From positions 37,868 through 101,867 of the forward strand of contig JAAYJE010000126.1 in NCBI GenBank assembly GCA_012523095.1: a DNA stretch of 64,000 nt, read 5' to 3'. Within the stretch, counting starts at the first letter, position 1; every line of letters begins with the position of its first letter. Positions 1 to 64,000 of the stretch are shown here, piece after piece. The notes under the pieces are model-generated. The model saw only the letters and a program-made list of their open reading frames with translations. It made no database searches and was not told where the DNA came from. The stretch is from Actinomycetota bacterium. GTDB lineage: Bacteria > Actinomycetota > Thermoleophilia > RBG-16-64-13. A program made the translations under genes and the position numbers.

Positions 1-88
1 CGACGCCCTCCACCTCAGGATCGCGGAGCAGTGCCAGCACCGACTTCTTGCCGAATAGCCCGCTCCCGCCGATCACGAGGACCCTCAT
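1..88 (-). CDS. NAD-dependent epimerase/dehydratase family protein (N-terminus only; runs off left edge)
   Basis: Minus-strand translation MRVLVIGGSGLFGKKSVLALLRDPEVEGV: Rossmann GGSGLFG motif; ATGA overlap with the transketolase stop. Confidence 0.65.
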   Translation of the reverse strand, partial: MRVLVIGGSGLFGKKSVLALLRDPEVEGV

Positions 89-1068
89 CGCAGGGCTTCT
101 CGCTTGAGAATACACTTCTTGACCGCGTCGGCCACGTCCTTGGCGGAGAGGGCGAAGTGCTCCATGAGCTCGTCCTTCTCCTCGGTGATGAGACCTGACT
201 GGCCGAACTCGTCCTCAACACCCACTTTGACGAGCGGCGTCGGCAGGTTCTCGCAGAGAACACAAGCCACGGCGTCGCCGAGGCCGTTGATCTCGCTGGA
301 GTTCTCGGCGGTGACGATGGCCCCGGTCCGCTTCGCGGCCGCGACGATCGCCTCCTCGTCGATGGGTTTGAGCGTGCTGACGTTGAGAACGCCCACGTCC
401 AGCCCGTCCTCTTCCAGGAGGTCGACCGCCTTGACGGCCTCAGTCACCATGTAGCCGGTCGCGATGATGGTGGCGTCCTTTCCATCGCGGAGCGAGTAGG
501 CCTTGCCGAGATCGAACGGGTAGTCGGCCGTGAAGATGGTGAGCGGGTCGGGGCTCATCTCCTGCTTGATCACCGCGGGGCCGATGTACTGCATCATGGC
601 CGTCGCGGCCTTCTCAGCCTCCACCGCGTCGGCCGGGTTGATCATCATCAGGTTGGGCAGCACCCGCAGGCTCCCCCAGCCTTCCACCGTCGCGTGCGAT
701 ACGCCCACCTCGCCCCACACTCCCTCGCGGGCTATGAACTTCACGTTGAACCTATCGACCAAGATGCTCTGGCGGATCTGGTTGTAGGCGCGGCCCATGC
801 CTGCAAAGAGGAAGTTGTTGATGACGGGGGTGAAGCCCTCCGAGGCCAGGGCGGCCGCCACACAAGCGGCGTTCTGCTCGGCGATGCCGCACTCGATCAT
901 GCGGTCGAACATATTGTCAACGAACCATTCGATCTCGGGGAACTGCATGTCCTCCAGGATGGCGAGCGCCTTAGGGTCCTTCTGGAAGGCGGCCTTCATG
1001 GCTTTGCCGATCCCCTTGCCCACTCCCGCGGGCGGGCCGATCGCCACATGCTTATTCCATGTCGCCAT
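85..1068 (-). CDS. Transketolase, C-terminal (pyrimidine-binding/transketolase_C) subunit
   Basis: 327 aa; AEQNAACVAAALASEGFTPVINNF and EVGVSHATVEGWGSLRVLPN typical of split transketolase C subunit. Confidence 0.9.
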   Translation of the reverse strand: MATWNKHVAIGPPAGVGKGIGKAMKAAFQKDPKALAILEDMQFPEIEWFVDNMFDRMIECGIAEQNAACVAAALASEGFTPVINNFLFAGMGRAYNQIRQSILVDRFNVKFIAREGVWGEVGVSHATVEGWGSLRVLPNLMMINPADAVEAEKAATAMMQYIGPAVIKQEMSPDPLTIFTADYPFDLGKAYSLRDGKDATIIATGYMVTEAVKAVDLLEEDGLDVGVLNVSTLKPIDEEAIVAAAKRTGAIVTAENSSEINGLGDAVACVLCENLPTPLVKVGVEDEFGQSGLITEEKDELMEHFALSAKDVADAVKKCILKREALR

Positions 1069-1954
1069 ATTTGGCCCTCCCTTCGCGCACGCCCTTCATC
1101 ATCTCTTCGCCGCGTCCCAAGTGCATATGGAGCGCCTCCCAATGGGAGATGCCACGGCCTTTCACCGTGTGGGCGATGATGACCTTGGGCCTATTGTCGC
1201 CGTACTGGTTGGCCACCATGTCGAGCGTGACCAGGATATCGTGGAACTCGTGCCCGTTGATCTCGTAGACGGACCAGCCGAAAGCCTTCCACTTATCCAC
1301 CAGCGGCTCGATGGGCATGACGTCATTGGTCGGCCCGTCGAGCGACCACTTGTTGTAGTCGACGATGGCGATGAGATTGTCGAGTTTGAACTTGGCCGCG
1401 AACATGGCCGCTTCCCACACCTGGCCTTCCTGCAGTTCCCCGTCGCCGAGGATGCAGTAGGTGCGATAAGTGGGGTTGTAACGCACGATGTAGCGGGGCA
1501 GGAAGGTGTCCTGCCGGGAAGGCGGGTTGTACTTCATCTTGAGCTTCTCGGACAAGGCAAGACCGGCCGCGAACGACAATCCCTGGCCCAGTGATCCTCC
1601 CGAGAAGTCGATGCCCGGCGTACACCAGCGGTCTGCGTGGCCCTGAAAGGGCGAACCGTAGCAGTAGTAGGTGCCGAGCGTCTCTTCCGGGTACATCCCC
1701 AGTTCCACCAGAGCCGCATATATGGCCTCGCAACAGTGAGCCTTGGACATCACCACTCGGTCGCGCTCCGGCCAGTCGGGGTTCTTGGGGTCGAACTTGA
1801 GATGATGGAAGTAGAGGGCCGTGATGATCTCGAGCACCGACATAGTGCCGCCTACATGGCCCTGGCTGAAGGTGCAGAATTGGTCCAAGCAATGGTTGAC
1901 CAAGACCTTGGCCTTGGCCTCCAGTTCCTGCACCAATGCATCGCTATGCGACAT
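1052..1954 (-). CDS. Transketolase, N-terminal (TPP-binding) subunit
   Basis: 300 aa; GHVGGTMSVLEIITALYF, GDGELQEGQVWEAAMFAAKFKLDNLIAIVDYN TPP motif; overlaps partner subunit. Confidence 0.92.
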   Translation of the reverse strand: MSHSDALVQELEAKAKVLVNHCLDQFCTFSQGHVGGTMSVLEIITALYFHHLKFDPKNPDWPERDRVVMSKAHCCEAIYAALVELGMYPEETLGTYYCYGSPFQGHADRWCTPGIDFSGGSLGQGLSFAAGLALSEKLKMKYNPPSRQDTFLPRYIVRYNPTYRTYCILGDGELQEGQVWEAAMFAAKFKLDNLIAIVDYNKWSLDGPTNDVMPIEPLVDKWKAFGWSVYEINGHEFHDILVTLDMVANQYGDNRPKVIIAHTVKGRGISHWEALHMHLGRGEEMMKGVREGRAKYGDME

Positions 1955-2147
1955 GCTCGGCCCTCCTTTTGAACGTGATCTTCACGGAATCCGTGGAGAG
2001 GGGAGCGCCACAGCGCGGACAGGTGTTGTCGTAAGCGGCGAGCACCGCGGCTTCGTCGGGGATGGCCCGCATGTAGAGCCGCCGGCTGATCTCCTCCCCG
2101 AAGTAGAGGAGCATGCCGCACTTGCCGCAATCGATCGTTTGGCTCAT
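1944..2147 (-). CDS. Small zinc-ribbon protein (two CxxC pairs)
   Basis: 67 aa MSQTIDCGKCGMLLYFGEE...CPRCGAPLSTDSVKI; overlaps start of transketolase N subunit. Confidence 0.65.
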   Translation of the reverse strand: MSQTIDCGKCGMLLYFGEEISRRLYMRAIPDEAAVLAAYDNTCPRCGAPLSTDSVKITFKRRAEHVA

Positions 2148-2189
2148 GGATCGACCTCACTGCTATCGGACGTCATCTGTAGCGACCTC

Positions 2190-3209
2190 CTACGGTTTGA
2201 CCAAGATCTTGATGTCGGTGCTCGTCTTCCGGGCGGCCAAGGCTGTCGCGATATCCGCAAGGGGGACGATCTGAGTGATCATCGGCTCCAGGTCGAGCTT
2301 GGCGAGCAGTTTGAGCGCCCTCGGGAAGACGAAGGGAGCCAAGATCGTCGAACGGATGGTCAGCTCATTGGCGAACATATAGTAGGGATTGATCGGGAAC
2401 GTGGCATCCTCGTGATAGGAGCCCGCCCAGACGATGGTCCCGTCCTTGTCCGCCAGGCCGATGGTCTGCTCGACCGCGGAGAAGTTGCCGCTGGCCTCGA
2501 AGACCGTGTCGAAGCCTCGCCCGTCCGTATGCTGCCGACCGACGGTCACCAAGTCCTCCTTGAGGGGATCGACGGTCCAATCGGCCCCATACAGCTTGGC
2601 CATCTCCCGCTTCTCCGGCATGGGATCGGAGACCAAGACCCGGGCGGCCCCGGCCCGTATGGCTATCTGCTGGATGAGGAGGCCGATGGTCCCCGCGCCC
2701 GAGACGGCCACCGTCTTGCCCGGAGCTATGTTGCCCAGATCGACGGCGTGAACGGCGATGGTCACCGGTTCAAGCATGGCGCCACGTTCCAGACTCACAT
2801 CATCCGGAAGCGAGTAGAGACAGCTCTCGTCGTAGACCGCGTACTCGGCGAAACCCGCCTCGTACGACTTCACGTACTCACAGAACTGCTCCATCTTGTT
2901 GCGACAGTAGTAGCAGGCGCCACAGTACTTGCGGAAGTTCATGGCCACCCGCTGGCCCACCTTCCAGTCACCCAAGAGGCCGGGGCCCAGCTCGGCGATC
3001 ACACCCGAGGCTTCATGCCCTGTGCTGAAGGGGGCAGGGGGCCACCACGGCGCCTTGAGCAGCCCGAACGTGCCTTCGTAGATCTCCGGATCACTCCCGC
3101 AGATCCCGCAGTAAGCGATCTTGACCTTCACCTCACCCGGGCCGGGAGTCGGTTCGGGGACCTCCTCCACGCGGGTATCGAAAGGCCCATATGTCAAGGC
3201 AGCCTTCAT
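2190..3209 (-). CDS. Zinc-dependent alcohol/polyol dehydrogenase (MDR family)
   Basis: 339 aa; CGICGSDPEIYEG, GHEASGVIAELGPG, CGACYYCRNKMEQFC structural Zn site. Confidence 0.9.
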   Translation of the reverse strand: MKAALTYGPFDTRVEEVPEPTPGPGEVKVKIAYCGICGSDPEIYEGTFGLLKAPWWPPAPFSTGHEASGVIAELGPGLLGDWKVGQRVAMNFRKYCGACYYCRNKMEQFCEYVKSYEAGFAEYAVYDESCLYSLPDDVSLERGAMLEPVTIAVHAVDLGNIAPGKTVAVSGAGTIGLLIQQIAIRAGAARVLVSDPMPEKREMAKLYGADWTVDPLKEDLVTVGRQHTDGRGFDTVFEASGNFSAVEQTIGLADKDGTIVWAGSYHEDATFPINPYYMFANELTIRSTILAPFVFPRALKLLAKLDLEPMITQIVPLADIATALAARKTSTDIKILVKP

Positions 3210-3213
3210 ATGC

Positions 3214-3675
3214 TCACGGCTCCCTCAGCTCGACGACCAGGTTGCCGACCTCAGAGCCTTCGAAGTAGCAGAAACCTATATCGTCTTCGGGGAAGGAGCT
3301 GGTCCATACCTTGGCCCCTTTGGCCGTCGCCCTCTCGATCTCGCCCTTCAGATCGGTTGTTAACCACCCGACATGATGCGGGCCTTCGCCCTGAGCATCG
3401 AGCGTCTCCCTAAGGGCTTGGTCGCCTTCGTAGGGCTCCAAGAGCTCCAGTTCTACCGAGCCCATTTTAGCGAAGCTGATCTTGGTGCTCCATTCGGCCG
3501 GCCTACCGTGCAGCTCACCTTTGAACTCGACGGTGAACACCTTATGCTCGTCATCGAACTTGAATGGTCCGAATCCCAGAGCCTCCAGATGGGTTATGGC
3601 CTTCTCGATGTCTCTCACCACGATGCCCACGTGGTGCGGCAGTGTCGTACAGAGCGATGATTCGACTTCGGACAT
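3214..3675 (-). CDS. VOC/glyoxalase family protein (methylmalonyl-CoA epimerase-like)
   Basis: Likely start MSEVESSLCTTLPHHVGIVVRDIEKAITHLEALGFGPF inside a longer 205-aa ORF; HHVGW motif. Confidence 0.8.
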   Translation of the reverse strand: MSEVESSLCTTLPHHVGIVVRDIEKAITHLEALGFGPFKFDDEHKVFTVEFKGELHGRPAEWSTKISFAKMGSVELELLEPYEGDQALRETLDAQGEGPHHVGWLTTDLKGEIERATAKGAKVWTSSFPEDDIGFCYFEGSEVGNLVVELREP

Positions 3676-3763
3676 AATGGACCCTCCTTGTGGTCGGTTC
3701 TTCGCCGGCACACCTACGCTACAGCGCGTATGACGCATGCCGTCACGGTGTTCCTCCGCGCGC

Positions 3764-4801
3764 CTACTCGGGGGTCGTCGTTGCGACGGCCCCTTCCTTC
3801 TTTCGCCACAACGCAGGCGCCTTCGAGACAAGGCCCATGATACCGCCCGGCATAAACCTCATGACGAGGATGATGAGGAATCCCGAGAAGATGGGGTGAT
3901 ACCCGCCGAAGTAGATATCGCCATAGGCGAACAGCGCGCTGCAGATGAGCGATCCTATCACCGGGCCGATGATGGTGCCCGTACCCCCCAAGACCACCAT
4001 CAGGATCGGGTAGAAAAGCCAGTTCATGTTGAAGACGCTGGCGGGCTCCAGATGGAACAGGTAATAGCCATAGATGCTGCCCGCCAGACCGGCCAGAAAC
4101 GCACTCATGGCGAAAGCGAGGACCTTGTATTTGAGAACGTTCACCCCATGCGACGCCGCCGAGATGTCGTCTTCCCGGATGGCTTTGAGAGCCAGACCGA
4201 AACTCGAGCGGGTGAGGAGCCAGACGGCCAGCGTCGCAAGGACTGCGACCAACAGAGCCACCCAGTAGTAGACGCGCATGCTGGAGAAGTAGCTGGCGTC
4301 CAGGTAGATGCCGTTGGCGCCACCGGTGATCTTCCCGCCTTTGACGAAGAGGACATAGACGATCTGGGCCAGACCGAGCGTGCCGAACGAGAGATAGTCG
4401 CCCTTGAGACGGGACAGCAGCAGCAATCCGATGATGGACGCAACGATGGCCGGAGCGATACCTGCCACGACCATGAGCGTCACGTCGAAGAAGAAGTAAA
4501 GGCCGATCCCATTCAGCCACAACCCGGCCATGGTGTAGGCGCCGAGGCCGAAGAAAGCGTGAGTACCTAGGCTTATCTGTCCCGTGTACCCGGCGATGAG
4601 GTTCCATCCCTGGGCCACCGTGAGATACACGCAGGTGATGAAAAGATAGTAGCCTGTGTAGGATGCATCTACGTCCAGCCAGAAGGGTAGAGTGCCGAGG
4701 GCCGCAAGGGCTGCGACGATGATGCCCAACGAGATGAGGCCCTTGTGGCCCAGTCTCCGGTACAGTGCCTTCACGCCCACCTCGCGCACTTCTGTTTCCA
4801 T
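3764..4801 (-). CDS. livM: Branched-chain amino acid-type ABC transporter permease (LivM-like)
   Basis: 345 aa multi-TM; NLIAGYTGQISLGTHAFFGLGAY signature. Confidence 0.9.
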   Translation of the reverse strand: METEVREVGVKALYRRLGHKGLISLGIIVAALAALGTLPFWLDVDASYTGYYLFITCVYLTVAQGWNLIAGYTGQISLGTHAFFGLGAYTMAGLWLNGIGLYFFFDVTLMVVAGIAPAIVASIIGLLLLSRLKGDYLSFGTLGLAQIVYVLFVKGGKITGGANGIYLDASYFSSMRVYYWVALLVAVLATLAVWLLTRSSFGLALKAIREDDISAASHGVNVLKYKVLAFAMSAFLAGLAGSIYGYYLFHLEPASVFNMNWLFYPILMVVLGGTGTIIGPVIGSLICSALFAYGDIYFGGYHPIFSGFLIILVMRFMPGGIMGLVSKAPALWRKKEGAVATTTPE

Positions 4802-4831
4802 GGTTCTATACCCGATCGTTTCACCCCTGCC

Positions 4832-5713
4832 TCATACTTTCTTGACGGCAGCCCGTCCGCCGAAGATGCCGTTCGGCATGAATATAAGCACCAGGATGAA
4901 CACCGCGTATGAGATGGCATCGGCCCATCCGGCACCTATGTAGTAGGCCCCCAGACTCTCGATGACACCGAGTATGAGACCGGCGCTGAGGGCTCCCCAC
5001 ACGTTGCCGATGCCGCCTAGAGCCAATGCCACCAAAGCCTTGAGAGCAAACGTGAACCCGTAATTAGGGTCGAAGGAGTAGACCGACGCCATCACCACGC
5101 CGGCCAGCCCGGCCAGCCCGATGCCGATGCCGAAAGCCACCGCCATGACCCAGTTGGAGCTGATGCCGAGGAGCTTCACGGCCTGCATGTCGGCTGAAGC
5201 GGCGCGGACGGCCGTGCCCAAACGAGTCCGCTTCAGGAAGTAGAAGACAACGAAGGCCGCCAGCAACGCGATGACCAAAGCCATGAGGCGTACGAACGAG
5301 ATGTTGACATCGCCGATACGGATGGTGTAGCTGGCGTACGAAGTGGCGGCGAAACGCGGGTTGGCGGTCCAGAAGGTCAACATAAGGTTGTCGACCATAT
5401 ACATCAGACCAACCGCGAGCAGCAATGAGACGTTCTTGTCCTCGATGGCCGCGGCATCCTTGAACAACGTATAGAACAAGCCAAGACCGACCATGAACGC
5501 CACCGGGACCGAGATCAGGATACAGACATACGGATCTATCCCGAGAAGCGTGAAGAGCCAGTAGGTCAAGTAGGCGAACAGGACGATCATGGAGCCCTGA
5601 GCGAGGAAGATGATCCTCATGGTGCCGAACACCAGGCTGAGGCCGATGGCCGCGATACCATACATAGTCCCGAAGAGAACACCGTTGATCAGGACCTGAA
5701 GCAGTATGGTCAC
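4832..5713 (-). CDS. livH: Branched-chain amino acid-type ABC transporter permease (LivH-like)
   Basis: 293 aa; LINGVLFGTMYGIAAIGLSLVFGTMRIIFLAQG. Confidence 0.92.
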   Translation of the reverse strand: MTILLQVLINGVLFGTMYGIAAIGLSLVFGTMRIIFLAQGSMIVLFAYLTYWLFTLLGIDPYVCILISVPVAFMVGLGLFYTLFKDAAAIEDKNVSLLLAVGLMYMVDNLMLTFWTANPRFAATSYASYTIRIGDVNISFVRLMALVIALLAAFVVFYFLKRTRLGTAVRAASADMQAVKLLGISSNWVMAVAFGIGIGLAGLAGVVMASVYSFDPNYGFTFALKALVALALGGIGNVWGALSAGLILGVIESLGAYYIGAGWADAISYAVFILVLIFMPNGIFGGRAAVKKV

Positions 5714-6459
5714 GATCCGCTCCCTTGGTTCCCGGTGACGGCCCGCCTGCCCAGGTAAGCCTTGCGTAGCTCCTCATTGGCGAGCAACTCCTCACCCGTC
5801 CCCGACATGACGATGTGGCCGGTACTCATCACGTAGGCCTTGTTGCAGTGTTTCAAGGCCATGTTGACGTTCTGCTCTATCATGAGGATGGTGGTGCCCT
5901 GCTGGTGAAGGGTTGTGATGAGGTCGAAGATGGCCATGGTCAGGATGGGGCTGAGTCCGAGCGAGGCCTCATCGATCATGATAAGCCTGGGCTGCGCCAT
6001 CACGGCGCGCCCGATGGCGAGCATCTGCTGTTCTCCCCCGCTCAGCAGTCCTGCTTTGCCGTTCTGCCTCTCCCTCAGCACGGGGAACAGGGAGAAGACG
6101 CGCTCCAGCGAATCCTTGTAGCCGGCCCGGGTTCTGGGCAGATACGCGCCGAGCTTGAGATTCTCGTGTACGGTCAGGTTCGGGAAGAGCCTGCGTCCTT
6201 CCGGAACCTGCACTATACCTTTGTTCACCCTGTGCCTTATGCTGGTTCTGCCCAGGTCTTCGCCCTCGAAGAGGATCTCTCCTTCGGTGGGATATATCAG
6301 CCCAGAGACGGCCTTGAGCAAAGTGCTCTTTCCGGCGCCGTTGCTCCCCACCAATGCCACGATCAGCCCCTCCTCGACGGTCAACGACACGCCGAAGAGA
6401 GCGCGCACGTCGCCGTACGACACGCTCAGATTTCGGACCTCAAGTAGGGGGCTCGCCAA
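5710..6459 (-). CDS. livF: ABC transporter ATP-binding protein (LivF-like); TTG start assumed, open frame extends to 6552
   Basis: Walker A GSNGAGKST, LLSGGEQQMLAIGRAVMAQPRLIMIDEASLGL. Confidence 0.9.
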   Translation of the reverse strand: MASPLLEVRNLSVSYGDVRALFGVSLTVEEGLIVALVGSNGAGKSTLLKAVSGLIYPTEGEILFEGEDLGRTSIRHRVNKGIVQVPEGRRLFPNLTVHENLKLGAYLPRTRAGYKDSLERVFSLFPVLRERQNGKAGLLSGGEQQMLAIGRAVMAQPRLIMIDEASLGLSPILTMAIFDLITTLHQQGTTILMIEQNVNMALKHCNKAYVMSTGHIVMSGTGEELLANEELRKAYLGRRAVTGNQGSGS

Positions 6460-7174
6460 GATATGCCTCGATGACTTTGGGGTCGCAGGCGACTTCGTCC
6501 GGACAGGCATCGGCGATCTTGGCGCCGTAATCCAGAACACCCACTCGATCACAGAAGTCGAGAACTGCGTCCACCTTGTGCTCTATCCAGAGGATTGAGA
6601 ACTTCCGCTCCTCTTTGGTCGCTCTGATCACCGTGAACAGATTGTCTATCTCGGTGGCGGTGAGACCCGCCATCGGCTCGTCGAGAAGTATCAGCGATGG
6701 CATAGAGGCAAGACCCATCGCGATCTCGAGCAGACGCCGATCGGACAAGGTCAGATGCGCCGCGATGACATCGCGTTTGCTCTCCAGCTGGACCAGCTCG
6801 AGCGCACTGAGGGTCCGCTCCTTGGAAGAGAGCTCGTGCGCGCCCCCGTATACGGCGGCGGTCATCACGTTATCGTGAACCGACATCTTCAGAAACGCCC
6901 GCACCAACTGATACGTGCGCGCTATCCCCAGATGACAGATCTTGTGAGGGGGAAGTCCGGCTATCTCCCTGCCTCTGAACTTGATGCTGCCGCTGTCGAG
7001 CTTGTAGATGGAGGTGATAAGGTTGAAGACGGTGGTCTTACCGGCCCCATTCGGACCGATCATGCCGACGATCTCTTCCTCATTCACCTGGAAATCGAGG
7101 TCGACGATGACCCTGAGGCCGCCGAAGCGCTTGTTGACCTTGTCGAGGACGAGGAGTGGGTCACCTGCGGCCAT
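6440..7174 (-). CDS. livG: ABC transporter ATP-binding protein (LivG-like)
   Basis: 244 aa; GPNGAGKTTVFNLIT, LSDRRLLEIAMGLASMPSLILLDEPMAGL. Confidence 0.92.
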   Translation of the reverse strand: MAAGDPLLVLDKVNKRFGGLRVIVDLDFQVNEEEIVGMIGPNGAGKTTVFNLITSIYKLDSGSIKFRGREIAGLPPHKICHLGIARTYQLVRAFLKMSVHDNVMTAAVYGGAHELSSKERTLSALELVQLESKRDVIAAHLTLSDRRLLEIAMGLASMPSLILLDEPMAGLTATEIDNLFTVIRATKEERKFSILWIEHKVDAVLDFCDRVGVLDYGAKIADACPDEVACDPKVIEAYLGEPPT

Positions 7175-7599
7175 GGTCTATCCCCGAGAGCGCCGAAGGA
7201 CCCGTATGAATACGTCGATGCAACTCGTCGTCGGTTGAAGCCATACTTGCTCCAATGGGTCACCGAACCTTGTCAACTGGCCGCCTTTCCGCTGACTGAT
7301 CTAATTGGCCCAGACCACAAAAGATGCGGATTCGCGACTCAAAGTATCAAGCCCACCCGGCTTTGTCCATATCCAGAACCGTTCCGTTGGGTCCAGAGAG
7401 CAAGACCCTGTTCCACCAACCGGCAGACAACACCGGCAGAAAGAGTTCAGAGAGGCCCGCCCTGCGGTATGATGAGATGGGCAGGGGAACACAGTGACGA
7501 GGAGGGAGTGTATGACGTGAACCCGTTCTTGCATGTTGGATATGTCGTGGCTTGACCCCAACACGTGTTGTCTCAATCGTCTGTTCTGGGGAGATGCTC

Positions 7600-8862
7600 A
7601 TGAGAAACAGAAAGATGCTTGTAACGTTCCTAGCTCTCATCCTCGGCCTCGCGGCCGCCTTTGGCGCCGTGGCCTGCGGAGAAGAAAAGGCTCCTGAAAC
7701 CACGGCGGCCCCCACTGAAACCACGGCGGCTGGTGGTGATTTCGTCGGCCAGGTCAAGATAGGCGGCCTCGGCTCCATGACCGGCCAGAACGCGATGACC
7801 GGCGCCGAGATGATCTGGGCCTATGAACGGGCCGTCAAGGATATCAACGCCGCCGGCGGCATCAAGCTGCCCGACGGCAACTACGAACTGAAGCTCACCA
7901 TGGTCGACGACAAGACCGACGCCACAGAAGGAGCAGCCGGCGCTGAGAAGCTCATCAAAGCCGAGGGGATCGAGCTGATCCTCAGCTCCAATATCACCCC
8001 CATCAACCTGGCGGCGGGGATCGTGGCCGAGAAGTACCAGTGCTACTTCCAGATCGCGACGAGCTGGACCGACTACATCGAAGAACAGAATTTCGAGTGG
8101 GTGTCGGACATCTTCTTCACTCCGAAGGCCGCCACGGAGATACCGTTCAACGTGGCCGGTCTCATGCCTGAGAGCGACCGGCCGCAGAACTGGTGCATGC
8201 TTACCGAGGACAACACCGACGGTGAAGGCATGGCCGCCGGAGCCGTCGCCGTGTCTGACGAGTTCGGCTATGAGACCGCCATGGTGGAGAGGTACACGCC
8301 GGGAACGAAGGACTTCTCGTCCATCATTCTCAAGTTCAAGCAGAACGAGATCGACGCCCTCATCACGCTGATCGGCTCGGCCGACGCCATCACCTTCATG
8401 AAGCAGATGAAAGAGCAGAACTACTCGCCGAAGCTTCTGTTCGGCTGGAAAGGGTTCTGGCCGACGGAGTTCATGACCGCGCTCGGACCCGACTCGGACT
8501 ACGCAGGCCATGACGGCTTCTGGTCGGAGGGCAACGGAGCTCCCGGCTCGGCTGAACTCGGCCAAGCCTTCAAGGATGAACACAACGGCCTTGACTCAGT
8601 GAGTATCGGACTCTCGTACGCCAACGTCCAGATCATGGCTCAGGCCATCGAGAAGGCGGGGTCCACGGACCCGGCGGCGGTACGCGACCAGATCTTCGGA
8701 GGCAGCTTCGTCGGCACGACCATGGGCGACGTCACCTACAGCGACAAGGGCATCTGCAACACCACCCCCTACGGATTGTGGTGGAAAGACGGCAAGCGCG
8801 TCCAATACTGGCCGGATGCGGGCAATCAGGTCGAGTGGTTCGTCCCCTGGGATCAGAGGTAA
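7600..8862 (+). CDS. Liv-type ABC transporter substrate-binding lipoprotein
   Basis: MRNRKMLVTFLALILGLAAAFGAVACGEEKAPETTAAPTET lipobox plus periplasmic binding fold; divergent from livGFHM. Confidence 0.88.
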   Translation: MRNRKMLVTFLALILGLAAAFGAVACGEEKAPETTAAPTETTAAGGDFVGQVKIGGLGSMTGQNAMTGAEMIWAYERAVKDINAAGGIKLPDGNYELKLTMVDDKTDATEGAAGAEKLIKAEGIELILSSNITPINLAAGIVAEKYQCYFQIATSWTDYIEEQNFEWVSDIFFTPKAATEIPFNVAGLMPESDRPQNWCMLTEDNTDGEGMAAGAVAVSDEFGYETAMVERYTPGTKDFSSIILKFKQNEIDALITLIGSADAITFMKQMKEQNYSPKLLFGWKGFWPTEFMTALGPDSDYAGHDGFWSEGNGAPGSAELGQAFKDEHNGLDSVSIGLSYANVQIMAQAIEKAGSTDPAAVRDQIFGGSFVGTTMGDVTYSDKGICNTTPYGLWWKDGKRVQYWPDAGNQVEWFVPWDQR

Positions 8863-8937
8863 CAGGCATGTGACCGCCCTCGACTCCGGGCCGTGAAGAC
8901 GGTCATCGTAGGCGAGACGGTCAAAGGAAGGAGATCG

Positions 8938-8973
8938 AACCCCGCCCTCTTCGTTCATCGAGAGGGCGGGGTT
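8938..8973. terminator. Strong stem-loop, 13-bp perfect stem
   Basis: AACCCCGCCCTCT-tcgttcatcg-AGAGGGCGGGGTT followed by cttg, between the binding-protein gene and the cupin gene. Confidence 0.65.
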
Positions 8974-8993
8974 CTTGCAGAAAGGAGCGCATC

Positions 8994-9458
8994 ATGAGCG
9001 GCAAGTACGACAAGTATTTCATCACCGAGACCCCGCCTCACCCCGACCATCCGCAGAGCAGGAACATCGTGAGTGATGTGCCTTGGTGCGACTCCCTCTG
9101 CATCATCAACGAGCTGGGCGGGACCGTTGAGGGCGCCTACTATCTCGAGACATGCATGGTCCTCCGGACGGGAACCATCGACTATCTGGAGGAGTCCCAC
9201 ACCCATGACTTTCCCGAGTATTTGTTGTTCTTGGGTACCAACCCTGAAGACCAGTTTGACTTGGGTGGAGAGGTAGAAGTGTGGATGGGCGACGAGCAGC
9301 ACACCGTCAACCGCACCTGCGCCGTGTTCGTCCCCCCGGGCGTGCCTCACTGCCCTATGATTGTACGTCGGGTCGACCGGCCCTTCATCTTCATCAGCAC
9401 GGGACCCGGGCTGGGCCGCGAGTACGACGGGCAGGCCGCCGACAGCGCGCCGCGGTGA
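8994..9458 (+). CDS. Cupin-fold protein (HTHDFPE type), family member 1
   Basis: 154 aa; GKYDKYFITE...HTHDFPEYLLFLGTNPED...GGEVEVWMGDEQHTVNRTCAVFVPPGVPHCPM. Confidence 0.7.
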   Translation: MSGKYDKYFITETPPHPDHPQSRNIVSDVPWCDSLCIINELGGTVEGAYYLETCMVLRTGTIDYLEESHTHDFPEYLLFLGTNPEDQFDLGGEVEVWMGDEQHTVNRTCAVFVPPGVPHCPMIVRRVDRPFIFISTGPGLGREYDGQAADSAPR

Positions 9459-9463
9459 TCATT

Positions 9464-9487
9464 GCCGGTACAGTGCACTGCACCGGC
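9464..9487. promoter_or_regulatory. 24-bp near-perfect inverted repeat
   Basis: GCCGGTaCAGTG/CACTGcACCGGC (one mismatch) immediately after the cupin stop codon. Confidence 0.5.
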
Positions 9488-9557
9488 GTGACGGTCCGCC
9501 GTCTGCGCCGTAACTGGATTTGACGTGACTACGCAGCCGTAGCGAGACTTGACGTAA

Positions 9558-10019
9558 CTACTTATATGTCGCCTTGCCTTCGTAGGTCGGGTTCATCACC
9601 ACGGAGAAGTGGAAGATGGGCCTGTCGACCTGGAGTATCCGCATAGGGTTGTGCGGGACGCCGGCGGGGCACCAGATCATCGTCGAACGCGTGAGCCTAT
9701 GCGCCTCCCCGTTCATCGAGAACTCGATGACCCCACTCAGGTTGTAAGGGTCGTCGGGGTCGCTGCCGTAGAACCCGATGAGCTCGTCGTAGTCGTGCAC
9801 GTGCTCCACGAAGATGGGGTCCCGCGGGGCGGGGGCGAAGTACCAGGCGGTGTTCATCTGAAAAGCGCCTTTGCAGACATCGTCGTCCATCCATAGGATG
9901 CGTTCGGCGAACTGTCTGTACAACTCACGGAACTCCGGCGTGCCCATGCCGGGCGGCTCCTGAAGCTCCTGCACGAAATACCTACCGTACTCGCCGCCCT
10001 TGTTGTTATCGTAGACCAT
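9558..10019 (-). CDS. Cupin-fold protein, family member 2
   Basis: MVYDNNKGGEYGRYFVQELQEPPG...VEHVHDYDELIGFYGSDPDDPYNLSGVIEFSMNGEAHRLT...CPAGVPHNPM; a start 18 bp upstream (MRKDRHMVYD) is also possible. Confidence 0.7.
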   Translation of the reverse strand: MVYDNNKGGEYGRYFVQELQEPPGMGTPEFRELYRQFAERILWMDDDVCKGAFQMNTAWYFAPAPRDPIFVEHVHDYDELIGFYGSDPDDPYNLSGVIEFSMNGEAHRLTRSTMIWCPAGVPHNPMRILQVDRPIFHFSVVMNPTYEGKATYK

Positions 10020-10057
10020 ATGGCGATCCTTTCTCATGCAACCGATCCGAAGGCCGG

Positions 10058-11008
10058 CTATTCCTTGGGCATGTCCCAATCTATGAAACGCCAATAAGGA
10101 GCATTGACCCGTTTCTGGTAGGCCTCCATGTCCACACTTCGCCAATCGTAGAAGCCCACCCCCGTCTTGGCGCCCAGATCGCCCCGGCCCACCCGGTCGG
10201 TGACGGCAGGGGGCGCTTCGGCCATGTTGCTGAGCGAGGGGAACACAGCATCGCACGTGCGCATATTCAGAGTCAGGTCGCCGTTGTCGAAGTGCTCGAA
10301 GATCCCGATGGACGTGTAACGAGGGCAGAAACTGTACATCAGACAGGTGTCGATGTCCCTGGGATCCGCGATGCCGCTCTCGATGAGGTTGAGCGCCTCC
10401 CGCCACAGCGCGAACTGCAGGCGGTTGCCTATGAAGCCGGGTGCAGGCTTCTTGAGCACCACCGGCCTGCGGTCGAGAGACTCCAGCAGTTCCTTGGCGA
10501 ACTGAAGGACGGCCGGATCGGTGGCAGCGCCGCCGCACAGCTCGAAAAACGGCACCATATGGGCGGGGTTGAAGGGGTGAGTGATTATGATACGGTCCTT
10601 GTACTTCGTAGCCTTCTCGGCCAGACGGTCGGGCACCAGAGACGAGCTCACCGAGCAGATGGCCTTGATCTTGGGACAGGTCTCCTCGATACGGGCATAG
10701 ATCTCGTGTTTGAGATCCAAGACCTCCGGTACACATTCGAAGATCACGTCGCAGTCGGCCAGATCACGGTGATCAGTGGTGTACGCAAGGTATCTCTCGC
10801 AGATGGAGAGCTGCTCCGCGGGCATGAGGCCCTGCTCGATCATCTGGCGGAAGTAGCCGTCGTAGATCTTCTTGTACTCAGGGATCATCTCCGCGCGGCG
10901 TACGAGGCACGTGGCCCGGTAGCCGTGACCGGTCGCAAGCACGGCCAGACTGTCCCCGATCATTCCCGCGCCGATTATGCCGATGTGATCCACACTGTCG
11001 AGCTTCAT
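10058..11008 (-). CDS. 3-hydroxyacyl-CoA dehydrogenase (NAD-binding and C-terminal domains)
   Basis: 316 aa; IGIIGAGMIGDSLA, ITHPFNPAHMVPFFELC, GFIGNRLQFALWREALNLIESG. Confidence 0.9.
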   Translation of the reverse strand: MKLDSVDHIGIIGAGMIGDSLAVLATGHGYRATCLVRRAEMIPEYKKIYDGYFRQMIEQGLMPAEQLSICERYLAYTTDHRDLADCDVIFECVPEVLDLKHEIYARIEETCPKIKAICSVSSSLVPDRLAEKATKYKDRIIITHPFNPAHMVPFFELCGGAATDPAVLQFAKELLESLDRRPVVLKKPAPGFIGNRLQFALWREALNLIESGIADPRDIDTCLMYSFCPRYTSIGIFEHFDNGDLTLNMRTCDAVFPSLSNMAEAPPAVTDRVGRGDLGAKTGVGFYDWRSVDMEAYQKRVNAPYWRFIDWDMPKE

Positions 11009-11055
11009 ATCATGCGTCCATTCCTCCGACGATTACCAGGAGCGGCGGGTGCACA

Positions 11056-11946
11056 CTATTTGAGCGGGCGAAGACCAAGGATCTCTCTCGCTTCAGCCGG
11101 AGTCGCGACTTCCATCTCCAGTTCGTGGATGATACGGACCATCCGCTCGACCAACTGCGCGTTGCTCTTGGCCAGCTCGCCGTACCGGTAGTAGATGTTG
11201 TCCTCCATGCCCACGCGGACGCTGCCTCCCTTGAGCAGACCGTAGGTGATGCCGTGGAGCTGGTTCGCCCCGATGGCCATGGTGGACCAATTGACGGAGC
11301 GATCGGTGGGAAGCAGGCTGATCATGAAGTCGAGGTTGTGCTGGCTGAAGGAGATGGCGCCCTGGCTGACCTTGTTCATACCCATGACGAAGGTAAGCGA
11401 CGGAGGATCGGCGATCACGCCCGCGGGCACGAGCACGTTGAAGACGTCTTCGACGCTGGAGGGATTGAACACCTCGAGCTCTGGTTTGATGCCCAGGTCC
11501 ATCATCTTCTGGGCGGTCTTGATGAGCCAGGGGCGCTCCCACTTGTAGATGAAGGACAGGTCGCCCCACACGGTGGTGATGAGAGAGCAGTCCAACGAGC
11601 ACATCTCGGGCAGGCAGGACTTGTCCTCCATGTCGAGCAAGACGGTCCCGTCGTCGGCCGTGGAGCCGGGCTTGGTTGCGGGGGCGGTTGAGTTCTGGAT
11701 GATGACGGGACATCTCGCACGGAGACCCGTGTTGATCTCGGCGAAGATGTCAGGGTCGTTGCTAGAGTTGCCTTCCTTGTCGCGGGCATGGATATGGATG
11801 ATCGCAGCTCCCGCGTTGTAGCAATCGTATGCAGACGAGATGATCTCGTCAGGTTGCTCGGGCAGAGCCGGGTTGGCGGCCTTGCCCTGGAAGTTCCCCG
11901 TCTGGGCGACGGTGATGATGACTTTTCGCTTCTCGGCCACGTTCAA
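11056..11946 (-). CDS. BKACE / DUF849 beta-keto acid cleavage enzyme
   Basis: 296 aa; KVIITVAQTG, AAIIHIHARD, GGSVRVGMEDNIYYRYGELAKSNAQLVER. Confidence 0.9.
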   Translation of the reverse strand: MNVAEKRKVIITVAQTGNFQGKAANPALPEQPDEIISSAYDCYNAGAAIIHIHARDKEGNSSNDPDIFAEINTGLRARCPVIIQNSTAPATKPGSTADDGTVLLDMEDKSCLPEMCSLDCSLITTVWGDLSFIYKWERPWLIKTAQKMMDLGIKPELEVFNPSSVEDVFNVLVPAGVIADPPSLTFVMGMNKVSQGAISFSQHNLDFMISLLPTDRSVNWSTMAIGANQLHGITYGLLKGGSVRVGMEDNIYYRYGELAKSNAQLVERMVRIIHELEMEVATPAEAREILGLRPLK

Positions 11947-12164
11947 ACTCCTTTGGTGGGACGTCGGATCGTCGTCACGATCTTGACCCGGGCGTCGTTT
12001 CCGAACCGGCCGCCTCCGCCGCCGGCTTCTTTGCTATGTCCGTCCGCAGGGCCTTCTTGTCGAGCCTCTGCGCAGCAGTGTAGGACATGACGTCGGCGGC
12101 CGCCAGTTCCACATCCGGGCGCCGGTCTATCAGCCCTCCGTTCGCGGTGACGCTGCTCCTCTCC

Positions 12165-14285
12165 CTAGATCGCGTAACCGGTGAGAGCGCCCTCGCGCAC
12201 CGCGTCCACGATCCACCCCGGCTCCCCGCAGCTGCCGATCACACGAGTATCGTCCACCAATCCCCCTAGCTCCTCGATAACAGCCGTGTTCGGCCCCCAG
12301 TCTTGGGTGATGATGACATCCTCACCCTCGAGAACGAACACCCGCTTATCGGGCGTCCGTATCTTCAAGCCCCTATCGATGACCTCGCGGTACTCTGCGT
12401 CGGACCAGATGGGTACGTGCTTCAATTTGAACCACGGCCACAGGTTCTCTAGATCGTCCTTAGTCATCCCGTCGCCCAGCTCCGCATAAGGACCGTTGTG
12501 AGCGATGGTCACCCGCCGACCCCTTTTGGCCAGGAACTCGGCCAGCTCGCAGCCGTGGAGAGTACCCCCAACAACCACTACACTCCGGGCCACGGGCATC
12601 CACAACCGCGTGAGTCTCTCCAGGCGACGCGCGGAGATGAACCTGAGAGCCGACCTAAGCAGGCCGTGCAGCTTCTCGGTCTTGATGACTTTGGGGCCGT
12701 CCGCGCCGGGAAGACGGAACTCGGTATGCGCAGCCCCTGCTGCAAGGACGAGTACATCGGGTCGTTCGGTCTGTACCACCTCAGGAGTAACCTTTACCTT
12801 CAAGTTGACGTTCACATGCTCATTCTGGAGCTGTGTCTTCAGGTATCTCACGAAGTCGGTGAGATCTTCCGTCTCCATATCCTTGACTACGGCCGCCAAG
12901 GGGATCAGCCCTCCGAGGCGCGAAGTCGCCTCATACAGCGCCACCTCATGGCCCCGGCGGGCGGCCACCCGAGCCACCTCCATGCCCGCGGGGCCGCCGC
13001 CGACCACCAACACCTTCTTCTTCGGGGCGGCCGGCCCACATCGGTATCCGGGTTCGAGTTCTCGGCCTAGGGTGGCGTTGACGCGGCACTCCAGTCGCTT
13101 GTTCTTGTTCCGCATATCGAAGCAGTGCAGGCAGCCGGTGCAGGTGCGGATGTCCTTCAACCGCCCGGCTCTCACCTTGTTGGGGAGGGCGGGATCGGCA
13201 AGCAGACGTCGTGTCATGCCCACGAAATCAAGGCTGCCTTTGCGCAGATACTCCTCCCCCATATCCGGATCGAGACGGCAGGCGGTCCAAACAGGGATGG
13301 TGACCCCTTTTCTTTTGACCGCCTCCGCGAGAGGCACCGTCGCCCCCTTGCCGTCCCGGCTCCAATCCAGATCGACCGGCAGTTCTTCCGGAGGCTCGGG
13401 GTAGAGGATGCGGTCCGGCTGGATGAGACCGCCCCTGTGGCCGTAACGCTCGGCCCGGACGTTGATCCCGTCGGCCACCTTGCTGATGAGCCTGGCCATC
13501 TCGGCACCCTCTTCCATCGTGGTCGCCAGCGGGTGGTTGTATTCCACGACGTTGAACAACGTGTGTACGGCGAATCCCGAGCCGCACCGTCGCTTGGCCT
13601 CGATGATGATGCTCCGCAGGAAGCGGGTACGGTCCTCGTAGCTCTGAGGACCGTACTCGTCGTCGCGCTTGTTCCAAACGCGGGATAAGAAGGTGTTGCC
13701 CTGGTGGGCGGTGCCGTGATTGATCTCACAGGCGTCGAAGCCGGCCTTGTAGGCCCGCTCGGCGGCAGACGCCCATAGGTCGATCTGGTCCTCGACCTCT
13801 TGCTTGGTCATCGCGCGGCAGGGAAGGAAATCGGGACCGGGTAGCTCTTCGACGGTCATGGCCGAAGCGCACTTGACGTCGCGGATGTTCATGTCGCGAG
13901 GCATGAGGCCGGTAGGGTTCCAAGGGCCGGCGTGCTGAAACTGTATGGATACCGGACAGCCCTGCTTGTGCACGGCCTCGGTCAGCCGCTGGAACCCGGG
14001 TATGAACCTGTCGTCGTCCAGATGCAGCTGCACACCCTCGTAAGCACCGTCGGGGAAGTAGTGTACATGCTGGATACCCAGCGGGTACTCCACTCCACAC
14101 GACTCCACCACTAGGAAGCCGACGCCGCCGCGGGCCAGACGCTCGTAGTAGGCGATCATACGCGGCCCCACCGTCTGGTCTTCCTCCACGTACGAGGTGC
14201 CGTTGGCCGTCTTGATGATGCGGTTGCGGGTTTTTACCGGGCCGATCGTCCCCGGTTCGAGGAGCTTCTCGAATTGCTCTCTCAT
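12165..14285 (-). CDS. OYE-family FMN/FeS/FAD oxidoreductase (2,4-dienoyl-CoA reductase/BaiH-like), paralogue 1
   Basis: 706 aa; N-terminal TIM barrel, CTGCLHCFDMRNKNKRLEC FeS motif, VLVVGGGPAGMEVARVAARRGH FAD motif. Confidence 0.9.
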   Translation of the reverse strand: MREQFEKLLEPGTIGPVKTRNRIIKTANGTSYVEEDQTVGPRMIAYYERLARGGVGFLVVESCGVEYPLGIQHVHYFPDGAYEGVQLHLDDDRFIPGFQRLTEAVHKQGCPVSIQFQHAGPWNPTGLMPRDMNIRDVKCASAMTVEELPGPDFLPCRAMTKQEVEDQIDLWASAAERAYKAGFDACEINHGTAHQGNTFLSRVWNKRDDEYGPQSYEDRTRFLRSIIIEAKRRCGSGFAVHTLFNVVEYNHPLATTMEEGAEMARLISKVADGINVRAERYGHRGGLIQPDRILYPEPPEELPVDLDWSRDGKGATVPLAEAVKRKGVTIPVWTACRLDPDMGEEYLRKGSLDFVGMTRRLLADPALPNKVRAGRLKDIRTCTGCLHCFDMRNKNKRLECRVNATLGRELEPGYRCGPAAPKKKVLVVGGGPAGMEVARVAARRGHEVALYEATSRLGGLIPLAAVVKDMETEDLTDFVRYLKTQLQNEHVNVNLKVKVTPEVVQTERPDVLVLAAGAAHTEFRLPGADGPKVIKTEKLHGLLRSALRFISARRLERLTRLWMPVARSVVVVGGTLHGCELAEFLAKRGRRVTIAHNGPYAELGDGMTKDDLENLWPWFKLKHVPIWSDAEYREVIDRGLKIRTPDKRVFVLEGEDVIITQDWGPNTAVIEELGGLVDDTRVIGSCGEPGWIVDAVREGALTGYAI

Positions 14286-15232
14286 GACTCACTTCTTCCT
14301 TGGAGAGCCTCATCAACGATCCGAGCCGCCGCCGCCAGCACGTCGGCGCTGCGCGTGAGTCCTTCTCTCTCCTCCGGTTCCAACTCCCACTCCAGTATCT
14401 CGCGGACCCCGCTCCTGCCCAACGAGACCGGCGCCGCCATACTGAGTCCGCGCCGGCCGTACTCTCCGTCCAACACCACCGAACAGGGGAAGACCTCTCC
14501 GGTATCGTCGCGGATGGCGCGCACCAACGCCGCCAACCCGACGGCGCACGTCCAGCCCGCGGTACGGCCCGCCTGCAATGCCTCGTAGCGATGTAGGACC
14601 TCGAGCGCCTCAGCACGTATCCTGGTCTTCTCGTACTCGCTGAAGACAACAGGCCTTCCGTCGATGCGAGCCGAGCTGAATACCGGCACCTGGGTGGCGC
14701 CGTGCTCCCCCAGTACCGTGGCCTGCACCCGACCGACCTCCACCCCTTTGGCGCGGGCGATCTGTTCCCGAAAGCGGAGCGAATCGTTGAACGAGTAACC
14801 CAGGACCCGGCGTCGTGGGAAGCCTCCCACCCGCCAGGTGGCATAGTTAAGGGGATCCACCGGATTAGTGGCCGTGATGACCACGGCGTCGGGACAGCTA
14901 CGTCTCAACTGTTCTGCGATCTCGCGCACCAAGGGAAGATTCCGAGGCAGCATCTCCATACGATCGCTGAGCAGACCCTGCGATGCTCCCGCCGCGTCGA
15001 TCACCACATCCGAGCCGACGGCGTCGGAGTAGGAGCCAGCCTTCACGGTTATATCGAGCGCCGACACGGCCGTGGCGAGGTCCATGGCATGCTGTTGCAC
15101 CATGTTGGAGCGCGGGTCGACCATGACGACCTCGTCGACCAGACCTTGGGCGGCCAAGTAGAACGCGGCCGGCGCACCGACCGCACCCGCAGCGCCGATG
15201 ATGGTCGCTTTCGTCGCGTACCTCCCCTTCAA
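14282..15232 (-). CDS. Lactate/malate dehydrogenase family protein
   Basis: 316 aa; ATIIGAAGAVGAPAAFYLAAQG, VITATNPVDPLNYATWRVGGFPRRRVLGYSFNDSLRFRE, GEHGATQVPVFS. Confidence 0.88.
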   Translation of the reverse strand: MKGRYATKATIIGAAGAVGAPAAFYLAAQGLVDEVVMVDPRSNMVQQHAMDLATAVSALDITVKAGSYSDAVGSDVVIDAAGASQGLLSDRMEMLPRNLPLVREIAEQLRRSCPDAVVITATNPVDPLNYATWRVGGFPRRRVLGYSFNDSLRFREQIARAKGVEVGRVQATVLGEHGATQVPVFSSARIDGRPVVFSEYEKTRIRAEALEVLHRYEALQAGRTAGWTCAVGLAALVRAIRDDTGEVFPCSVVLDGEYGRRGLSMAAPVSLGRSGVREILEWELEPEEREGLTRSADVLAAAARIVDEALQGRSES

Positions 15233-15306
15233 CCACTTCTTGACAGGTCCTCACCCGACCGAACCGGGCTCATGGTCACGTGGAGTATTAACCAGCAAGA
15301 AGCGCC

Positions 15307-15349
15307 GGCTGTCAACCGCCGGCTCGTGAGGAGCCGGCGGACGACAGCC
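15307..15349. terminator. Long stem-loop (7 + 10 bp stems, 2x2 internal loop)
   Basis: GGCTGTC-aa-CCGCCGGCTC-gtgag-GAGCCGGCGG-ac-GACAGCC between the GMC gene 3' end and the dehydrogenase gene start. Confidence 0.6.
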
Positions 15350-15453
15350 GCTCGACCGAGAAGAACAGCTACGTGTTCAGAAGCGCACCGTCCGAGCACG
15401 GATAGTCCCGGCGTGGGCGGATCCGCCTCTCCGGCTCCTCTCGATGGGAAGGC

Positions 15454-16758
15454 TCAGACCGCCAGTTGCTCTGCCACAAGCCGCTTCGCGAGCCCCAATA
15501 TCATGAAGACCGGGGGCAGACCGCACGGCTCGGGGATCACGCTCGAATCGCACACAAAGAGACCTTTGATCTTCGTCTGTAGGTCTCTGTCGATCTGATC
15601 ATCGATACGCACCGTCCCGGCCGGGTGGGCGCCCCGGGGAGGAGCCGAATTGATGGACTCAGGGATACAACCCGCCCGGCGCAGTATCTGACCAGAGACT
15701 TCCATGCCTCGCGCAAGGAGCTTCTGATCCGCCTCCTCCAACGGTTTGGACACCGTACCGTCGGCCTTCACATAGCCGGCGTGCCGGTCGCGGGTCTTCG
15801 CCATGATTCCCAGAACGTGCGGGAAGTGCCGGAAGCTCAGAAGCGCCTTGGGACCGCCCATGAACAATCCGAAGAGATACCACGGCCAAGGATCGCAGCA
15901 GTCCATCAGGATGATGCCCTCATCCTTGAGATCAAGCGTGCCACAGCCCATGGGTATGTCGCGGTAGGAACCTCGTCCCGAGTAGAGCCCGTAGGTCAAT
16001 ACCAACGGATCGATGATGACTCCTTTACCGGCGTCTGAGAAGCCCGAGTTCTGCATGATAGGAGCGGTGCCCAGCCCGCCCGCCGCGAGAACCACGCGTT
16101 CCGCCTCCACCTCGAAGGGGCCGGACCGCCCCGTCCCCCGGACTCCGGTGACGCGATCGTCCTTGGACAGGACTGCCTTCACCTGCATCCGTGTCTCCAG
16201 ATGAGCCCCGTGCGAACGCGCCTCCTCGACATACTCACGCGCCGTCCACTTCGCCCCCTTGGCGGAGCCGGCAAAAAGCCTGCTGGGTCGAGTGCGCATC
16301 TTGTCCCAACGTATGAAGTGCGGCATGGGGTTCCAGTCAAAGCCTTCCGCGCGCGCCGCTTCCATGATCCGTTCAGCCCCTTCCCCGATAAGGCTTTCCG
16401 GCATGGGGGAAGGCTTGAGTTCTTCACGCACCTGGGCGATATACTGGGCCAGATCGATACCATGTTCCTCCTTGAGCCAGGCCGGCGGCTCGAAGGCCGT
16501 GCCTAGATAGGAGAGGGTCGACCCGCCTACCGTCAGCAGACGCACCATCTGTGTGCCCTCGATGGAAGCCAGCGTGAGGGCCCGGTCCGCCATGCGGAAG
16601 GTGTTCAGCCAGCTGCCTTCTCTGTGGTAGGCGCCTTGTTCCAGGATGAGCACGTCCTTGCCGCGGAGGGCGAGTTCCCGGGCGACGGCTGCTCCGCCCG
16701 GTCCGCTGCCCACAACCACGGTTTCGGCTTTTAGACGCTTGATCCCACCGGCCATCAT
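15454..16758 (-). CDS. GMC-type FAD-dependent oxidoreductase
   Basis: 434 aa; ETVVVGSGPGGAAVARELALRGKDVLILEQG, VVLAAGGLGTAPIMQNSGF, C-terminal GAHPAGTVRID. Confidence 0.88.
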   Translation of the reverse strand: MMAGGIKRLKAETVVVGSGPGGAAVARELALRGKDVLILEQGAYHREGSWLNTFRMADRALTLASIEGTQMVRLLTVGGSTLSYLGTAFEPPAWLKEEHGIDLAQYIAQVREELKPSPMPESLIGEGAERIMEAARAEGFDWNPMPHFIRWDKMRTRPSRLFAGSAKGAKWTAREYVEEARSHGAHLETRMQVKAVLSKDDRVTGVRGTGRSGPFEVEAERVVLAAGGLGTAPIMQNSGFSDAGKGVIIDPLVLTYGLYSGRGSYRDIPMGCGTLDLKDEGIILMDCCDPWPWYLFGLFMGGPKALLSFRHFPHVLGIMAKTRDRHAGYVKADGTVSKPLEEADQKLLARGMEVSGQILRRAGCIPESINSAPPRGAHPAGTVRIDDQIDRDLQTKIKGLFVCDSSVIPEPCGLPPVFMILGLAKRLVAEQLAV

Positions 16759-16938
16759 TCCTCCTATGTGTCTAGAGCCGACCTTGAACGCCGGTGCAGA
16801 AATCGTGACCCAGATCCAGCAGTGGCGGCTGCCATGACAACTCGGTTCTCATCGGCCGACGAAGAACATCCCATGGAGCCACGATCGACCATGCGATCTT
16901 CCTCGCACGACGAAGGAGCCTCTTGCCCTTGCAAGAGA

Positions 16939-17616
16939 ATGAGCGTACTCTCACTGAGCATGTGCTCAGTGGACAAGATAGTAGCCGGCCAAGACCCTGT
17001 CAAGCCGTGTAGACGAACACTGCCTCCCGACGAGCGAAAGCGGCAGATCGTCGACGCAGTCCGGCATGTCGTAGCCGAGCACGGGGTACCGAACACCACG
17101 GTGTCACGAGTGGCGGAGGCCGCCGGCGTCGCCCAAGGGACGCTGTACCTCTACTTCCGCAACCGAACCGAGATGCTCCTCGCCGCCTTGGACTCCATCT
17201 GGACCGAGATGCAGGGCGTGGTCGAGATCCCGGGAGAGACCAACGAGCTCGAACGACTGCGAAAGGGCGGGCTGAAGCACAACGAGTTGATGACGACCGA
17301 ACTGGGCGGGTTCGCCGTCCCCTGGGTGGAGTTCATCGCGGCCCCGGCCGGCATGGGCCTGCGGGGTGCCGTCGGGGAGACGCAGCGTCGCGCTTTCCGA
17401 AAGCTGCGCGAAATAGTGGAATCGGGGAAGGCCAACGGGCAGATACGCGCGGATGTCGACTCCGATCAACTCGCCTGGGAATGGCTGATGCTGGCTTGGG
17501 CGGAGAACATCGCCTGCCTGGTGGGATTGACCGAGTTCTTCGAAGAGAGGCGGTCGGAGCCGCTGCGTTCTATGATCCTGGACGACGCTGCGCCGGAAGG
17601 CGGATGCCGAGCCTAG
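16939..17616 (+). CDS. TetR-family transcriptional regulator, paralogue 1 (start codon uncertain)
   Basis: PDERKRQIVDAVRHVVAEHGVPNTTVSRVAEAAGVAQGTLYLYFRNRTEMLLAALD HTH; ORF track starts at 16768 but the homologous part begins around 16954. Confidence 0.88.
   Translation: MSVLSLSMCSVDKIVAGQDPVKPCRRTLPPDERKRQIVDAVRHVVAEHGVPNTTVSRVAEAAGVAQGTLYLYFRNRTEMLLAALDSIWTEMQGVVEIPGETNELERLRKGGLKHNELMTTELGGFAVPWVEFIAAPAGMGLRGAVGETQRRAFRKLREIVESGKANGQIRADVDSDQLAWEWLMLAWAENIACLVGLTEFFEERRSEPLRSMILDDAAPEGGCRA
16952..16971. promoter_or_regulatory. 20-bp perfect palindrome, putative TetR operator overlapping the tetR start
   Basis: CACTGAGCATGTGCTCAGTG; divergent region between GMC oxidoreductase and TetR. 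Confidence 0.65.
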
Positions 17617-17634
17617 TCCGCCCCTCTAACCGTA

Positions 17635-18843
17635 TCACGGGCTGCCGGTCGTGCCGCTCCCCGGGGCGACGGTCGTAGTGGTTGGAGCCGGAGGCGACCA
17701 GTCGAGGCCCATGAAGCGAGCGGCTTCGGTAAGCACCGCCACCATGTCTTCGACGATCCCGAGATTCTGAGCCCGGCTCATGCACCCCTGTGCACCGTAT
17801 TCGAACAGAAGTCGATACCACTTGTCGGTATCCTCCGTGCCCAAGGAACCGACGGTCACACCGGCGTCTGCAAGCATCTCAAGTTGTCCGGACACGTAAC
17901 CGGAGTCCAGTTCCAGACTGTAGTCCGCGGCCCGCTCAGCGGCTTCGTAGAAGACGGCGCGTGTCTCGGGGGCCAGCCTTGCCCAGGTGTCGAGGTTGAT
18001 GACGATAGAGCTACCTACTCCATAGACACCGTCCCACACGAAGTGCTTGGCCACATCGTAGAGCTTGAGGTCGATACTGCCTTTGAAGCCGGCCCGGACG
18101 GCCTCGAAGACGCCTTCCGCCAAGGCATCGTGCATCCTCGCGGAATTGGTCTTGACGATGTCACAGCCCAAGGCCTCGAGTGCCGGCACGAAACCGCTCG
18201 CGCCGAACCTCTTGCCCGACAGGTCGGCCAACCCGGTGAATGCTCTTCTGGACACGAACACGTTGCCGCCCCCAGACGTGAAACCCAATACGAAGATGTT
18301 GTCGACTCCGGCCTCCGCCTGGATGAGCAGCGAGGTTCTCGGCTCGTCGAAGACGAGGTGGTGCGCGTAGTCGAGCGCCGCCTGAGCATCGGGCGCCGCC
18401 CACATGGGGAAGTTCGCGAGCGGCAGCCGATCGGCATATCCAGACAGGGCCAGAGAGGTCATGTCCACCGAGCCGGAACCGACCAGTCCCAACTCCTCCG
18501 AGTCGCCGGCCAGGACTCCGCCGAAGAAGACTTCAAAGGCCACTACGCCGCCTGTGGCCTCCTTGACGTAGTCGATAAAACGCCGGATGACCTTACCACC
18601 GGTGTCGTCCTCTTTGAATCTGGTGGCGTACTTGATCGTCATCGGCTCCTGTGTGAGAGGCGCCACCGTGGTCTCCCTCATCGCGGTGGTGGTGGTTAAT
18701 GACACCATGGTCGACGAGGTGGTCCCGTTTTCGGACGCGGTCGTCGCGATGGCGACATCGGTATCGCGGGCCCGGCTGCACGAGACTATGGCGATCGCCA
18801 AGGCGGCCACCAACACCAGCCCCACGATCAATCCCCTCTTCAC
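17635..18843 (-). CDS. TRAP-type (DctP-like) substrate-binding lipoprotein, tandem paralogue A
   Basis: 402 aa; lipobox AIAIVSCSRA, MTIKYATRFKEDDTGGKVIRRFIDYVKEATGGVVAFEVFFGGVL. Confidence 0.75.
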   Translation of the reverse strand: MKRGLIVGLVLVAALAIAIVSCSRARDTDVAIATTASENGTTSSTMVSLTTTTAMRETTVAPLTQEPMTIKYATRFKEDDTGGKVIRRFIDYVKEATGGVVAFEVFFGGVLAGDSEELGLVGSGSVDMTSLALSGYADRLPLANFPMWAAPDAQAALDYAHHLVFDEPRTSLLIQAEAGVDNIFVLGFTSGGGNVFVSRRAFTGLADLSGKRFGASGFVPALEALGCDIVKTNSARMHDALAEGVFEAVRAGFKGSIDLKLYDVAKHFVWDGVYGVGSSIVINLDTWARLAPETRAVFYEAAERAADYSLELDSGYVSGQLEMLADAGVTVGSLGTEDTDKWYRLLFEYGAQGCMSRAQNLGIVEDMVAVLTEAARFMGLDWSPPAPTTTTVAPGSGTTGSP

Positions 18844-18956
18844 CGCCCGCCCTCCTTACGACTTTCTCCGTGGATCCCTCTCGCCACCGCCGGACTGCGC
18901 AGACCCTCACTATACAAGAACGACCGCCTCACCGGCCGCGACGGCCTTGAGGAACA

Positions 18957-20165
18957 TCATCCAGCAGGCGGCGCCCAGGGGAGGCCGGAAAACGCAGCTG
19001 CGGCCGACAGGACCACGGTCATGTCGCTTGTTATGCCAAGAGTGACGGCCCGGCTCATGCTCCCAGAGGCCCCATCCTCAAAGAGGAGCAGTGACCAGGC
19101 TGCCTGGTCTTCAGGGCTGAGCGACCCGAACGTGACTCCCGCCTTTTCGAGCGTCCCGGTAGAGGCCCTCACTTCCGCCGCGCTCAGCTCGCTACTGAAG
19201 GCTTCCGCATCCAGGGCGGCCTCGCGAAAGACCTCCTGCGTTTCCGGAGACAGTCTCGCCCAAGTCCGCAGGTTGACCGTGAGCGCGCAGGCACCCGAGC
19301 ACGTGCCGTCCCAGACGTAGTGTGTCACGGGTTCGTACCACTTCAGGTTCAGCGTCTTGAAAAAACCGGCCCTGGTCACGTCCACGACGTCACCGGCCAG
19401 CGCCTCATAAATGCCGGCCGATGACGTCTCCACCACCATGACATCCAGAGCCTCGAGGGCCGAAGTGGGAGCGGCGGCACCGAACCGCATGCCGGCAAGA
19501 TCGGCAAGAGCGGCAACGGGCCCGCACCCCACGAAAACGTTGACGTCGCCGGCAATGAAGCCTATATAGGTGATGTTGTTGGCCCTCGCCTCTGCATGAA
19601 TGAGACGGACCGTGTCGCGGTTCTGGAAGGCAATATGATCCAGACAGTCAACCACCTTCCGCCCTTCAACCGACCTGCAGTCGGGCAGGTATAGAAGCGG
19701 CAGCCGGTCGGGGAACACCGAGAGGCGCAAAGAGACCATATCTACGAATCCGGACCCGACCAACTCAAGCTCCTCCCCCGTGCCACCAAGCATCCCATCG
19801 AAGAATACGTCGAATGTAACGGCCCCATCCGTCGCTTTTTCGACGCGATCGATGAAGCGACGGATGGTCCTGCCGGACACCTCGTCCCTAGCGGAGGTGG
19901 TGGCGAACCTAAGCGTCATCGGTTCCTGAGAGAACGCCGTTGTCGTGGTCGACATGGATGTGGACGTGGAACTGGTCTGAACGGTGGTCGAAGTGGTAGT
20001 CGAGATAGTCTCGACCGTAGTCGAAGTGGTCATGGCGGCAGTCCAGGCGGCGGTGTTCGCTGTAGTCATGATCGCCGGCTCGTCGGCAGTGCAGGCCGCG
20101 GATCCCAAACCGAGGGTCGCGATGAGGGCCGCCAGCACCGACCCGAGGACCAGGCCCTTCTTCAT
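18957..20165 (-). CDS. TRAP-type (DctP-like) substrate-binding lipoprotein, tandem paralogue B
   Basis: 402 aa; lipobox GLGSAACTAD, Ser/Thr-rich linker, MTLRFATTSARDEVSGRTIRRFIDRVEKATDGAVTFDVFFDGMLGG, clearly homologous to A. Confidence 0.75.
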   Translation of the reverse strand: MKKGLVLGSVLAALIATLGLGSAACTADEPAIMTTANTAAWTAAMTTSTTVETISTTTSTTVQTSSTSTSMSTTTTAFSQEPMTLRFATTSARDEVSGRTIRRFIDRVEKATDGAVTFDVFFDGMLGGTGEELELVGSGFVDMVSLRLSVFPDRLPLLYLPDCRSVEGRKVVDCLDHIAFQNRDTVRLIHAEARANNITYIGFIAGDVNVFVGCGPVAALADLAGMRFGAAAPTSALEALDVMVVETSSAGIYEALAGDVVDVTRAGFFKTLNLKWYEPVTHYVWDGTCSGACALTVNLRTWARLSPETQEVFREAALDAEAFSSELSAAEVRASTGTLEKAGVTFGSLSPEDQAAWSLLLFEDGASGSMSRAVTLGITSDMTVVLSAAAAFSGLPWAPPAG

Positions 20166-20308
20166 GAATCATCTCCTCCGCTCCGTCCTGTGCCCCCACT
20201 ATGGACAAAACAACCGGCACCCGCAAGTTCAGTGTTGGCAGAGTCACCGCCCGCGGGTTAAGCTGGAACGCACGCCTCAAGGCCTTAACACTACGCTGAG
20301 GGAGACGG

Positions 20309-21646
20309 GTGAACCCAAGCATCGAGCTCGGTGGGCAACTAGGATTCTGGACCCTCGCTCCCTTCGCGTGCATGCTGCTCGCTGTCGCGATAATGCCGTT
20401 AGCATGCGGCCGCTGGTTCGAGCGCAACTTGAACAAGGGCATCGTAGCGTTCGTGCTGGGCGTCCCGACGGTCGTGTATCTGGTAGTCCGCTTCGGTAGC
20501 CTGGGTCTGGAGAATGCCGCCCATACAGCCCAGGAGTATGTGCAATTCATCATCCTGCTGTTCGCCCTCTTCACCATCTCGGGCGGCATCTACGTCGCGG
20601 GGAACCTGGTCGCCACTCCTAAGACCAACCTTGGCTTCCTGGCCATCGGCGCCGTGGTCGCCAGCTTCATAGGCACCATGGGAGCCTCTATGGTGCTCAT
20701 CCGGCCACTGCTTCGGGCGAATTCCGAGCGTACCCATCTTAAGCACACCGTGGTCTTCTTCATCTTCACTGTCAGCAACGTGGGCGGCCTTCTGACGCCA
20801 CTCGGCGACCCGCCGCTGTTCCTGGGCTTCCTGAGGGGCGTTCCCTTCACGTGGACATTCCGCCTGTGGGCTGAGTGGCTGTTGGCGACGGCTCTGCTGC
20901 TGGTGGCGTATCTCATGTTCGAGCTTTGCTACTACCGCAAAGAACCCGCTCCTGCCCGGCGTATAGATGCGGCCGACTACGTCCCCATGAGGCTCAAGGG
21001 CGGCGTCAACATGCTGCTGCTCGCGCTCGTGATAGTCACCGTGCTCTTCTCCGGACCATTGGCCCAAGCGGGGGAAGCGATCCGCTTCCCCTTCGTCCGT
21101 GAGCTGGTGTTGGTCGTTCTGGCCGTGCTCTCCCTGGTGATAGGGCCGAAGGACCCACGGACCTCCAACCTTTTCAGCTGGCACCCTATCATCGAGGTGG
21201 CGGTCTTGTTCGCCGGCATCTTCGCGACTATGATCCCGGCCCTAGCTCTGCTGCAGGCCCACGGAGCATCGATCGGACTGAGCCACCCGTGGCACTACTT
21301 CTGGACCACCGGAGGCCTCTCCGCCTTCCTCGACAACGCGCCGACCTACCTGGCCTTCACCTCGGTGGCCCAGGGCCAAGTGGGGGTCGACACGGTCGGG
21401 GCGCTGATCTCCACCGATCTGATCGCCCGGCTCGGCTTCTCACCTGCCGACTTCCTCAAGGCCATCTCCTGTGGAGCCGTCATGCTGGGCGCCATGACCT
21501 ACATAGGCAACGCGCCCAACTTCGCCGTGAAGTCCATAGCCGAACGGTCGGGGCTCCGCATGCCCTCCTTCTTCGGCTATCTGGGCTATTCAGTGGTCAT
21601 CCTGGTACCCATCTTCGTCATCATCACCGCCGTCTTCTTCCTGTGA
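20309..21646 (+). CDS. NhaD/citrate-transporter-like sodium:proton antiporter (GTG start)
   Basis: 445 aa, ~11 TM; GGLLTPLGDPPLFLGFLRGVPF, GGLSAFLDNAPTYLAF, GAMTYIGNAPNFAVKSIAE. Confidence 0.85.
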   Translation: MNPSIELGGQLGFWTLAPFACMLLAVAIMPLACGRWFERNLNKGIVAFVLGVPTVVYLVVRFGSLGLENAAHTAQEYVQFIILLFALFTISGGIYVAGNLVATPKTNLGFLAIGAVVASFIGTMGASMVLIRPLLRANSERTHLKHTVVFFIFTVSNVGGLLTPLGDPPLFLGFLRGVPFTWTFRLWAEWLLATALLLVAYLMFELCYYRKEPAPARRIDAADYVPMRLKGGVNMLLLALVIVTVLFSGPLAQAGEAIRFPFVRELVLVVLAVLSLVIGPKDPRTSNLFSWHPIIEVAVLFAGIFATMIPALALLQAHGASIGLSHPWHYFWTTGGLSAFLDNAPTYLAFTSVAQGQVGVDTVGALISTDLIARLGFSPADFLKAISCGAVMLGAMTYIGNAPNFAVKSIAERSGLRMPSFFGYLGYSVVILVPIFVIITAVFFL

Positions 21647-22619
21647 CCAGTTCGCGGATGGCCACCAGCAACAGTGCCCCCACGACGCCGACCATCCCCA
21701 GCCCCTCGATGACCCCGGGCCGCTCGCCTAGTTGGATCCAGGCCGAGCTGATGCCGATCACGGGTGTGAGCAGAGTGGCAAGTCCCGCCGTCCCGGCTCG
21801 AAACGAATCCAGGATGTAGAGCCAGAGTATCCAAGCAACCGCGTTTCCTAAGATGGTCACATAGACAAGTGCCACAATGAAGGCACCCGTCCACTCCGGC
21901 CGACCCTCCCAGGTGGCGATGGCGATGGCGATAAGGGGTATGGAGCCCAGCAGCATCTGCCAAGCCGTAAGCGACAGTAGGTCGACTTCATGGTTCTTGC
22001 GCAGCACCTTGGCGTACACGGCGCTCGCCGCCCAGCTGACGGCCCCTCCTACCGCCAGAAAGTCGCTCACCTTGCCCTGCAACCGCCACGGGGCAAGGAT
22101 CAACACCAGCCCGCAGAGAGCCAATCCCACCGCCACCCATTGGAAGCCCCTCAGTCTCTCCCCTAAGACTACCCAAGCCATGAGCAGAAGCCAGAAGGGC
22201 ATGGTGTAGGTGAGGATAGAGGTCTTGCCCGCCCCGCCGCCCTCGAGCGCCCAGGTCATCAGACCCACGAACCCCGTCGTCTGCAGGAGCCCTAACAGCG
22301 CCGTGGAGCCGATTGCCTTGGGCTTCAAAGGCCGCCGCATCAAGGGCAACACGATGAACAGCGAGACGGCGCCGAAGAACGTGCGCATGGCGGAGAACAG
22401 AAAGGGCTCCGTGTAATCGAGCGCGATCTTCATGACCACCCAGGAGTAGCCCCAGATGAGCGCCAGGAGAATGAGGGCCGCTATCGGCAGGCGATAGCGG
22501 CCGACGGCATGCGGGCCGACCCGTCCCGTTGCAGCTTTGTCCACGATTTCGTCGGGAGCGGGGCCACCTGGGGCGGCGTGCTTGGCAGTGTCGCCGACTT
22601 TGCTCGTAGCGATCTCCAT
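21624..22619 (-). CDS. EamA/DMT-superfamily transporter
   Basis: LLALIWGYSWVVMKIALDYTEPFLFSAMR and second EamA repeat; start MEIATSKVG chosen inside a longer ORF. Confidence 0.85.
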   Translation of the reverse strand: MEIATSKVGDTAKHAAPGGPAPDEIVDKAATGRVGPHAVGRYRLPIAALILLALIWGYSWVVMKIALDYTEPFLFSAMRTFFGAVSLFIVLPLMRRPLKPKAIGSTALLGLLQTTGFVGLMTWALEGGGAGKTSILTYTMPFWLLLMAWVVLGERLRGFQWVAVGLALCGLVLILAPWRLQGKVSDFLAVGGAVSWAASAVYAKVLRKNHEVDLLSLTAWQMLLGSIPLIAIAIATWEGRPEWTGAFIVALVYVTILGNAVAWILWLYILDSFRAGTAGLATLLTPVIGISSAWIQLGERPGVIEGLGMVGVVGALLLVAIRELVTGRRRR

Positions 22620-22721
22620 TCCCCCTCTGGCAGAAGTCCATCCCCCACAATCGAGAATAGCAGGCGATAGACAGAGTATGATGACTCCGTCGTATAACAC
22701 GAAGCGCGGGGGAGAACGGAA

Positions 22722-23369
22722 TTGAGCACACACTCAGTCGAACAGCCGGCGAAACGCACGTCCGATATGCGGCGCGCACGCAGACTCCCGCCCGACCAGC
22801 GACGCGAGCAGATCATCGCAGCGGTCATCAGGGTGGTGGCCGAGTACGGCGTTCCTGAGGCCACCGTCTCCCGCATCGCCGAGGCGGCGGGAGTCTCCGA
22901 GGGGACCCTGTATGTCTACTTCGACAACCGCACCGACATGCTCCTCACGGCGCTCGACTCCATCCGCTCAGAGATGCACGAGCTTATTGACGATTCCGTC
23001 GGCTCCGACGCGCTCGACCGCATGCGAAACATCGGGAAGGCCCATACGGAAATGACCCGGACCAACCATGCGGGGTTCACGTACCCTTGGTTCGAGTTCA
23101 TCGCGGCCGGACCCCAGGTCGGTCTGCGTGAATCGGTTGCCCAGACCCACAAGAGCGCCTCCCGCCGACTGAAGAAGATCATCGAGGAAGGCCAAGCTAA
23201 CGGCGAGATCAGAGCGGACATCGATCCGGACGAGTTGACTTGGGGGTTCTACACGGTCGTCTGGGCCGAGAACATGGCCTGTCTCATGGGTCTCACCGAC
23301 TACGTGGAGCGCGGTCACGCCGCCCGTGTGCTGGACCTCATCTTGAAGGACGCCCTTCCATACTCGTAG
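22722..23369 (+). CDS. TetR-family transcriptional regulator, paralogue 2 (TTG start)
   Basis: 215 aa; PPDQRREQIIAAVIRVVAEYGVPEATVSRIAEAAGVSEGTLYVYFDNRTDMLLTALDSI. Confidence 0.9.
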   Translation: MSTHSVEQPAKRTSDMRRARRLPPDQRREQIIAAVIRVVAEYGVPEATVSRIAEAAGVSEGTLYVYFDNRTDMLLTALDSIRSEMHELIDDSVGSDALDRMRNIGKAHTEMTRTNHAGFTYPWFEFIAAGPQVGLRESVAQTHKSASRRLKKIIEEGQANGEIRADIDPDELTWGFYTVVWAENMACLMGLTDYVERGHAARVLDLILKDALPYS

Positions 23370-23382
23370 CGAGCCGGGCAGC

Positions 23383-24162
23383 CTATCTCGCGAGATACCC
23401 GCCATCGACGGCGATCAACTCACCACACATATAACTGCAGGCGTCCGAGGCCAGTAGGAGCGCCAAACCCTTGAGCTCCTCCGGTAGGCCGACCCTGCCC
23501 ATCGGCACAAGTGGGGTCGCCTGTTCCAGCCATTCCGGGTCCTCGGAGCAGTTGTTGCCGATCTTGGTCTTTATGAAGCCGGGGCAGATGCCGTTGACGT
23601 TGATCCCATAGGGCGCATAGCAGATCCCCAGTTCGCGGGTGAGGGTGTTGAGGGCACCCTTAGCGGCGTTATACGCCGGGCACGATTGCAGCGCCGAGGA
23701 GCCGGTCCATCCCCAGACAGACGAGGTGATGATGATCTTGCCGCTGCGCCTTGACACCATCACCTTGAGCGCTTCCCGAGCGCAGTAGAAGGCGCCGTGC
23801 AGATCGATGTCGATGAGCTGCTTCCATTCTTCCGTTTCAAGTTCGTGCACCGGGGTGGGCACTTGGCCGGTCCCGGCGTTGTTGAAGAGGATATCGAGGG
23901 TGCCGAAGGCTTCCACGGTCTTGCGGACCATGTCCTTGACCTCGACCTCCTTCGAGACATCACACTTGATGGCGATAGCCCCCTGACCTTTGGCCGTGAC
24001 CACTTCAACGACTTCCGCCAGGCCTTGTTCGTCAATGTCGGCGCAGGCCACGTCGGCCCCCGCCTCGGCCATCGTCTCGGCGAACATGAGACCCAGACCG
24101 CTCGCCGCTCCCGTCACCAGGGCCACCTTGCCCTTGCACGAGAAGATGTCTGCGAAGCCCAC
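23383..24162 (-). CDS. SDR-family oxidoreductase
   Basis: 259 aa; ALVTGAASGLG, NNAGTG, YNAAKGALNTLTRELG. Confidence 0.9.
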   Translation of the reverse strand: MGFADIFSCKGKVALVTGAASGLGLMFAETMAEAGADVACADIDEQGLAEVVEVVTAKGQGAIAIKCDVSKEVEVKDMVRKTVEAFGTLDILFNNAGTGQVPTPVHELETEEWKQLIDIDLHGAFYCAREALKVMVSRRSGKIIITSSVWGWTGSSALQSCPAYNAAKGALNTLTRELGICYAPYGINVNGICPGFIKTKIGNNCSEDPEWLEQATPLVPMGRVGLPEELKGLALLLASDACSYMCGELIAVDGGYLAR

Positions 24163-24180
24163 TATCTACCTCCCAACTGA

Positions 24181-24211
24181 GGTGGACTCGCCCCCGAGGG
24201 GCGAGTCCACC
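24181..24211. terminator. 14-bp perfect stem-loop
   Basis: GGTGGACTCGCCCC-cga-GGGGCGAGTCCACC between the binding-protein gene (24243) and SDR start (24162). Confidence 0.65.
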
Positions 24212-24242
24212 ATGTATCGCTTAGGTTCCCTACCCCGATCTA

Positions 24243-25694
24243 CTAATACTGCATGGGCTCGATCTTGCCCTGGATGGTGACCATCGGCGCCTCAGCGTTG
24301 CCCACGATCACCGGCTCGAACATGTACTTGGTTCCCTTGCGCCACTGGACTGCGCAGTACAACTGCTTGTATACGTTCTCGTTCGGGTGCCAACCCTTCG
24401 GGTCGATCGGCTCAGTGAAGTTGATGGGGCCCTGCATGGTTATCATGTTCGTGGTCTTGATGGCCTCGACGACCGTCTCTTTGTCCATGGGGTCGGCGGC
24501 CCGCTTGAAAACGTCGATCGCCCATTCCAACTTAGTGTAGGAAGCCATAGCGGCCGTCCACATGTCGCCGGTGAAAGCCTCGTATTCATCGGCAAGCTCC
24601 TGGCAGGTCATCCCGGTGAGTGTGTCTTTGAACGGCCAAGTGGGGTGCCATACGCCCTCGCCCAGGAAGCCGTAAGCGATCTCGCCCATCGCCTCGAGGG
24701 CCGACACGTATCCGAGAGCCTTGCCGCTACTGGCGATCTTGGGATGGAAACCCTGTTGTAGCGCCTGCTTCCAGAAGTTGGTCAGCTCGGCGGGGTTGTT
24801 GGTGCCGCATAGGATCTCGACTCCCTCCTTCTTGAACATCGAGATCTGTTCGGTGAAGTCCTCGGCACCGGGCTGATACAAGCTGGGTAGGACCATATCG
24901 TAGCCGTACTCCTTCAACACCACCGGCGCGCCGGTCTTCTCGTCCAGCCAACCCTGAGCGTCGGTATCGTTGGCGAAGAGCATTCCCACTTTCTTGTTGG
25001 TCTCGATGTCTTTGTACACCTCGACGAAGATGTGCATAGCCTGCTCAGTGCCGAGAAGCAGGCCGTAGGTCCACTTGAACGGCTGGGGATTGGCCGGGTC
25101 CTTCTGGCGTCCGAAGTAGAAGGGCTGGTACGGAGCCAGGCCCGCGAGTAAAGGCGTCTCGAAAGCTTCGGCCTGGTCGGCCGCCGGATCGATGGTGTCC
25201 GGCGTGCCGCCGGCCAAGATCATGCTACATCCGTCGTTCTGGATCATATCGCCGGCGACCTGCGCGGCGCGGTTGGAGTCGGACTGGCTGTCGCGGACGA
25301 CTATCTGGATGGGGTGCAACTTGCCGTCGGCTCCCACGATCCCGTCGCCCAGAGCTCTGGTCGCATGGTCCACCCACCAGTTGTCGACTACGCCGTACAT
25401 GGCTAAACCACCGGTCTGCGGAGAGACGACGCCGATCTTTATCGTGTCGCCACGGGAGGGAGCCCCATTGCCTGTCGTGACGCTCTGAGCGGCGCTGGTG
25501 GTGGTCTCGGATGCAGCGCCGGTGGTGGTGGTCTCGGCGGGCGGCTTGTCGTCTCCGCATGCCGCTACCAGACCACCCAGGCCCCCTGCGAGGCTGATGG
25601 ATGCGCCGGCGACACCGGCCATCTTCAGGAATTGACGCCGGCTGACGCCGCCGGCCGCCTGCACCTCGAGCTCTTCACGGTGTTCGTCGTTCAT
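24243..25694 (-). CDS. Tat-exported ABC transporter substrate-binding lipoprotein (amide/urea/branched-chain type)
   Basis: VSRRQFLKMAGVAGASISLAGGLGGLVAACGDD twin-Arg plus lipobox; PBP1-type fold. Confidence 0.88.
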   Translation of the reverse strand: MNDEHREELEVQAAGGVSRRQFLKMAGVAGASISLAGGLGGLVAACGDDKPPAETTTTGAASETTTSAAQSVTTGNGAPSRGDTIKIGVVSPQTGGLAMYGVVDNWWVDHATRALGDGIVGADGKLHPIQIVVRDSQSDSNRAAQVAGDMIQNDGCSMILAGGTPDTIDPAADQAEAFETPLLAGLAPYQPFYFGRQKDPANPQPFKWTYGLLLGTEQAMHIFVEVYKDIETNKKVGMLFANDTDAQGWLDEKTGAPVVLKEYGYDMVLPSLYQPGAEDFTEQISMFKKEGVEILCGTNNPAELTNFWKQALQQGFHPKIASSGKALGYVSALEAMGEIAYGFLGEGVWHPTWPFKDTLTGMTCQELADEYEAFTGDMWTAAMASYTKLEWAIDVFKRAADPMDKETVVEAIKTTNMITMQGPINFTEPIDPKGWHPNENVYKQLYCAVQWRKGTKYMFEPVIVGNAEAPMVTIQGKIEPMQY

Positions 25695-25851
25695 CTCCTG
25701 TCCTCCTGCTCTCAAGGTAGTGATAAAGATGCCACTGCCGTCATCTTGAACTCAGCGGATCCACCTGCTCCATCAGCCGGCCACTGTCGACCTGAATACT
25801 CTCCCACTGTCCGCATTGCCTCAAAGCCGGCCACAGTCACCCCCTATCTTA

Positions 25852-25871
25852 TTGAGTAAGCGCTCGCTCAA
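25852..25871. promoter_or_regulatory. 20-bp inverted repeat, TetR-type operator candidate
   Basis: TTGAGTAAGCGCTCGCTCAA upstream of the Tat binding-protein gene. Confidence 0.5.
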
Positions 25872-25981
25872 CAGTACCGAATACCATGAAACAGGAACCC
25901 TGTCAATGAATATGCACCCTGCCGTGGCCGCGTCGGAGCAGTGCGCCCCGGAGGGTCGAGACTTCGTTTTTCAGCGGGCCG

Positions 25982-26803
25982 CTATGGGGCGGGAGTCAGA
26001 GGCGGCGGCGCCGACTCCTCAACACTCGGGCCGGCCTCCGGACCGCCGGACGCGTCTTCAGACGACGATGTGGCCGACTCCGCAGCCCCAGTCGCCGGGG
26101 GTTGCACATCGACGATGGTCGTGTCGATGCCCGAGCCGTCCCTTGCAACGGTATCCGGCGACGAGGCGTCTGCTTCTTCACCACCCGCCGTGGGGGGAAC
26201 CACAGGAACCGAGCCGGGCGACGCGGGGACACGGATGGTCGTAGCGGATCGTTCCCCGGTCAAGGGGCCGGCTTCGGCGCCCGTCGATATCGGAGTCTCC
26301 GGCTCCGTGGTCACCGTCACCGTCTTCTCGATCACCTGGCGTTGTACAACAACCTTCTCGACGGTCTCGGCGGCCGGCGGCGACGCAACCGCGTAGACGC
26401 TGGTCGCAAGCGCCACGAAAGCCGAGACTGCCAGCAGCCATTGAGGATTCATGCGACGACGCCCCACGGTGCGGTAATAGGTGACCACGCCCTGCTCTTC
26501 GGCGGTCCCCCCCTCTGGGCCTGAGGACAACGTCTCCGAAGGCTCATGAGTGAGGGGCGCGTTCCGCCCGCCTGCCTCTGATGACCTCGCCTTCGCCAGG
26601 CCCCGAAAGGGCATGCGAAATTCCAGCCACTCTCCCGCCCGGTCGAGGCCGACAGACGCCGCATACGAGACCAGGGTGCAGATGACGGGGATCATCGCTG
26701 CGCCGGCCGGCGTCCCCAGCAGACTCGTTCGACTGACCACGACGAAGGCGGCCGCGGAAGCGGCCGCTCCGGAAACGATCGCAGCTATGCGCGGACGGTC
26801 CAT
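25982..26803 (-). CDS. Two-TM membrane protein with Pro/Thr/Ser-rich C-terminus, unknown function
   Basis: MDRPRIAAIVSGAAASAAAFVVV...; TM WLLAVSAFVALATSVYAVA; low-complexity tail ending PPLTPAP. Confidence 0.6.
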   Translation of the reverse strand: MDRPRIAAIVSGAAASAAAFVVVSRTSLLGTPAGAAMIPVICTLVSYAASVGLDRAGEWLEFRMPFRGLAKARSSEAGGRNAPLTHEPSETLSSGPEGGTAEEQGVVTYYRTVGRRRMNPQWLLAVSAFVALATSVYAVASPPAAETVEKVVVQRQVIEKTVTVTTEPETPISTGAEAGPLTGERSATTIRVPASPGSVPVVPPTAGGEEADASSPDTVARDGSGIDTTIVDVQPPATGAAESATSSSEDASGGPEAGPSVEESAPPPLTPAP

Positions 26804-26909
26804 TGCGTACAAACCTCATGATGATCCGGGATCCCTACGTATGGTTTGACTGAACAACGCCGCCCCCGGTTCCCAGAGGTCCGGACTCCGGCACGCGTGG
26901 CTCAAGGCT

Positions 26910-26938
26910 TTGACGTGGGCGACTCCATTCCGTAACAT
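26910..26938 (+). promoter_or_regulatory. Sigma70-like promoter for SPFH gene
   Basis: TTGACG-N17-TAACAT upstream of 27001. Confidence 0.45.
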
Positions 26939-27000
26939 GGACGACGCCGGGTGATCACCCCATCGGGTGTCACCTACAGAGAGCGAAAAGGAGGCCTCCC

Positions 27001-27897
27001 ATGACCGACGTGATCATCGGTGTCGTGGTGGTCGTAATCGTGCTCTTCTTCCTAGCCGGCATACGGATCGTGCGGCCGACCACCCGGGGCCTGGTGGAGC
27101 GCCTGGGCAAGTACAACCGCTATGCCGATCCTGGATTCCATTGGATCATCCCCGTCATCGAGCGGATGTTCAAAGTCGACATTCGCGAACTTCTAGTCGA
27201 TGCCCAGCCTCAGATGATCATCACCAACGACAACCTGAACGCTCGAGTCGACGCTCAGGTCTACCTGAAGGTCAAGGCCGACGAAGACAGCGTCAAAGCC
27301 TCCCAGTACAACGTGGCCAACTACGAGTTGCAGATCGTGAACCTGGCCCGCACCACGCTCCGTAACATCATCGGCACTTTGACTCTCAAGTCGGCCAACA
27401 GCGAGCGCGGCAGGATCAACGAGGAGCTGCGCAAAACGCTCCTCTATGAAACCGCCAACTGGGGCATCGAGATCCTCCGCACTGAACTCAAAGAGATCGA
27501 TCCGCCCGAGGACGTCCAGGTCACCATGAACAAGGTGGTCAAGGCTGAGAACGAGAAGATCGCCGCCGTCGACTTCGCAACCGCCACGGAGACGCAGGCC
27601 GACGGTCTGCGCCGCGCAGAGATCAAGAAAGCCGACGGCAACAAGCAGGCTCGCATCCTCGAAGCCCAAGGCCAGGCGGAGGCCATACGACTGGTCAACG
27701 AGGCCGCGGATCGATACTTCATCGGCAACGCTCAGGTCCTGCGGAAGCTGGAGGCCATGGAGAGGGCCCTCGTCCAGAACGCCAAGGTGGTCGTCCCGGC
27801 CGACACGCAGTTGATCAACGTGATAGGCGACCTCGCCGGGATCACCCCTGTCCCCGTCTCAAAGAATCCGGCCGCGCCCTCTCAAGACAGAAGGTAG
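27001..27897 (+). CDS. SPFH/band-7 (stomatin/HflK-like) membrane protein
   Basis: N-terminal TM, IVRPTTRGLVERLGKYNRYADPGFHWIIPVIERM, coiled-coil region; SD aaaggagg. Confidence 0.92.
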   Translation: MTDVIIGVVVVVIVLFFLAGIRIVRPTTRGLVERLGKYNRYADPGFHWIIPVIERMFKVDIRELLVDAQPQMIITNDNLNARVDAQVYLKVKADEDSVKASQYNVANYELQIVNLARTTLRNIIGTLTLKSANSERGRINEELRKTLLYETANWGIEILRTELKEIDPPEDVQVTMNKVVKAENEKIAAVDFATATETQADGLRRAEIKKADGNKQARILEAQGQAEAIRLVNEAADRYFIGNAQVLRKLEAMERALVQNAKVVVPADTQLINVIGDLAGITPVPVSKNPAAPSQDRR

Positions 27898-28000
27898 GAT
27901 TTACGCCCCTTGAAGGCGAATCTCTTGCGTAGCGAGTCGTCGATGCGACTTGCAGTTTGGACGCTGTCAGAGTACGCTGTCCGCTAGAGGAGGTCGAAAG

Positions 28001-28111
28001 ATGGGAAACGTCCTCGTCCTCGTCATATTGGCCGTCGGTGCAGTGGGATGCGAGGTATATCTGCGGCGACTGAGTTCGCAGAGCCGCCACCGCAGGTTCG
28101 CCAAGCGTTAG
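28001..28111 (+). CDS. 36-aa single-TM basic-tailed small protein (not in supplied ORF track)
   Basis: MGNVLVLVILAVGAVGCEVYLRRLSSQSRHRRFAKR*; strong SD tagaggaggtcgaaag-ATG. Confidence 0.55.
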   Translation: MGNVLVLVILAVGAVGCEVYLRRLSSQSRHRRFAKR

Positions 28112-28302
28112 CTTCCACACTGCTCAACCGGATTCTCGCGGCCGCTGCTGAGGCGACCGCCTGCGGTGGCTCGTCCGATTTTCGGCGCCGCGCCGGGTTC
28201 CGTCGTCTTCTCCCTCAGGATCAGACCTAGAGGAGCGTAACCTGTCTCGTCCGGTCGTCGTTGGGGCACTCCAGAATGAACGTGCTCACAAAGTCGGGAA
28301 GA

Positions 28303-29790
28303 TCACGACTCGGGCGGCAGGAATCTCTTCACGTCCACATCGATGAACGGCGAGCGCTCGAAGTTGTCCTTCAGATCCCACGGCACCGTGCAGTCGAAGA
28401 TGGTCTTGCAGCTGATGCTCGAATGGCGAAGCAGCGGGTTGAACTCCGGCGTGCCCGAGGGGTCGAGGGTGTGGCACTTGACCCCGGGTATGAAAATGGT
28501 GCTCACGTCTCCCTGGTAGCGCGTCGTCATGGCCCACATGACGTCGTTGGAGTCGTAGATGTCCACGTCTTCGTCGACCAGGATGACGTGTTTGAGCTCC
28601 GAGAAGGCGGCGAAGGCGGCAAGAGCCGCTTGGCGCTGGCGGCCTTCGTCAGTCCAAGCCCGCTTCTTGATCTGCAAGATGGCCAGGTACTTGCCCCCGC
28701 CCCCGGGATGGCAGTATACGTTTTGCAGGAAACCGGGGATGGCGTCCTCGACGAGGCGGTAGATGCTCGCCTCGGTGGGGAGTCCGGAAAGCGTGACGTG
28801 CTCCTCCCCCGGTCCCACCAAGATCTGAAGGATAGGCCTGACACGGTGGGTGATCCCCGTAACCCGGAACACGGCTAAGTCCCTCTGGGCAAGCCCTAGA
28901 TAGCCCGGGAACTCGGGCATCGCCCACCCGGCGTGGTCGGTGTTCTCGTCCTCGTCGGCCCGTTCTCCGGGCCTGAACTCGCCCTCGAGCACTATCTCGG
29001 CATGCGCCACGGCCTTGGCGCCCGGCTGCGTGACACACTCCACCAGCTCGACGGGGCGGCCCCGGAGACCCCCGCCGATGGTGAGTTCGTCCAGACCGAG
29101 GGGAGTCGTGGGAGCCTCGAACGACGTAGCCACGTAGATCGCCGGGTCCACCCCGATGCTCACGGAGACCGGCAGTGGTTTGCCTGCCGCCTCAGCCTTA
29201 CGCCGGAACACGTCGATGTGCCGCCCGGGCGTGAAGCTCACACTCATCCTGTCGGGCCCGAGGACGCACATCCGGTGGATTGTGACGTCAGAAACCCCGG
29301 TCTCGGGATCCTCGGCACGCATGAGACCCATATTGAAGAAGGCCCCGGCATCGCGCTCGGTGCTCACGATAGGTGGGATCACCTTGCTGACGTCGAAGGG
29401 CGACTTGATCACAACCTCTTGACAGGGAGCCTGGTCGCGCGCCACGACGACGGGCGCAACGGGTTCGTTGAGCGCATCGATCAGGTCGAAGAGCAGCCGT
29501 TCGGGGGCGCTCCCCAGGAGCAGGGCGGTGCGCTTCCTGCTGGCAAGGACACCTGCCACCACCGACATGTCGTAGCCCTTGACGTTCTCGAATAGCATAG
29601 CGGGGCCGATCTTGGTGGGAGGAGCAACCGGGGTACCCGCGCCCACCTGCTTATAGACGCCGGCGATCTCCAGATAGGGATCAGCCTCCACGTCCGTGGA
29701 GACCAGCTGTCCGGGATGCTGGGCAAGGAAGGCAAGCGCCGTCCTCAGATCGATTATGTCTGCGGCCTTCAGGGGCTTTGGAACCCTCAT
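28303..29790 (-). CDS. UbiD-family (de)carboxylase
   Basis: 495 aa; DLRTALAFLAQHPGQLV, FENVKGYDMSVVAGVLASRKRTALLLG, HVILVDEDVDIYDSNDVMWAMTTRYQGD. Confidence 0.9.
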   Translation of the reverse strand: MRVPKPLKAADIIDLRTALAFLAQHPGQLVSTDVEADPYLEIAGVYKQVGAGTPVAPPTKIGPAMLFENVKGYDMSVVAGVLASRKRTALLLGSAPERLLFDLIDALNEPVAPVVVARDQAPCQEVVIKSPFDVSKVIPPIVSTERDAGAFFNMGLMRAEDPETGVSDVTIHRMCVLGPDRMSVSFTPGRHIDVFRRKAEAAGKPLPVSVSIGVDPAIYVATSFEAPTTPLGLDELTIGGGLRGRPVELVECVTQPGAKAVAHAEIVLEGEFRPGERADEDENTDHAGWAMPEFPGYLGLAQRDLAVFRVTGITHRVRPILQILVGPGEEHVTLSGLPTEASIYRLVEDAIPGFLQNVYCHPGGGGKYLAILQIKKRAWTDEGRQRQAALAAFAAFSELKHVILVDEDVDIYDSNDVMWAMTTRYQGDVSTIFIPGVKCHTLDPSGTPEFNPLLRHSSISCKTIFDCTVPWDLKDNFERSPFIDVDVKRFLPPES

Positions 29791-29835
29791 AGATACTCCT
29801 CTCTCGAAGCCGTCGGCGCCACATCACGCCGAAGT

Positions 29836-30636
29836 CTAGTAGCAGACCACGCCCCCATTGACCACCAGCGTGATCGCGGTCACAAAATCGCCGTCCTCAG
29901 AAGCAAGGAAGAGGGCCGGTCCCGCGAGGTCTTCCGGCATTTCGTTGCGCTCTCGAAGCGCCTGCTGGTCGCGCATCACCTTGTCCCAGCCCGGCCTACC
30001 CTCAGCCTGGACGATGCTCTCCTCGGTCATGGTGTAGCCGGGAGCGAGGGCGTTCACACGGATGCCGTACTCGCCCACTTCCTTCGCAAGACCTCTGGTG
30101 AACCCGATCACCGCACCCTTGCTGGATATGTAGTGGATGAAGCCGGGTACCCCCACCAGGAACGAATCGGACGTGACGTTGATGATCTTGCCGTAGCCTC
30201 GCTCCTTCATGTAAGGGACCACCGCCTTAGCGCAGTTCCACATCCCACGCACGTTGACGGCCATCATCCTGTCCCACTGCTCCTCGGTCCATTCATCGAA
30301 GGGTCTGAAACCGCCCATGCCCTTGTACCAGGCGGCACAGTTGACGAGGATATCGACACGGCCACCCCAGGAGACGGCCAAGGAGTCGACGGCGGTTCTG
30401 ACTGCGGCCGCGTCGGTGACATCGCACTCCCGCGCGGCCGCCACGCCTCCGCCCGTGTCGATCTCCGCGACGGCGTCCTCAGCTCCGGCCTGATCGATAT
30501 CCAGAATCCCCACCTTCGCGCCTTCTTCGGCGAAACGCATACAGATGGCGCGACCGATGCTCGGGTCGCCGCCGCCTCCTGTCACAATCGCCACTCTACC
30601 CTCGAGACGCTGCGCTACTGCCGGTTTGATATTCAT
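29836..30636 (-). CDS. SDR-family oxidoreductase
   Basis: 266 aa; AIVTGGGGDPSIGRAICMRFAEEGAKVGILDID, YISSKGAVIGFTRGLAKE. Confidence 0.9.
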   Translation of the reverse strand: MNIKPAVAQRLEGRVAIVTGGGGDPSIGRAICMRFAEEGAKVGILDIDQAGAEDAVAEIDTGGGVAAARECDVTDAAAVRTAVDSLAVSWGGRVDILVNCAAWYKGMGGFRPFDEWTEEQWDRMMAVNVRGMWNCAKAVVPYMKERGYGKIINVTSDSFLVGVPGFIHYISSKGAVIGFTRGLAKEVGEYGIRVNALAPGYTMTEESIVQAEGRPGWDKVMRDQQALRERNEMPEDLAGPALFLASEDGDFVTAITLVVNGGVVCY

Positions 30637-30744
30637 CCTGGTTTCCTTCCACAGTGTCGTCGGTGGCTTCCGACCGTTCGCAGGTTAGCAGCTTACTTCA
30701 CCATAGGTATGGCAGCAAGCGCAGCAACCTGAAGAGGCGGATTC

Positions 30745-30773
30745 TTGACATCGACGAGCGGGGCGTGTTCAAT
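30745..30773 (+). promoter_or_regulatory. Sigma70-like promoter
   Basis: TTGACA-N17-TTCAAT upstream of the small interrupted ORF and SDR. Confidence 0.45.
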
Positions 30774-30850
30774 ACCGGGCGCATGACACTTGTTCTTTGA
30801 AAGAAGCCGCGCCCGGCAGCCGACATCGTGGCCGGCGGGGCCCGTGCTGC

Positions 30851-31009
30851 ATGCCTGTGAAGCCTTGGTTCGAGATGCTGAGACAGAAGTACTGAGCCAA
30901 CGCGAAACGCATGGGGATGCTCGACGTGTTCCGGCCGGAGATAGACATGTACGAACGGTTCTCCGACCACGACGGCTACAGTTCATCTTGCAACATGGAC
31001 CTTCTATGA
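30851..31009 (+). pseudogene. Short ORF interrupted by in-frame TGA at 30893-30895, overlapping the SDR start (ATGA)
   Basis: MPVKPWFEMLRQKY*ANAKRMGMLDVFRPEIDMYERFSDHDGYSSSCNMDLL*; not in ORF track. Confidence 0.4.
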
Positions 31010-31800
31010 CCACAAGGCACGCACTCGTCACCGGAGGGTGTTCAGGCATCGGGCTCGAGATAGCCCGCGAGCTGGCCGGCCGCGGATATCACCTGCTGCT
31101 TGCGAGCAACCGTGACGCCGAGCTGGAAGCGGCGGCTCAGGAGATCGCCGCGACCTACGGCGTGAACGCCTATCCCATCAAGATGGATCTGGCCCGTCCC
31201 GAAGCCGCCCGGGCGCTTCACGAAGAGGTAAGCAGACGCGGCTTGGAGATCGAGATCCTTGTCAGCAACGCAGGGATGTTCTTCTTCGGAGAAGTCGCCG
31301 ACGCCGACCCCGCCCGCGTGGAGACCATGATGCAGCTCCATGTGGTCACACCCTCGCTGCTGGCCCACTTCTTCGGCCAGGACATGCGTGCGCGGAGATC
31401 GGGACATATCCTCTTCACTTCGAGCATCTCGGCCTGGCGGGACTTCCCCGGCATCGCCTACTACGGCAGCTCCAAGACCTTCCTGCGCAGCTTCGCCTGC
31501 GCGCTCCGTGAAGAGCTCTCCGTCTGGGGCGTCAACGTCACCTGCCTCGCACCTGGGGCCGTGGCCACCAACCTTTACGACCGGACCGGCGTCCCGGTGC
31601 AGAAGGCGGTCAGGTACGGAGTGATGAAAGACCCCGCTCAGATAGCACGAGCGGCCGTACAAGGTATGTTCCGCGGCAAGGCGGTAGTGGTGCCCGGGCT
31701 TTCGGCCAAGATCATGGTCTTCGCCATGGCCCATCTCCCCCAATGGGCCATCAGACTCCTGCGGCGCCGGGCCCCCTTCCTCCCCATGCCCAAGGACTGA
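31006..31800 (+). CDS. SDR-family oxidoreductase (short-chain dehydrogenase, DltE-like)
   Basis: MTTRHALVTGGCSGIGLEIARELAGRGYHLLLASNRD; YYGSSKTFLRSFACALREEL. Confidence 0.9.
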   Translation: MTTRHALVTGGCSGIGLEIARELAGRGYHLLLASNRDAELEAAAQEIAATYGVNAYPIKMDLARPEAARALHEEVSRRGLEIEILVSNAGMFFFGEVADADPARVETMMQLHVVTPSLLAHFFGQDMRARRSGHILFTSSISAWRDFPGIAYYGSSKTFLRSFACALREELSVWGVNVTCLAPGAVATNLYDRTGVPVQKAVRYGVMKDPAQIARAAVQGMFRGKAVVVPGLSAKIMVFAMAHLPQWAIRLLRRRAPFLPMPKD

Positions 31801-31936
31801 CGGACGTCACGGGCGCCGACGGCGGATCCGGCCGACCTGAGGGCAGACTCTGCAGACCCGTACGCCCGAGCCGGCACCGGCGACGGGCTTTGTGACTCCC
31901 GTTCGTGACGGCGAGAGACCTGCGCCGATTGGCTCT

Positions 31937-33592
31937 CTAGCCGAGTACGGCTCCCTGGTCCGCTCCTCTGACCGTCGCCACGTAACGGCTAAGGACGCCG
32001 GATGCCTTCTCCGGCGGGCGTCGCCAGACCGACCGCCTGGCGGCAAGCTCATCTGCAGGCACCTCGAGGTCGAGCCGGCGCTCGGGTATGTCGATGGATA
32101 CGATGTCGCCGTCGCGCACCAGAGCGATGGGGCCGCCGTCCGACGCCTCCGGCACCACGTGACCCACGCAGGCTCCCCGCGTGGCCCCGCTGAAACGGCC
32201 GTCGGTGACCAACGCCACCCGGTCGTCCAGACCGGCGCCGACCAGCGTCGAAGTGGGCGTGAGCATCTCCGGCATGCCCGGCCCACCTTTCGGACCCACA
32301 TAGCGGATGACGACCACACATCCGGGTTCGATGGCGTCGCCTGCGATGGCCTCGACGGCCGAAGCCTCGTCGTCGAAGACGCGAGCGGGACCTCGATGTT
32401 GAAGCATTCCCGGCAACACCGCCGCCTCCTTGACGACCGCGCCTCCGGGCGCGAGACTGCCGAAGAGAACGGCCAGGCCTCCGGTAGGTGAGTAGGGGCG
32501 ATCCAAGGGTCTGATGACCTCGTCGTCGCGGGGCTCGGCCACCCGATACTGTCGGGCCAAGTCCCATCCCGAGACGGTGGGGACGCTCCCGTCGATAAGC
32601 CCTGCCGCCGCCAAACGCCACAGCGCGGCCATGACTCCGCCCGCTCTGTGGAAGTCCTCCATGTAGAAGTGACCGGCGGGTGACAGCTTGACCAGATGGG
32701 GCGTGTGGGCCGACACCTCGTTGAAGGTCTCGAGCGGGAGTCTCAGCCCCACTTCGTGCGCGATGGCGATCAGGTGAAGAACCGTATTGGTGGAGCAACC
32801 CAGAGCCGCGTCCAAAGTGAGCGCATTTCGTAGGCTCGCGGGGGCCAGGAACCGCCGGGCGCTCCAGCCCTGCCGCACGGCTTCGACGGCCTGTACCCCG
32901 CTCCGACGGGCCAGTTCGAGCCGCGCGGAGAACACCGCCGGCAAAGTGCCGTCGCCGGGAAGGGCCAGCCCCAGACACTCCGTCAGGCAACTCATGGAAT
33001 TGGCCGTGAACAGACCCGCACACGAGCCGCAGGTAGGACAGGCCACCTCCTCGAGATCCCGCAACTCCTCGGCGGTCAGCCGGCCGCGGAAATAAGCGCC
33101 CACACCTTCAAGCACGTCTTTGTTCTCAACGCGCCGCCCCTGGTGGGAACCCGCCAACATCGGCCCACCCGAGACCACCACCGCCGGCAGGTCGAGGCGC
33201 CCGGCGGCCATCACCATCCCGGGCACGATCTTGTCGCAATTGGTGATCAGCACCAAGCCGTCCAAAGCATGCGCCCGCGCCATGATCTCCACCGAATCGG
33301 CGATCACCTCACGACTGACCAGGGAATAGTTCATACCCTCGTGGTTCATCGCCAGGCCGTCGCACACACCTATCACGTCGAACTCCAGGGGAATGCCGCC
33401 TCCCTGATATACGCCGTACTTGACCTGCTCTGCGACGGCGCGAAGGTGCATATGGCCCGGCACCAGCTCGTTGAAAGAGTTGGCCACCCCGATGAAAGGA
33501 CGTCCCAGGTCGGCCCGGCCGATCCCCAGGGCGCGGAGCAGGGAGCGGTGCGGCGCGCGCGCCGGTCCTTCTGTCACTTGGTCACTTCGCAC
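31937..33592 (-). CDS. ilvD: Dihydroxy-acid dehydratase (IlvD/Edd family)
   Basis: 551 aa; [76 protein letters not shown]. Confidence 0.93.
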
Positions 33593-33694
33593 GGCGCCCC
33601 CTTGATATTCGCCGTCTTCTTCGCCCGCCGTCCGGCTCGTCAGAGGTCTTCGTGCCCGGTCGTCTCGTGCGAGCGCTGTTCTGACCGGTAACGG

Positions 33695-33724
33695 CGCTCC
33701 GCCCTCCCGAGGGAGGGCGGAGCG
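33695..33724. terminator. 13-14-bp perfect stem-loop followed by T-rich sequence on + strand
   Basis: CGCTCCGCCCTCC-cgag-GGAGGGCGGAGCG gtgaggttattggtttt. Confidence 0.5.
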
Positions 33725-34051
33725 GTGAGGTTATTGGTTTTCCGGCTGGTATCCTTTTCCAGACCGGCGACCGGAATCCTTCCACAACGGGCCCCGATCC
33801 TCCGTGGCTGCCGGTGACCCCACTGATGGACTCAACCTGGTGCTTCATGCCCGTCTCCCGCGGTGTCCATGGGGAACTCCTTGTTGAACACGCCTTGCCG
33901 GCGCGCACCAGGTCCGTCATGGTGCCGGGAGCGGCCCGGCCCGCGGCTGCGCAGCGGGCGGCCGCCTGCTGTCGACCGCTTGCGAAACGCACGAGTTCAT
34001 CGGTATCCTGTCCGGAGCCGACCCGCTCCGGATCGGCCGGAGAGGGGTGCC

Positions 34052-35566
34052 GTGGCTAAGCAGATCGGTTTCGACAACGACAAGTACCTCGAAGAGCAAA
34101 GCCGCGCCATCATCGAGCGGTCGGAGTGCATTGGCGGCAGGCTCTACCTTGAGTTCGGCGGCAAGATCGCATATGATTTTCACGCCGCCCGCGTCCTCCC
34201 AGGCTACGACCCCAACGTCAAGATCCGCCTGCTCCAGAAACTGAGGGACCAGGCCGAGATCATCGTATGCATTTACGCGGGAGCCATCGAACGACGCAAA
34301 GTGCGGGCCGATTTCGGGATCCCCTATGACGTCGACGTTCTCAAGCTTATCGACGACCTGCGCGACTGGGGCCTGTTGGTACGAGGCGTGGTCATCACCC
34401 GCTTCGAAGACCAACCTTCCGCTCGGGTGTTCAAGGCCAGACTGGAACGCCGGAGCGTCGCCGTCTGCGCTCACCGTCTGACCAGCGGATATCCGACCGA
34501 TGTGGACCGTATCGTCAGCGACGAGGGCTATGGCGCCAACGACTACATACGTACCGAGAGGCCCGTGGTCGTGGTGGCGGGCCCGGGGCCGGGCAGCGGC
34601 AAACTGGCCACCTGCCTGTCGCAGGTCTATCACGAGAACCTGCGCGGCAACGCCGCCGGATACGCCAAGTTCGAGACCTTCCCCATCTGGAATCTTCCGC
34701 TGAAGCACCCCGTGAACGTCGCCTATGAAGCAGCTACGGTGGAGCTCAAGGACGTCAACCAGATCGACCCCTTCCACCTGGCCGCCTATGGCGAACAAGC
34801 AATCAGCTACAACCGCGACATCGAGGCGTTCCCACTCCTTGCGCGGATCCTGGAACGGATCGGTGGTGATGTGTCGTACCGCTCCCCGACAGATATGGGC
34901 GTGAACCGCGCGGGCTTCGCAATAACAGACGACGCGGTGGTACGGACGGCTGCGGAACAGGAGGTCATACGCCGCCACTTCCGTTATGCCTGCGAGTACG
35001 CGGTGGGCCTCGTCGAACTCGAGGACGCCAACCGCGCTCAACTCATCATGAGCGGACTCGGCCTGGACGAGGAGCAACGGGTGGTGGTGCGCCCGGCACG
35101 TGAGGCCGCGGCCGAGGGCGAAGTCAAGGGCAAGGGTAACGAGGGTGTCTACTGTGGAGCCGCCATCGCTCTGCCCGACGGCCGCATAGTCACCGGGAAG
35201 AACTCAGCCCTGATGCACGCTGCGTCGGCGGCCGTTCTGAACGCGGTCAAAGAATTGTCGGGCATACCGGACGAGATGCCGCTCCTCACGCGCAGCGTGA
35301 TGGAATCCATCGCCGGGATGAAGAAGAACATCCTGCGCATGAAGTCGGTCAGTCTCGATCTCGACGAGATGCTGATCGCCCTCGGTATCAGTGCCGCCGC
35401 CAACCCGGCCGCCCAACTGGCCCTGGAGCACCTGAAGCAGCTCCAGGGCTGCGAGTTCCATACTACCCATCTACCGACGGCGGGCGACGAGGCCGGCCTC
35501 CGACGCTTGGGCCTGAACGCGACCAGCGACCCGCAGTTCGCCACCACCTCTTTGGTGCTCGGATAG
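34052..35566 (+). CDS. DUF1846 family protein (GTG start)
   Basis: QIGFDNDKYLEEQSRAIIERSECIGGRLYLEFGGKIAYDFHAARVLPGYDPNVKIRLLQKL; GPGPGSGKLATCLSQ. Confidence 0.9.
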   Translation: MAKQIGFDNDKYLEEQSRAIIERSECIGGRLYLEFGGKIAYDFHAARVLPGYDPNVKIRLLQKLRDQAEIIVCIYAGAIERRKVRADFGIPYDVDVLKLIDDLRDWGLLVRGVVITRFEDQPSARVFKARLERRSVAVCAHRLTSGYPTDVDRIVSDEGYGANDYIRTERPVVVVAGPGPGSGKLATCLSQVYHENLRGNAAGYAKFETFPIWNLPLKHPVNVAYEAATVELKDVNQIDPFHLAAYGEQAISYNRDIEAFPLLARILERIGGDVSYRSPTDMGVNRAGFAITDDAVVRTAAEQEVIRRHFRYACEYAVGLVELEDANRAQLIMSGLGLDEEQRVVVRPAREAAAEGEVKGKGNEGVYCGAAIALPDGRIVTGKNSALMHAASAAVLNAVKELSGIPDEMPLLTRSVMESIAGMKKNILRMKSVSLDLDEMLIALGISAAANPAAQLALEHLKQLQGCEFHTTHLPTAGDEAGLRRLGLNATSDPQFATTSLVLG

Positions 35567-35586
35567 AGTCTACGGGCGCAGAATGA

Positions 35587-35610
35587 GCGGGGGTCCCGAA
35601 GGACCCCCGC
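35587..35610. terminator. Convergent stem-loop terminator
   Basis: GCGGGGGTCC-cgaa-GGACCCCCGC between convergent DUF1846 and binding-protein genes. Confidence 0.65.
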
Positions 35611-35638
35611 CTGACGCTCCGATGTTCGCAGACGCGTC

Positions 35639-37093
35639 CTAGGCTCCGCCGTATGTCATACCCAACGTTTCGCCCCCAAGAGACAGCGTACCCTCAAGCT
35701 CGGGGAAGCCTCCGTATCCCACGATAACCTGGTCGAAGGGCCACTTGCCCTTGCCCTTCTGCCACTGGCCCCCCATCACCGGGAGCACAAAGACGCTCGG
35801 GTGCGGGCGCTGTTTGTGACCAACCGGCAGGGTGAAGTCCATGGGGTACGCGGCGCTGTCGATCTTCGCCGTGCCGATGGCCTCGATGAGGGACTCCGGG
35901 TCCTCGACGTTGTCGGCCCGGGTGAAGGCGTCCACAGCCCATTCATAAAGTCTGATGGCATTCAGGATACCCTGTCCCTGATTGCCGGTGCGCTCTTCGT
36001 ATTCATCCCAAATCTCCGCACAGGTCTGGCCGGTGAGCGGCGACGTCCAGGGGAAGCTCGGGTCGAAGGCGATCTCCATGATGCAGTTCTCAGCGGCCGG
36101 TCCCATAGAAGCCGGGGCGCTCGGGAACAGGAGCGCGATACCGTTGGACATGAGCGGAGGCTTGAAGCCCTGCTGTACGGCCTGGCTGAAGAAGTTCGCG
36201 AACTCAGGGGTCACACCGGAGCCCATGAGCATCTCGCAGCCTTCTTTCTTGAACGTGGAGATCTGCGCTGTGAAATCCTCGGATCCGGGGGGATACAGGT
36301 CCGGCATGACCCACGTATAGCCCAGCTCGTCGAGCAGCGGCGGGATGCCGTTGTCCATGTCGGCATATTCGATGCCGTTCGCGTTGTTGGGATAGAGCAG
36401 CGCGACCTTCTTGTTGGTGCCTGGGGTGTAGCGCTCGAAAGCGCTGACGGCGGCACGGCCGTTCTCCTGAGTCCCGATGGTAACGGCATAGGTCCACTTG
36501 AAAGGGGTCACGCCGTCATTGCCCCGTCCGAATGTGAAGGCGGTCCAGGGAAGGTTGCAGAAGATGCCCGGGCACCCCAGCGCCTCGCACTGGTCGGCGG
36601 GACCGAGCACCGAATCCGGCCCACCCTCGGCCATGATCAGATTGACTTTGTTGTTCTGGATGAGGTCGCCGGTCACGGTCGCAGCACGGTTGGAGTCCGA
36701 CTGGCTGTCGTACTCGATCCACTCCAGCGCACGTTCCTTGTTGTCTTTGGTGACGATCTTCCCGCCGGTGACCTCTTTCACCTTCTCGGTCAGATACTTG
36801 GTCGGCGCACCGAACTCGGCCAACGGTCCGGTCATGGGCATGACGACACCCACCTTGAGCGGTGAGCCCTGCTCCGGGCCGGCGGCGGCCGTAGTCGTGG
36901 TCTCTCCCGCCGCGGTGGTGGTGGTCTCTCCCGCCGCGGTGGTGGTGGTCTCTCCCGCCGCGGTGGTGGTGGTCTCTTTTTCGTCGCCACAAGCCGCCAG
37001 CAGGCCGCCAAGTCCTCCAGCCATGCCTACCGCAGCGCCGGCCACGCCGGCCATCTTCAGGAATTCACGGCGGCTTACTTCCTTACTCTCCAT
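35639..37093 (-). CDS. Tat-exported ABC transporter substrate-binding lipoprotein, second copy
   Basis: VSRREFLKMAGVAGAAVGMAGGLGGLLAACGDE; homologous to 24243-25694 product. Confidence 0.9.
   Translation of the reverse strand: MESKEVSRREFLKMAGVAGAAVGMAGGLGGLLAACGDEKETTTTAAGETTTTAAGETTTTAAGETTTTAAAGPEQGSPLKVGVVMPMTGPLAEFGAPTKYLTEKVKEVTGGKIVTKDNKERALEWIEYDSQSDSNRAATVTGDLIQNNKVNLIMAEGGPDSVLGPADQCEALGCPGIFCNLPWTAFTFGRGNDGVTPFKWTYAVTIGTQENGRAAVSAFERYTPGTNKKVALLYPNNANGIEYADMDNGIPPLLDELGYTWVMPDLYPPGSEDFTAQISTFKKEGCEMLMGSGVTPEFANFFSQAVQQGFKPPLMSNGIALLFPSAPASMGPAAENCIMEIAFDPSFPWTSPLTGQTCAEIWDEYEERTGNQGQGILNAIRLYEWAVDAFTRADNVEDPESLIEAIGTAKIDSAAYPMDFTLPVGHKQRPHPSVFVLPVMGGQWQKGKGKWPFDQVIVGYGGFPELEGTLSLGGETLGMTYGGA
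36901..36972. repeat. 24-bp tandem repeat x3 (exact) encoding AAGETTTT linker
   Basis: tctctcccgccgcggtggtggtgg three consecutive copies. Confidence 0.9.
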
Positions 37094-37205
37094 ATCCTTC
37101 GCTCCTTGTCGCCATGTACGGAGACCGCGAGCACGGCCCGTCCCCCTCCCAGAAGGCCCGCGCCACGTACCAGTAACATACGGGAGTCGGTCACCAACGT
37201 CAAGC

Positions 37206-37219
37206 TGAGCGCCCGCTCA
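37206..37219. promoter_or_regulatory. 14-bp perfect palindrome, TetR-type operator candidate
   Basis: TGAGCGCCCGCTCA upstream of Tat binding-protein gene. Confidence 0.5.
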
Positions 37220-37361
37220 ATAGGTGCTTCATCCACCTTGTGGAACAGTGCCGGCCCTCTTGTAGCGTCGCGTCCGGTCGCCCTGGACCTCTCCGGCGTT
37301 GGACCTTATAGTGATGATCAGCAGGCCCGCACAGCGGTCGAAACACTCAAGGAGGCAGACC

Positions 37362-39104
37362 TTGTATTCCAAGACACTCGATCCCGAGATCATGCGCACG
37401 ATGTTGCCCGAGGGCTTTCCGGCCGATAAGCTGAGCAAACCTCTCTACGGCATGACGGTGGAACGCGACGTTATGATCCCCATGCGTGACGGCACCCTCA
37501 TCGCCGCCAATATCTACAAGCCCGACGCCCCGGGTAAGTATCCCGCCATCCATGCGGCCGACTCTTACCAGAAGGACCTCGACCACCTGCCGAGCCTGCC
37601 CATCTTCCACATGCGGGAGACCAATGACATCGGCTATTTCGTAAGCCGCGGCTACGTCTTCGTCCACACCGACTCCCGCGGCACCGGCCATTCGCCCACC
37701 GGCCAGTGGGACCTCTTCGGCCTGGAGATGCAGAACGACCTCTACGACATGACCGAATGGATCGCAGCGCAGGAATGGTGCACAGGAAAAGTAGGTATGT
37801 TGGGTGAATCCCTTCTGGCCTTCAGCCAGTGGTTCTGCGCCGTCCAGCAACCACCCCATCTGGCCTGCATCCTGCCCTGGGACGCCGGCGCCGACATGTA
37901 CCGCGACCTGACTTGGCACGGCGGACTGATGGCGGTCGGTTTTCCCACCATGTGGCACATGTGGGAGATCCGAGGCCACTACCGTCTCGGGATCCCTGAA
38001 CGCTTCGGGACTCCCGCGCCCAATCCCGAGATGGGCAAATGGGATCTGGTCTGGAATGTAGTGAACCACCCTACCTGCGATGACTTCTGGAAACTGCGCA
38101 GTCCCGACTTCTCCAAGATCCAGTGCCCGGTCTTCGTGGTGGGCGCGCTGCACAAGGTGGGCCTGCACCTGCGTGGCGTAGTGCGCGGCTACGAGGAGGT
38201 CCGGACTCCCAAGAAGATGATGCTTATCCACGGACTCATCGACGGTGACGAGATGGCCATCTACAACTCACCGGAGATGCGCCTCCTAATGCTCAGATGG
38301 TATGACCATTGGCTGAAGGGCAACGATACCGGGTTCATGGACGAGCCCCCCGTGTCGGTCTTCGCGCGTGGCGAAGATGAGTACCGCCTGGTCGACGACT
38401 GGCCCGTACCAGGCACGGAGTACCGCAAACTCTACTTCCACGCTGGGCCCAGCGGCGCCGTGGACTCCTTGAACGACGGCCTCCTCTCCTGGGAGCCGCC
38501 GACTGAGACGGATAGTTCTTTCAGCTACTCCTACCCCGATCCCGACTGGACGCATTTTTCCGGCGGAGGCTCAGCCGTCCAGGACAACGGCATCATCTAC
38601 GGGCAGAAGCGCATCCCCACCTTCACGTCCGCTCCTTTGGAGGAGGACCTCCAGGTCATGGGCAACATCGTGCTGGTGCTCTACGCCTCGTCCGACCAAC
38701 AGAACACCGACTTCTGCGTACGCCTCGTAGACCAGGCTCCGGACACTGAGCAGACGCCGGGGATGCCGCCGCAAGGCATTATCCTCACCCGCGGCTGGCT
38801 GAAGGCTTCGCACGCCTGTACCAAGAGCGAGGAGCTTTCCAAGCCCGACCGGCCCTACTACCTGCATGACGATCCCCGGCCCATCGAGCCGGACAAGATA
38901 TACAGGTATGAGATCGAGATCTGGCCCACCAGCAACGTCTTCAAAAAAGGCCACCGTATCCGGCTGGACGTGGCCTGCCACGACTCGCCGGCCCTCGACT
39001 TCGGCGGCCATTACTACGGCATCAAGGTGGGCTCCGATACCTACTACCACGACAAGGACCATCCGTCGCACATCATCTTGCCGGTGGCACCGCGACAAAA
39101 ATGA
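37362..39104 (+). CDS. CocE/NonD-type X-Pro dipeptidyl-peptidase (S15) family hydrolase; TTG start with SD aaggagg
   Basis: VMIPMRDGTLIAANIYKPD, GYVFVHTDSRGTGHSPTG, GKVGMLGESLLAFSQW (nucleophile Ser). Confidence 0.88.
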   Translation: MYSKTLDPEIMRTMLPEGFPADKLSKPLYGMTVERDVMIPMRDGTLIAANIYKPDAPGKYPAIHAADSYQKDLDHLPSLPIFHMRETNDIGYFVSRGYVFVHTDSRGTGHSPTGQWDLFGLEMQNDLYDMTEWIAAQEWCTGKVGMLGESLLAFSQWFCAVQQPPHLACILPWDAGADMYRDLTWHGGLMAVGFPTMWHMWEIRGHYRLGIPERFGTPAPNPEMGKWDLVWNVVNHPTCDDFWKLRSPDFSKIQCPVFVVGALHKVGLHLRGVVRGYEEVRTPKKMMLIHGLIDGDEMAIYNSPEMRLLMLRWYDHWLKGNDTGFMDEPPVSVFARGEDEYRLVDDWPVPGTEYRKLYFHAGPSGAVDSLNDGLLSWEPPTETDSSFSYSYPDPDWTHFSGGGSAVQDNGIIYGQKRIPTFTSAPLEEDLQVMGNIVLVLYASSDQQNTDFCVRLVDQAPDTEQTPGMPPQGIILTRGWLKASHACTKSEELSKPDRPYYLHDDPRPIEPDKIYRYEIEIWPTSNVFKKGHRIRLDVACHDSPALDFGGHYYGIKVGSDTYYHDKDHPSHIILPVAPRQK

Positions 39105-39188
39105 GGATCGTCTCTAGCGAGAGGGCATCCACCTCGCGGCCCAGGTCGCGGCGACACCGACAGCGTAACGCTTCAGGGAGGATCTTCG

Positions 39189-39443
39189 ATGGAAGGATTG
39201 CAACACACGGCGCGCCTGCGTGTACGGGCGGAGAACTTCTGGTGCGAAGGAGACATGGTGGTGCCGAGACCGGGCGCATACAAGGGCCGCGTTCACGACA
39301 TCCTTAACGGCAACGAACAGTTCATCGCCCTGACCGGCGTGGTGCTGCACAACGATACCTACGGAGAAGACGACGATCCCGTGACCCACGATGTCCTCAT
39401 CATGCGCAAGGGCGCGATAGAGTTCGTCGTCCCTCTGGATTGA
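39189..39443 (+). CDS. Conserved small protein, unknown function
   Basis: 84 aa MEGLQHTARLRVRAENFWCEGDMVVPRPGAYKGRVHDILNGNEQFIALTGV; SD cagggaggatcttcg-atg. Confidence 0.65.
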   Translation: MEGLQHTARLRVRAENFWCEGDMVVPRPGAYKGRVHDILNGNEQFIALTGVVLHNDTYGEDDDPVTHDVLIMRKGAIEFVVPLD

Positions 39444-39456
39444 GGGTCTCTCTCAG

Positions 39457-39490
39457 TCGAGGGTCTCCCGAGGCGGAGGGAGGCCCTCGA
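39457..39490. terminator. Stem-loop between convergent genes
   Basis: TCGAGGGTCTCCC-gaggcgga-GGGAGGCCCTCGA (one G-U pair). Confidence 0.6.
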
Positions 39491-39495
39491 AGCTC

Positions 39496-41598
39496 CTAGA
39501 TCGCGCGCCCTACCCTCGCTCCGTCCTCGACGGCGTCGACGATATAGCCCGGCTCGCGAGCGTCGCCGAGCACGTACACCTCGCTCGCGGCATCCTCGAA
39601 CCTCTCGAGCAACCCGGCGTCGGCAAGCATCGGAAGGGCGGTCAAGACCTTGTCGGCCCGAAGGGTCCGTTTCTTACCCTCCTTGGTGGTGACGACCAGG
39701 CCCTCCTTCGTCACCGCCTCGTACTCGACTTCTGTGACGATCTGCACTCCGTTCTCTTGCAACCACAGAAGAAGCCACGGCTTGACCAGTGTCTCCACCA
39801 GCCCATCACCGATCTGGTCCTCAGTGCAGCTATCAACGATGGTGACCCTCCTGCCCCGCTTGACAAGGAACTCCGCCGTCTGGCATCCGTGGAGTCTGCC
39901 GCCGATGATCACGACGCGTTTGCCGAGCATGAAGGGCAGCACGAACCTGCTTCCCCACCGCAGGACCCCGGGCCCAACGAGAAGCAGCAGCGACTTGAGC
40001 ATATGGTGCAACTTCTCACTGGTCATGACCTTGCGCCCATCTATGCCCGGGATATCCGGGATGTAATGCCCGGCCCCGGCGGCGAGCAGCAGGACGTCGG
40101 GCTTGATCTGTCTGACCAGCTCGGGGGTGACCGCATGTCTAACGTTGAGCTTGACGTTGAGCTTCCTGAGCTGCGTCTTGTAGTAACGGGCCAGAGCCGG
40201 CAGATCTTCCTTCTCCGAACCTTTGACGACCGTTGCGACGAGTGTGGATCCGCCCAGTCGTCCCATGGACGTGTACAAAGAGACATCATGGCCTCTGAGG
40301 GCCGATACGCGCGCCGCTTCTAGGGCGGCGGGGCCGCCCCCCACGACCATCACCTTCTTCTTCGTCGCGGCCGGCGTGATCTCATACTCCTTCTCCCTGC
40401 CCAAGGCTGGGTTGATGCGGCAGCGAGGAGCCTCGCCGCGCTCGACGTTGTGGTAGCAGGTCATGCAGGCAGTGCAAGGAGCGATATCTTCTTCCCGGCC
40501 CTCAGCCAGCTTCTTCGGCAGCTCATGGTCCGCCATGAGACGCCGGTTGATGCTGATGAAATCGGCCTGCCCCTTCCGCAGGATCTTCTCACCCAGCGCC
40601 GGATCGAGCCTCCCCACGGCGACGACGGGGATGGACACCACTTTCTTGATCTCGGCGGCCGACGGCACCCACGCGGCCCGGCCGTGACGACTCACATCGA
40701 TGATCTTAGGCAACCCCTCCGGCGGGGTCGGATACGCGACCATGTCGGGGAAGTGCGTGCTGTCTCGCTTAGTAGCGTCGCTGGGATTGGTGTAGAACTC
40801 CACTCTGGGATGCAGAGCATCGGCGCCGGCCTGTTCCACTATCTTGGCGAAAGCCTTGCTCTCTTCGAGAGTGATGCCGTCCCTCAGTCCGTACTCCATG
40901 CTGTTGAGGATGACAATGACCGGGAAGCCACTGCCGCAGGCCTCCTTGATGCCCTGCATGATCTCCAGCAGGAACCTGGCCCGATTCTCCAGACTGTCGC
41001 AGCCGTATTCGTCGTGTCGCTTGTTCCAGGCACGCGAGAGGAAGGAGTTGATCAAGTGGTTGCAGCCGGCGTTCAGCTCTATGCCGTCGAAGCCGGCCTT
41101 CTGAGCATTCACCGTCGCAAATACGAACCGCTCGGTCACCCTATGGATATCGTCGATGCTCATCGCCCTGGGTAGGAAGAAATCGGACCTAGGGAGTTCT
41201 TCACGCGTCAGGGCGGTGGCTGCTATGCCCTGAAGGCCCGAAAGCGGCGTCGGGTGCATCGGCCCTAAGTGAAGTTCCTGGATGAAGGCCGGGCAGTCGT
41301 GTTTGTGGATGGCGTCCGCCAGCCTCTGCAGACTGGGGATGTACTCCTCCCCATCCAGGCGATAGCCGTGGTTCGGCACCGTTCCTATGGGGTAGTCGAT
41401 CTCACCCGAGCCCACCGTCACCAAGCCCACACCCCCGGCCGCCAACATCTCGTAGTAGTCGATGATAGGCTGCTGGACCAAGCCTCTGTCGTAGGGGTAG
41501 AAGCCAGGATTGGCGCCCGTCTTGATGAGGCGGCTTCTGGTTCTGACCGGTCCTATGAAACCAGGCTCCAGTAACTTCCGGTACTTTGGACTGTTCAT
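39496..41598 (-). CDS. OYE-family FMN/FeS/FAD oxidoreductase, paralogue 2
   Basis: Start MNSPKYRKLLEPGFIGPVRTRSRLIKTG; CTACMTCYHNVERGEAPRC; VMVVGGGPAALEAARVSALRGH. Confidence 0.9.
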   Translation of the reverse strand: MNSPKYRKLLEPGFIGPVRTRSRLIKTGANPGFYPYDRGLVQQPIIDYYEMLAAGGVGLVTVGSGEIDYPIGTVPNHGYRLDGEEYIPSLQRLADAIHKHDCPAFIQELHLGPMHPTPLSGLQGIAATALTREELPRSDFFLPRAMSIDDIHRVTERFVFATVNAQKAGFDGIELNAGCNHLINSFLSRAWNKRHDEYGCDSLENRARFLLEIMQGIKEACGSGFPVIVILNSMEYGLRDGITLEESKAFAKIVEQAGADALHPRVEFYTNPSDATKRDSTHFPDMVAYPTPPEGLPKIIDVSRHGRAAWVPSAAEIKKVVSIPVVAVGRLDPALGEKILRKGQADFISINRRLMADHELPKKLAEGREEDIAPCTACMTCYHNVERGEAPRCRINPALGREKEYEITPAATKKKVMVVGGGPAALEAARVSALRGHDVSLYTSMGRLGGSTLVATVVKGSEKEDLPALARYYKTQLRKLNVKLNVRHAVTPELVRQIKPDVLLLAAGAGHYIPDIPGIDGRKVMTSEKLHHMLKSLLLLVGPGVLRWGSRFVLPFMLGKRVVIIGGRLHGCQTAEFLVKRGRRVTIVDSCTEDQIGDGLVETLVKPWLLLWLQENGVQIVTEVEYEAVTKEGLVVTTKEGKKRTLRADKVLTALPMLADAGLLERFEDAASEVYVLGDAREPGYIVDAVEDGARVGRAI

Positions 41599-41653
41599 AT
41601 CCCCCTGCTTGATTGGTATTACCATTGGTCCCTTGAGCTTAGCAGAATTGACG

Positions 41654-41672
41654 GCGGCGTGATACACGCCGC
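41654..41672. promoter_or_regulatory. Inverted repeat overlapping a TTGACG element in divergent promoter region
   Basis: GCGGCGTG-ata-CACGCCGC between OYE paralogue 2 and ACT-domain gene. Confidence 0.5.
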
Positions 41673-41755
41673 GAATATCCGTAGCGACTACACGGCCTGC
41701 GAAGTGGGTAGATCATGGATTATGAGTCGTGTTCACGCCCAAGGAAGGAGTGACG

Positions 41756-42178
41756 ATGGACTTGATCGTCGGAAGGGAAGACGTCTGGGCGGCGAGTGTC
41801 GATGACAAACCCGGGGCACTGGCGGCCAAGCTGGCGGCGCTCATCGACGCCGGGGCCGACCTGGATTTCATCATCGTCCGCCGGGCCCCTGACAAGCCTG
41901 GGACGGGAGTGGTGTTCGTGACTCCACTCCGCGGCGACCGCGAAGTGAGGGCCGCAGCGGCGGTGGGTTTCGCGGTCACCTCCACTCTTCGCTCGGTCCG
42001 CGTCGAAGGGCCTAACGAACCGGGTGTCACAGCCGAGTTGACGAAAGCGGCGGGCGACGCCGGTATCAATCTGAGGGGCTTTTCGGCGGCCGTTATCGGC
42101 GCCAGATTCGTGGCCCACTTCGGAGTGGATACGGCGGAGGATGAAGCGGCGCTCGTCGAGCTGCTCTCCAATATATAG
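41756..42178 (+). CDS. ACT-domain protein (tandem ACT-like)
   Basis: MDLIVGREDVWAASVDDKPGALAAKLAALIDAGADLDFIIVRR...VEGPNEPGVTAELTKAAGDAGINLRGFSA. Confidence 0.8.
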   Translation: MDLIVGREDVWAASVDDKPGALAAKLAALIDAGADLDFIIVRRAPDKPGTGVVFVTPLRGDREVRAAAAVGFAVTSTLRSVRVEGPNEPGVTAELTKAAGDAGINLRGFSAAVIGARFVAHFGVDTAEDEAALVELLSNI

Positions 42179-42182
42179 GAAG

Positions 42183-42218
42183 CCCGAGGGGGTGCCGACT
42201 CCCGAGGGGGTGCCGACT
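42183..42218. repeat. 18-bp exact tandem duplication
   Basis: cccgagggggtgccgact x2 between convergent stop codons. Confidence 0.9.
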
Positions 42219-44251
42219 CAGATGTCGCGGGCGACCGCGAAGGCCATGCGCGTGGCCTCGAGTACGTTCCTCGGTATCCAGCAGTCGCCTATCTGGTGGA
42301 ACTCCGGAGCGCAGAAACGCAGAGCGTCGGCTTCCGCATGTAGCGGCTGCAGTCCCGTGGCGTACACCACGGTATCAGCTCCGTAGAGCTTCGTACTCCC
42401 CACCTCGGCATCCGCCCGTATCACTTTGCTGAAGCTACTCGATTGTAGAACGGCTTCTTGCACCGTTGGGGAGGGCAGTGGGGTGAAGGCGTCTCCCACG
42501 TACTCACCCACAGCGCCTCCTTCCGTGATCTCCACCGCTCTCGTGGCGGTGACGACCTCGATGCCGTGCTTGTCGATCTCGTTCATCAGAGCTAGGGCAT
42601 GGACGGGATTGCCGCCGTCACTCAGGGTCTCCATCATCTCCATGATCGTGACTCTGCGCCCGAGCCCCGACAGGTAGATGGCCAGCTCTATACCGGCCAA
42701 CCCCCCGCCCAGGACGACCACCCTGCGCCCGGTCTTCTCCGGAAACAGGTAAGCCTGTTCCACACCCAAGACATCGTCGTCGATGCCGGGGATATCCGGT
42801 TTGCACGGACGCGCCCCCACTGCACAGATGATGGCGTCCGCTCCCTCCGCGGTGGCGCACTCCGGCGTCACCATGACGCCGAGCCGCACCTCCACCGGCA
42901 CCCGGGAGAGCATCCTCACCTGGTAGTCGAGGTACTCGGCAAGGAGTCTCTTGAAGGGCACCTTCCCCTCACATCTGAGGATACCGCCCAGACGAGACTC
43001 CTTCTCGAGGAGGACCACCTCGTGGCCCCGTTCCGAGGCGGTGAGGGCAGCCTGCATGCCGGCCACCCCGCCGCCCACGACCAACACTCTCTTCGGGGGG
43101 GTCGCCGGCAGCGCGTGCCGCACGTCCTCCTCGAAGCCGACCTCGGGGTTGACCGCACACCGGTTCTTGCGCTTGGTGGTGATACCGGCGAAGCACTCGA
43201 AGCAACGGATGCACGGCCTGATCTCGTCGGCCCGGCCTGCGCGCGCCTTCTTGGGCAGGTCGGGGTCGGCGAAGAGCGCCCGGGCGACCTGTACCACGTC
43301 CGCCTTCCCCGAAGCGATGATCTCCTCCATCATCTCCGGGTCGTTCAGGGCGCCGACCGTCGCGACCGGGGTACTTACGTGCTTCTTGATCTCCACCGCG
43401 TATTCTACGTTCACCCCGTCGGGTAAGAACATGCTGGGATGCGTCAGGGTGAACACCTGCGCGACCTCGTGGCTGCCGGCAGAGACGTGGATCAGGTCCA
43501 CCTTGCCGTCGAGCTGCTTGGCGATAGCTACTCCATCGTCGATGCCGTAGCCTCCCTCGTAGCCCTCCGACCCGCTGATGCGTATCTCTACCGGAAACCG
43601 CCGGCCGCACTTCTGTCTGATCCGTTCAACGATCGCCAGAGGGAGACGGCAGCGATTCTCGAGACTGCCGCCCCACCGGTCCTTGCGGTTGTTAACCTTG
43701 GGCGAGAGGAACTGGGCGAGCAACCACCCATGGCCGGCATGCAACGTCACCAGACCGAATCCGCAGAACTTGGCGAAGGCCGCCGCGTCGCCGTAGGCTT
43801 CGATAGTCTCTTCGATGACCTCCTCGGGCATAGCAGGAACAAACCAACCGAGGGCGTTCTCCCCGTCAACGGCTCCGTATATCTGGTTGCCCCGCACCGC
43901 CGATATGTACGCGTTGGCCCCACAGTGCTGAAGCTCGACGGCCGCCACCGCCCCATGCCGGTTGATGGCCGATGCCAGCTGATAGACGGGGGGAAGCGCC
44001 GTAGGGTCATCCAGGTACAGGTTGCTGAGCCCTATGGGGCCCCTCTTGCTGTCGGGCACCGCGGAACCGACGTTGACCGCCGCCGCGCCGCCGATCGCCT
44101 TGCGCTCGTAGAACGCGACGGTCTCGCTAAGCGGATGGTTCTTGGACGACAGATACTCGTAACCGACCGGAGCAACGAAGAGCCGATTGCGGAAGACCGT
44201 ATCTCCAAGCCTTATCGGAGAGAAGAGACGTGGGTATCTGCAGGTATACAT
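42218..44251 (-). CDS. OYE-family FMN/FeS/FAD oxidoreductase, paralogue 3
   Basis: MYTCRYPRLFSPIRLGDTVFRNRLFVAPVGYEYLS; CIRCFECFAGITTKRKNRC; VLVVGGGVAGMQAALTASERGH; open frame extends to 44278. Confidence 0.9.
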   Translation of the reverse strand: MYTCRYPRLFSPIRLGDTVFRNRLFVAPVGYEYLSSKNHPLSETVAFYERKAIGGAAAVNVGSAVPDSKRGPIGLSNLYLDDPTALPPVYQLASAINRHGAVAAVELQHCGANAYISAVRGNQIYGAVDGENALGWFVPAMPEEVIEETIEAYGDAAAFAKFCGFGLVTLHAGHGWLLAQFLSPKVNNRKDRWGGSLENRCRLPLAIVERIRQKCGRRFPVEIRISGSEGYEGGYGIDDGVAIAKQLDGKVDLIHVSAGSHEVAQVFTLTHPSMFLPDGVNVEYAVEIKKHVSTPVATVGALNDPEMMEEIIASGKADVVQVARALFADPDLPKKARAGRADEIRPCIRCFECFAGITTKRKNRCAVNPEVGFEEDVRHALPATPPKRVLVVGGGVAGMQAALTASERGHEVVLLEKESRLGGILRCEGKVPFKRLLAEYLDYQVRMLSRVPVEVRLGVMVTPECATAEGADAIICAVGARPCKPDIPGIDDDVLGVEQAYLFPEKTGRRVVVLGGGLAGIELAIYLSGLGRRVTIMEMMETLSDGGNPVHALALMNEIDKHGIEVVTATRAVEITEGGAVGEYVGDAFTPLPSPTVQEAVLQSSSFSKVIRADAEVGSTKLYGADTVVYATGLQPLHAEADALRFCAPEFHQIGDCWIPRNVLEATRMAFAVARDI

Positions 44252-44270
44252 CTTGCCTCTCGCTCCTTCT

Positions 44271-46973
44271 CTATTCAATGAGCCAACTCGACAGCGACAC
44301 GCCTGTCGCCGGATCGTAGCGCCTGTTGAACGCCTCAGGGCACTCCCTGCGCCAAGCCTCCATCTCCTTGTCGGCGACCTTCTCGACCTCGACCAAGAAG
44401 CCGCTCACCACCATGCCGGTGGCCTTCTTGGAGGTCGGCCTACGGGGTGTGATGGTGTTGATCGCCCCTCCTCTGTCGAGGACACCCGGGATAATCGGGT
44501 CCCATCTGGCTCCGTGGTCCATATAGGCGACCCGCGGCATGAGGCGCTCCGTGACGTAGGCCCCGCCCAGGACGACGCCGCGCTCGTTGTAGATCTTGAC
44601 GATGTCGCCATGTTCGATGCCACGGGCTGCGGCCTCCGCCGGGTTGAGCCAGACCGGTTCGTAGAGATACCCATCGGGGCCTCTCACCTTCATGGTGGGG
44701 ATCTCCCTCGTCCAGGTGATGTCGTCACCCTGAGCGTGCATGCGCCAGCGCGGGTGGTTGGACATGCAAAGGAGCGGATATTCCTCGGCCCGCTCGCCGC
44801 TCAGGCGCTCGTCGTGACTCTCGCTGCTCTCGATCCAGGCCGGTACGGGCGGCCGCTCGGGATCGTCGGAGAAATGCCTCTCGAGCGCCGACGACGAGTA
44901 CTCCAGGAGTCCGGTGGGAGTACTGAGGGGATTGCTCTCGGGATCGCGCCAGAACTCACTCAATCCCGGCGGCTGTTCCCTGACCCGTGGATCGCAGGGG
45001 ATCACGAAGTACTGCTTCGCCTGCAGCTCTTCCCAGGACACCATACCTTCGACACCCGAGACCTCGAAGGAGAGTCGCTGCCGCTCCTCCACCGTCCCCC
45101 CACGCGTGTACTCTTCGCGGAGCCCCAGTTTTTCGGCCACTTTCGCCACGACCTCGAAGTCGGAGAGCGAGTCACCTTCAGGCTCGATGCACTCCTCTTC
45201 CAAGAAGATCGACGTGAAGACACCGCTCCCCATGTCGCTTCCGATGTCGAGCATCTCGAATCTTGTACCGACCGGCAGGACGATGTCCGCCAGAAGGCAG
45301 TCGTTCTCCAGCCAGGGGTGTTGCGCCACGATACACTCCACGGAAGGCTGCTGCAGAGCCTGGATGTATCTATTGGAATCGTTCCAGCAGGTGATCCAGC
45401 AAGGGGAATCGGTCCAGATCATGTGGATGGTAGAGCGTCCCGGGGCAGGGAAGGTGTGCTCGGTGAACTGCTCCTCGGCGCTCTCCAGGAACTTGCGGAC
45501 ACCCCACCAGCTGACGGGCGGGTCGAGAAGCGCCTCGTGTACCAGGCACTTGGGAATCGCCTGAAGGGGAGGGTTCTCCTCGAGTCTGGTGAGTTCCTGC
45601 ATCCTTGGATGATCGCCGGAATATAGGGGTGGGGTCAATTCGCTCGGATCCATACCGCCGGCCGGACGGACCTGCTCCGAGAAGTTGGGGAGATCAGGTC
45701 TGACCACGCCTTGATAGGGGAGCGGCAGCCATCTTCGCCATATCCACCACTCAAGCATCTTCGCCTGGTGGCGGCCGGGTTTGCCCAAGCCCTGCATGCC
45801 CAGCAACATCGCTTCGAGACGAGCGGGCTCGCTCGAGTACGGGCCCCTGATGGCCGGGCCGGCGTTGCCGTGGATGAGGCTGGTGGCTTTGCGGGCCCAT
45901 TGTCGCGCGAGCGCCTTGATGGTCCACACGGGAACGGCGCACTTCTCCGCCGCCCATGCCGGGGTCTTGGGCACACCGTCGGTCGTGCCCAGCACGTACT
46001 CCTCGAACTTCTCGAATCCGTAGGAATGGCCGGCGATGTACTCCTTGTCATAGGCGCCCTCGGTCAGCCAGACGTAGGCGATGGCGAGCTGCAACGCCGC
46101 ATCGGTATTCGGCAGTACCGGTATCCACTTGTCGGCGTGCACTGCAGCGCCGTAGTTGAGGTCCGGAGAGATGTACACGGACTCGAGACCTATCTGCGTG
46201 AGCCAGTAGCATAGGTTACTGGCCATCATGCCCTGAATCGCGTGAGGAGTAGTCTCCGGGTCGCAACCCCAGAATAGAAGCAACTCGCCGTGCTCGGCGA
46301 TATCGGGGTAGAGGTTGGCGGCAGGCATCATCTCGCCGACCGGCTCGCAGCCCCACACATGCTTGGCCCCCCAGGTCTGTCCTTCCCAGCTGTCGAAATT
46401 GCGCATCTGGATCGTGTATCCACCAAGCAGGGAGAGGAGCCTGTTCGCGCAGCCGTGGCTCGGACTGAGGTGTTTCGTCTCGCCGTGCATGTCGGCCTGG
46501 GAGAGCACGGCTTCCGGCCCGTAGGCCGCCCCTACCCGCTTCAGCTCCGCGGCCACGAGCTCCGCGGCTTCATCCCAGGAGATGCGGACGTAACCGCTCC
46601 TACCCCGGTTCTGAGTGTTGCGGCCGCCGGAGCCGGTGGAGCCGGGAGCCCCGGTAGGATCCCAGTCTATGCGCTTAAGCGGATAACGGACCCGGTTCTC
46701 CGAGTAGACCCGCTTCTTGTAAGCCAGGCCGAGCGGGCCGACGGGAGCACGCATAGGAGGCTCCAATATCTTCCCCCCGACCTCCATCTTCCAGGCATTG
46801 AAGTCCTTGGGGTCGTAGCTCATGTCGTAGTGGAGAGGCCGGATCCTCATGATCCGGCCTCTCCGTACGTCCACAAGAGTCGGTGGGCCCGAATCCCCGT
46901 TGCCGATCAGACCCGACCCGCGGATGACCTGCTTATCCCCACTGCTATCCACGCCAGTCGCGTCCGGTGTCAA
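44271..46973 (-). CDS. Molybdopterin (bis-MGD) oxidoreductase, large subunit; pyrogallol-phloroglucinol transhydroxylase (AthL)-like
   Basis: 900 aa; no N-terminal FeS Cys motif; RPLHYDMSYDPKDFNAWKMEVGGKILEPPMRAPVGPLGLAYKKRVYSENRVRYPLKR, DSWEGQTWGAKHVWG, LLLFWGCDPETTPHAI resemble AthL as recalled. Confidence 0.8.
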   Translation of the reverse strand: MTPDATGVDSSGDKQVIRGSGLIGNGDSGPPTLVDVRRGRIMRIRPLHYDMSYDPKDFNAWKMEVGGKILEPPMRAPVGPLGLAYKKRVYSENRVRYPLKRIDWDPTGAPGSTGSGGRNTQNRGRSGYVRISWDEAAELVAAELKRVGAAYGPEAVLSQADMHGETKHLSPSHGCANRLLSLLGGYTIQMRNFDSWEGQTWGAKHVWGCEPVGEMMPAANLYPDIAEHGELLLFWGCDPETTPHAIQGMMASNLCYWLTQIGLESVYISPDLNYGAAVHADKWIPVLPNTDAALQLAIAYVWLTEGAYDKEYIAGHSYGFEKFEEYVLGTTDGVPKTPAWAAEKCAVPVWTIKALARQWARKATSLIHGNAGPAIRGPYSSEPARLEAMLLGMQGLGKPGRHQAKMLEWWIWRRWLPLPYQGVVRPDLPNFSEQVRPAGGMDPSELTPPLYSGDHPRMQELTRLEENPPLQAIPKCLVHEALLDPPVSWWGVRKFLESAEEQFTEHTFPAPGRSTIHMIWTDSPCWITCWNDSNRYIQALQQPSVECIVAQHPWLENDCLLADIVLPVGTRFEMLDIGSDMGSGVFTSIFLEEECIEPEGDSLSDFEVVAKVAEKLGLREEYTRGGTVEERQRLSFEVSGVEGMVSWEELQAKQYFVIPCDPRVREQPPGLSEFWRDPESNPLSTPTGLLEYSSSALERHFSDDPERPPVPAWIESSESHDERLSGERAEEYPLLCMSNHPRWRMHAQGDDITWTREIPTMKVRGPDGYLYEPVWLNPAEAAARGIEHGDIVKIYNERGVVLGGAYVTERLMPRVAYMDHGARWDPIIPGVLDRGGAINTITPRRPTSKKATGMVVSGFLVEVEKVADKEMEAWRRECPEAFNRRYDPATGVSLSSWLIE

Positions 46974-48300
46974 GCATGGCTTTCAGACACTCGGCCTTGG
47001 CTTCGTCCAACACGGCCCCGTTCTGAAGCATGAAGCCCCCGTCCTTCGCGCACGTCTCCAGGAGGTCGAGGGTGTACTTCTCCACCTCAGCGGGCGTACC
47101 CAGGGCCAGTAGAGCCGTTGGAACATTGCCCGCGATGGCGGAGTGGCCGCGCAAGGCCTGCTTTGCCGCCGCCATGTCGGTCTGGTCGAAGAGCCAGAAC
47201 ATGCTGCCGACGGGCAGATCGGGATCGGCGATCACGTCCAACCTCTTGTTGTAGCCTCCTTCGGCGAACATGGTCGGCACGATGCCCTCGTCGATCAGAC
47301 CCTTCAACACAGCCTTGAGCGTAGGCCAGTAGAACTGCCGGAAGTCGGCGTCGGACATGAAGCTGTCGGCACCCTTGTGAAGGACGAAGGTGACGAGCGG
47401 GGCGCCCGTCATCTCGGTCTGCCGCATGCCCCAGTCGATGATGATGGGGACGAACCGCTCACAGGCTTCCAGGATCTTCTCAGGTCGACGGAAGCGGTCG
47501 ATCATGATGCCCCGAGTGCCGCGCAGTGTGTCGGCCAATATGTCGTAGGGGGCCTTGGCGATGCCCCCGAACGACGAGGGGATACCCAGCCGGCCGGCGG
47601 CGTCCGCGCCGGCGGCCCCCAGAGCCATCAGGTACGCGAGACACTCACGGGCGGCTTCCGCCATCCTCTGCATCCCCTCCACCACCTTAGGATCGGCGAA
47701 GGCAGGCAGGCTGAAGAGCATCGTGGTCGCCTCCACCATGTCAGTAAGCGGCGGGAGGCTCGCCAGAGGAGCAAAAGCCGACCCGAAGCGCGGCAACAGA
47801 CGGCGGCGGAAGTAGACATCGGGGTCGGCTATGAGTGCGTCGTACTCGTCTTCCCTCATGTACTCGGCCTCGAGATACTGCCACGGGGTCTCGTCGGCCA
47901 GACCATTGCCGGGCCAATCCACCAGCCGTAGGCCCAGGAGCTCGAAGACCCTGGCCGGAGCGACGGAGGAGGTCTGAAAATCGGGACGGAAGTCCTCGTG
48001 GAACTTGATAACGGCAGCCGCGGCCTTCTCGTAGTCATGCATGGACTGCTTCTTGGTTAGACCGCTGTGCCTGCCCACATAAAAGCCGGCCGTGACGGTG
48101 ACCGGTACCCGGGCGGGCTTCTTCAGCTTGATCACATCTATGAGCAGCCGGACACGCTCTTGATATTCCACGCGCACCGAATCGCTCTTGAACTCCACAC
48201 CGGGCGCGCTCAGCCATCGCGCGAAACGACGCTCGCGACGCTCCTGCCAATCAAGCTCATCCCAACCTTCAAACGTCTCACCACGATCCTCGGTGCTCAT
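46945..48300 (-). CDS. Uroporphyrinogen decarboxylase (URO-D) superfamily protein, probably corrinoid-related methyltransferase
   Basis: 451 aa; KAPYDILADTLRGTRGIMIDRFRRPEKILEACE; DADFRQFYWPTLKAVLKGLIDEG. Confidence 0.82.
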   Translation of the reverse strand: MSTEDRGETFEGWDELDWQERRERRFARWLSAPGVEFKSDSVRVEYQERVRLLIDVIKLKKPARVPVTVTAGFYVGRHSGLTKKQSMHDYEKAAAAVIKFHEDFRPDFQTSSVAPARVFELLGLRLVDWPGNGLADETPWQYLEAEYMREDEYDALIADPDVYFRRRLLPRFGSAFAPLASLPPLTDMVEATTMLFSLPAFADPKVVEGMQRMAEAARECLAYLMALGAAGADAAGRLGIPSSFGGIAKAPYDILADTLRGTRGIMIDRFRRPEKILEACERFVPIIIDWGMRQTEMTGAPLVTFVLHKGADSFMSDADFRQFYWPTLKAVLKGLIDEGIVPTMFAEGGYNKRLDVIADPDLPVGSMFWLFDQTDMAAAKQALRGHSAIAGNVPTALLALGTPAEVEKYTLDLLETCAKDGGFMLQNGAVLDEAKAECLKAMLDTGRDWRG

Positions 48301-48742
48301 CGAACCTCCTCCTTTGCGGCATTCGCCGCTTCGTGAACTTCGCCCAACAGAGCTCGGAACTGTAGAGCCATCTAGACTGATGCGGCATGCGATCGGAGCA
48401 ACCGTGGTTGGGCGTCGGATATTCCTTGTTGCCCCGCAGACCCACGAGCCTGCCGTCTTCGACCGTTGCGATAGCCCGCATTGGTGGATGCAACCCGGAG
48501 AGGCCCGGCAGACGATGTGTGAAGACCGGCGAAGAACAGAGGGCGACGGTGGAGGCCTTCACTGCTTGGCGAGGCAGCCCTCCGTTCGAGGTCACTCTGC
48601 GCACCGAGGGCGCCTCCATCTCTTTGTTGAGACCGGGCCGGGAATTGAACCGTTCCCTTCCGTCGATCATCTCTTCGGTGACCTCCTTGGTGCTGAGGTC
48701 GACGTGGATTATCTTTCAGTATGTGTAGGGTTCTCGCCCCAT
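48301..48742 (-). pseudogene. Decayed 5' fragment(s) of Mo/W oxidoreductase gene(s)
   Basis: SD+ATG then MGREPYTY*KIIHVDLSTKEVTEEMIDGRERF (AOR-like N-term, in-frame TGA at 48716-48718), then frame-shifted HIVCRASPGCIHQCG / AIATVEDGRLVGLRGNKEYPTPNHGCSDRMPHQSRWLYS (Mo-enzyme FeS domain-like). Confidence 0.5.
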
Positions 48743-48788
48743 ATGTGCCGCTCCTTCTGCGATTCAGCCGGGCCTGGGCACACCTACG

Positions 48789-49640
48789 TCAACCGGCGCC
48801 TCCGGACAGGTTGATATCTTCCCCGGTTATGTACTTGGCTTTGTCGGAAACGAGGAACGACACCAGGTCGGCGATGTCTTGCGGCGTGCCCAGCCTGCCC
48901 AGAGGGATGGGCGGCGGTCCCGCCTGCCCGGTGGGACCGGTAGTGCCGGCCTTCAGCGAGTCAGACACGCTCATGCCCCGGTCGGCGGCCTGCTTCGCGA
49001 CGCTGTCGTCGCGGAAATTGGTGTCGAAGCCGCCGGGATTGATCGCATTGACGTTGATCTTATAGGGTGCCAGCTCGCGTGCCAGAGTCTTCATCAGGCC
49101 CAGGAGCCCGTGCTTAGAGGCCGCGTAACCGGCCCCTCCCGGGTAGGGCCCAATACCGGCCATGGACGAGATGAGAACGACCTTCTTACCTTCCGGATCC
49201 GGGATCATGACCTCGGCCACGGCTTTGCAGACCAGGAAGGCTCCGGTGAGGTTCACATCGATGAGCATCCGCCAGGTCTCTTCGTCCAGGTCCACCACCG
49301 GCACCGGCACCGGGCCACGCACACCCACACAGTGCACCAGGATGTCGATCTTCCCGCACTCCTCCAAGACCCAGGCCACCATCGCGTCCACTTCAGCACT
49401 CTTGCTGATATCATAGGCCAGAGGCACACCTTTCCTGCCCTGGGCCCGGATCTCGGCGACCACGTCGTCGAGGCCCTTCCAATCCTGGTCCTCAGGCCGG
49501 ATACTCTCCGGCACGGCATACTTGTCGACCACCACTACGTCGGCGCCGTCTTTGGCCAGTTGTACCGCGATACCGCGCCCCATGCTCCGTTTGGCCGCCG
49601 CCCCGGTGACCAGGGCGACTTTGCCGTCGAGAGAGCTCAT
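48789..49640 (-). CDS. SDR-family oxidoreductase
   Basis: MSSLDGKVALVTGAAAKRSMGRGIAVQLAKDGADVVVVD; YAASKHGLLGLMKTLARE. Confidence 0.9.
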   Translation of the reverse strand: MSSLDGKVALVTGAAAKRSMGRGIAVQLAKDGADVVVVDKYAVPESIRPEDQDWKGLDDVVAEIRAQGRKGVPLAYDISKSAEVDAMVAWVLEECGKIDILVHCVGVRGPVPVPVVDLDEETWRMLIDVNLTGAFLVCKAVAEVMIPDPEGKKVVLISSMAGIGPYPGGAGYAASKHGLLGLMKTLARELAPYKINVNAINPGGFDTNFRDDSVAKQAADRGMSVSDSLKAGTTGPTGQAGPPPIPLGRLGTPQDIADLVSFLVSDKAKYITGEDINLSGGAG

Positions 49641-50485
49641 AGTAGGCCCCTCTCTTTCAGATAGGCTTCGATGTTGAAGGTGGCCTCCTGAGCCAACAGC
49701 GGCTGACCTCCGGCCACGCATAAGGTCTGGCCGGTCACGTAGTCGGAGAGCTCAGAGGCGAAGAACAGGGCTGCGCCCGCGATGTCCTTCGGGCTCCCTA
49801 CTCTGCCGAGGGGCACCTCCCGCTTGGACACGGCCGCAAAGAAGGCATCCCGCTCGGGTCCCGGAGGCATGAGCGAATCCCAGAAGGTGGTTTCAATCGG
49901 GCCCGGGACGATGTTGTTGACGCAGATGTTGTATGGAGCCAGTTCGAAGGCGAGGTTGAGAGAGAGTCCGATGGCGCCTGCTTTGGCGGCGTGATAGTGG
50001 AGCACCGACACCACCGGCGATACGGCTCCCATCGAGGAGATGAAGACGATCCTCCCCCGCTTATTCTTCTTCATGGTAGGGATCACGGCCTCGCTCACGA
50101 GCCAAGGCCCCTTCATGTTGATGGCGACTATCCGATCCCACTCCTCTTCGGTGAAGGTACCCGTGGCTCCCGACCCATGGGTGCCCGGCACGCCTCCGGC
50201 GCAGTTGATGAGCACGTCCACAGTCCCCAAGTCGTCCAGCGTGCCCGCGACCATCTCGTCGACCTGAGCCTTGTTGGTGATGTCGGTTCTGAACGCAAGC
50301 GCCTTCCGCCCCAAGGCTTCGACCTCGCCCGCGACACTCAGGCAGCCGTCCAGGTCGATGTCGCACACCACCACGTCCGCCCCCTCTTCGGCGAATTTGA
50401 GGGCGATACCTCTACCCATACCCTTGGCTCCGCCGGTGACGATGGCCACCTTGTTCTCGAGTAGCATCTTTCGCTCCAAGCTCAT
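49637..50485 (-). CDS. SDR-family oxidoreductase
   Basis: LLENKVAIVTGGAKGMGRGIALKFAEEGADVVVCDID; YHAAKAGAIGLSLNLAFE. Confidence 0.9.
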   Translation of the reverse strand: MSLERKMLLENKVAIVTGGAKGMGRGIALKFAEEGADVVVCDIDLDGCLSVAGEVEALGRKALAFRTDITNKAQVDEMVAGTLDDLGTVDVLINCAGGVPGTHGSGATGTFTEEEWDRIVAINMKGPWLVSEAVIPTMKKNKRGRIVFISSMGAVSPVVSVLHYHAAKAGAIGLSLNLAFELAPYNICVNNIVPGPIETTFWDSLMPPGPERDAFFAAVSKREVPLGRVGSPKDIAGAALFFASELSDYVTGQTLCVAGGQPLLAQEATFNIEAYLKERGLL

Positions 50486-50513
50486 GGGAACGGCATCGAA
50501 ACCGTTCCCGGTT

Positions 50514-52400
50514 TCAGAGTATGTCGTCCAGCCCCAGAGAGATGACCCGCTCTCTGTCGATCGCCCCGGTCTCGGGATCGAAGCCCATGGCCTCGTAGAA
50601 CCCCCGCTTGAGCGCCTCCGAATCGACGGTCACACCCTTCAGCTCGCCCACCTGAAGAGGAGGGTTGCCTCTCGCCCGCTCGGGCAGCTTGAAGTCGTCG
50701 GGCTTGAACCCTTCGCGCAGGTTGAAGGCGTGTAGGAGGGTGGTGATCCGCCTGCCCGTCTCCACTATCTCTTCATAGTCGAGCCCCCAGCCGGTGATGG
50801 CGTTCATGCAGCCCAGGAAGTCCAGGGGCATGCTGTCGATCCCGAAAAGGCAGGCGCCCGAGGTGTTGACCCAATGCTGCCAACCGGCGAGGATGGCATG
50901 GTATACGCCCTTGTCGGTAGGATCATAACGCGGCATCGAGAAGGGAACGCCCATTCCCGCATAGGCCCTCTCGTTCACGCCGCCGTGCTCGGCGAAGGCG
51001 GTCCCGCCGCGAGTATGCCGGCCGGGTGTGGAGTCGGAGATGTAGGTGGCGCCCCAACCGGGAAAACAGCGCGGATCGTGCATGGCGAGGAGCTCGCCGC
51101 CCGCATGCATGGCGAACTGCTCCGCTCCTTCCCCGATCTTCTCAGCCGCCCATTTGGCACCGTCGGCCAGGATGTCGCCGAGGCCCTCACGCCGGCACAT
51201 CATCTCCAACACCGCCACCTGGGCGTCGCTGTTGCCCCAGGTGAGCTCATGACCGTTGGTGTCGCTCTTGGTGATCAGCCCATTCTCGTAGCACTCGACC
51301 GCGAAGGCCATGGTGGCTCCGGCCGAGATGGTGTCGAGCCCATACAAGTTGCAGAGTTCGTTGGCATAGATGAGCGACTCCATATTGTCGTTCAGGCACA
51401 TGGGCCCGAAGGCCGCCAAGGTCTCGTACTCCGGCTTGTGTGTGTCGCGAACCGGGTACTTGCCCTCCTCGACCGTGAGCACCGAGCCACACGCGACCGG
51501 GCAGCCTGCGCAGGCATACTTCTTGGTCACGTACTTGACCATCCCGTTCCAGGCCACCGAGTCCCACTTCCACTCGGGGAAGTCCTCCACATTATTGCCG
51601 GCCCAATTCTTGATGGGCACGTCGTGGTCGTGCATGTGCATGACCATCGCCCCTGGAGTGCCGCCGTGGGTCAGCCCGAAGAACATGCCCGAGGGGTTCT
51701 CCCTCGTCTCACGCATCATCTCCTTCATCATGGCCTGGATGGCCGGCCTGTCGACCACCTCCGGCTTCATGGATCCGGTGCAGGCCACGGCCTTGAGGTT
51801 CTTGGAACCCATGACCGCCCCCAACCCCGACCTCGCCGCGGCCCTCCCCCGGTCGTTGATGACCGCGGCTATCCTGGCGAGGCGCTCGCCGGCCGGTCCG
51901 ATGACCGCCACCTTCAAGTTCTTGTTGTCGTTCTCTTCACGGAGGAGTTCCTCGGCGACAGTGGTGTCCTTGCCCCACAGATGGCGGGCATCCCGGAGCT
52001 CCGGCCTGCCGTTGTCGATCAACAGGTAGACCGGGTGTTCCGCCTTCCCCTGGAAGAACACGATGTCATAGCCGGAGGCCTTGAAAGTGTTCGCGAAGTC
52101 GCCGCCGCTGTTGGCGTCGCCCCAGTATCCGGTGAGAGGCGACTTCCCCATGGTGGAGAAACGGCAGGTGGAGTACACGCCCGAGAGTGTGAGCGGCCCC
52201 GTGCCGATGCCGAATATATTGTCCGGGCCCAGCGGATCCACGCCCGGCTTCATACGCTCCAGGATGACCCGAGCCCCGATGCCGTAACCGCCCACGAAGC
52301 GGCGGGCGACTTCATCAGACAACTCCTCCTCGTGCATCGTGCCGTTCGCCAGGTCGACGAACAGCAACCTGCCCATGTAACCGTATCGCGCCCTAGCCAC
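50514..52400 (-). CDS. Aldehyde:ferredoxin oxidoreductase family (tungsten/molybdenum) protein
   Basis: 628 aa; YGYMGRLLFVDLANGTMHEEELSDEVARRFVGGYGIGARVILERM; GLGAVMGSKNLKAVA; CAGCPVACG. Confidence 0.92.
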   Translation of the reverse strand: MARARYGYMGRLLFVDLANGTMHEEELSDEVARRFVGGYGIGARVILERMKPGVDPLGPDNIFGIGTGPLTLSGVYSTCRFSTMGKSPLTGYWGDANSGGDFANTFKASGYDIVFFQGKAEHPVYLLIDNGRPELRDARHLWGKDTTVAEELLREENDNKNLKVAVIGPAGERLARIAAVINDRGRAAARSGLGAVMGSKNLKAVACTGSMKPEVVDRPAIQAMMKEMMRETRENPSGMFFGLTHGGTPGAMVMHMHDHDVPIKNWAGNNVEDFPEWKWDSVAWNGMVKYVTKKYACAGCPVACGSVLTVEEGKYPVRDTHKPEYETLAAFGPMCLNDNMESLIYANELCNLYGLDTISAGATMAFAVECYENGLITKSDTNGHELTWGNSDAQVAVLEMMCRREGLGDILADGAKWAAEKIGEGAEQFAMHAGGELLAMHDPRCFPGWGATYISDSTPGRHTRGGTAFAEHGGVNERAYAGMGVPFSMPRYDPTDKGVYHAILAGWQHWVNTSGACLFGIDSMPLDFLGCMNAITGWGLDYEEIVETGRRITTLLHAFNLREGFKPDDFKLPERARGNPPLQVGELKGVTVDSEALKRGFYEAMGFDPETGAIDRERVISLGLDDIL

Positions 52401-52409
52401 ACCGGCCTC

Positions 52410-54509
52410 CTACACCGTGACCGCGGTCTGCAGACCGGCGTTGATGGCATCGCGGATGAGGCCGGGCTGCACGCAGTCGCCGACGGTATAGATCTCGGGC
52501 ACCTTACCCTGTAATGTCGCCGCAAGGTCGGGCTGGGGCGTAAGCGGCAGCGCTGAGACGAAGGTGTCTGCCTGGAGCGTGACTTTGATGCCGTCTTGGC
52601 CGACGATGGTGAGCCCCCTGTCATCGATGCCCACGTATTCCCTCACACCGGTCAACATCTTGACGTCGTTCTTGTTGAACCAGATCTTCAGATATCCCCA
52701 AAGGGCAGGGACCATCCCCTCGCCGAACTCTTCGGCCCTGTCCACGATGGTCACCTTGCGGCCGCGCTTGGCCAAGAACTCGGCCAACTCGCAGCCCTGC
52801 AGCGCCCCGCCGATGACCACCACGTTCCTGCCGATCTTGGGCATGTAAAGCTTGGAGAGCGACCGGAGCGTATATGGAGTGAGGTACCGGGCGTAGAACT
52901 TGAGCATCTGATGTAGGTCGCCTCCCGCGACCACGTTCCTATGGTCGATGCCTTTTATCTCGGGGATGGTCTGCTGTGCGCCGGTAGCGACGAACACCAC
53001 GTCCGGCTTCATCTCTTCGACCACCGCCACGTCGGCTTCCTTACCCAACCGAATCTTCACGCCCAGTTTGCGGAGTTGCCTGCTCAGATAGTCCACCATG
53101 AGCATGACGTCCTCCGGATGTGGACCCTTCACCATGGCGGCGATAGGCAGCAGGCCCCCCAGGATCTTCTGTTTCTCCATCAGCGTGACATCATGTCCGC
53201 GGAGCGCCGAGACCCGAGCCGCCTCCATACCGCCGGGACCGCCGCCTATCACGAGCACGTTCTTCTTCGCGTCCGCCTTATCGATGGTGTTGAACGGGTA
53301 ACCCATGAGGGCGTTGATACGGCAACGCTTGGTGCCGAGGCAGTTGTCGCAACCGGTGCACGGGGCTATGTCGTCCAGCCGGCCTTCCTTCACCTTGTTC
53401 GCGTATTCGGGGTCGGCGTGCAGACGTCTGGTCATGCCGATGAAGTCGGCCATGCCCTGCTCGAGGATCTGCTCGCCTAGATCGCAGTCGAGTCTACCCA
53501 CCACGATCACAGGTACGCTCACCGCGCTCTTCACACCCGCGGCTATCAGCATGTTGGCGCCGGCGCCCTTCTGCGCGGTGTAGTACACCTCGGGGAAATC
53601 CTCCAGAGGGATGGGGGCGTCGGGATAGAACAGCGCGTCGCAGAGGTAGGCGGCTTCGTGGTAGCCGATCCAGTGGCTGCGCACCATGATGCCGTCGGCC
53701 CCGGCCTTCTCGATGAGACGCGCGTGCTCCTTGGCGGTCTCGTTGGTGATGCAGTTGTTGTCGTCGATGCCGCAGAGTTGGCCGGCTTCCAGACCGTTGA
53801 TGCACACCGTCACCGGGAAGTCCTCGCCACACAGTCTCTTGATCTCAGTGACCACCTGGCAGACGAAGCGGCTGCGATTCTCAGCGGTACCGCCGTATTC
53901 ATCGATGCGCCGGTTCCAGAACGGCGAAAGGAAATTGTGGAGCAGATGGCTGCTCGACGCGTTGATGTCGACCCCGTCGAAGCCCGCCTTCTTGGCGCGG
54001 AGGGCGCAGTTCCCGAACTTGTCTACTATGTCCTCGATCTCAGCGACGGTGAGCGGATGCGGCCTCTCGTTATGGAAATCGGTCTCGCAGTGCACCACCA
54101 CGTCGGAGGCCGCGTAAGGCAGCCCCTTGTACGGGGGATCGGGCGAGAACGACAGGTGGGCCTGCCAAGTGCCGTCGTGGTTCATCTGCATGAAAGTGGG
54201 GCATCCGTGTTTGTGGATGACCTCGGCGATCTGCGCCATCCCCGGGATGAACTTGTCGTCGTCCAGACGGTAGCGGTCGCGCCAGCGGCAGCCCGCCGGG
54301 TAGTCCACCGTCGGCGACTCCACGATGATAAGGCCCGTGCCCCCCCGCGCCATGGCCTCGTAGAAGGCCAGGACCTCCGGTCTCATCACAGTGTCGGACT
54401 CGTGCCACATCATCACGCCGGCGCCGGTCTTGATGATGCGGTTACGGGTGGTCACCGATCCGATCTTGCCGGACTCGAGAAGCTTGCTGTACTTGGGGTT
54501 ATCGGTCAC
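52410..54509 (-). CDS. OYE-family FMN/FeS/FAD oxidoreductase, paralogue 4
   Basis: 699 aa; MTDNPKYSKLLESGKIGSVTTRNRIIKTGAG; CTGCDNCLGTKRC; VLVIGGGPGGMEAARVSALRGH. Confidence 0.9.
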   Translation of the reverse strand: MTDNPKYSKLLESGKIGSVTTRNRIIKTGAGVMMWHESDTVMRPEVLAFYEAMARGGTGLIIVESPTVDYPAGCRWRDRYRLDDDKFIPGMAQIAEVIHKHGCPTFMQMNHDGTWQAHLSFSPDPPYKGLPYAASDVVVHCETDFHNERPHPLTVAEIEDIVDKFGNCALRAKKAGFDGVDINASSSHLLHNFLSPFWNRRIDEYGGTAENRSRFVCQVVTEIKRLCGEDFPVTVCINGLEAGQLCGIDDNNCITNETAKEHARLIEKAGADGIMVRSHWIGYHEAAYLCDALFYPDAPIPLEDFPEVYYTAQKGAGANMLIAAGVKSAVSVPVIVVGRLDCDLGEQILEQGMADFIGMTRRLHADPEYANKVKEGRLDDIAPCTGCDNCLGTKRCRINALMGYPFNTIDKADAKKNVLVIGGGPGGMEAARVSALRGHDVTLMEKQKILGGLLPIAAMVKGPHPEDVMLMVDYLSRQLRKLGVKIRLGKEADVAVVEEMKPDVVFVATGAQQTIPEIKGIDHRNVVAGGDLHQMLKFYARYLTPYTLRSLSKLYMPKIGRNVVVIGGALQGCELAEFLAKRGRKVTIVDRAEEFGEGMVPALWGYLKIWFNKNDVKMLTGVREYVGIDDRGLTIVGQDGIKVTLQADTFVSALPLTPQPDLAATLQGKVPEIYTVGDCVQPGLIRDAINAGLQTAVTV

Positions 54510-54543
54510 GGGATCCCTTTCTCACGCTCGCTCGCAGTCGCTC

Positions 54544-55014
54544 TCAGTTGCCCTTCTTGGATGCGTCCACTGTGTAGGCCGCAGCCTCAACGTCCGGGAC
54601 CATCGCCTGCCAGAAGAAGCGGACGACGGCTATCTTGAGCTCCCCGTTTTCGTCGATCTCAAGTTCGTAGAGGGGCAGGTAGTCCTTCTGCACCTTCACG
54701 TTGTTGGTGGCCGTGTCGTAGACGGTGGCCTGCAGGAACGCCACCGCCACCAATCGCTTCTCGTCTACGAAGATGTCGTGCACCACGAACGTCTCGTAGT
54801 CCTCCGGGTGGCCGGTAAGCATATTGTAGAAGTCGTCGCGGCTGTTGATGGCCTGTTCGGGCCCGCCGAAGACATACATGTAAGGGATGAACGTCAAATC
54901 CGCCGCGAAGTACTTGTCCATACGATGGACGGTCTCCGCACTCTGCGCGCCGGCATTGTACTCGTCGAAGTAGTCCCTCATCCACTTCAATATCTCGTCG
55001 TACGTCGGCTTCAT
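54544..55014 (-). CDS. SnoaL/NTF2-like protein, tandem paralogue 1
   Basis: 156 aa; YDEILKWMRDYFDEYNAGAQSAETVHRMDKYFAADLTFIPYMY. Confidence 0.7.
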   Translation of the reverse strand: MKPTYDEILKWMRDYFDEYNAGAQSAETVHRMDKYFAADLTFIPYMYVFGGPEQAINSRDDFYNMLTGHPEDYETFVVHDIFVDEKRLVAVAFLQATVYDTATNNVKVQKDYLPLYELEIDENGELKIAVVRFFWQAMVPDVEAAAYTVDASKKGN

Positions 55015-55059
55015 CCCCTCTAACCTCCCGTACTGTCCCTTCGAGCGGTTCTCCGGTCT

Positions 55060-55542
55060 CTATGCCTGTTCGCGCTGCCGCTTCCAGTCTCTCTCGAAGA
55101 CATCGTCGATCTCCAGCGCTCCGGCCGGCAGTACCTCCCAGAAGAAGTCGAGCCGCTCGATCTTCGGCCTGCCCTCCTCCTCGATGAGAGGGTAGCGTGC
55201 CAGATAACGCTTGCTCAGCAACAGCTGATTCGTGTCGCGGTCCCAAAGCTCGGCTTTGATCTGCGCGACAAAGACCTGCCGCCGCTCGTCGATGACCACG
55301 TCTTCCGCGGTGAGCTTCTCGATGCCGGAGGGATGCGAACAGAGCACCTTGTACCAGTTGTCACGTCCCGCCACCTTGCCCACGTGGTCGATGAACGGGT
55401 TGAACACGAAATCCTTGGCGAAGTACTCGTCCATGCGGTGAATGGTATCGGGGTTCTGACCGTATTTATCGAAAGCGTCGAAATACTCGTCAATCCAGGC
55501 GAGTATCTCCTCGTAGGTCATTCTCATCGGCTTATCCTCCAT
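55060..55542 (-). CDS. SnoaL/NTF2-like protein, tandem paralogue 2
   Basis: 160 aa; MTYEEILAWIDEYFDAFDKYGQNPDTIHRMDEYFAKDFVFNPFI homologous to neighbour. Confidence 0.7.
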   Translation of the reverse strand: MEDKPMRMTYEEILAWIDEYFDAFDKYGQNPDTIHRMDEYFAKDFVFNPFIDHVGKVAGRDNWYKVLCSHPSGIEKLTAEDVVIDERRQVFVAQIKAELWDRDTNQLLLSKRYLARYPLIEEEGRPKIERLDFFWEVLPAGALEIDDVFERDWKRQREQA

Positions 55543-55553
55543 CCCGGGTCGAC

Positions 55554-56048
55554 TTACTCGAGCACCCTCTTGTAGTTCGGATCCGCGGCCGCTTCGAACA
55601 TGACGATGGGGGTATCGATCCTCTTGAAAGTGACGGGGCAGTGCTCCACTCCTTTGGGCACGTGGATGAGGCAGGTCTTGGTGATGGTGTGTTTCTCTCC
55701 ACCGATCAGGAACTCGATCTCCCCTCCCAGCTCCCGCGGGTAGTTGCGGTTCGTGCCGACGAAGCCGACGACCTCGTCGAAATCATGGGTGTGGGGGATC
55801 TCGATGGCAACCGGCTTCCCGCCGGGCAGTCCCCACAGGATCTCGCAGCCCGCGAACAACGGACAACCTGGGACTATGGAATCCATGATCCCGAGCAGCA
55901 TCGTCCTATCGAGGATCCTGCCCTCCTTCTCCTGTTCTTCCATAGCCTCGAGCCAGCCGGGAGGCGGGGGCGGCATGAGATCCTCGGTCACGAAGTTCCT
56001 CCCGTACTTCGACTCCGTGGCGCCGTCGCTTCTACTCTCTTGGCTCAT
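55554..56048 (-). CDS. Cupin-fold protein, family member 3
   Basis: 164 aa; SKYGRNFVTEDLMPPPPPGW...IPHTHDFDEVVGFVGTNRNYPRELGGEIEFLIGGEKHTITKTCLIHVPKGVEHCPV. Confidence 0.72.
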   Translation of the reverse strand: MSQESRSDGATESKYGRNFVTEDLMPPPPPGWLEAMEEQEKEGRILDRTMLLGIMDSIVPGCPLFAGCEILWGLPGGKPVAIEIPHTHDFDEVVGFVGTNRNYPRELGGEIEFLIGGEKHTITKTCLIHVPKGVEHCPVTFKRIDTPIVMFEAAADPNYKRVLE

Positions 56049-56179
56049 CTGAGTACTCCTATGGTCTCGTGCTCACGCGCGCAGGGGCCACCATCTCAGT
56101 GAAGGTGCACCCGTGATAGAAATAGAGCCGGTTGGTTCCCACGTCGATCGTCCTGCATCACACGCCCTCTCGCCGGACT

Positions 56180-56614
56180 CTACCGGTGTCCGGCTCGTTT
56201 CCGACTTAGGTCTTCTTTGAGGTCCTCGATGGCCGCCCTGATGTCGGTCTCCGGTGGGTACACCCGGTCGAAACCCATACGTTTGAACTTAGCCTCGTCT
56301 TCGGCGAAATCATGCCGGGCGACTCCAAGGATGCCTCCCACATACAGAAGGATATCCTCCAGCCCGGCTTCGGTGCACTTCTCTCTGAAACCCTCCAGGT
56401 CCAACTCGGCCATGCCGTAGAGAGAACTGATCATCATGGCGTCGGCGGCGGTCTCCTGGGCGGCCCTGATGAACTCCTCCACAGGGGTCTGAGCGCCCAA
56501 CTCAATGACCATGAATCCGGCATCACGCAGAGCCCGGGATATCACCTTCGTCCCGATGACATGGGCATCCACACCGACCGTTCCCGTGATGACACAGCCC
56601 AGATGGTCCTCCAT
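56180..56614 (-). CDS. B12-binding protein, glutamate mutase sigma subunit (GlmS/MutS)-like
   Basis: 144 aa; VITGTVGVDAHVIGTKVISRALRDAGFMVIELGAQTPVEEFIRAA (DxHxxG), MISSLYGMAELDLEGFREKCTEAGLEDILLYVGG, FKRMGFDRVYPPET. Confidence 0.85.
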   Translation of the reverse strand: MEDHLGCVITGTVGVDAHVIGTKVISRALRDAGFMVIELGAQTPVEEFIRAAQETAADAMMISSLYGMAELDLEGFREKCTEAGLEDILLYVGGILGVARHDFAEDEAKFKRMGFDRVYPPETDIRAAIEDLKEDLSRKRAGHR

Positions 56615-56651
56615 CGTCTCCTCCCGCGATTGATTCAGTGTGTCGTGGATG

Positions 56652-57563
56652 CTACACAGTCACCTTGCAGGCGAGTTGCTTGGCTTTGACGATCTCACAC
56701 GCGGCCTTCATGAAGTCTTGCGAAGGGGCATCGGCGGTCGGCATCTCATAGTCCAATCCCAGCATCTCGTACTTCTGCTGACCGTAGCGATGATAGGGCA
56801 GCAGGTGCACGGTCGCCCCCGGCGACGTAGTGGCGACCAGGTCGGCGATGTCGGAGATGGCATCGCTCGAATCGTTGAACCCCGGCACCACCGGCACCCG
56901 CACTACGAAGGGTACACCGCTCGCCGCCACTTCCTTGAAGTTGCGCAGTATGGCCTCGTTGGTCCTACCGGCCTGGGCGCGGTGGATCTTGGGGTCGATG
57001 TGTTTGATGTCGAAATACACCAGGTCGACGTAGGGGAGCAGGCTCTTCAAGCCCTCGGTATTCCCCTGCCCCGCCGTGTCCAGGGTGGTGTGGAACCCCG
57101 CCTCCTTACAGCGCTTGAGCAGCGCTAGGGCGAATTCGGGTTGCAGCAGGACCTCACCGCCCGAGAGCGTGACGCCTCCGCCCGAATCGCGGTAGAAATC
57201 GACGTCGCGTTCGACCACCTTGAACACCTCGTCAACCGTCATCTCCTTGCCGGTGATCCGCATGGCATCGTGCGGGCATGCTTCGACACAGTCGCCGCAC
57301 ATTGTGCAAAGGTCGCGGTCGATCTCGATGCCGTCCGGTCCCACCGTGATCGCCCCTTCCGCGCAGGCTTCCACACACCGGTAGCACCTCTTGCAGATAG
57401 ACTGCCGATGCATGAGCTCCGGATCAAGGTTCTGAGATTCAGGGTTGGAGCACCACACGCAGCTCAACGGACAGCCCTTGAAAAAGACGGTAGTCCGGAT
57501 ACCCGGACCATCGTCGATACTGTACCGCTGTATGTTGAACACGGTCCCTTTGGCGCCTGCCAC
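56652..57563 (-). CDS. Glycyl radical enzyme activating enzyme (radical SAM, with 2x[4Fe-4S] insert)
   Basis: 303 aa; RYSIDDGPGIRTTVFFKGCPLSCVWCSNPESQ (CxxxCxxC), CKRCYRCVEACAEGAI, CTMCGDCVEACPHDAM, GGGVTLSGGEVLLQPEF. Confidence 0.95.
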   Translation of the reverse strand: MAGAKGTVFNIQRYSIDDGPGIRTTVFFKGCPLSCVWCSNPESQNLDPELMHRQSICKRCYRCVEACAEGAITVGPDGIEIDRDLCTMCGDCVEACPHDAMRITGKEMTVDEVFKVVERDVDFYRDSGGGVTLSGGEVLLQPEFALALLKRCKEAGFHTTLDTAGQGNTEGLKSLLPYVDLVYFDIKHIDPKIHRAQAGRTNEAILRNFKEVAASGVPFVVRVPVVPGFNDSSDAISDIADLVATTSPGATVHLLPYHRYGQQKYEMLGLDYEMPTADAPSQDFMKAACEIVKAKQLACKVTV

Positions 57564-57596
57564 TGCCGGTCACTCCTTGCTCTCTCACGCTGACAT

Positions 57597-57630
57597 GCGG
57601 GAGCGCCGCCCCCGGGGGCGGCGCTCCCGC
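57597..57630. terminator. Intercistronic hairpin, 16-bp perfect stem, between GRE and activase genes
   Basis: GCGGGAGCGCCGCCCC-cg-GGGGCGGCGCTCCCGC. Confidence 0.7.
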
Positions 57631-57647
57631 CGAAAGCAGGTCCTTCG

Positions 57648-60218
57648 CTAGCCTACCTCATGCATGGTCCGCTCGACGATCTCGTCCTGGAGTTCCGGCG
57701 GCAGGTCCACGAAGTAGGCGCTGTAGCCGCCCACCCGCACCAACAGATCCTTGTGAGCCGCCGGCTCCTTACGGGCCTTCATGAGCTCTTCAGCGCTGTG
57801 GATGTTGAACTGGATGTGCCAACCCTCGCGCTTCATGAACGTCTTGATGAGAGAGGCTACCTTGCTCAGCTTCTCAGGCGAATTGAGCACGGCCTTCGAG
57901 AACTTCATGTTGTGGGCGACGCCCGCACATTCGTACGGGGTCGGATACTTGGTGGCCGACAAGATGAGGGCCGTCGGGCCGTTGACATCGCCGCCGGCCA
58001 TGGCCGAAGTACCCCCGTCGTAGATGGGGGTGCCTGCGTAGCGTCCGTTGGGCATGGCGCCGACGGCCTTGCCCTGGGTCACGTGGCCGGCAGCCGCACC
58101 CTTGAACAGCATGGGTCTCTCGCCGGTGATGGGGTCAGGCCGGCTCTGCAGTATCCTCTGCGTGTCGCGCGACGCGCGGACGTACCACTCGTCCACATAG
58201 TCGTCGTCATTGCCGTACTTAGGGGCCTTCAGACACATCTGGCGGATGTCTTCATGACCCTCCCAGTTGGCGTCCATGGCCTCCAACAGCTGAGCCATGG
58301 TGACCTGCTTCTCATCGAACACCAGATACTTGACGGCGGCCAGGTAGTCGGCGCAGTCGCAGATGCCCTTGTCGCCCACCCACGACATCTTGCCGATGGG
58401 GTATCGACAACCGCCCTCCCGGGAAGCGAGCCCGGCGGGGATGCAGTCGCGGAAGAGCATGCCGGCGCGCAGCCCGCTCATGGGGCTGTTCGCGATCTCA
58501 GTGGTCCACCAGATGAAGTAATGGTCGCGCATCTTCTCCACGAAGTAGTCTTCCTGCTTCAGAAAAGCTTCATAGAGCTCATCGATCGACTTGAAGTCGC
58601 GGGGGTCGCCTGTGTGCAGGCCCACCTGTTTGCCGGTGCGTGGGTCGAAGCCGTCGTGCAGGGCCACCTCCATGACCTTGGCCTGCACCAAGTTGAAGGC
58701 GCCGGCCATGTGCTCCGCACACTCCAGGTGATAGCCCAGGCAGCCGCTCGCGCTCCAGTTGCAGGCATCCTCTATGGGTATGCCGCGATCCAGGTAGCGC
58801 CGCGTGCCCAACTCATCGTTCAGGAAGGCGGGATTGCCTCCCCCGAAGTCACGGTTGCGTTCCAGGGCATGGATCAGGAAAGCCTCGTCCTGATCTTCGT
58901 GATACCGAACGTATACGGCCGGTTCGGACAGGTGGACCTGTACCATGACTTCAAGGATCATCCAGGAGAGCTCGTTGGTGAGATCGTTGCCGTCCTTGTC
59001 CCGGCCGCACAGAGTCACGTTAGGCAGCTGGCTGCCCGGCGCTGCACGGTGTTCGCGCTTGATGGTGACCAGGTTCTCGACCTCGCGGATCTTCAACCAC
59101 ATGGCGCCGATCAGCTCGGCCGCCTGCCGGCGGGTGAGTCTACCGCTCTCGATATCCGCCTTGTAGTATGGATACCAGAACTGGTCGATCCTTCCTATCC
59201 CCACCTCAGCGCGTTCGGGGCTCTCTTTCCAGGCCGCCAGATGCATGAAGCGCACCGACTGGACGGCTTCCCAGAAGTCGCGCGGGGGCTCGGCCGGCAC
59301 GTGCTCGCACACGTCCGCGATCTTCTCAAGCTCGGCCTTGCGGACCGGGTCGGTCGTCTTGGCGGCCATCTCACGCGCGAGGTCGGCGTGCCGCTTAGCG
59401 AAGGCGACAACGGCCTCGAACATGATGACGATAGACTTGAGGAGGTACCACTTGCGGAGCGCGTTGGCGCTCGAACGGTCCTCTAGGGCCCCTTCCGCCT
59501 TCATCTTATCCATCTCGGCTTTGGCCAAGCCGATCACGTAGTTGAAGCCCTTGTGAAGCACTTCAGCGGTCAGCATGATCACTCCGCCGCCCATGGCGCC
59601 GTATCCCTGGAAGAGGCCGCGGTCGGGATTCTCGCGCACGCCCCTGCCTTCGAGGATCATGGCGTGGTCGAACAGCAGGTCGAAGTGCTCCTTGCCCAGC
59701 TCCTCCTCCAGCGCAACATTCACGTAGTTGACCGGGTTCATGTGCTCGACCCAGTACTCGGCGTCCGCCTTCAGCTTCTCCAGGTCTTCAGGGTCGATCA
59801 CAGTGGAGGAGATGTCGCTCAGCTTGCGGTCGAAACGGCCGCTCTCGCACATGGCGAGGATCTCGCGCGGCTTGACGGCGCAGAGCGTGTTGTTACCGCG
59901 GATGAACTTCGTGGACGAGCCGACGATGATCTCGTCGTCACGGATCAGGATGGGGCAGTTCTCCATCCTCTTCTGGAAGGCCTTGGCCCACCGGAAGTCG
60001 ACCGGCATCTGCTCGGTCTCCTTCCATGATTCGGTGAAGAGGAGCGTGTCGTCGACGTACACTTGAGGAGCCGCGTCTTCCCATTCCTTCTTGAGCTTTT
60101 TGAGGCGATCAGTCATAACGACCACGGATCGGATCTCCTCGGCGGCCCTGGGGTCGATCTTGCCTTGTACCACGGGGGTGATGTTCGAGGTCTCAGGCGC
60201 CATTTTGTCTCCCTTCAC
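57648..60218 (-). CDS. Glycyl radical enzyme (PFL-like superfamily), substrate unknown
   Basis: 856 aa; C-terminal LLVRVGGYSAYFVDLP glycyl radical motif; candidate active-site Cys in EDACNWSASGCLGYHLE. Confidence 0.93.
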   Translation of the reverse strand: MKGDKMAPETSNITPVVQGKIDPRAAEEIRSVVVMTDRLKKLKKEWEDAAPQVYVDDTLLFTESWKETEQMPVDFRWAKAFQKRMENCPILIRDDEIIVGSSTKFIRGNNTLCAVKPREILAMCESGRFDRKLSDISSTVIDPEDLEKLKADAEYWVEHMNPVNYVNVALEEELGKEHFDLLFDHAMILEGRGVRENPDRGLFQGYGAMGGGVIMLTAEVLHKGFNYVIGLAKAEMDKMKAEGALEDRSSANALRKWYLLKSIVIMFEAVVAFAKRHADLAREMAAKTTDPVRKAELEKIADVCEHVPAEPPRDFWEAVQSVRFMHLAAWKESPERAEVGIGRIDQFWYPYYKADIESGRLTRRQAAELIGAMWLKIREVENLVTIKREHRAAPGSQLPNVTLCGRDKDGNDLTNELSWMILEVMVQVHLSEPAVYVRYHEDQDEAFLIHALERNRDFGGGNPAFLNDELGTRRYLDRGIPIEDACNWSASGCLGYHLECAEHMAGAFNLVQAKVMEVALHDGFDPRTGKQVGLHTGDPRDFKSIDELYEAFLKQEDYFVEKMRDHYFIWWTTEIANSPMSGLRAGMLFRDCIPAGLASREGGCRYPIGKMSWVGDKGICDCADYLAAVKYLVFDEKQVTMAQLLEAMDANWEGHEDIRQMCLKAPKYGNDDDYVDEWYVRASRDTQRILQSRPDPITGERPMLFKGAAAGHVTQGKAVGAMPNGRYAGTPIYDGGTSAMAGGDVNGPTALILSATKYPTPYECAGVAHNMKFSKAVLNSPEKLSKVASLIKTFMKREGWHIQFNIHSAEELMKARKEPAAHKDLLVRVGGYSAYFVDLPPELQDEIVERTMHEVG

Positions 60219-60264
60219 GAATGCAAGACGGGGCAGCCCGAAGGCCGCCTCCGTTTATCCTCAT

Positions 60265-60284
60265 CTGTTCCGTATACGGAACAG
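60265..60284. promoter_or_regulatory. 20-bp perfect palindrome operator plus adjacent half site upstream of GRE
   Basis: CTGTTCCGTATACGGAACAG followed by tGTTCCGTAC half site at 60286. Confidence 0.7.
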
Positions 60285-60292
60285 TGTTCCGT

Positions 60293-60335
60293 ACTATACC
60301 ATCGTAATTTTCGCTTGAACGCCGCCCTTTGTCAA
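60293..60335 (-). promoter_or_regulatory. Promoter candidates for GRE operon
   Basis: Minus strand TTGACA-N17-GAAAAT and extended -10 TGGTATAGT abutting the operator half site. Confidence 0.45.
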
Positions 60336-60357
60336 GCGGGCGGGCAGCCGTGCGTAG

Positions 60358-61815
60358 TCACCTCTCCAGATACTCGAGCGCGCTTTTCCCGGCGATACGA
60401 CCCGAATTGAGGGCGAAGGCCGAAGCGAGCCCTGACGAGCCCTTGATGGGATAGCTGTCGCCGTACATGCCGCCGGCATCGAATCCACCCGCGTACAATC
60501 CCGGGATCACCGCGTCCTTCTTGTCCAGCACTTCGAGCCTCGCGTTGACCTTGACGCCACCCATGGTCCCCAAGAAGACGGTGCGCCCTCTCACGGCGTA
60601 GAACCTCGGGCCGACCACCGGATGCAGATAACGACGGTCCTTGACGAAGAGTTCGTCGTGACCCTTGGCGCAGTACCCGTTGTAATCCTCGATCGTAGCC
60701 CGGAGAACGGCCGGGTCCATCCCGGTCTGAAAGGCCAGGTCTTCTATCGACTCGGCCACGAAGACCTCCGTACTGCCGTTATCTACGGCCGCCTGTATCT
60801 CTTTTCGCAGGCTTGTCAACTTATAGCCGGGCGGGTAATCCATCCCCACTCCCCGTTCGAGACCCCGGTCCTGCAGCCGCTCGATGATGGAGTCGTCGAA
60901 CACGCTGAAGGTGTAGCCGTCGTGCTTGAGCCTTGCTTGGGCGTTGCCGACCGGGGTGTCCCAAAAACTGATGGTCTCGTCGCAGAATCTCTCGCCTCGG
61001 GCGGTGACCCAAAGGTCCGGCTGCGCACCGGCCTGCTCGAGTTCGCAGCCCATGGCGAACTCCGCCCCCAAGGGCGCCACCCGGAACAGCTCTATGGTCT
61101 CCACTCCCTCCTCAGCCGCTCCCACCTCCCAGGCCATCCTCAAGCCGTCTCCCGTCTTACCCGTGTTGCCGACCGGGAAGAGATTGGCCCCAAGATCGAA
61201 TCCCGTGTACTTCTTGATCCACTCTTTGTTGTTGGCGAAGCCACCGGTGGCCACCACGACCGCCTTGATCGCCACTTCCATCTCTTCGCCGTCGGCCTCG
61301 GCCACCACGCCGGAGATACGCCCGCCTTCCTTGAGAAGAGCCATCACAGGAATGCCGGGGAAGAACTCGACGCCTTTGCTCTTCGCCTGATCGACCAACG
61401 CCTTCACCATCGCTTCGCCCTTGCCCTTGATCACGTGATAGGTGAGAGGCGCATCGGGCATGTTGATGGTCACCTCGGTGAAGACCACTCCCCGACTCTG
61501 CAGCCAGCTGATGGTGGGTCCCGACTCATCGATGATGGCCCTTACCAAACGGGGGTTCGCGCGCCAGTGGCTGTAGTCCATGGTGCCCTTGAAGGCGGCA
61601 TCGCACGTGTAGTCCACATAGCGTTCGCGTTGCATGTCGCTCTCCGCGGCGAAGACGCCCTGAAGGAAGTTGGACGTGCCCCCCAAGGAGCGCTGTTTCT
61701 CGAAAACGACCACCTTGGCGCCGCCCTCGGCGAGCGTCACGGCGGCGGCCAGCCCCGTTGCGCCCGACCCGATCACAGCGACGTCGGCCTGCGTAGGTAT
61801 CGGACTCATACTCAT
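60358..61815 (-). CDS. FAD-dependent fumarate reductase/ketosteroid dehydrogenase-like flavoprotein
   Basis: 485 aa; VAVIGSGATGLAAAVTLAEGGAKVVVFEKQRSLGGTSNF; GGFDAGGMYGDSYPIKGSSGLASAFALNSGRIAG. Confidence 0.9.
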   Translation of the reverse strand: MSMSPIPTQADVAVIGSGATGLAAAVTLAEGGAKVVVFEKQRSLGGTSNFLQGVFAAESDMQRERYVDYTCDAAFKGTMDYSHWRANPRLVRAIIDESGPTISWLQSRGVVFTEVTINMPDAPLTYHVIKGKGEAMVKALVDQAKSKGVEFFPGIPVMALLKEGGRISGVVAEADGEEMEVAIKAVVVATGGFANNKEWIKKYTGFDLGANLFPVGNTGKTGDGLRMAWEVGAAEEGVETIELFRVAPLGAEFAMGCELEQAGAQPDLWVTARGERFCDETISFWDTPVGNAQARLKHDGYTFSVFDDSIIERLQDRGLERGVGMDYPPGYKLTSLRKEIQAAVDNGSTEVFVAESIEDLAFQTGMDPAVLRATIEDYNGYCAKGHDELFVKDRRYLHPVVGPRFYAVRGRTVFLGTMGGVKVNARLEVLDKKDAVIPGLYAGGFDAGGMYGDSYPIKGSSGLASAFALNSGRIAGKSALEYLER

Positions 61816-61844
61816 CCCTTTCTGGTGACGTTACGTTTCCAACA

Positions 61845-63959
61845 CTAATAGCTACCCCAGAATCTCACCGGCTTGATCTTCAGCCGGAGATCACACTGCA
61901 GGCACCTATACGCTTCACGGCCGGCCGCATCCTCACTCATGCCCAGGGCCATCTCGCAGAAGCCGGCCAGGCGCTCCGCCGGGGCCATGCAGACCTCAGC
62001 GACGCGGGTCAGCGCAGCGAAACCTTCGCCCGGCCCTAAGCAGCCGGCCGGCTCGGATTGCGGAGCCAGCTTCCTGTCGATCCTGCCGCTGCCCCCCAGA
62101 TACTTGTCCAGGGCCACGGCGGCTCTCCTGCCCGAGGCGACGGCCTTGATGACCGAGGCCGTGCCGGTGACCACGTCACCGGCGGCGAACACTCCTTCTC
62201 GACTGGTGCAGGAAGTGAACGGGTCCACCTCGATGAGACCGCGATCGGTCTTGTCTATGTCGAACCCTTCGGGTATCTCCGGACGCTGGCCCACGGCGAA
62301 GATCACGGTGTCGGCCTCGATGACATGCGTCGAACCGGCCACTGTCTCGATCTGCGGGATCCCTTCTTCGTCGAACAAGCACGACTCCACACCCAGAAAT
62401 TCCACCCCGGTCACCTTGCCGTCGTCGGCGAGGATGCGCGTGGGGGTGCGCGAGGGCTCGATGACGATGCCTTCCTCCTCACCCTGCTCGATCTCGTCGC
62501 CGGCGGCCGGCATCTCCTCCCTGCACTCCAGGCAGGCCACGCGCACCTGTTCGGCCCCCAGCCGCCGGGCGGCGCGGGCGCAGTCGAAAGCGACGTTCCC
62601 GCCGCCCAACACCACCACCCGCCTCCCTACGGCCGGAGCCTCTCCCATGTTCAGCGCCCGGAGGAAGTCCGTGCCGACCAGGACCCCCGCGCTGTTCGCC
62701 CCCGGGATACGGAGCTTCTGCCCCTTGTGAGCGCCGACGGCTACGATGACGCCGTCGTAGCCCTCCCGGAGCAATTCATCCAGGGACTCCACCCGGACGC
62801 CGGTCTCGATAGCCACGCCGGAATCCTCGATGGCACGGACCTCGCTTTCGAGTACGCGGCGGGGAAGCTGATACTCCGGGATGCCGTAGCCCAGCATGCC
62901 CCCCGCGGCGGGCAGCGCTTCGAAGACGGTCACCTCGTGGCCCTGCAACCGCAGAGCATAGGCCGCCGTCAGACCGGCCGGACCCGAGCCGATGACGGCG
63001 ACACGCTTCCCGGTGGAAGACTTCGGGGTGACGCCTTCCTTCCACACGCTGCCGTCGTCCTGTTCCGCCGCGTAGCGCTTGAGCTCCCTGATGGCTATGG
63101 GCTCGTTGACCTCTCCTCTCCGGCACCCCGTCTCACACGGATGATCGCAGACGTAGCCGAGGACCCAGGGGAAGGGTACCTTCTCCCTTATCACTGCGGC
63201 GGCACCCCGGTAGTCGCCGTCTTTGACCAGCCGCACGTACTTAGGAACGTCGATCTCGGCCGGACACGTGCTCCTGCAGGGCACCAACGCCGCCCTGCGG
63301 TTGTCGACTTGGACGAGGTCCTCCTTGTCCTGTATCGCGCCGGTCGGGCAGACCTCTGCGCAGGCTCCGCAGAAGCGGCAGCCCGACTCCGCCGGCGATG
63401 CGCCTTCGGAGGTGTATATGTGGAACTCTTCGCCCAGCCTCTTGTAATGAAGGACCCCAACGCCGCGCATATCCCAACAGGCCCGTACGCAGCGACCGCA
63501 GAGCACGCATTTGTTGGGGTCGTAGTCAAAGAGTGGATTGGCGCTGTTCACCGGGAGTAGCTTGGCGCGCCGCGTTATGCGGAGTTCCTCCACGCCCAGA
63601 TACTGTTTGAGCGACTGCAGCTCGCAGTTGAGGTACTTCCGGCACGTACCGCATTCCGGAGGGTGCCCGGCCAGCAGCAACTCCATGGCCATGCGCCGAG
63701 CCCCTGCGATCGGGTCGGACTGGGTGCGCACCACCATGCCTTCGGCGACGGGGGTCACACAGGAGGCGGCCAGACCTTCGACGCCCTCTATCTCGACCAC
63801 ACAGAGCCGGCACACCCCGTACGGCGGCAGGTCGGGGTGGTGGCAGAGATGGGGCACGTAGATACCCGCCTCCAGAGCGGCGTCAAGGACGCTGCCGCCC
63901 GCAGGCGCCTCCACGTCGCGGCCGTCTATGGTCAGCCTGATGGTCGCTTCGTCCTTCAT
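61845..63959 (-). CDS. NuoG-like ferredoxin domains fused to GltD-like NAD(P)-FAD oxidoreductase
   Basis: 704 aa; 2Fe-2S CHHPDLPPYGVCRLC, CVLCGRCVRAC, CRFCGACAEVCPTGAI, then GltD GSGPAGLTAAYALRLQGHEVTVFEALPAAGGMLGYGIPEYQLP. Confidence 0.92.
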   Translation of the reverse strand: MKDEATIRLTIDGRDVEAPAGGSVLDAALEAGIYVPHLCHHPDLPPYGVCRLCVVEIEGVEGLAASCVTPVAEGMVVRTQSDPIAGARRMAMELLLAGHPPECGTCRKYLNCELQSLKQYLGVEELRITRRAKLLPVNSANPLFDYDPNKCVLCGRCVRACWDMRGVGVLHYKRLGEEFHIYTSEGASPAESGCRFCGACAEVCPTGAIQDKEDLVQVDNRRAALVPCRSTCPAEIDVPKYVRLVKDGDYRGAAAVIREKVPFPWVLGYVCDHPCETGCRRGEVNEPIAIRELKRYAAEQDDGSVWKEGVTPKSSTGKRVAVIGSGPAGLTAAYALRLQGHEVTVFEALPAAGGMLGYGIPEYQLPRRVLESEVRAIEDSGVAIETGVRVESLDELLREGYDGVIVAVGAHKGQKLRIPGANSAGVLVGTDFLRALNMGEAPAVGRRVVVLGGGNVAFDCARAARRLGAEQVRVACLECREEMPAAGDEIEQGEEEGIVIEPSRTPTRILADDGKVTGVEFLGVESCLFDEEGIPQIETVAGSTHVIEADTVIFAVGQRPEIPEGFDIDKTDRGLIEVDPFTSCTSREGVFAAGDVVTGTASVIKAVASGRRAAVALDKYLGGSGRIDRKLAPQSEPAGCLGPGEGFAALTRVAEVCMAPAERLAGFCEMALGMSEDAAGREAYRCLQCDLRLKIKPVRFWGSY

Positions 63960-64000
63960 ACGCCGTCTCCGGCTCCCGCGGTGTCTCCGGGGCCCCCGCC

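Follow-up and report, generated by a model that had tools for sequence, protein, structure and literature searches.

A glycyl radical enzyme clade without the cysteine-loop glutamate and its association with a glutamate-mutase-like B12 enzyme

The window, by which we mean the whole 64,000-nucleotide stretch of Actinomycetota DNA that was analysed, carries an intact open reading frame for a glycyl radical enzyme (GRE) at 57648-60218 on the minus strand, with PFL-like (E 4.9e-162) and Gly_radical (E 3.5e-26) Pfam domains. Residue numbers in this work are counted from the GTG; translation probably begins at the ATG in position 60203, because AAGGGAG stands just upstream of it. Orthologs at 51-92% identity align over the full length, and the gene is thus free of frameshifts. 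The GRE gene and the features around it are as follows.

61845-63959, minus strand: NuoG-like / glutamate-synthase-small-subunit-like electron transfer fusion
60358-61815, minus strand: FAD enzyme of the fumarate/urocanate/vinylphenol reductase type
57648-60218, minus strand: GRE belonging to the GCL(G/A) clade; 856 aa when started at GTG, or 851 aa with the likelier ATG at 60203
58740-58742, minus strand: codon of the thiyl Cys493, in SGCLGYH; Cys in 42/42 orthologs, with Gly495 instead of Glu at +2
57726-57728, minus strand: codon of the radical Gly831, in RVGGY; invariant in 42/42 orthologs
56652-57563, minus strand: radical SAM GRE activase; TIGR02494 362.7 bits (cut-off 174), CX3CX2C and two ferredoxin-type Cys motifs
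56180-56614, minus strand: GlmS-like B12-binding subunit; NF002612 190 bits (cut-off 110), TIGR01501 162 bits (cut-off 135.8), DxHxxG motif DAHVIG
55554-56048, minus strand: conserved small protein that looks cupin-like by eye but matches no Pfam or NCBIfam family; 73-79% identical in L028, L029, L062, L063 and L067
55060-55542, minus strand: conserved small protein that resembles SnoaL by eye but matches no family; 72-80% identical in L028, L029, L062 and L063
54544-55014, minus strand: another small protein that resembles SnoaL by eye but matches no family; 62-76% identical in L028, L029, L062 and L063
52410-54509, minus strand: flavoenzyme of the old-yellow-enzyme / 2,4-dienoyl-CoA-reductase type, with BaiCD-like architecture
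50514-52400, minus strand: aldehyde:ferredoxin oxidoreductase (AOR) family; 341 bits to 1aor versus 206 bits to BamB (4z3w)
49637-50485, minus strand: short-chain dehydrogenase (SDR), recurrent in GRE loci
48789-49721, minus strand: second short-chain dehydrogenase, 76% identical in L063

The activase adjoins the GRE gene, as the first-pass annotation of this DNA had stated, and is directly followed by the GlmS-type gene. In the corresponding locus of a sister species (L028), a GlmL gene and one small protein lie between GlmS and the cupin-like gene, and both are absent from window positions 56048-56180. A NuoF-like gene precedes the ortholog of the 61845-63959 fusion in L028, and a relative of the FAD enzyme at 60358-61815 adjoins the mutase-free GREs of Dehalococcoidales. 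We rejected the idea that the AOR gene has a role of the benzoyl-CoA-reductase type (BamB), its scores with true AORs being far better. Judging by the enoate reductase, AOR, SDR and FAD reductase genes nearby, unsaturated acids and aldehydes may be handled reductively. Next to the SDRs, a URO-D family protein (46945-48300, minus strand) is followed by a molybdopterin enzyme (44271-46973, minus strand) that is closest to the large subunit of pyrogallol hydroxytransferase (4v4c, E 6e-136) and has no adjoining small subunit; in Sporobacter termitidis, the 64% identical ortholog comes before a ferredoxin-like small subunit gene (L123, 12947-13759). These two transhydroxylase-like proteins made us consider a link to pyrogallol or phloroglucinol, a link that we keep as context only.

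The GRE barrel fold contains the two loops expected of the superfamily, the Cys loop and the C-terminal RVxGY glycyl loop. The glycyl motif RVGGYSAYF named by the first-pass annotation was confirmed, its radical residue being Gly831, and the context which that annotation quoted for the candidate thiyl Cys, NWSASGCLGYHLE, is exact and identifies the residue as Cys493. When aligned to PDB sequences, Cys493 pairs with Cys489 of CutC, Cys434 of HypD and Cys468 of IslA, while Gly495 falls opposite CutC Glu491, HypD Glu436 and IslA Glu470, so that Gly does stand in place of Glu two residues after the Cys as originally proposed. In an AlphaFold2 model made from the 42-ortholog alignment (mean pLDDT 85.9, pTM 0.89), residues 491-495 come after strand E488-490 as the Cys loop, and by both alignment and model it is unlikely that another residue is the active-site Cys. 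The loop at 384-399 is of low confidence, with pLDDT <50 at 393-396. The best 50 Foldseek matches listed for the model are all GREs. Glycyl radical eliminases match with TM 0.82-0.85 by query length at about 30% identity, BSS and MASS alpha rank with the more remote GREs (E 1e-43 vs 1e-53), and HPAD is the last GRE among the fold matches listed.

Cys493 and Leu494 are invariant in all 42 full-length orthologs, which span seven phyla; at position 495, 39 of them have Gly, three have Ala and none has Glu. Because these two residues never vary and the third is always Gly or Ala, the GCL(G/A) context without Glu is, on the sequences compared, a character of the clade and not a product of chance. 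Tyr496 is found in 41/42 orthologs and His497 in 39/42, with Arg replacing the latter in both Dehalococcoidales orthologs; E502 and H503 are each kept in 40/42. The residues that deal with substrate in CutC are replaced in the window GRE (Y208 by R192, D216 by L202, E491 by G495, T502 by A505 and Y506 by N509). The basic residues R192, R195, R378, R391 and K514 are invariant or nearly so in the clade (R378, R391 and K514 invariant), and these conserved Arg and Lys suggest that an anionic carboxylate is a plausible substrate. This case for a cationic pocket is drawn from the sequence alignment.

Glu occupies the Cys+2 position in glycerol dehydratase, CutC, HypD, IslA and HpsG, and in every characterised eliminase aligned, as well as in seven other S. 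termitidis GREs examined and in a further two from the window genome. The position matters, because changing this Glu to Gln in IAD abolishes activity; HPAD and IAD both need the Glu, yet PAD works with Gln there (PMC9248008). Outside the clade, Thr is found at this position in L022 and Val in L070 of Sedimentibacter hydroxybenzoicus. The missing Glu is therefore real and conserved, but it is not unique to the clade. The L070 gene (10001-12376) reads GCVV, and GCVT is seen in two relatives of the window genome (L022 and L017).

No NCBIfam GRE model reaches its cut-off with the window GRE, the best being HpsG (490 bits, cut-off 1000), followed by HypD (464/1100), IAD (404/1100), CutC (396/1050) and HPAD (300/1150). 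Pyruvate formate-lyase does not fit, as there is a single Cys in GCL, no Cys-Cys pair, and 81 of the 994 bits for TIGR01255. HPAD and IAD differ in the Glu next to the Cys as well as in the model scores, and PAD (PhdB) has Gln where the clade has Gly or Ala. The Arg of the fumarate site in X-succinate synthases is Arg508 in BSS and Arg492 in MASS (PMC12358834); by an offset judged from Cys493 and Gly829/831, no Arg is found near window position 508, which is Phe and mostly His in the clade. No ORF of at least 90 aa for small FeS subunits (beta/gamma) flanks the GRE in the window. Membership of BSS, prompted by the chain name of the top phmmer match (8iof), was rejected, as 8iof is an N-methyl-cis-4-hydroxy-D-proline dehydratase and has GCVE. 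Chain A of this PDB entry is named "Benzylsuccinate synthase alpha subunit" against the entry's own title, an automatic-annotation trap. In a maximum-likelihood tree built without BSS, PAD, IAD and HPAD, the clade stands apart from CutC, HypD, IslA, HpsG and the N-methyl-hydroxyproline dehydratases with 100/100 support, and the nearest row outside it is L022, on a long branch. The missing Glu had been taken to argue against diol, choline, isethionate and HPA activities and for a distinct class, and the NCBIfam scores, the tree and the replaced CutC substrate residues support that view; a characterised GRE family with the same GCLG context was looked for and not found. Nevertheless, the Glu argument by itself does not fix the identity of the substrate, and the linked B12 mutase, which the first-pass annotation overlooked, is a stronger clue to the role of the GRE.

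The GlmE partner of the window's GlmS is encoded on another contig of the same genome (C66, 487 aa), beside PrpD-, HyuA- and HyuB-like genes, SDRs and an FAD reductase, so the idea of a GlmS working alone was rejected. In the sister species (G002), a single contig of 44,637 b holds both a PrpD-HyuA-HyuB-SDR-AOR-GlmE set (L131) and the GRE-activase-GlmS-GlmL set (L028), and in L031 and L066 the genes for GRE, activase, GlmE, GlmS, PrpD, HyuA, HyuB and SDR form a single locus. GlmE and GlmS are fused in S. termitidis, where GlmL comes next, and in several other Bacillota, and PrpD-type genes lie beside GlmE in Actinomycetota and Bacillota. Loci with the GRE and mutase genes adjacent or interleaved come from Actinomycetota, Bacillota, Acidobacteriota, Bacteroidota and Deltaproteobacteria, and the pair is present in at least five bacterial phyla. 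GlmE, GlmS or GlmL genes are on 22 of the 45 GRE contigs, and on 17 of the 27 with at least 5.5 kb downstream. Of 16 genomes with an unlinked GRE that were searched whole, 14 carry the same GlmE elsewhere at 53-68% identity, and for these the notion that the mutase is truly missing where unlinked was rejected. The two in which GlmE was not found hold the deepest-branching GREs (Dehalococcoidales L058 and Bathyarchaeota L060), which means that the tie between the GRE reaction and the mutase is not a strict one.

Many of the genomes compared are incomplete MAGs. The 61 relatives of the window genome that were compared include eight with the GRE (at least 70% identity) and seven with GlmE (at least 72% identity), the seven all being among the eight (hypergeometric about 2e-8, uncorrected for ancestry and inflated by kinship); in the eighth, G010, the GRE is on a 3.5 kb contig. 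An independent draw from another phylum, 297 genomes of the order Oscillospirales, to which S. termitidis belongs, yielded the GRE in two and GlmE in the same two, on separate contigs in one (G301). Cultured S. termitidis (type strain DSM 10068) has both genes. This species is an aromatic-compound fermenter, and 13 GRE matches were counted in one 4.2 Mb genome (G061).

A second GRE-mutase set lies at 684-8703 of L081, on contig C10 of the window genome, and comprises large and small transhydroxylase-like subunits, an MFS gene, GlmE2-GlmS2-GlmL2, another MFS gene and a GRE fragment at the contig end. The remainder of a GCVEP-type GRE is on C87 (L003), and its join to the C10 fragment is assumed. 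The one MutL-family gene found in this genome lies on C10. GlmE2 has R66Q and R149N, which therefore point to a different substrate. Three relatives (L128, L129 and L130) have GlmE2-GlmL2 with a PrpD-like gene; other oxidoreductase genes are nearby in L128 and L129, and a gene that is enolase-superfamily-like by eye precedes the set in L130.

When aligned to glutamate mutase (1cb7), the GlmE proteins of the clade keep the arginine claw R66, R100 and R149 along with E330 in 14/14, and Y181 and K326 in 13/14. In all 14, E171 is replaced by P and Y177 by W, and H291Q and a change of H150 to S, C or T are also seen. In glutamate mutase itself, the claw holds both carboxylates and E171 contacts the glycyl amine (PMC9545868). 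As the claw is kept and the amine contact is lost, the mutase substrate is, judging from these residues, probably a dicarboxylate without an amino group. Against TIGR01503 (cut-off 390.1), the GlmE of the window genome scores just below at 387.4 and that of S. termitidis scores 358.9.

In the accepted GRE cycle, a Gly radical gives rise to a Cys thiyl radical and this to a substrate radical (PMC9248008). Here, the activase would put the radical on Gly831, from which a thiyl radical would form on Cys493 and take an H atom from the substrate. A Cys loop without Glu would have nothing at that place to deprotonate an adjacent OH. Because of the missing base at Cys+2 and the conserved Arg and Lys, elimination seems less likely, and our leading idea is non-eliminative chemistry in which a C-C bond is made, broken or shifted on a carboxylate. 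The GRE would act in the same pathway as an AdoCbl-dependent mutase of glutamate mutase architecture, with its GlmS in the window and its GlmE on the other contig. This mutase would interconvert a linear and a branched amino-free dicarboxylate, and a PrpD-type enzyme would hydrate or dehydrate its product, in parallel to glutamate mutase and ammonia lyase in glutamate fermentation. The type of substrate, the order of the steps, the C-C chemistry and the role of PrpD are what we infer; the intact motifs, the clade, the linkage and co-occurrence and the mutase residues are observed. As a whole, it seems to us reasonably probable that the gene product is a functional, oxygen-sensitive enzyme of an uncharacterised clade which acts non-eliminatively on a carboxylate and shares a pathway with a glutamate-mutase-like rearrangement of a non-amino dicarboxylate. 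Whether the two radical enzymes handle nitrogen-free carboxylates in an undescribed catabolic route, with the PrpD-type enzyme in the place of ammonia lyase, we regard as evenly balanced.

The main rival is an eliminase, a dehydratase or other lyase, with a relocated base. The missing Glu is no proof against elimination, as H497, E502 or H503, all highly conserved in the Cys loop region, could act as base, and the nearest folds and sequences are those of diol/glycerol dehydratase and other eliminases. However, the substrate-contact residues of CutC and HypD are changed, two Dehalococcoidales orthologs have R in place of H497, and the consistent Glu of the characterised eliminases speaks against it; we consider this rival unlikely, though a serious one. 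If the enzyme were a decarboxylase, its substrate being arylacetate-like or polycarboxylic, the invariant R378, R391 and K514 could hold the carboxylate, and PAD shows that Gln can serve at +2. Against this stand the need of HPAD and IAD for the Glu (PMC9248008), their low model scores, the last place of HPAD among the GRE folds listed and the lack of an HPAD-type small subunit nearby, which leave the decarboxylase improbable.

In the alkane pathway, a mutase follows X-succinate synthase, and that mutase is of the methylmalonyl-CoA type. If the GRE likewise added its substrate to fumarate and the mutase rearranged the adduct, the B12 enzyme would follow known alkane-degradation logic, and the mutase does keep dicarboxylate binding. 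This is slightly less probable still, given the distant folds of BSS and MASS alpha, the apparent lack, by offset, of an Arg equivalent to BSS Arg508 / MASS Arg492 (PMC12358834; window 508 is Phe), and the small FeS subunits not encoded near the GRE in the window. Finally, the GRE and the mutase may work in different pathways and be found together simply because both are needed by the same anaerobes, as the unlinked genes of several genomes and the deepest clade members without a mutase would allow. The adjacent or interleaved gene order in five groups and the exact two-way match among the 297 genomes argue against this, and we hold it to be the least probable of the four.

Discussions usually treat GREs and B12 radical enzymes as two ways of doing one job, the former oxygen-intolerant and the latter oxygen-tolerant (PMC8473912). 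Here they appear as partners, the one having a Cys loop without the standard base and the other a pocket without amine recognition, and the near-constant company of the mutase points to an undescribed anaerobic route for organic acid breakdown with two radical steps. If our reading is true, GREs would gain a new reaction class and carbon-skeleton mutases a new substrate. Since S. termitidis DSM 10068 carries both genes, both are directly testable. GRE and GlmES are already known kinds of enzyme; what seems new is the variant, in the shape of this clade, the setting of its active site and the pairing. The literature searched, with most subscription papers outside its scope, yielded no description of a GRE paired with a glutamate-mutase-type enzyme, nor of trihydroxybenzene pathways with a GRE.

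The window GRE resembles the glycyl radical eliminases (glycerol/diol dehydratase, CutC, HypD, IslA, HpsG and the N-methyl-hydroxyproline dehydratases) in fold, Cys and Gly loops and activase type, and differs in the absent Glu at Cys+2, the replaced substrate residues, its separate clade and the linked B12 mutase. PAD (PhdB) is similar in that it also lacks this Glu, having Gln instead (PMC9248008), whereas the window clade has Gly or Ala and falls far under the cut-offs of the IAD and HPAD models for other arylacetate decarboxylases. With the X-succinate synthases BSS and MASS it shares the GRE fold, without their small FeS subunits and apparently, by offset, without the fumarate Arg; the mutase of the alkane pathway is of the methylmalonyl-CoA type, in contrast to the glutamate mutase type linked to the window GRE. 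That linked mutase matches glutamate (methylaspartate) mutase GlmES with GlmL in its epsilon/sigma/chaperone set and arginine claw, and departs from it at E171P, Y177W, H291Q and H150 to S/C/T. As in glutamate fermentation by the methylaspartate pathway, the mutase stands next to an enzyme able to make an unsaturated diacid; unlike that pathway, amine recognition is lost, GRE, AOR, OYE and HyuAB genes are added, and a PrpD-type enzyme would, by analogy with the glutamate fermenters, take the place of methylaspartate ammonia lyase.
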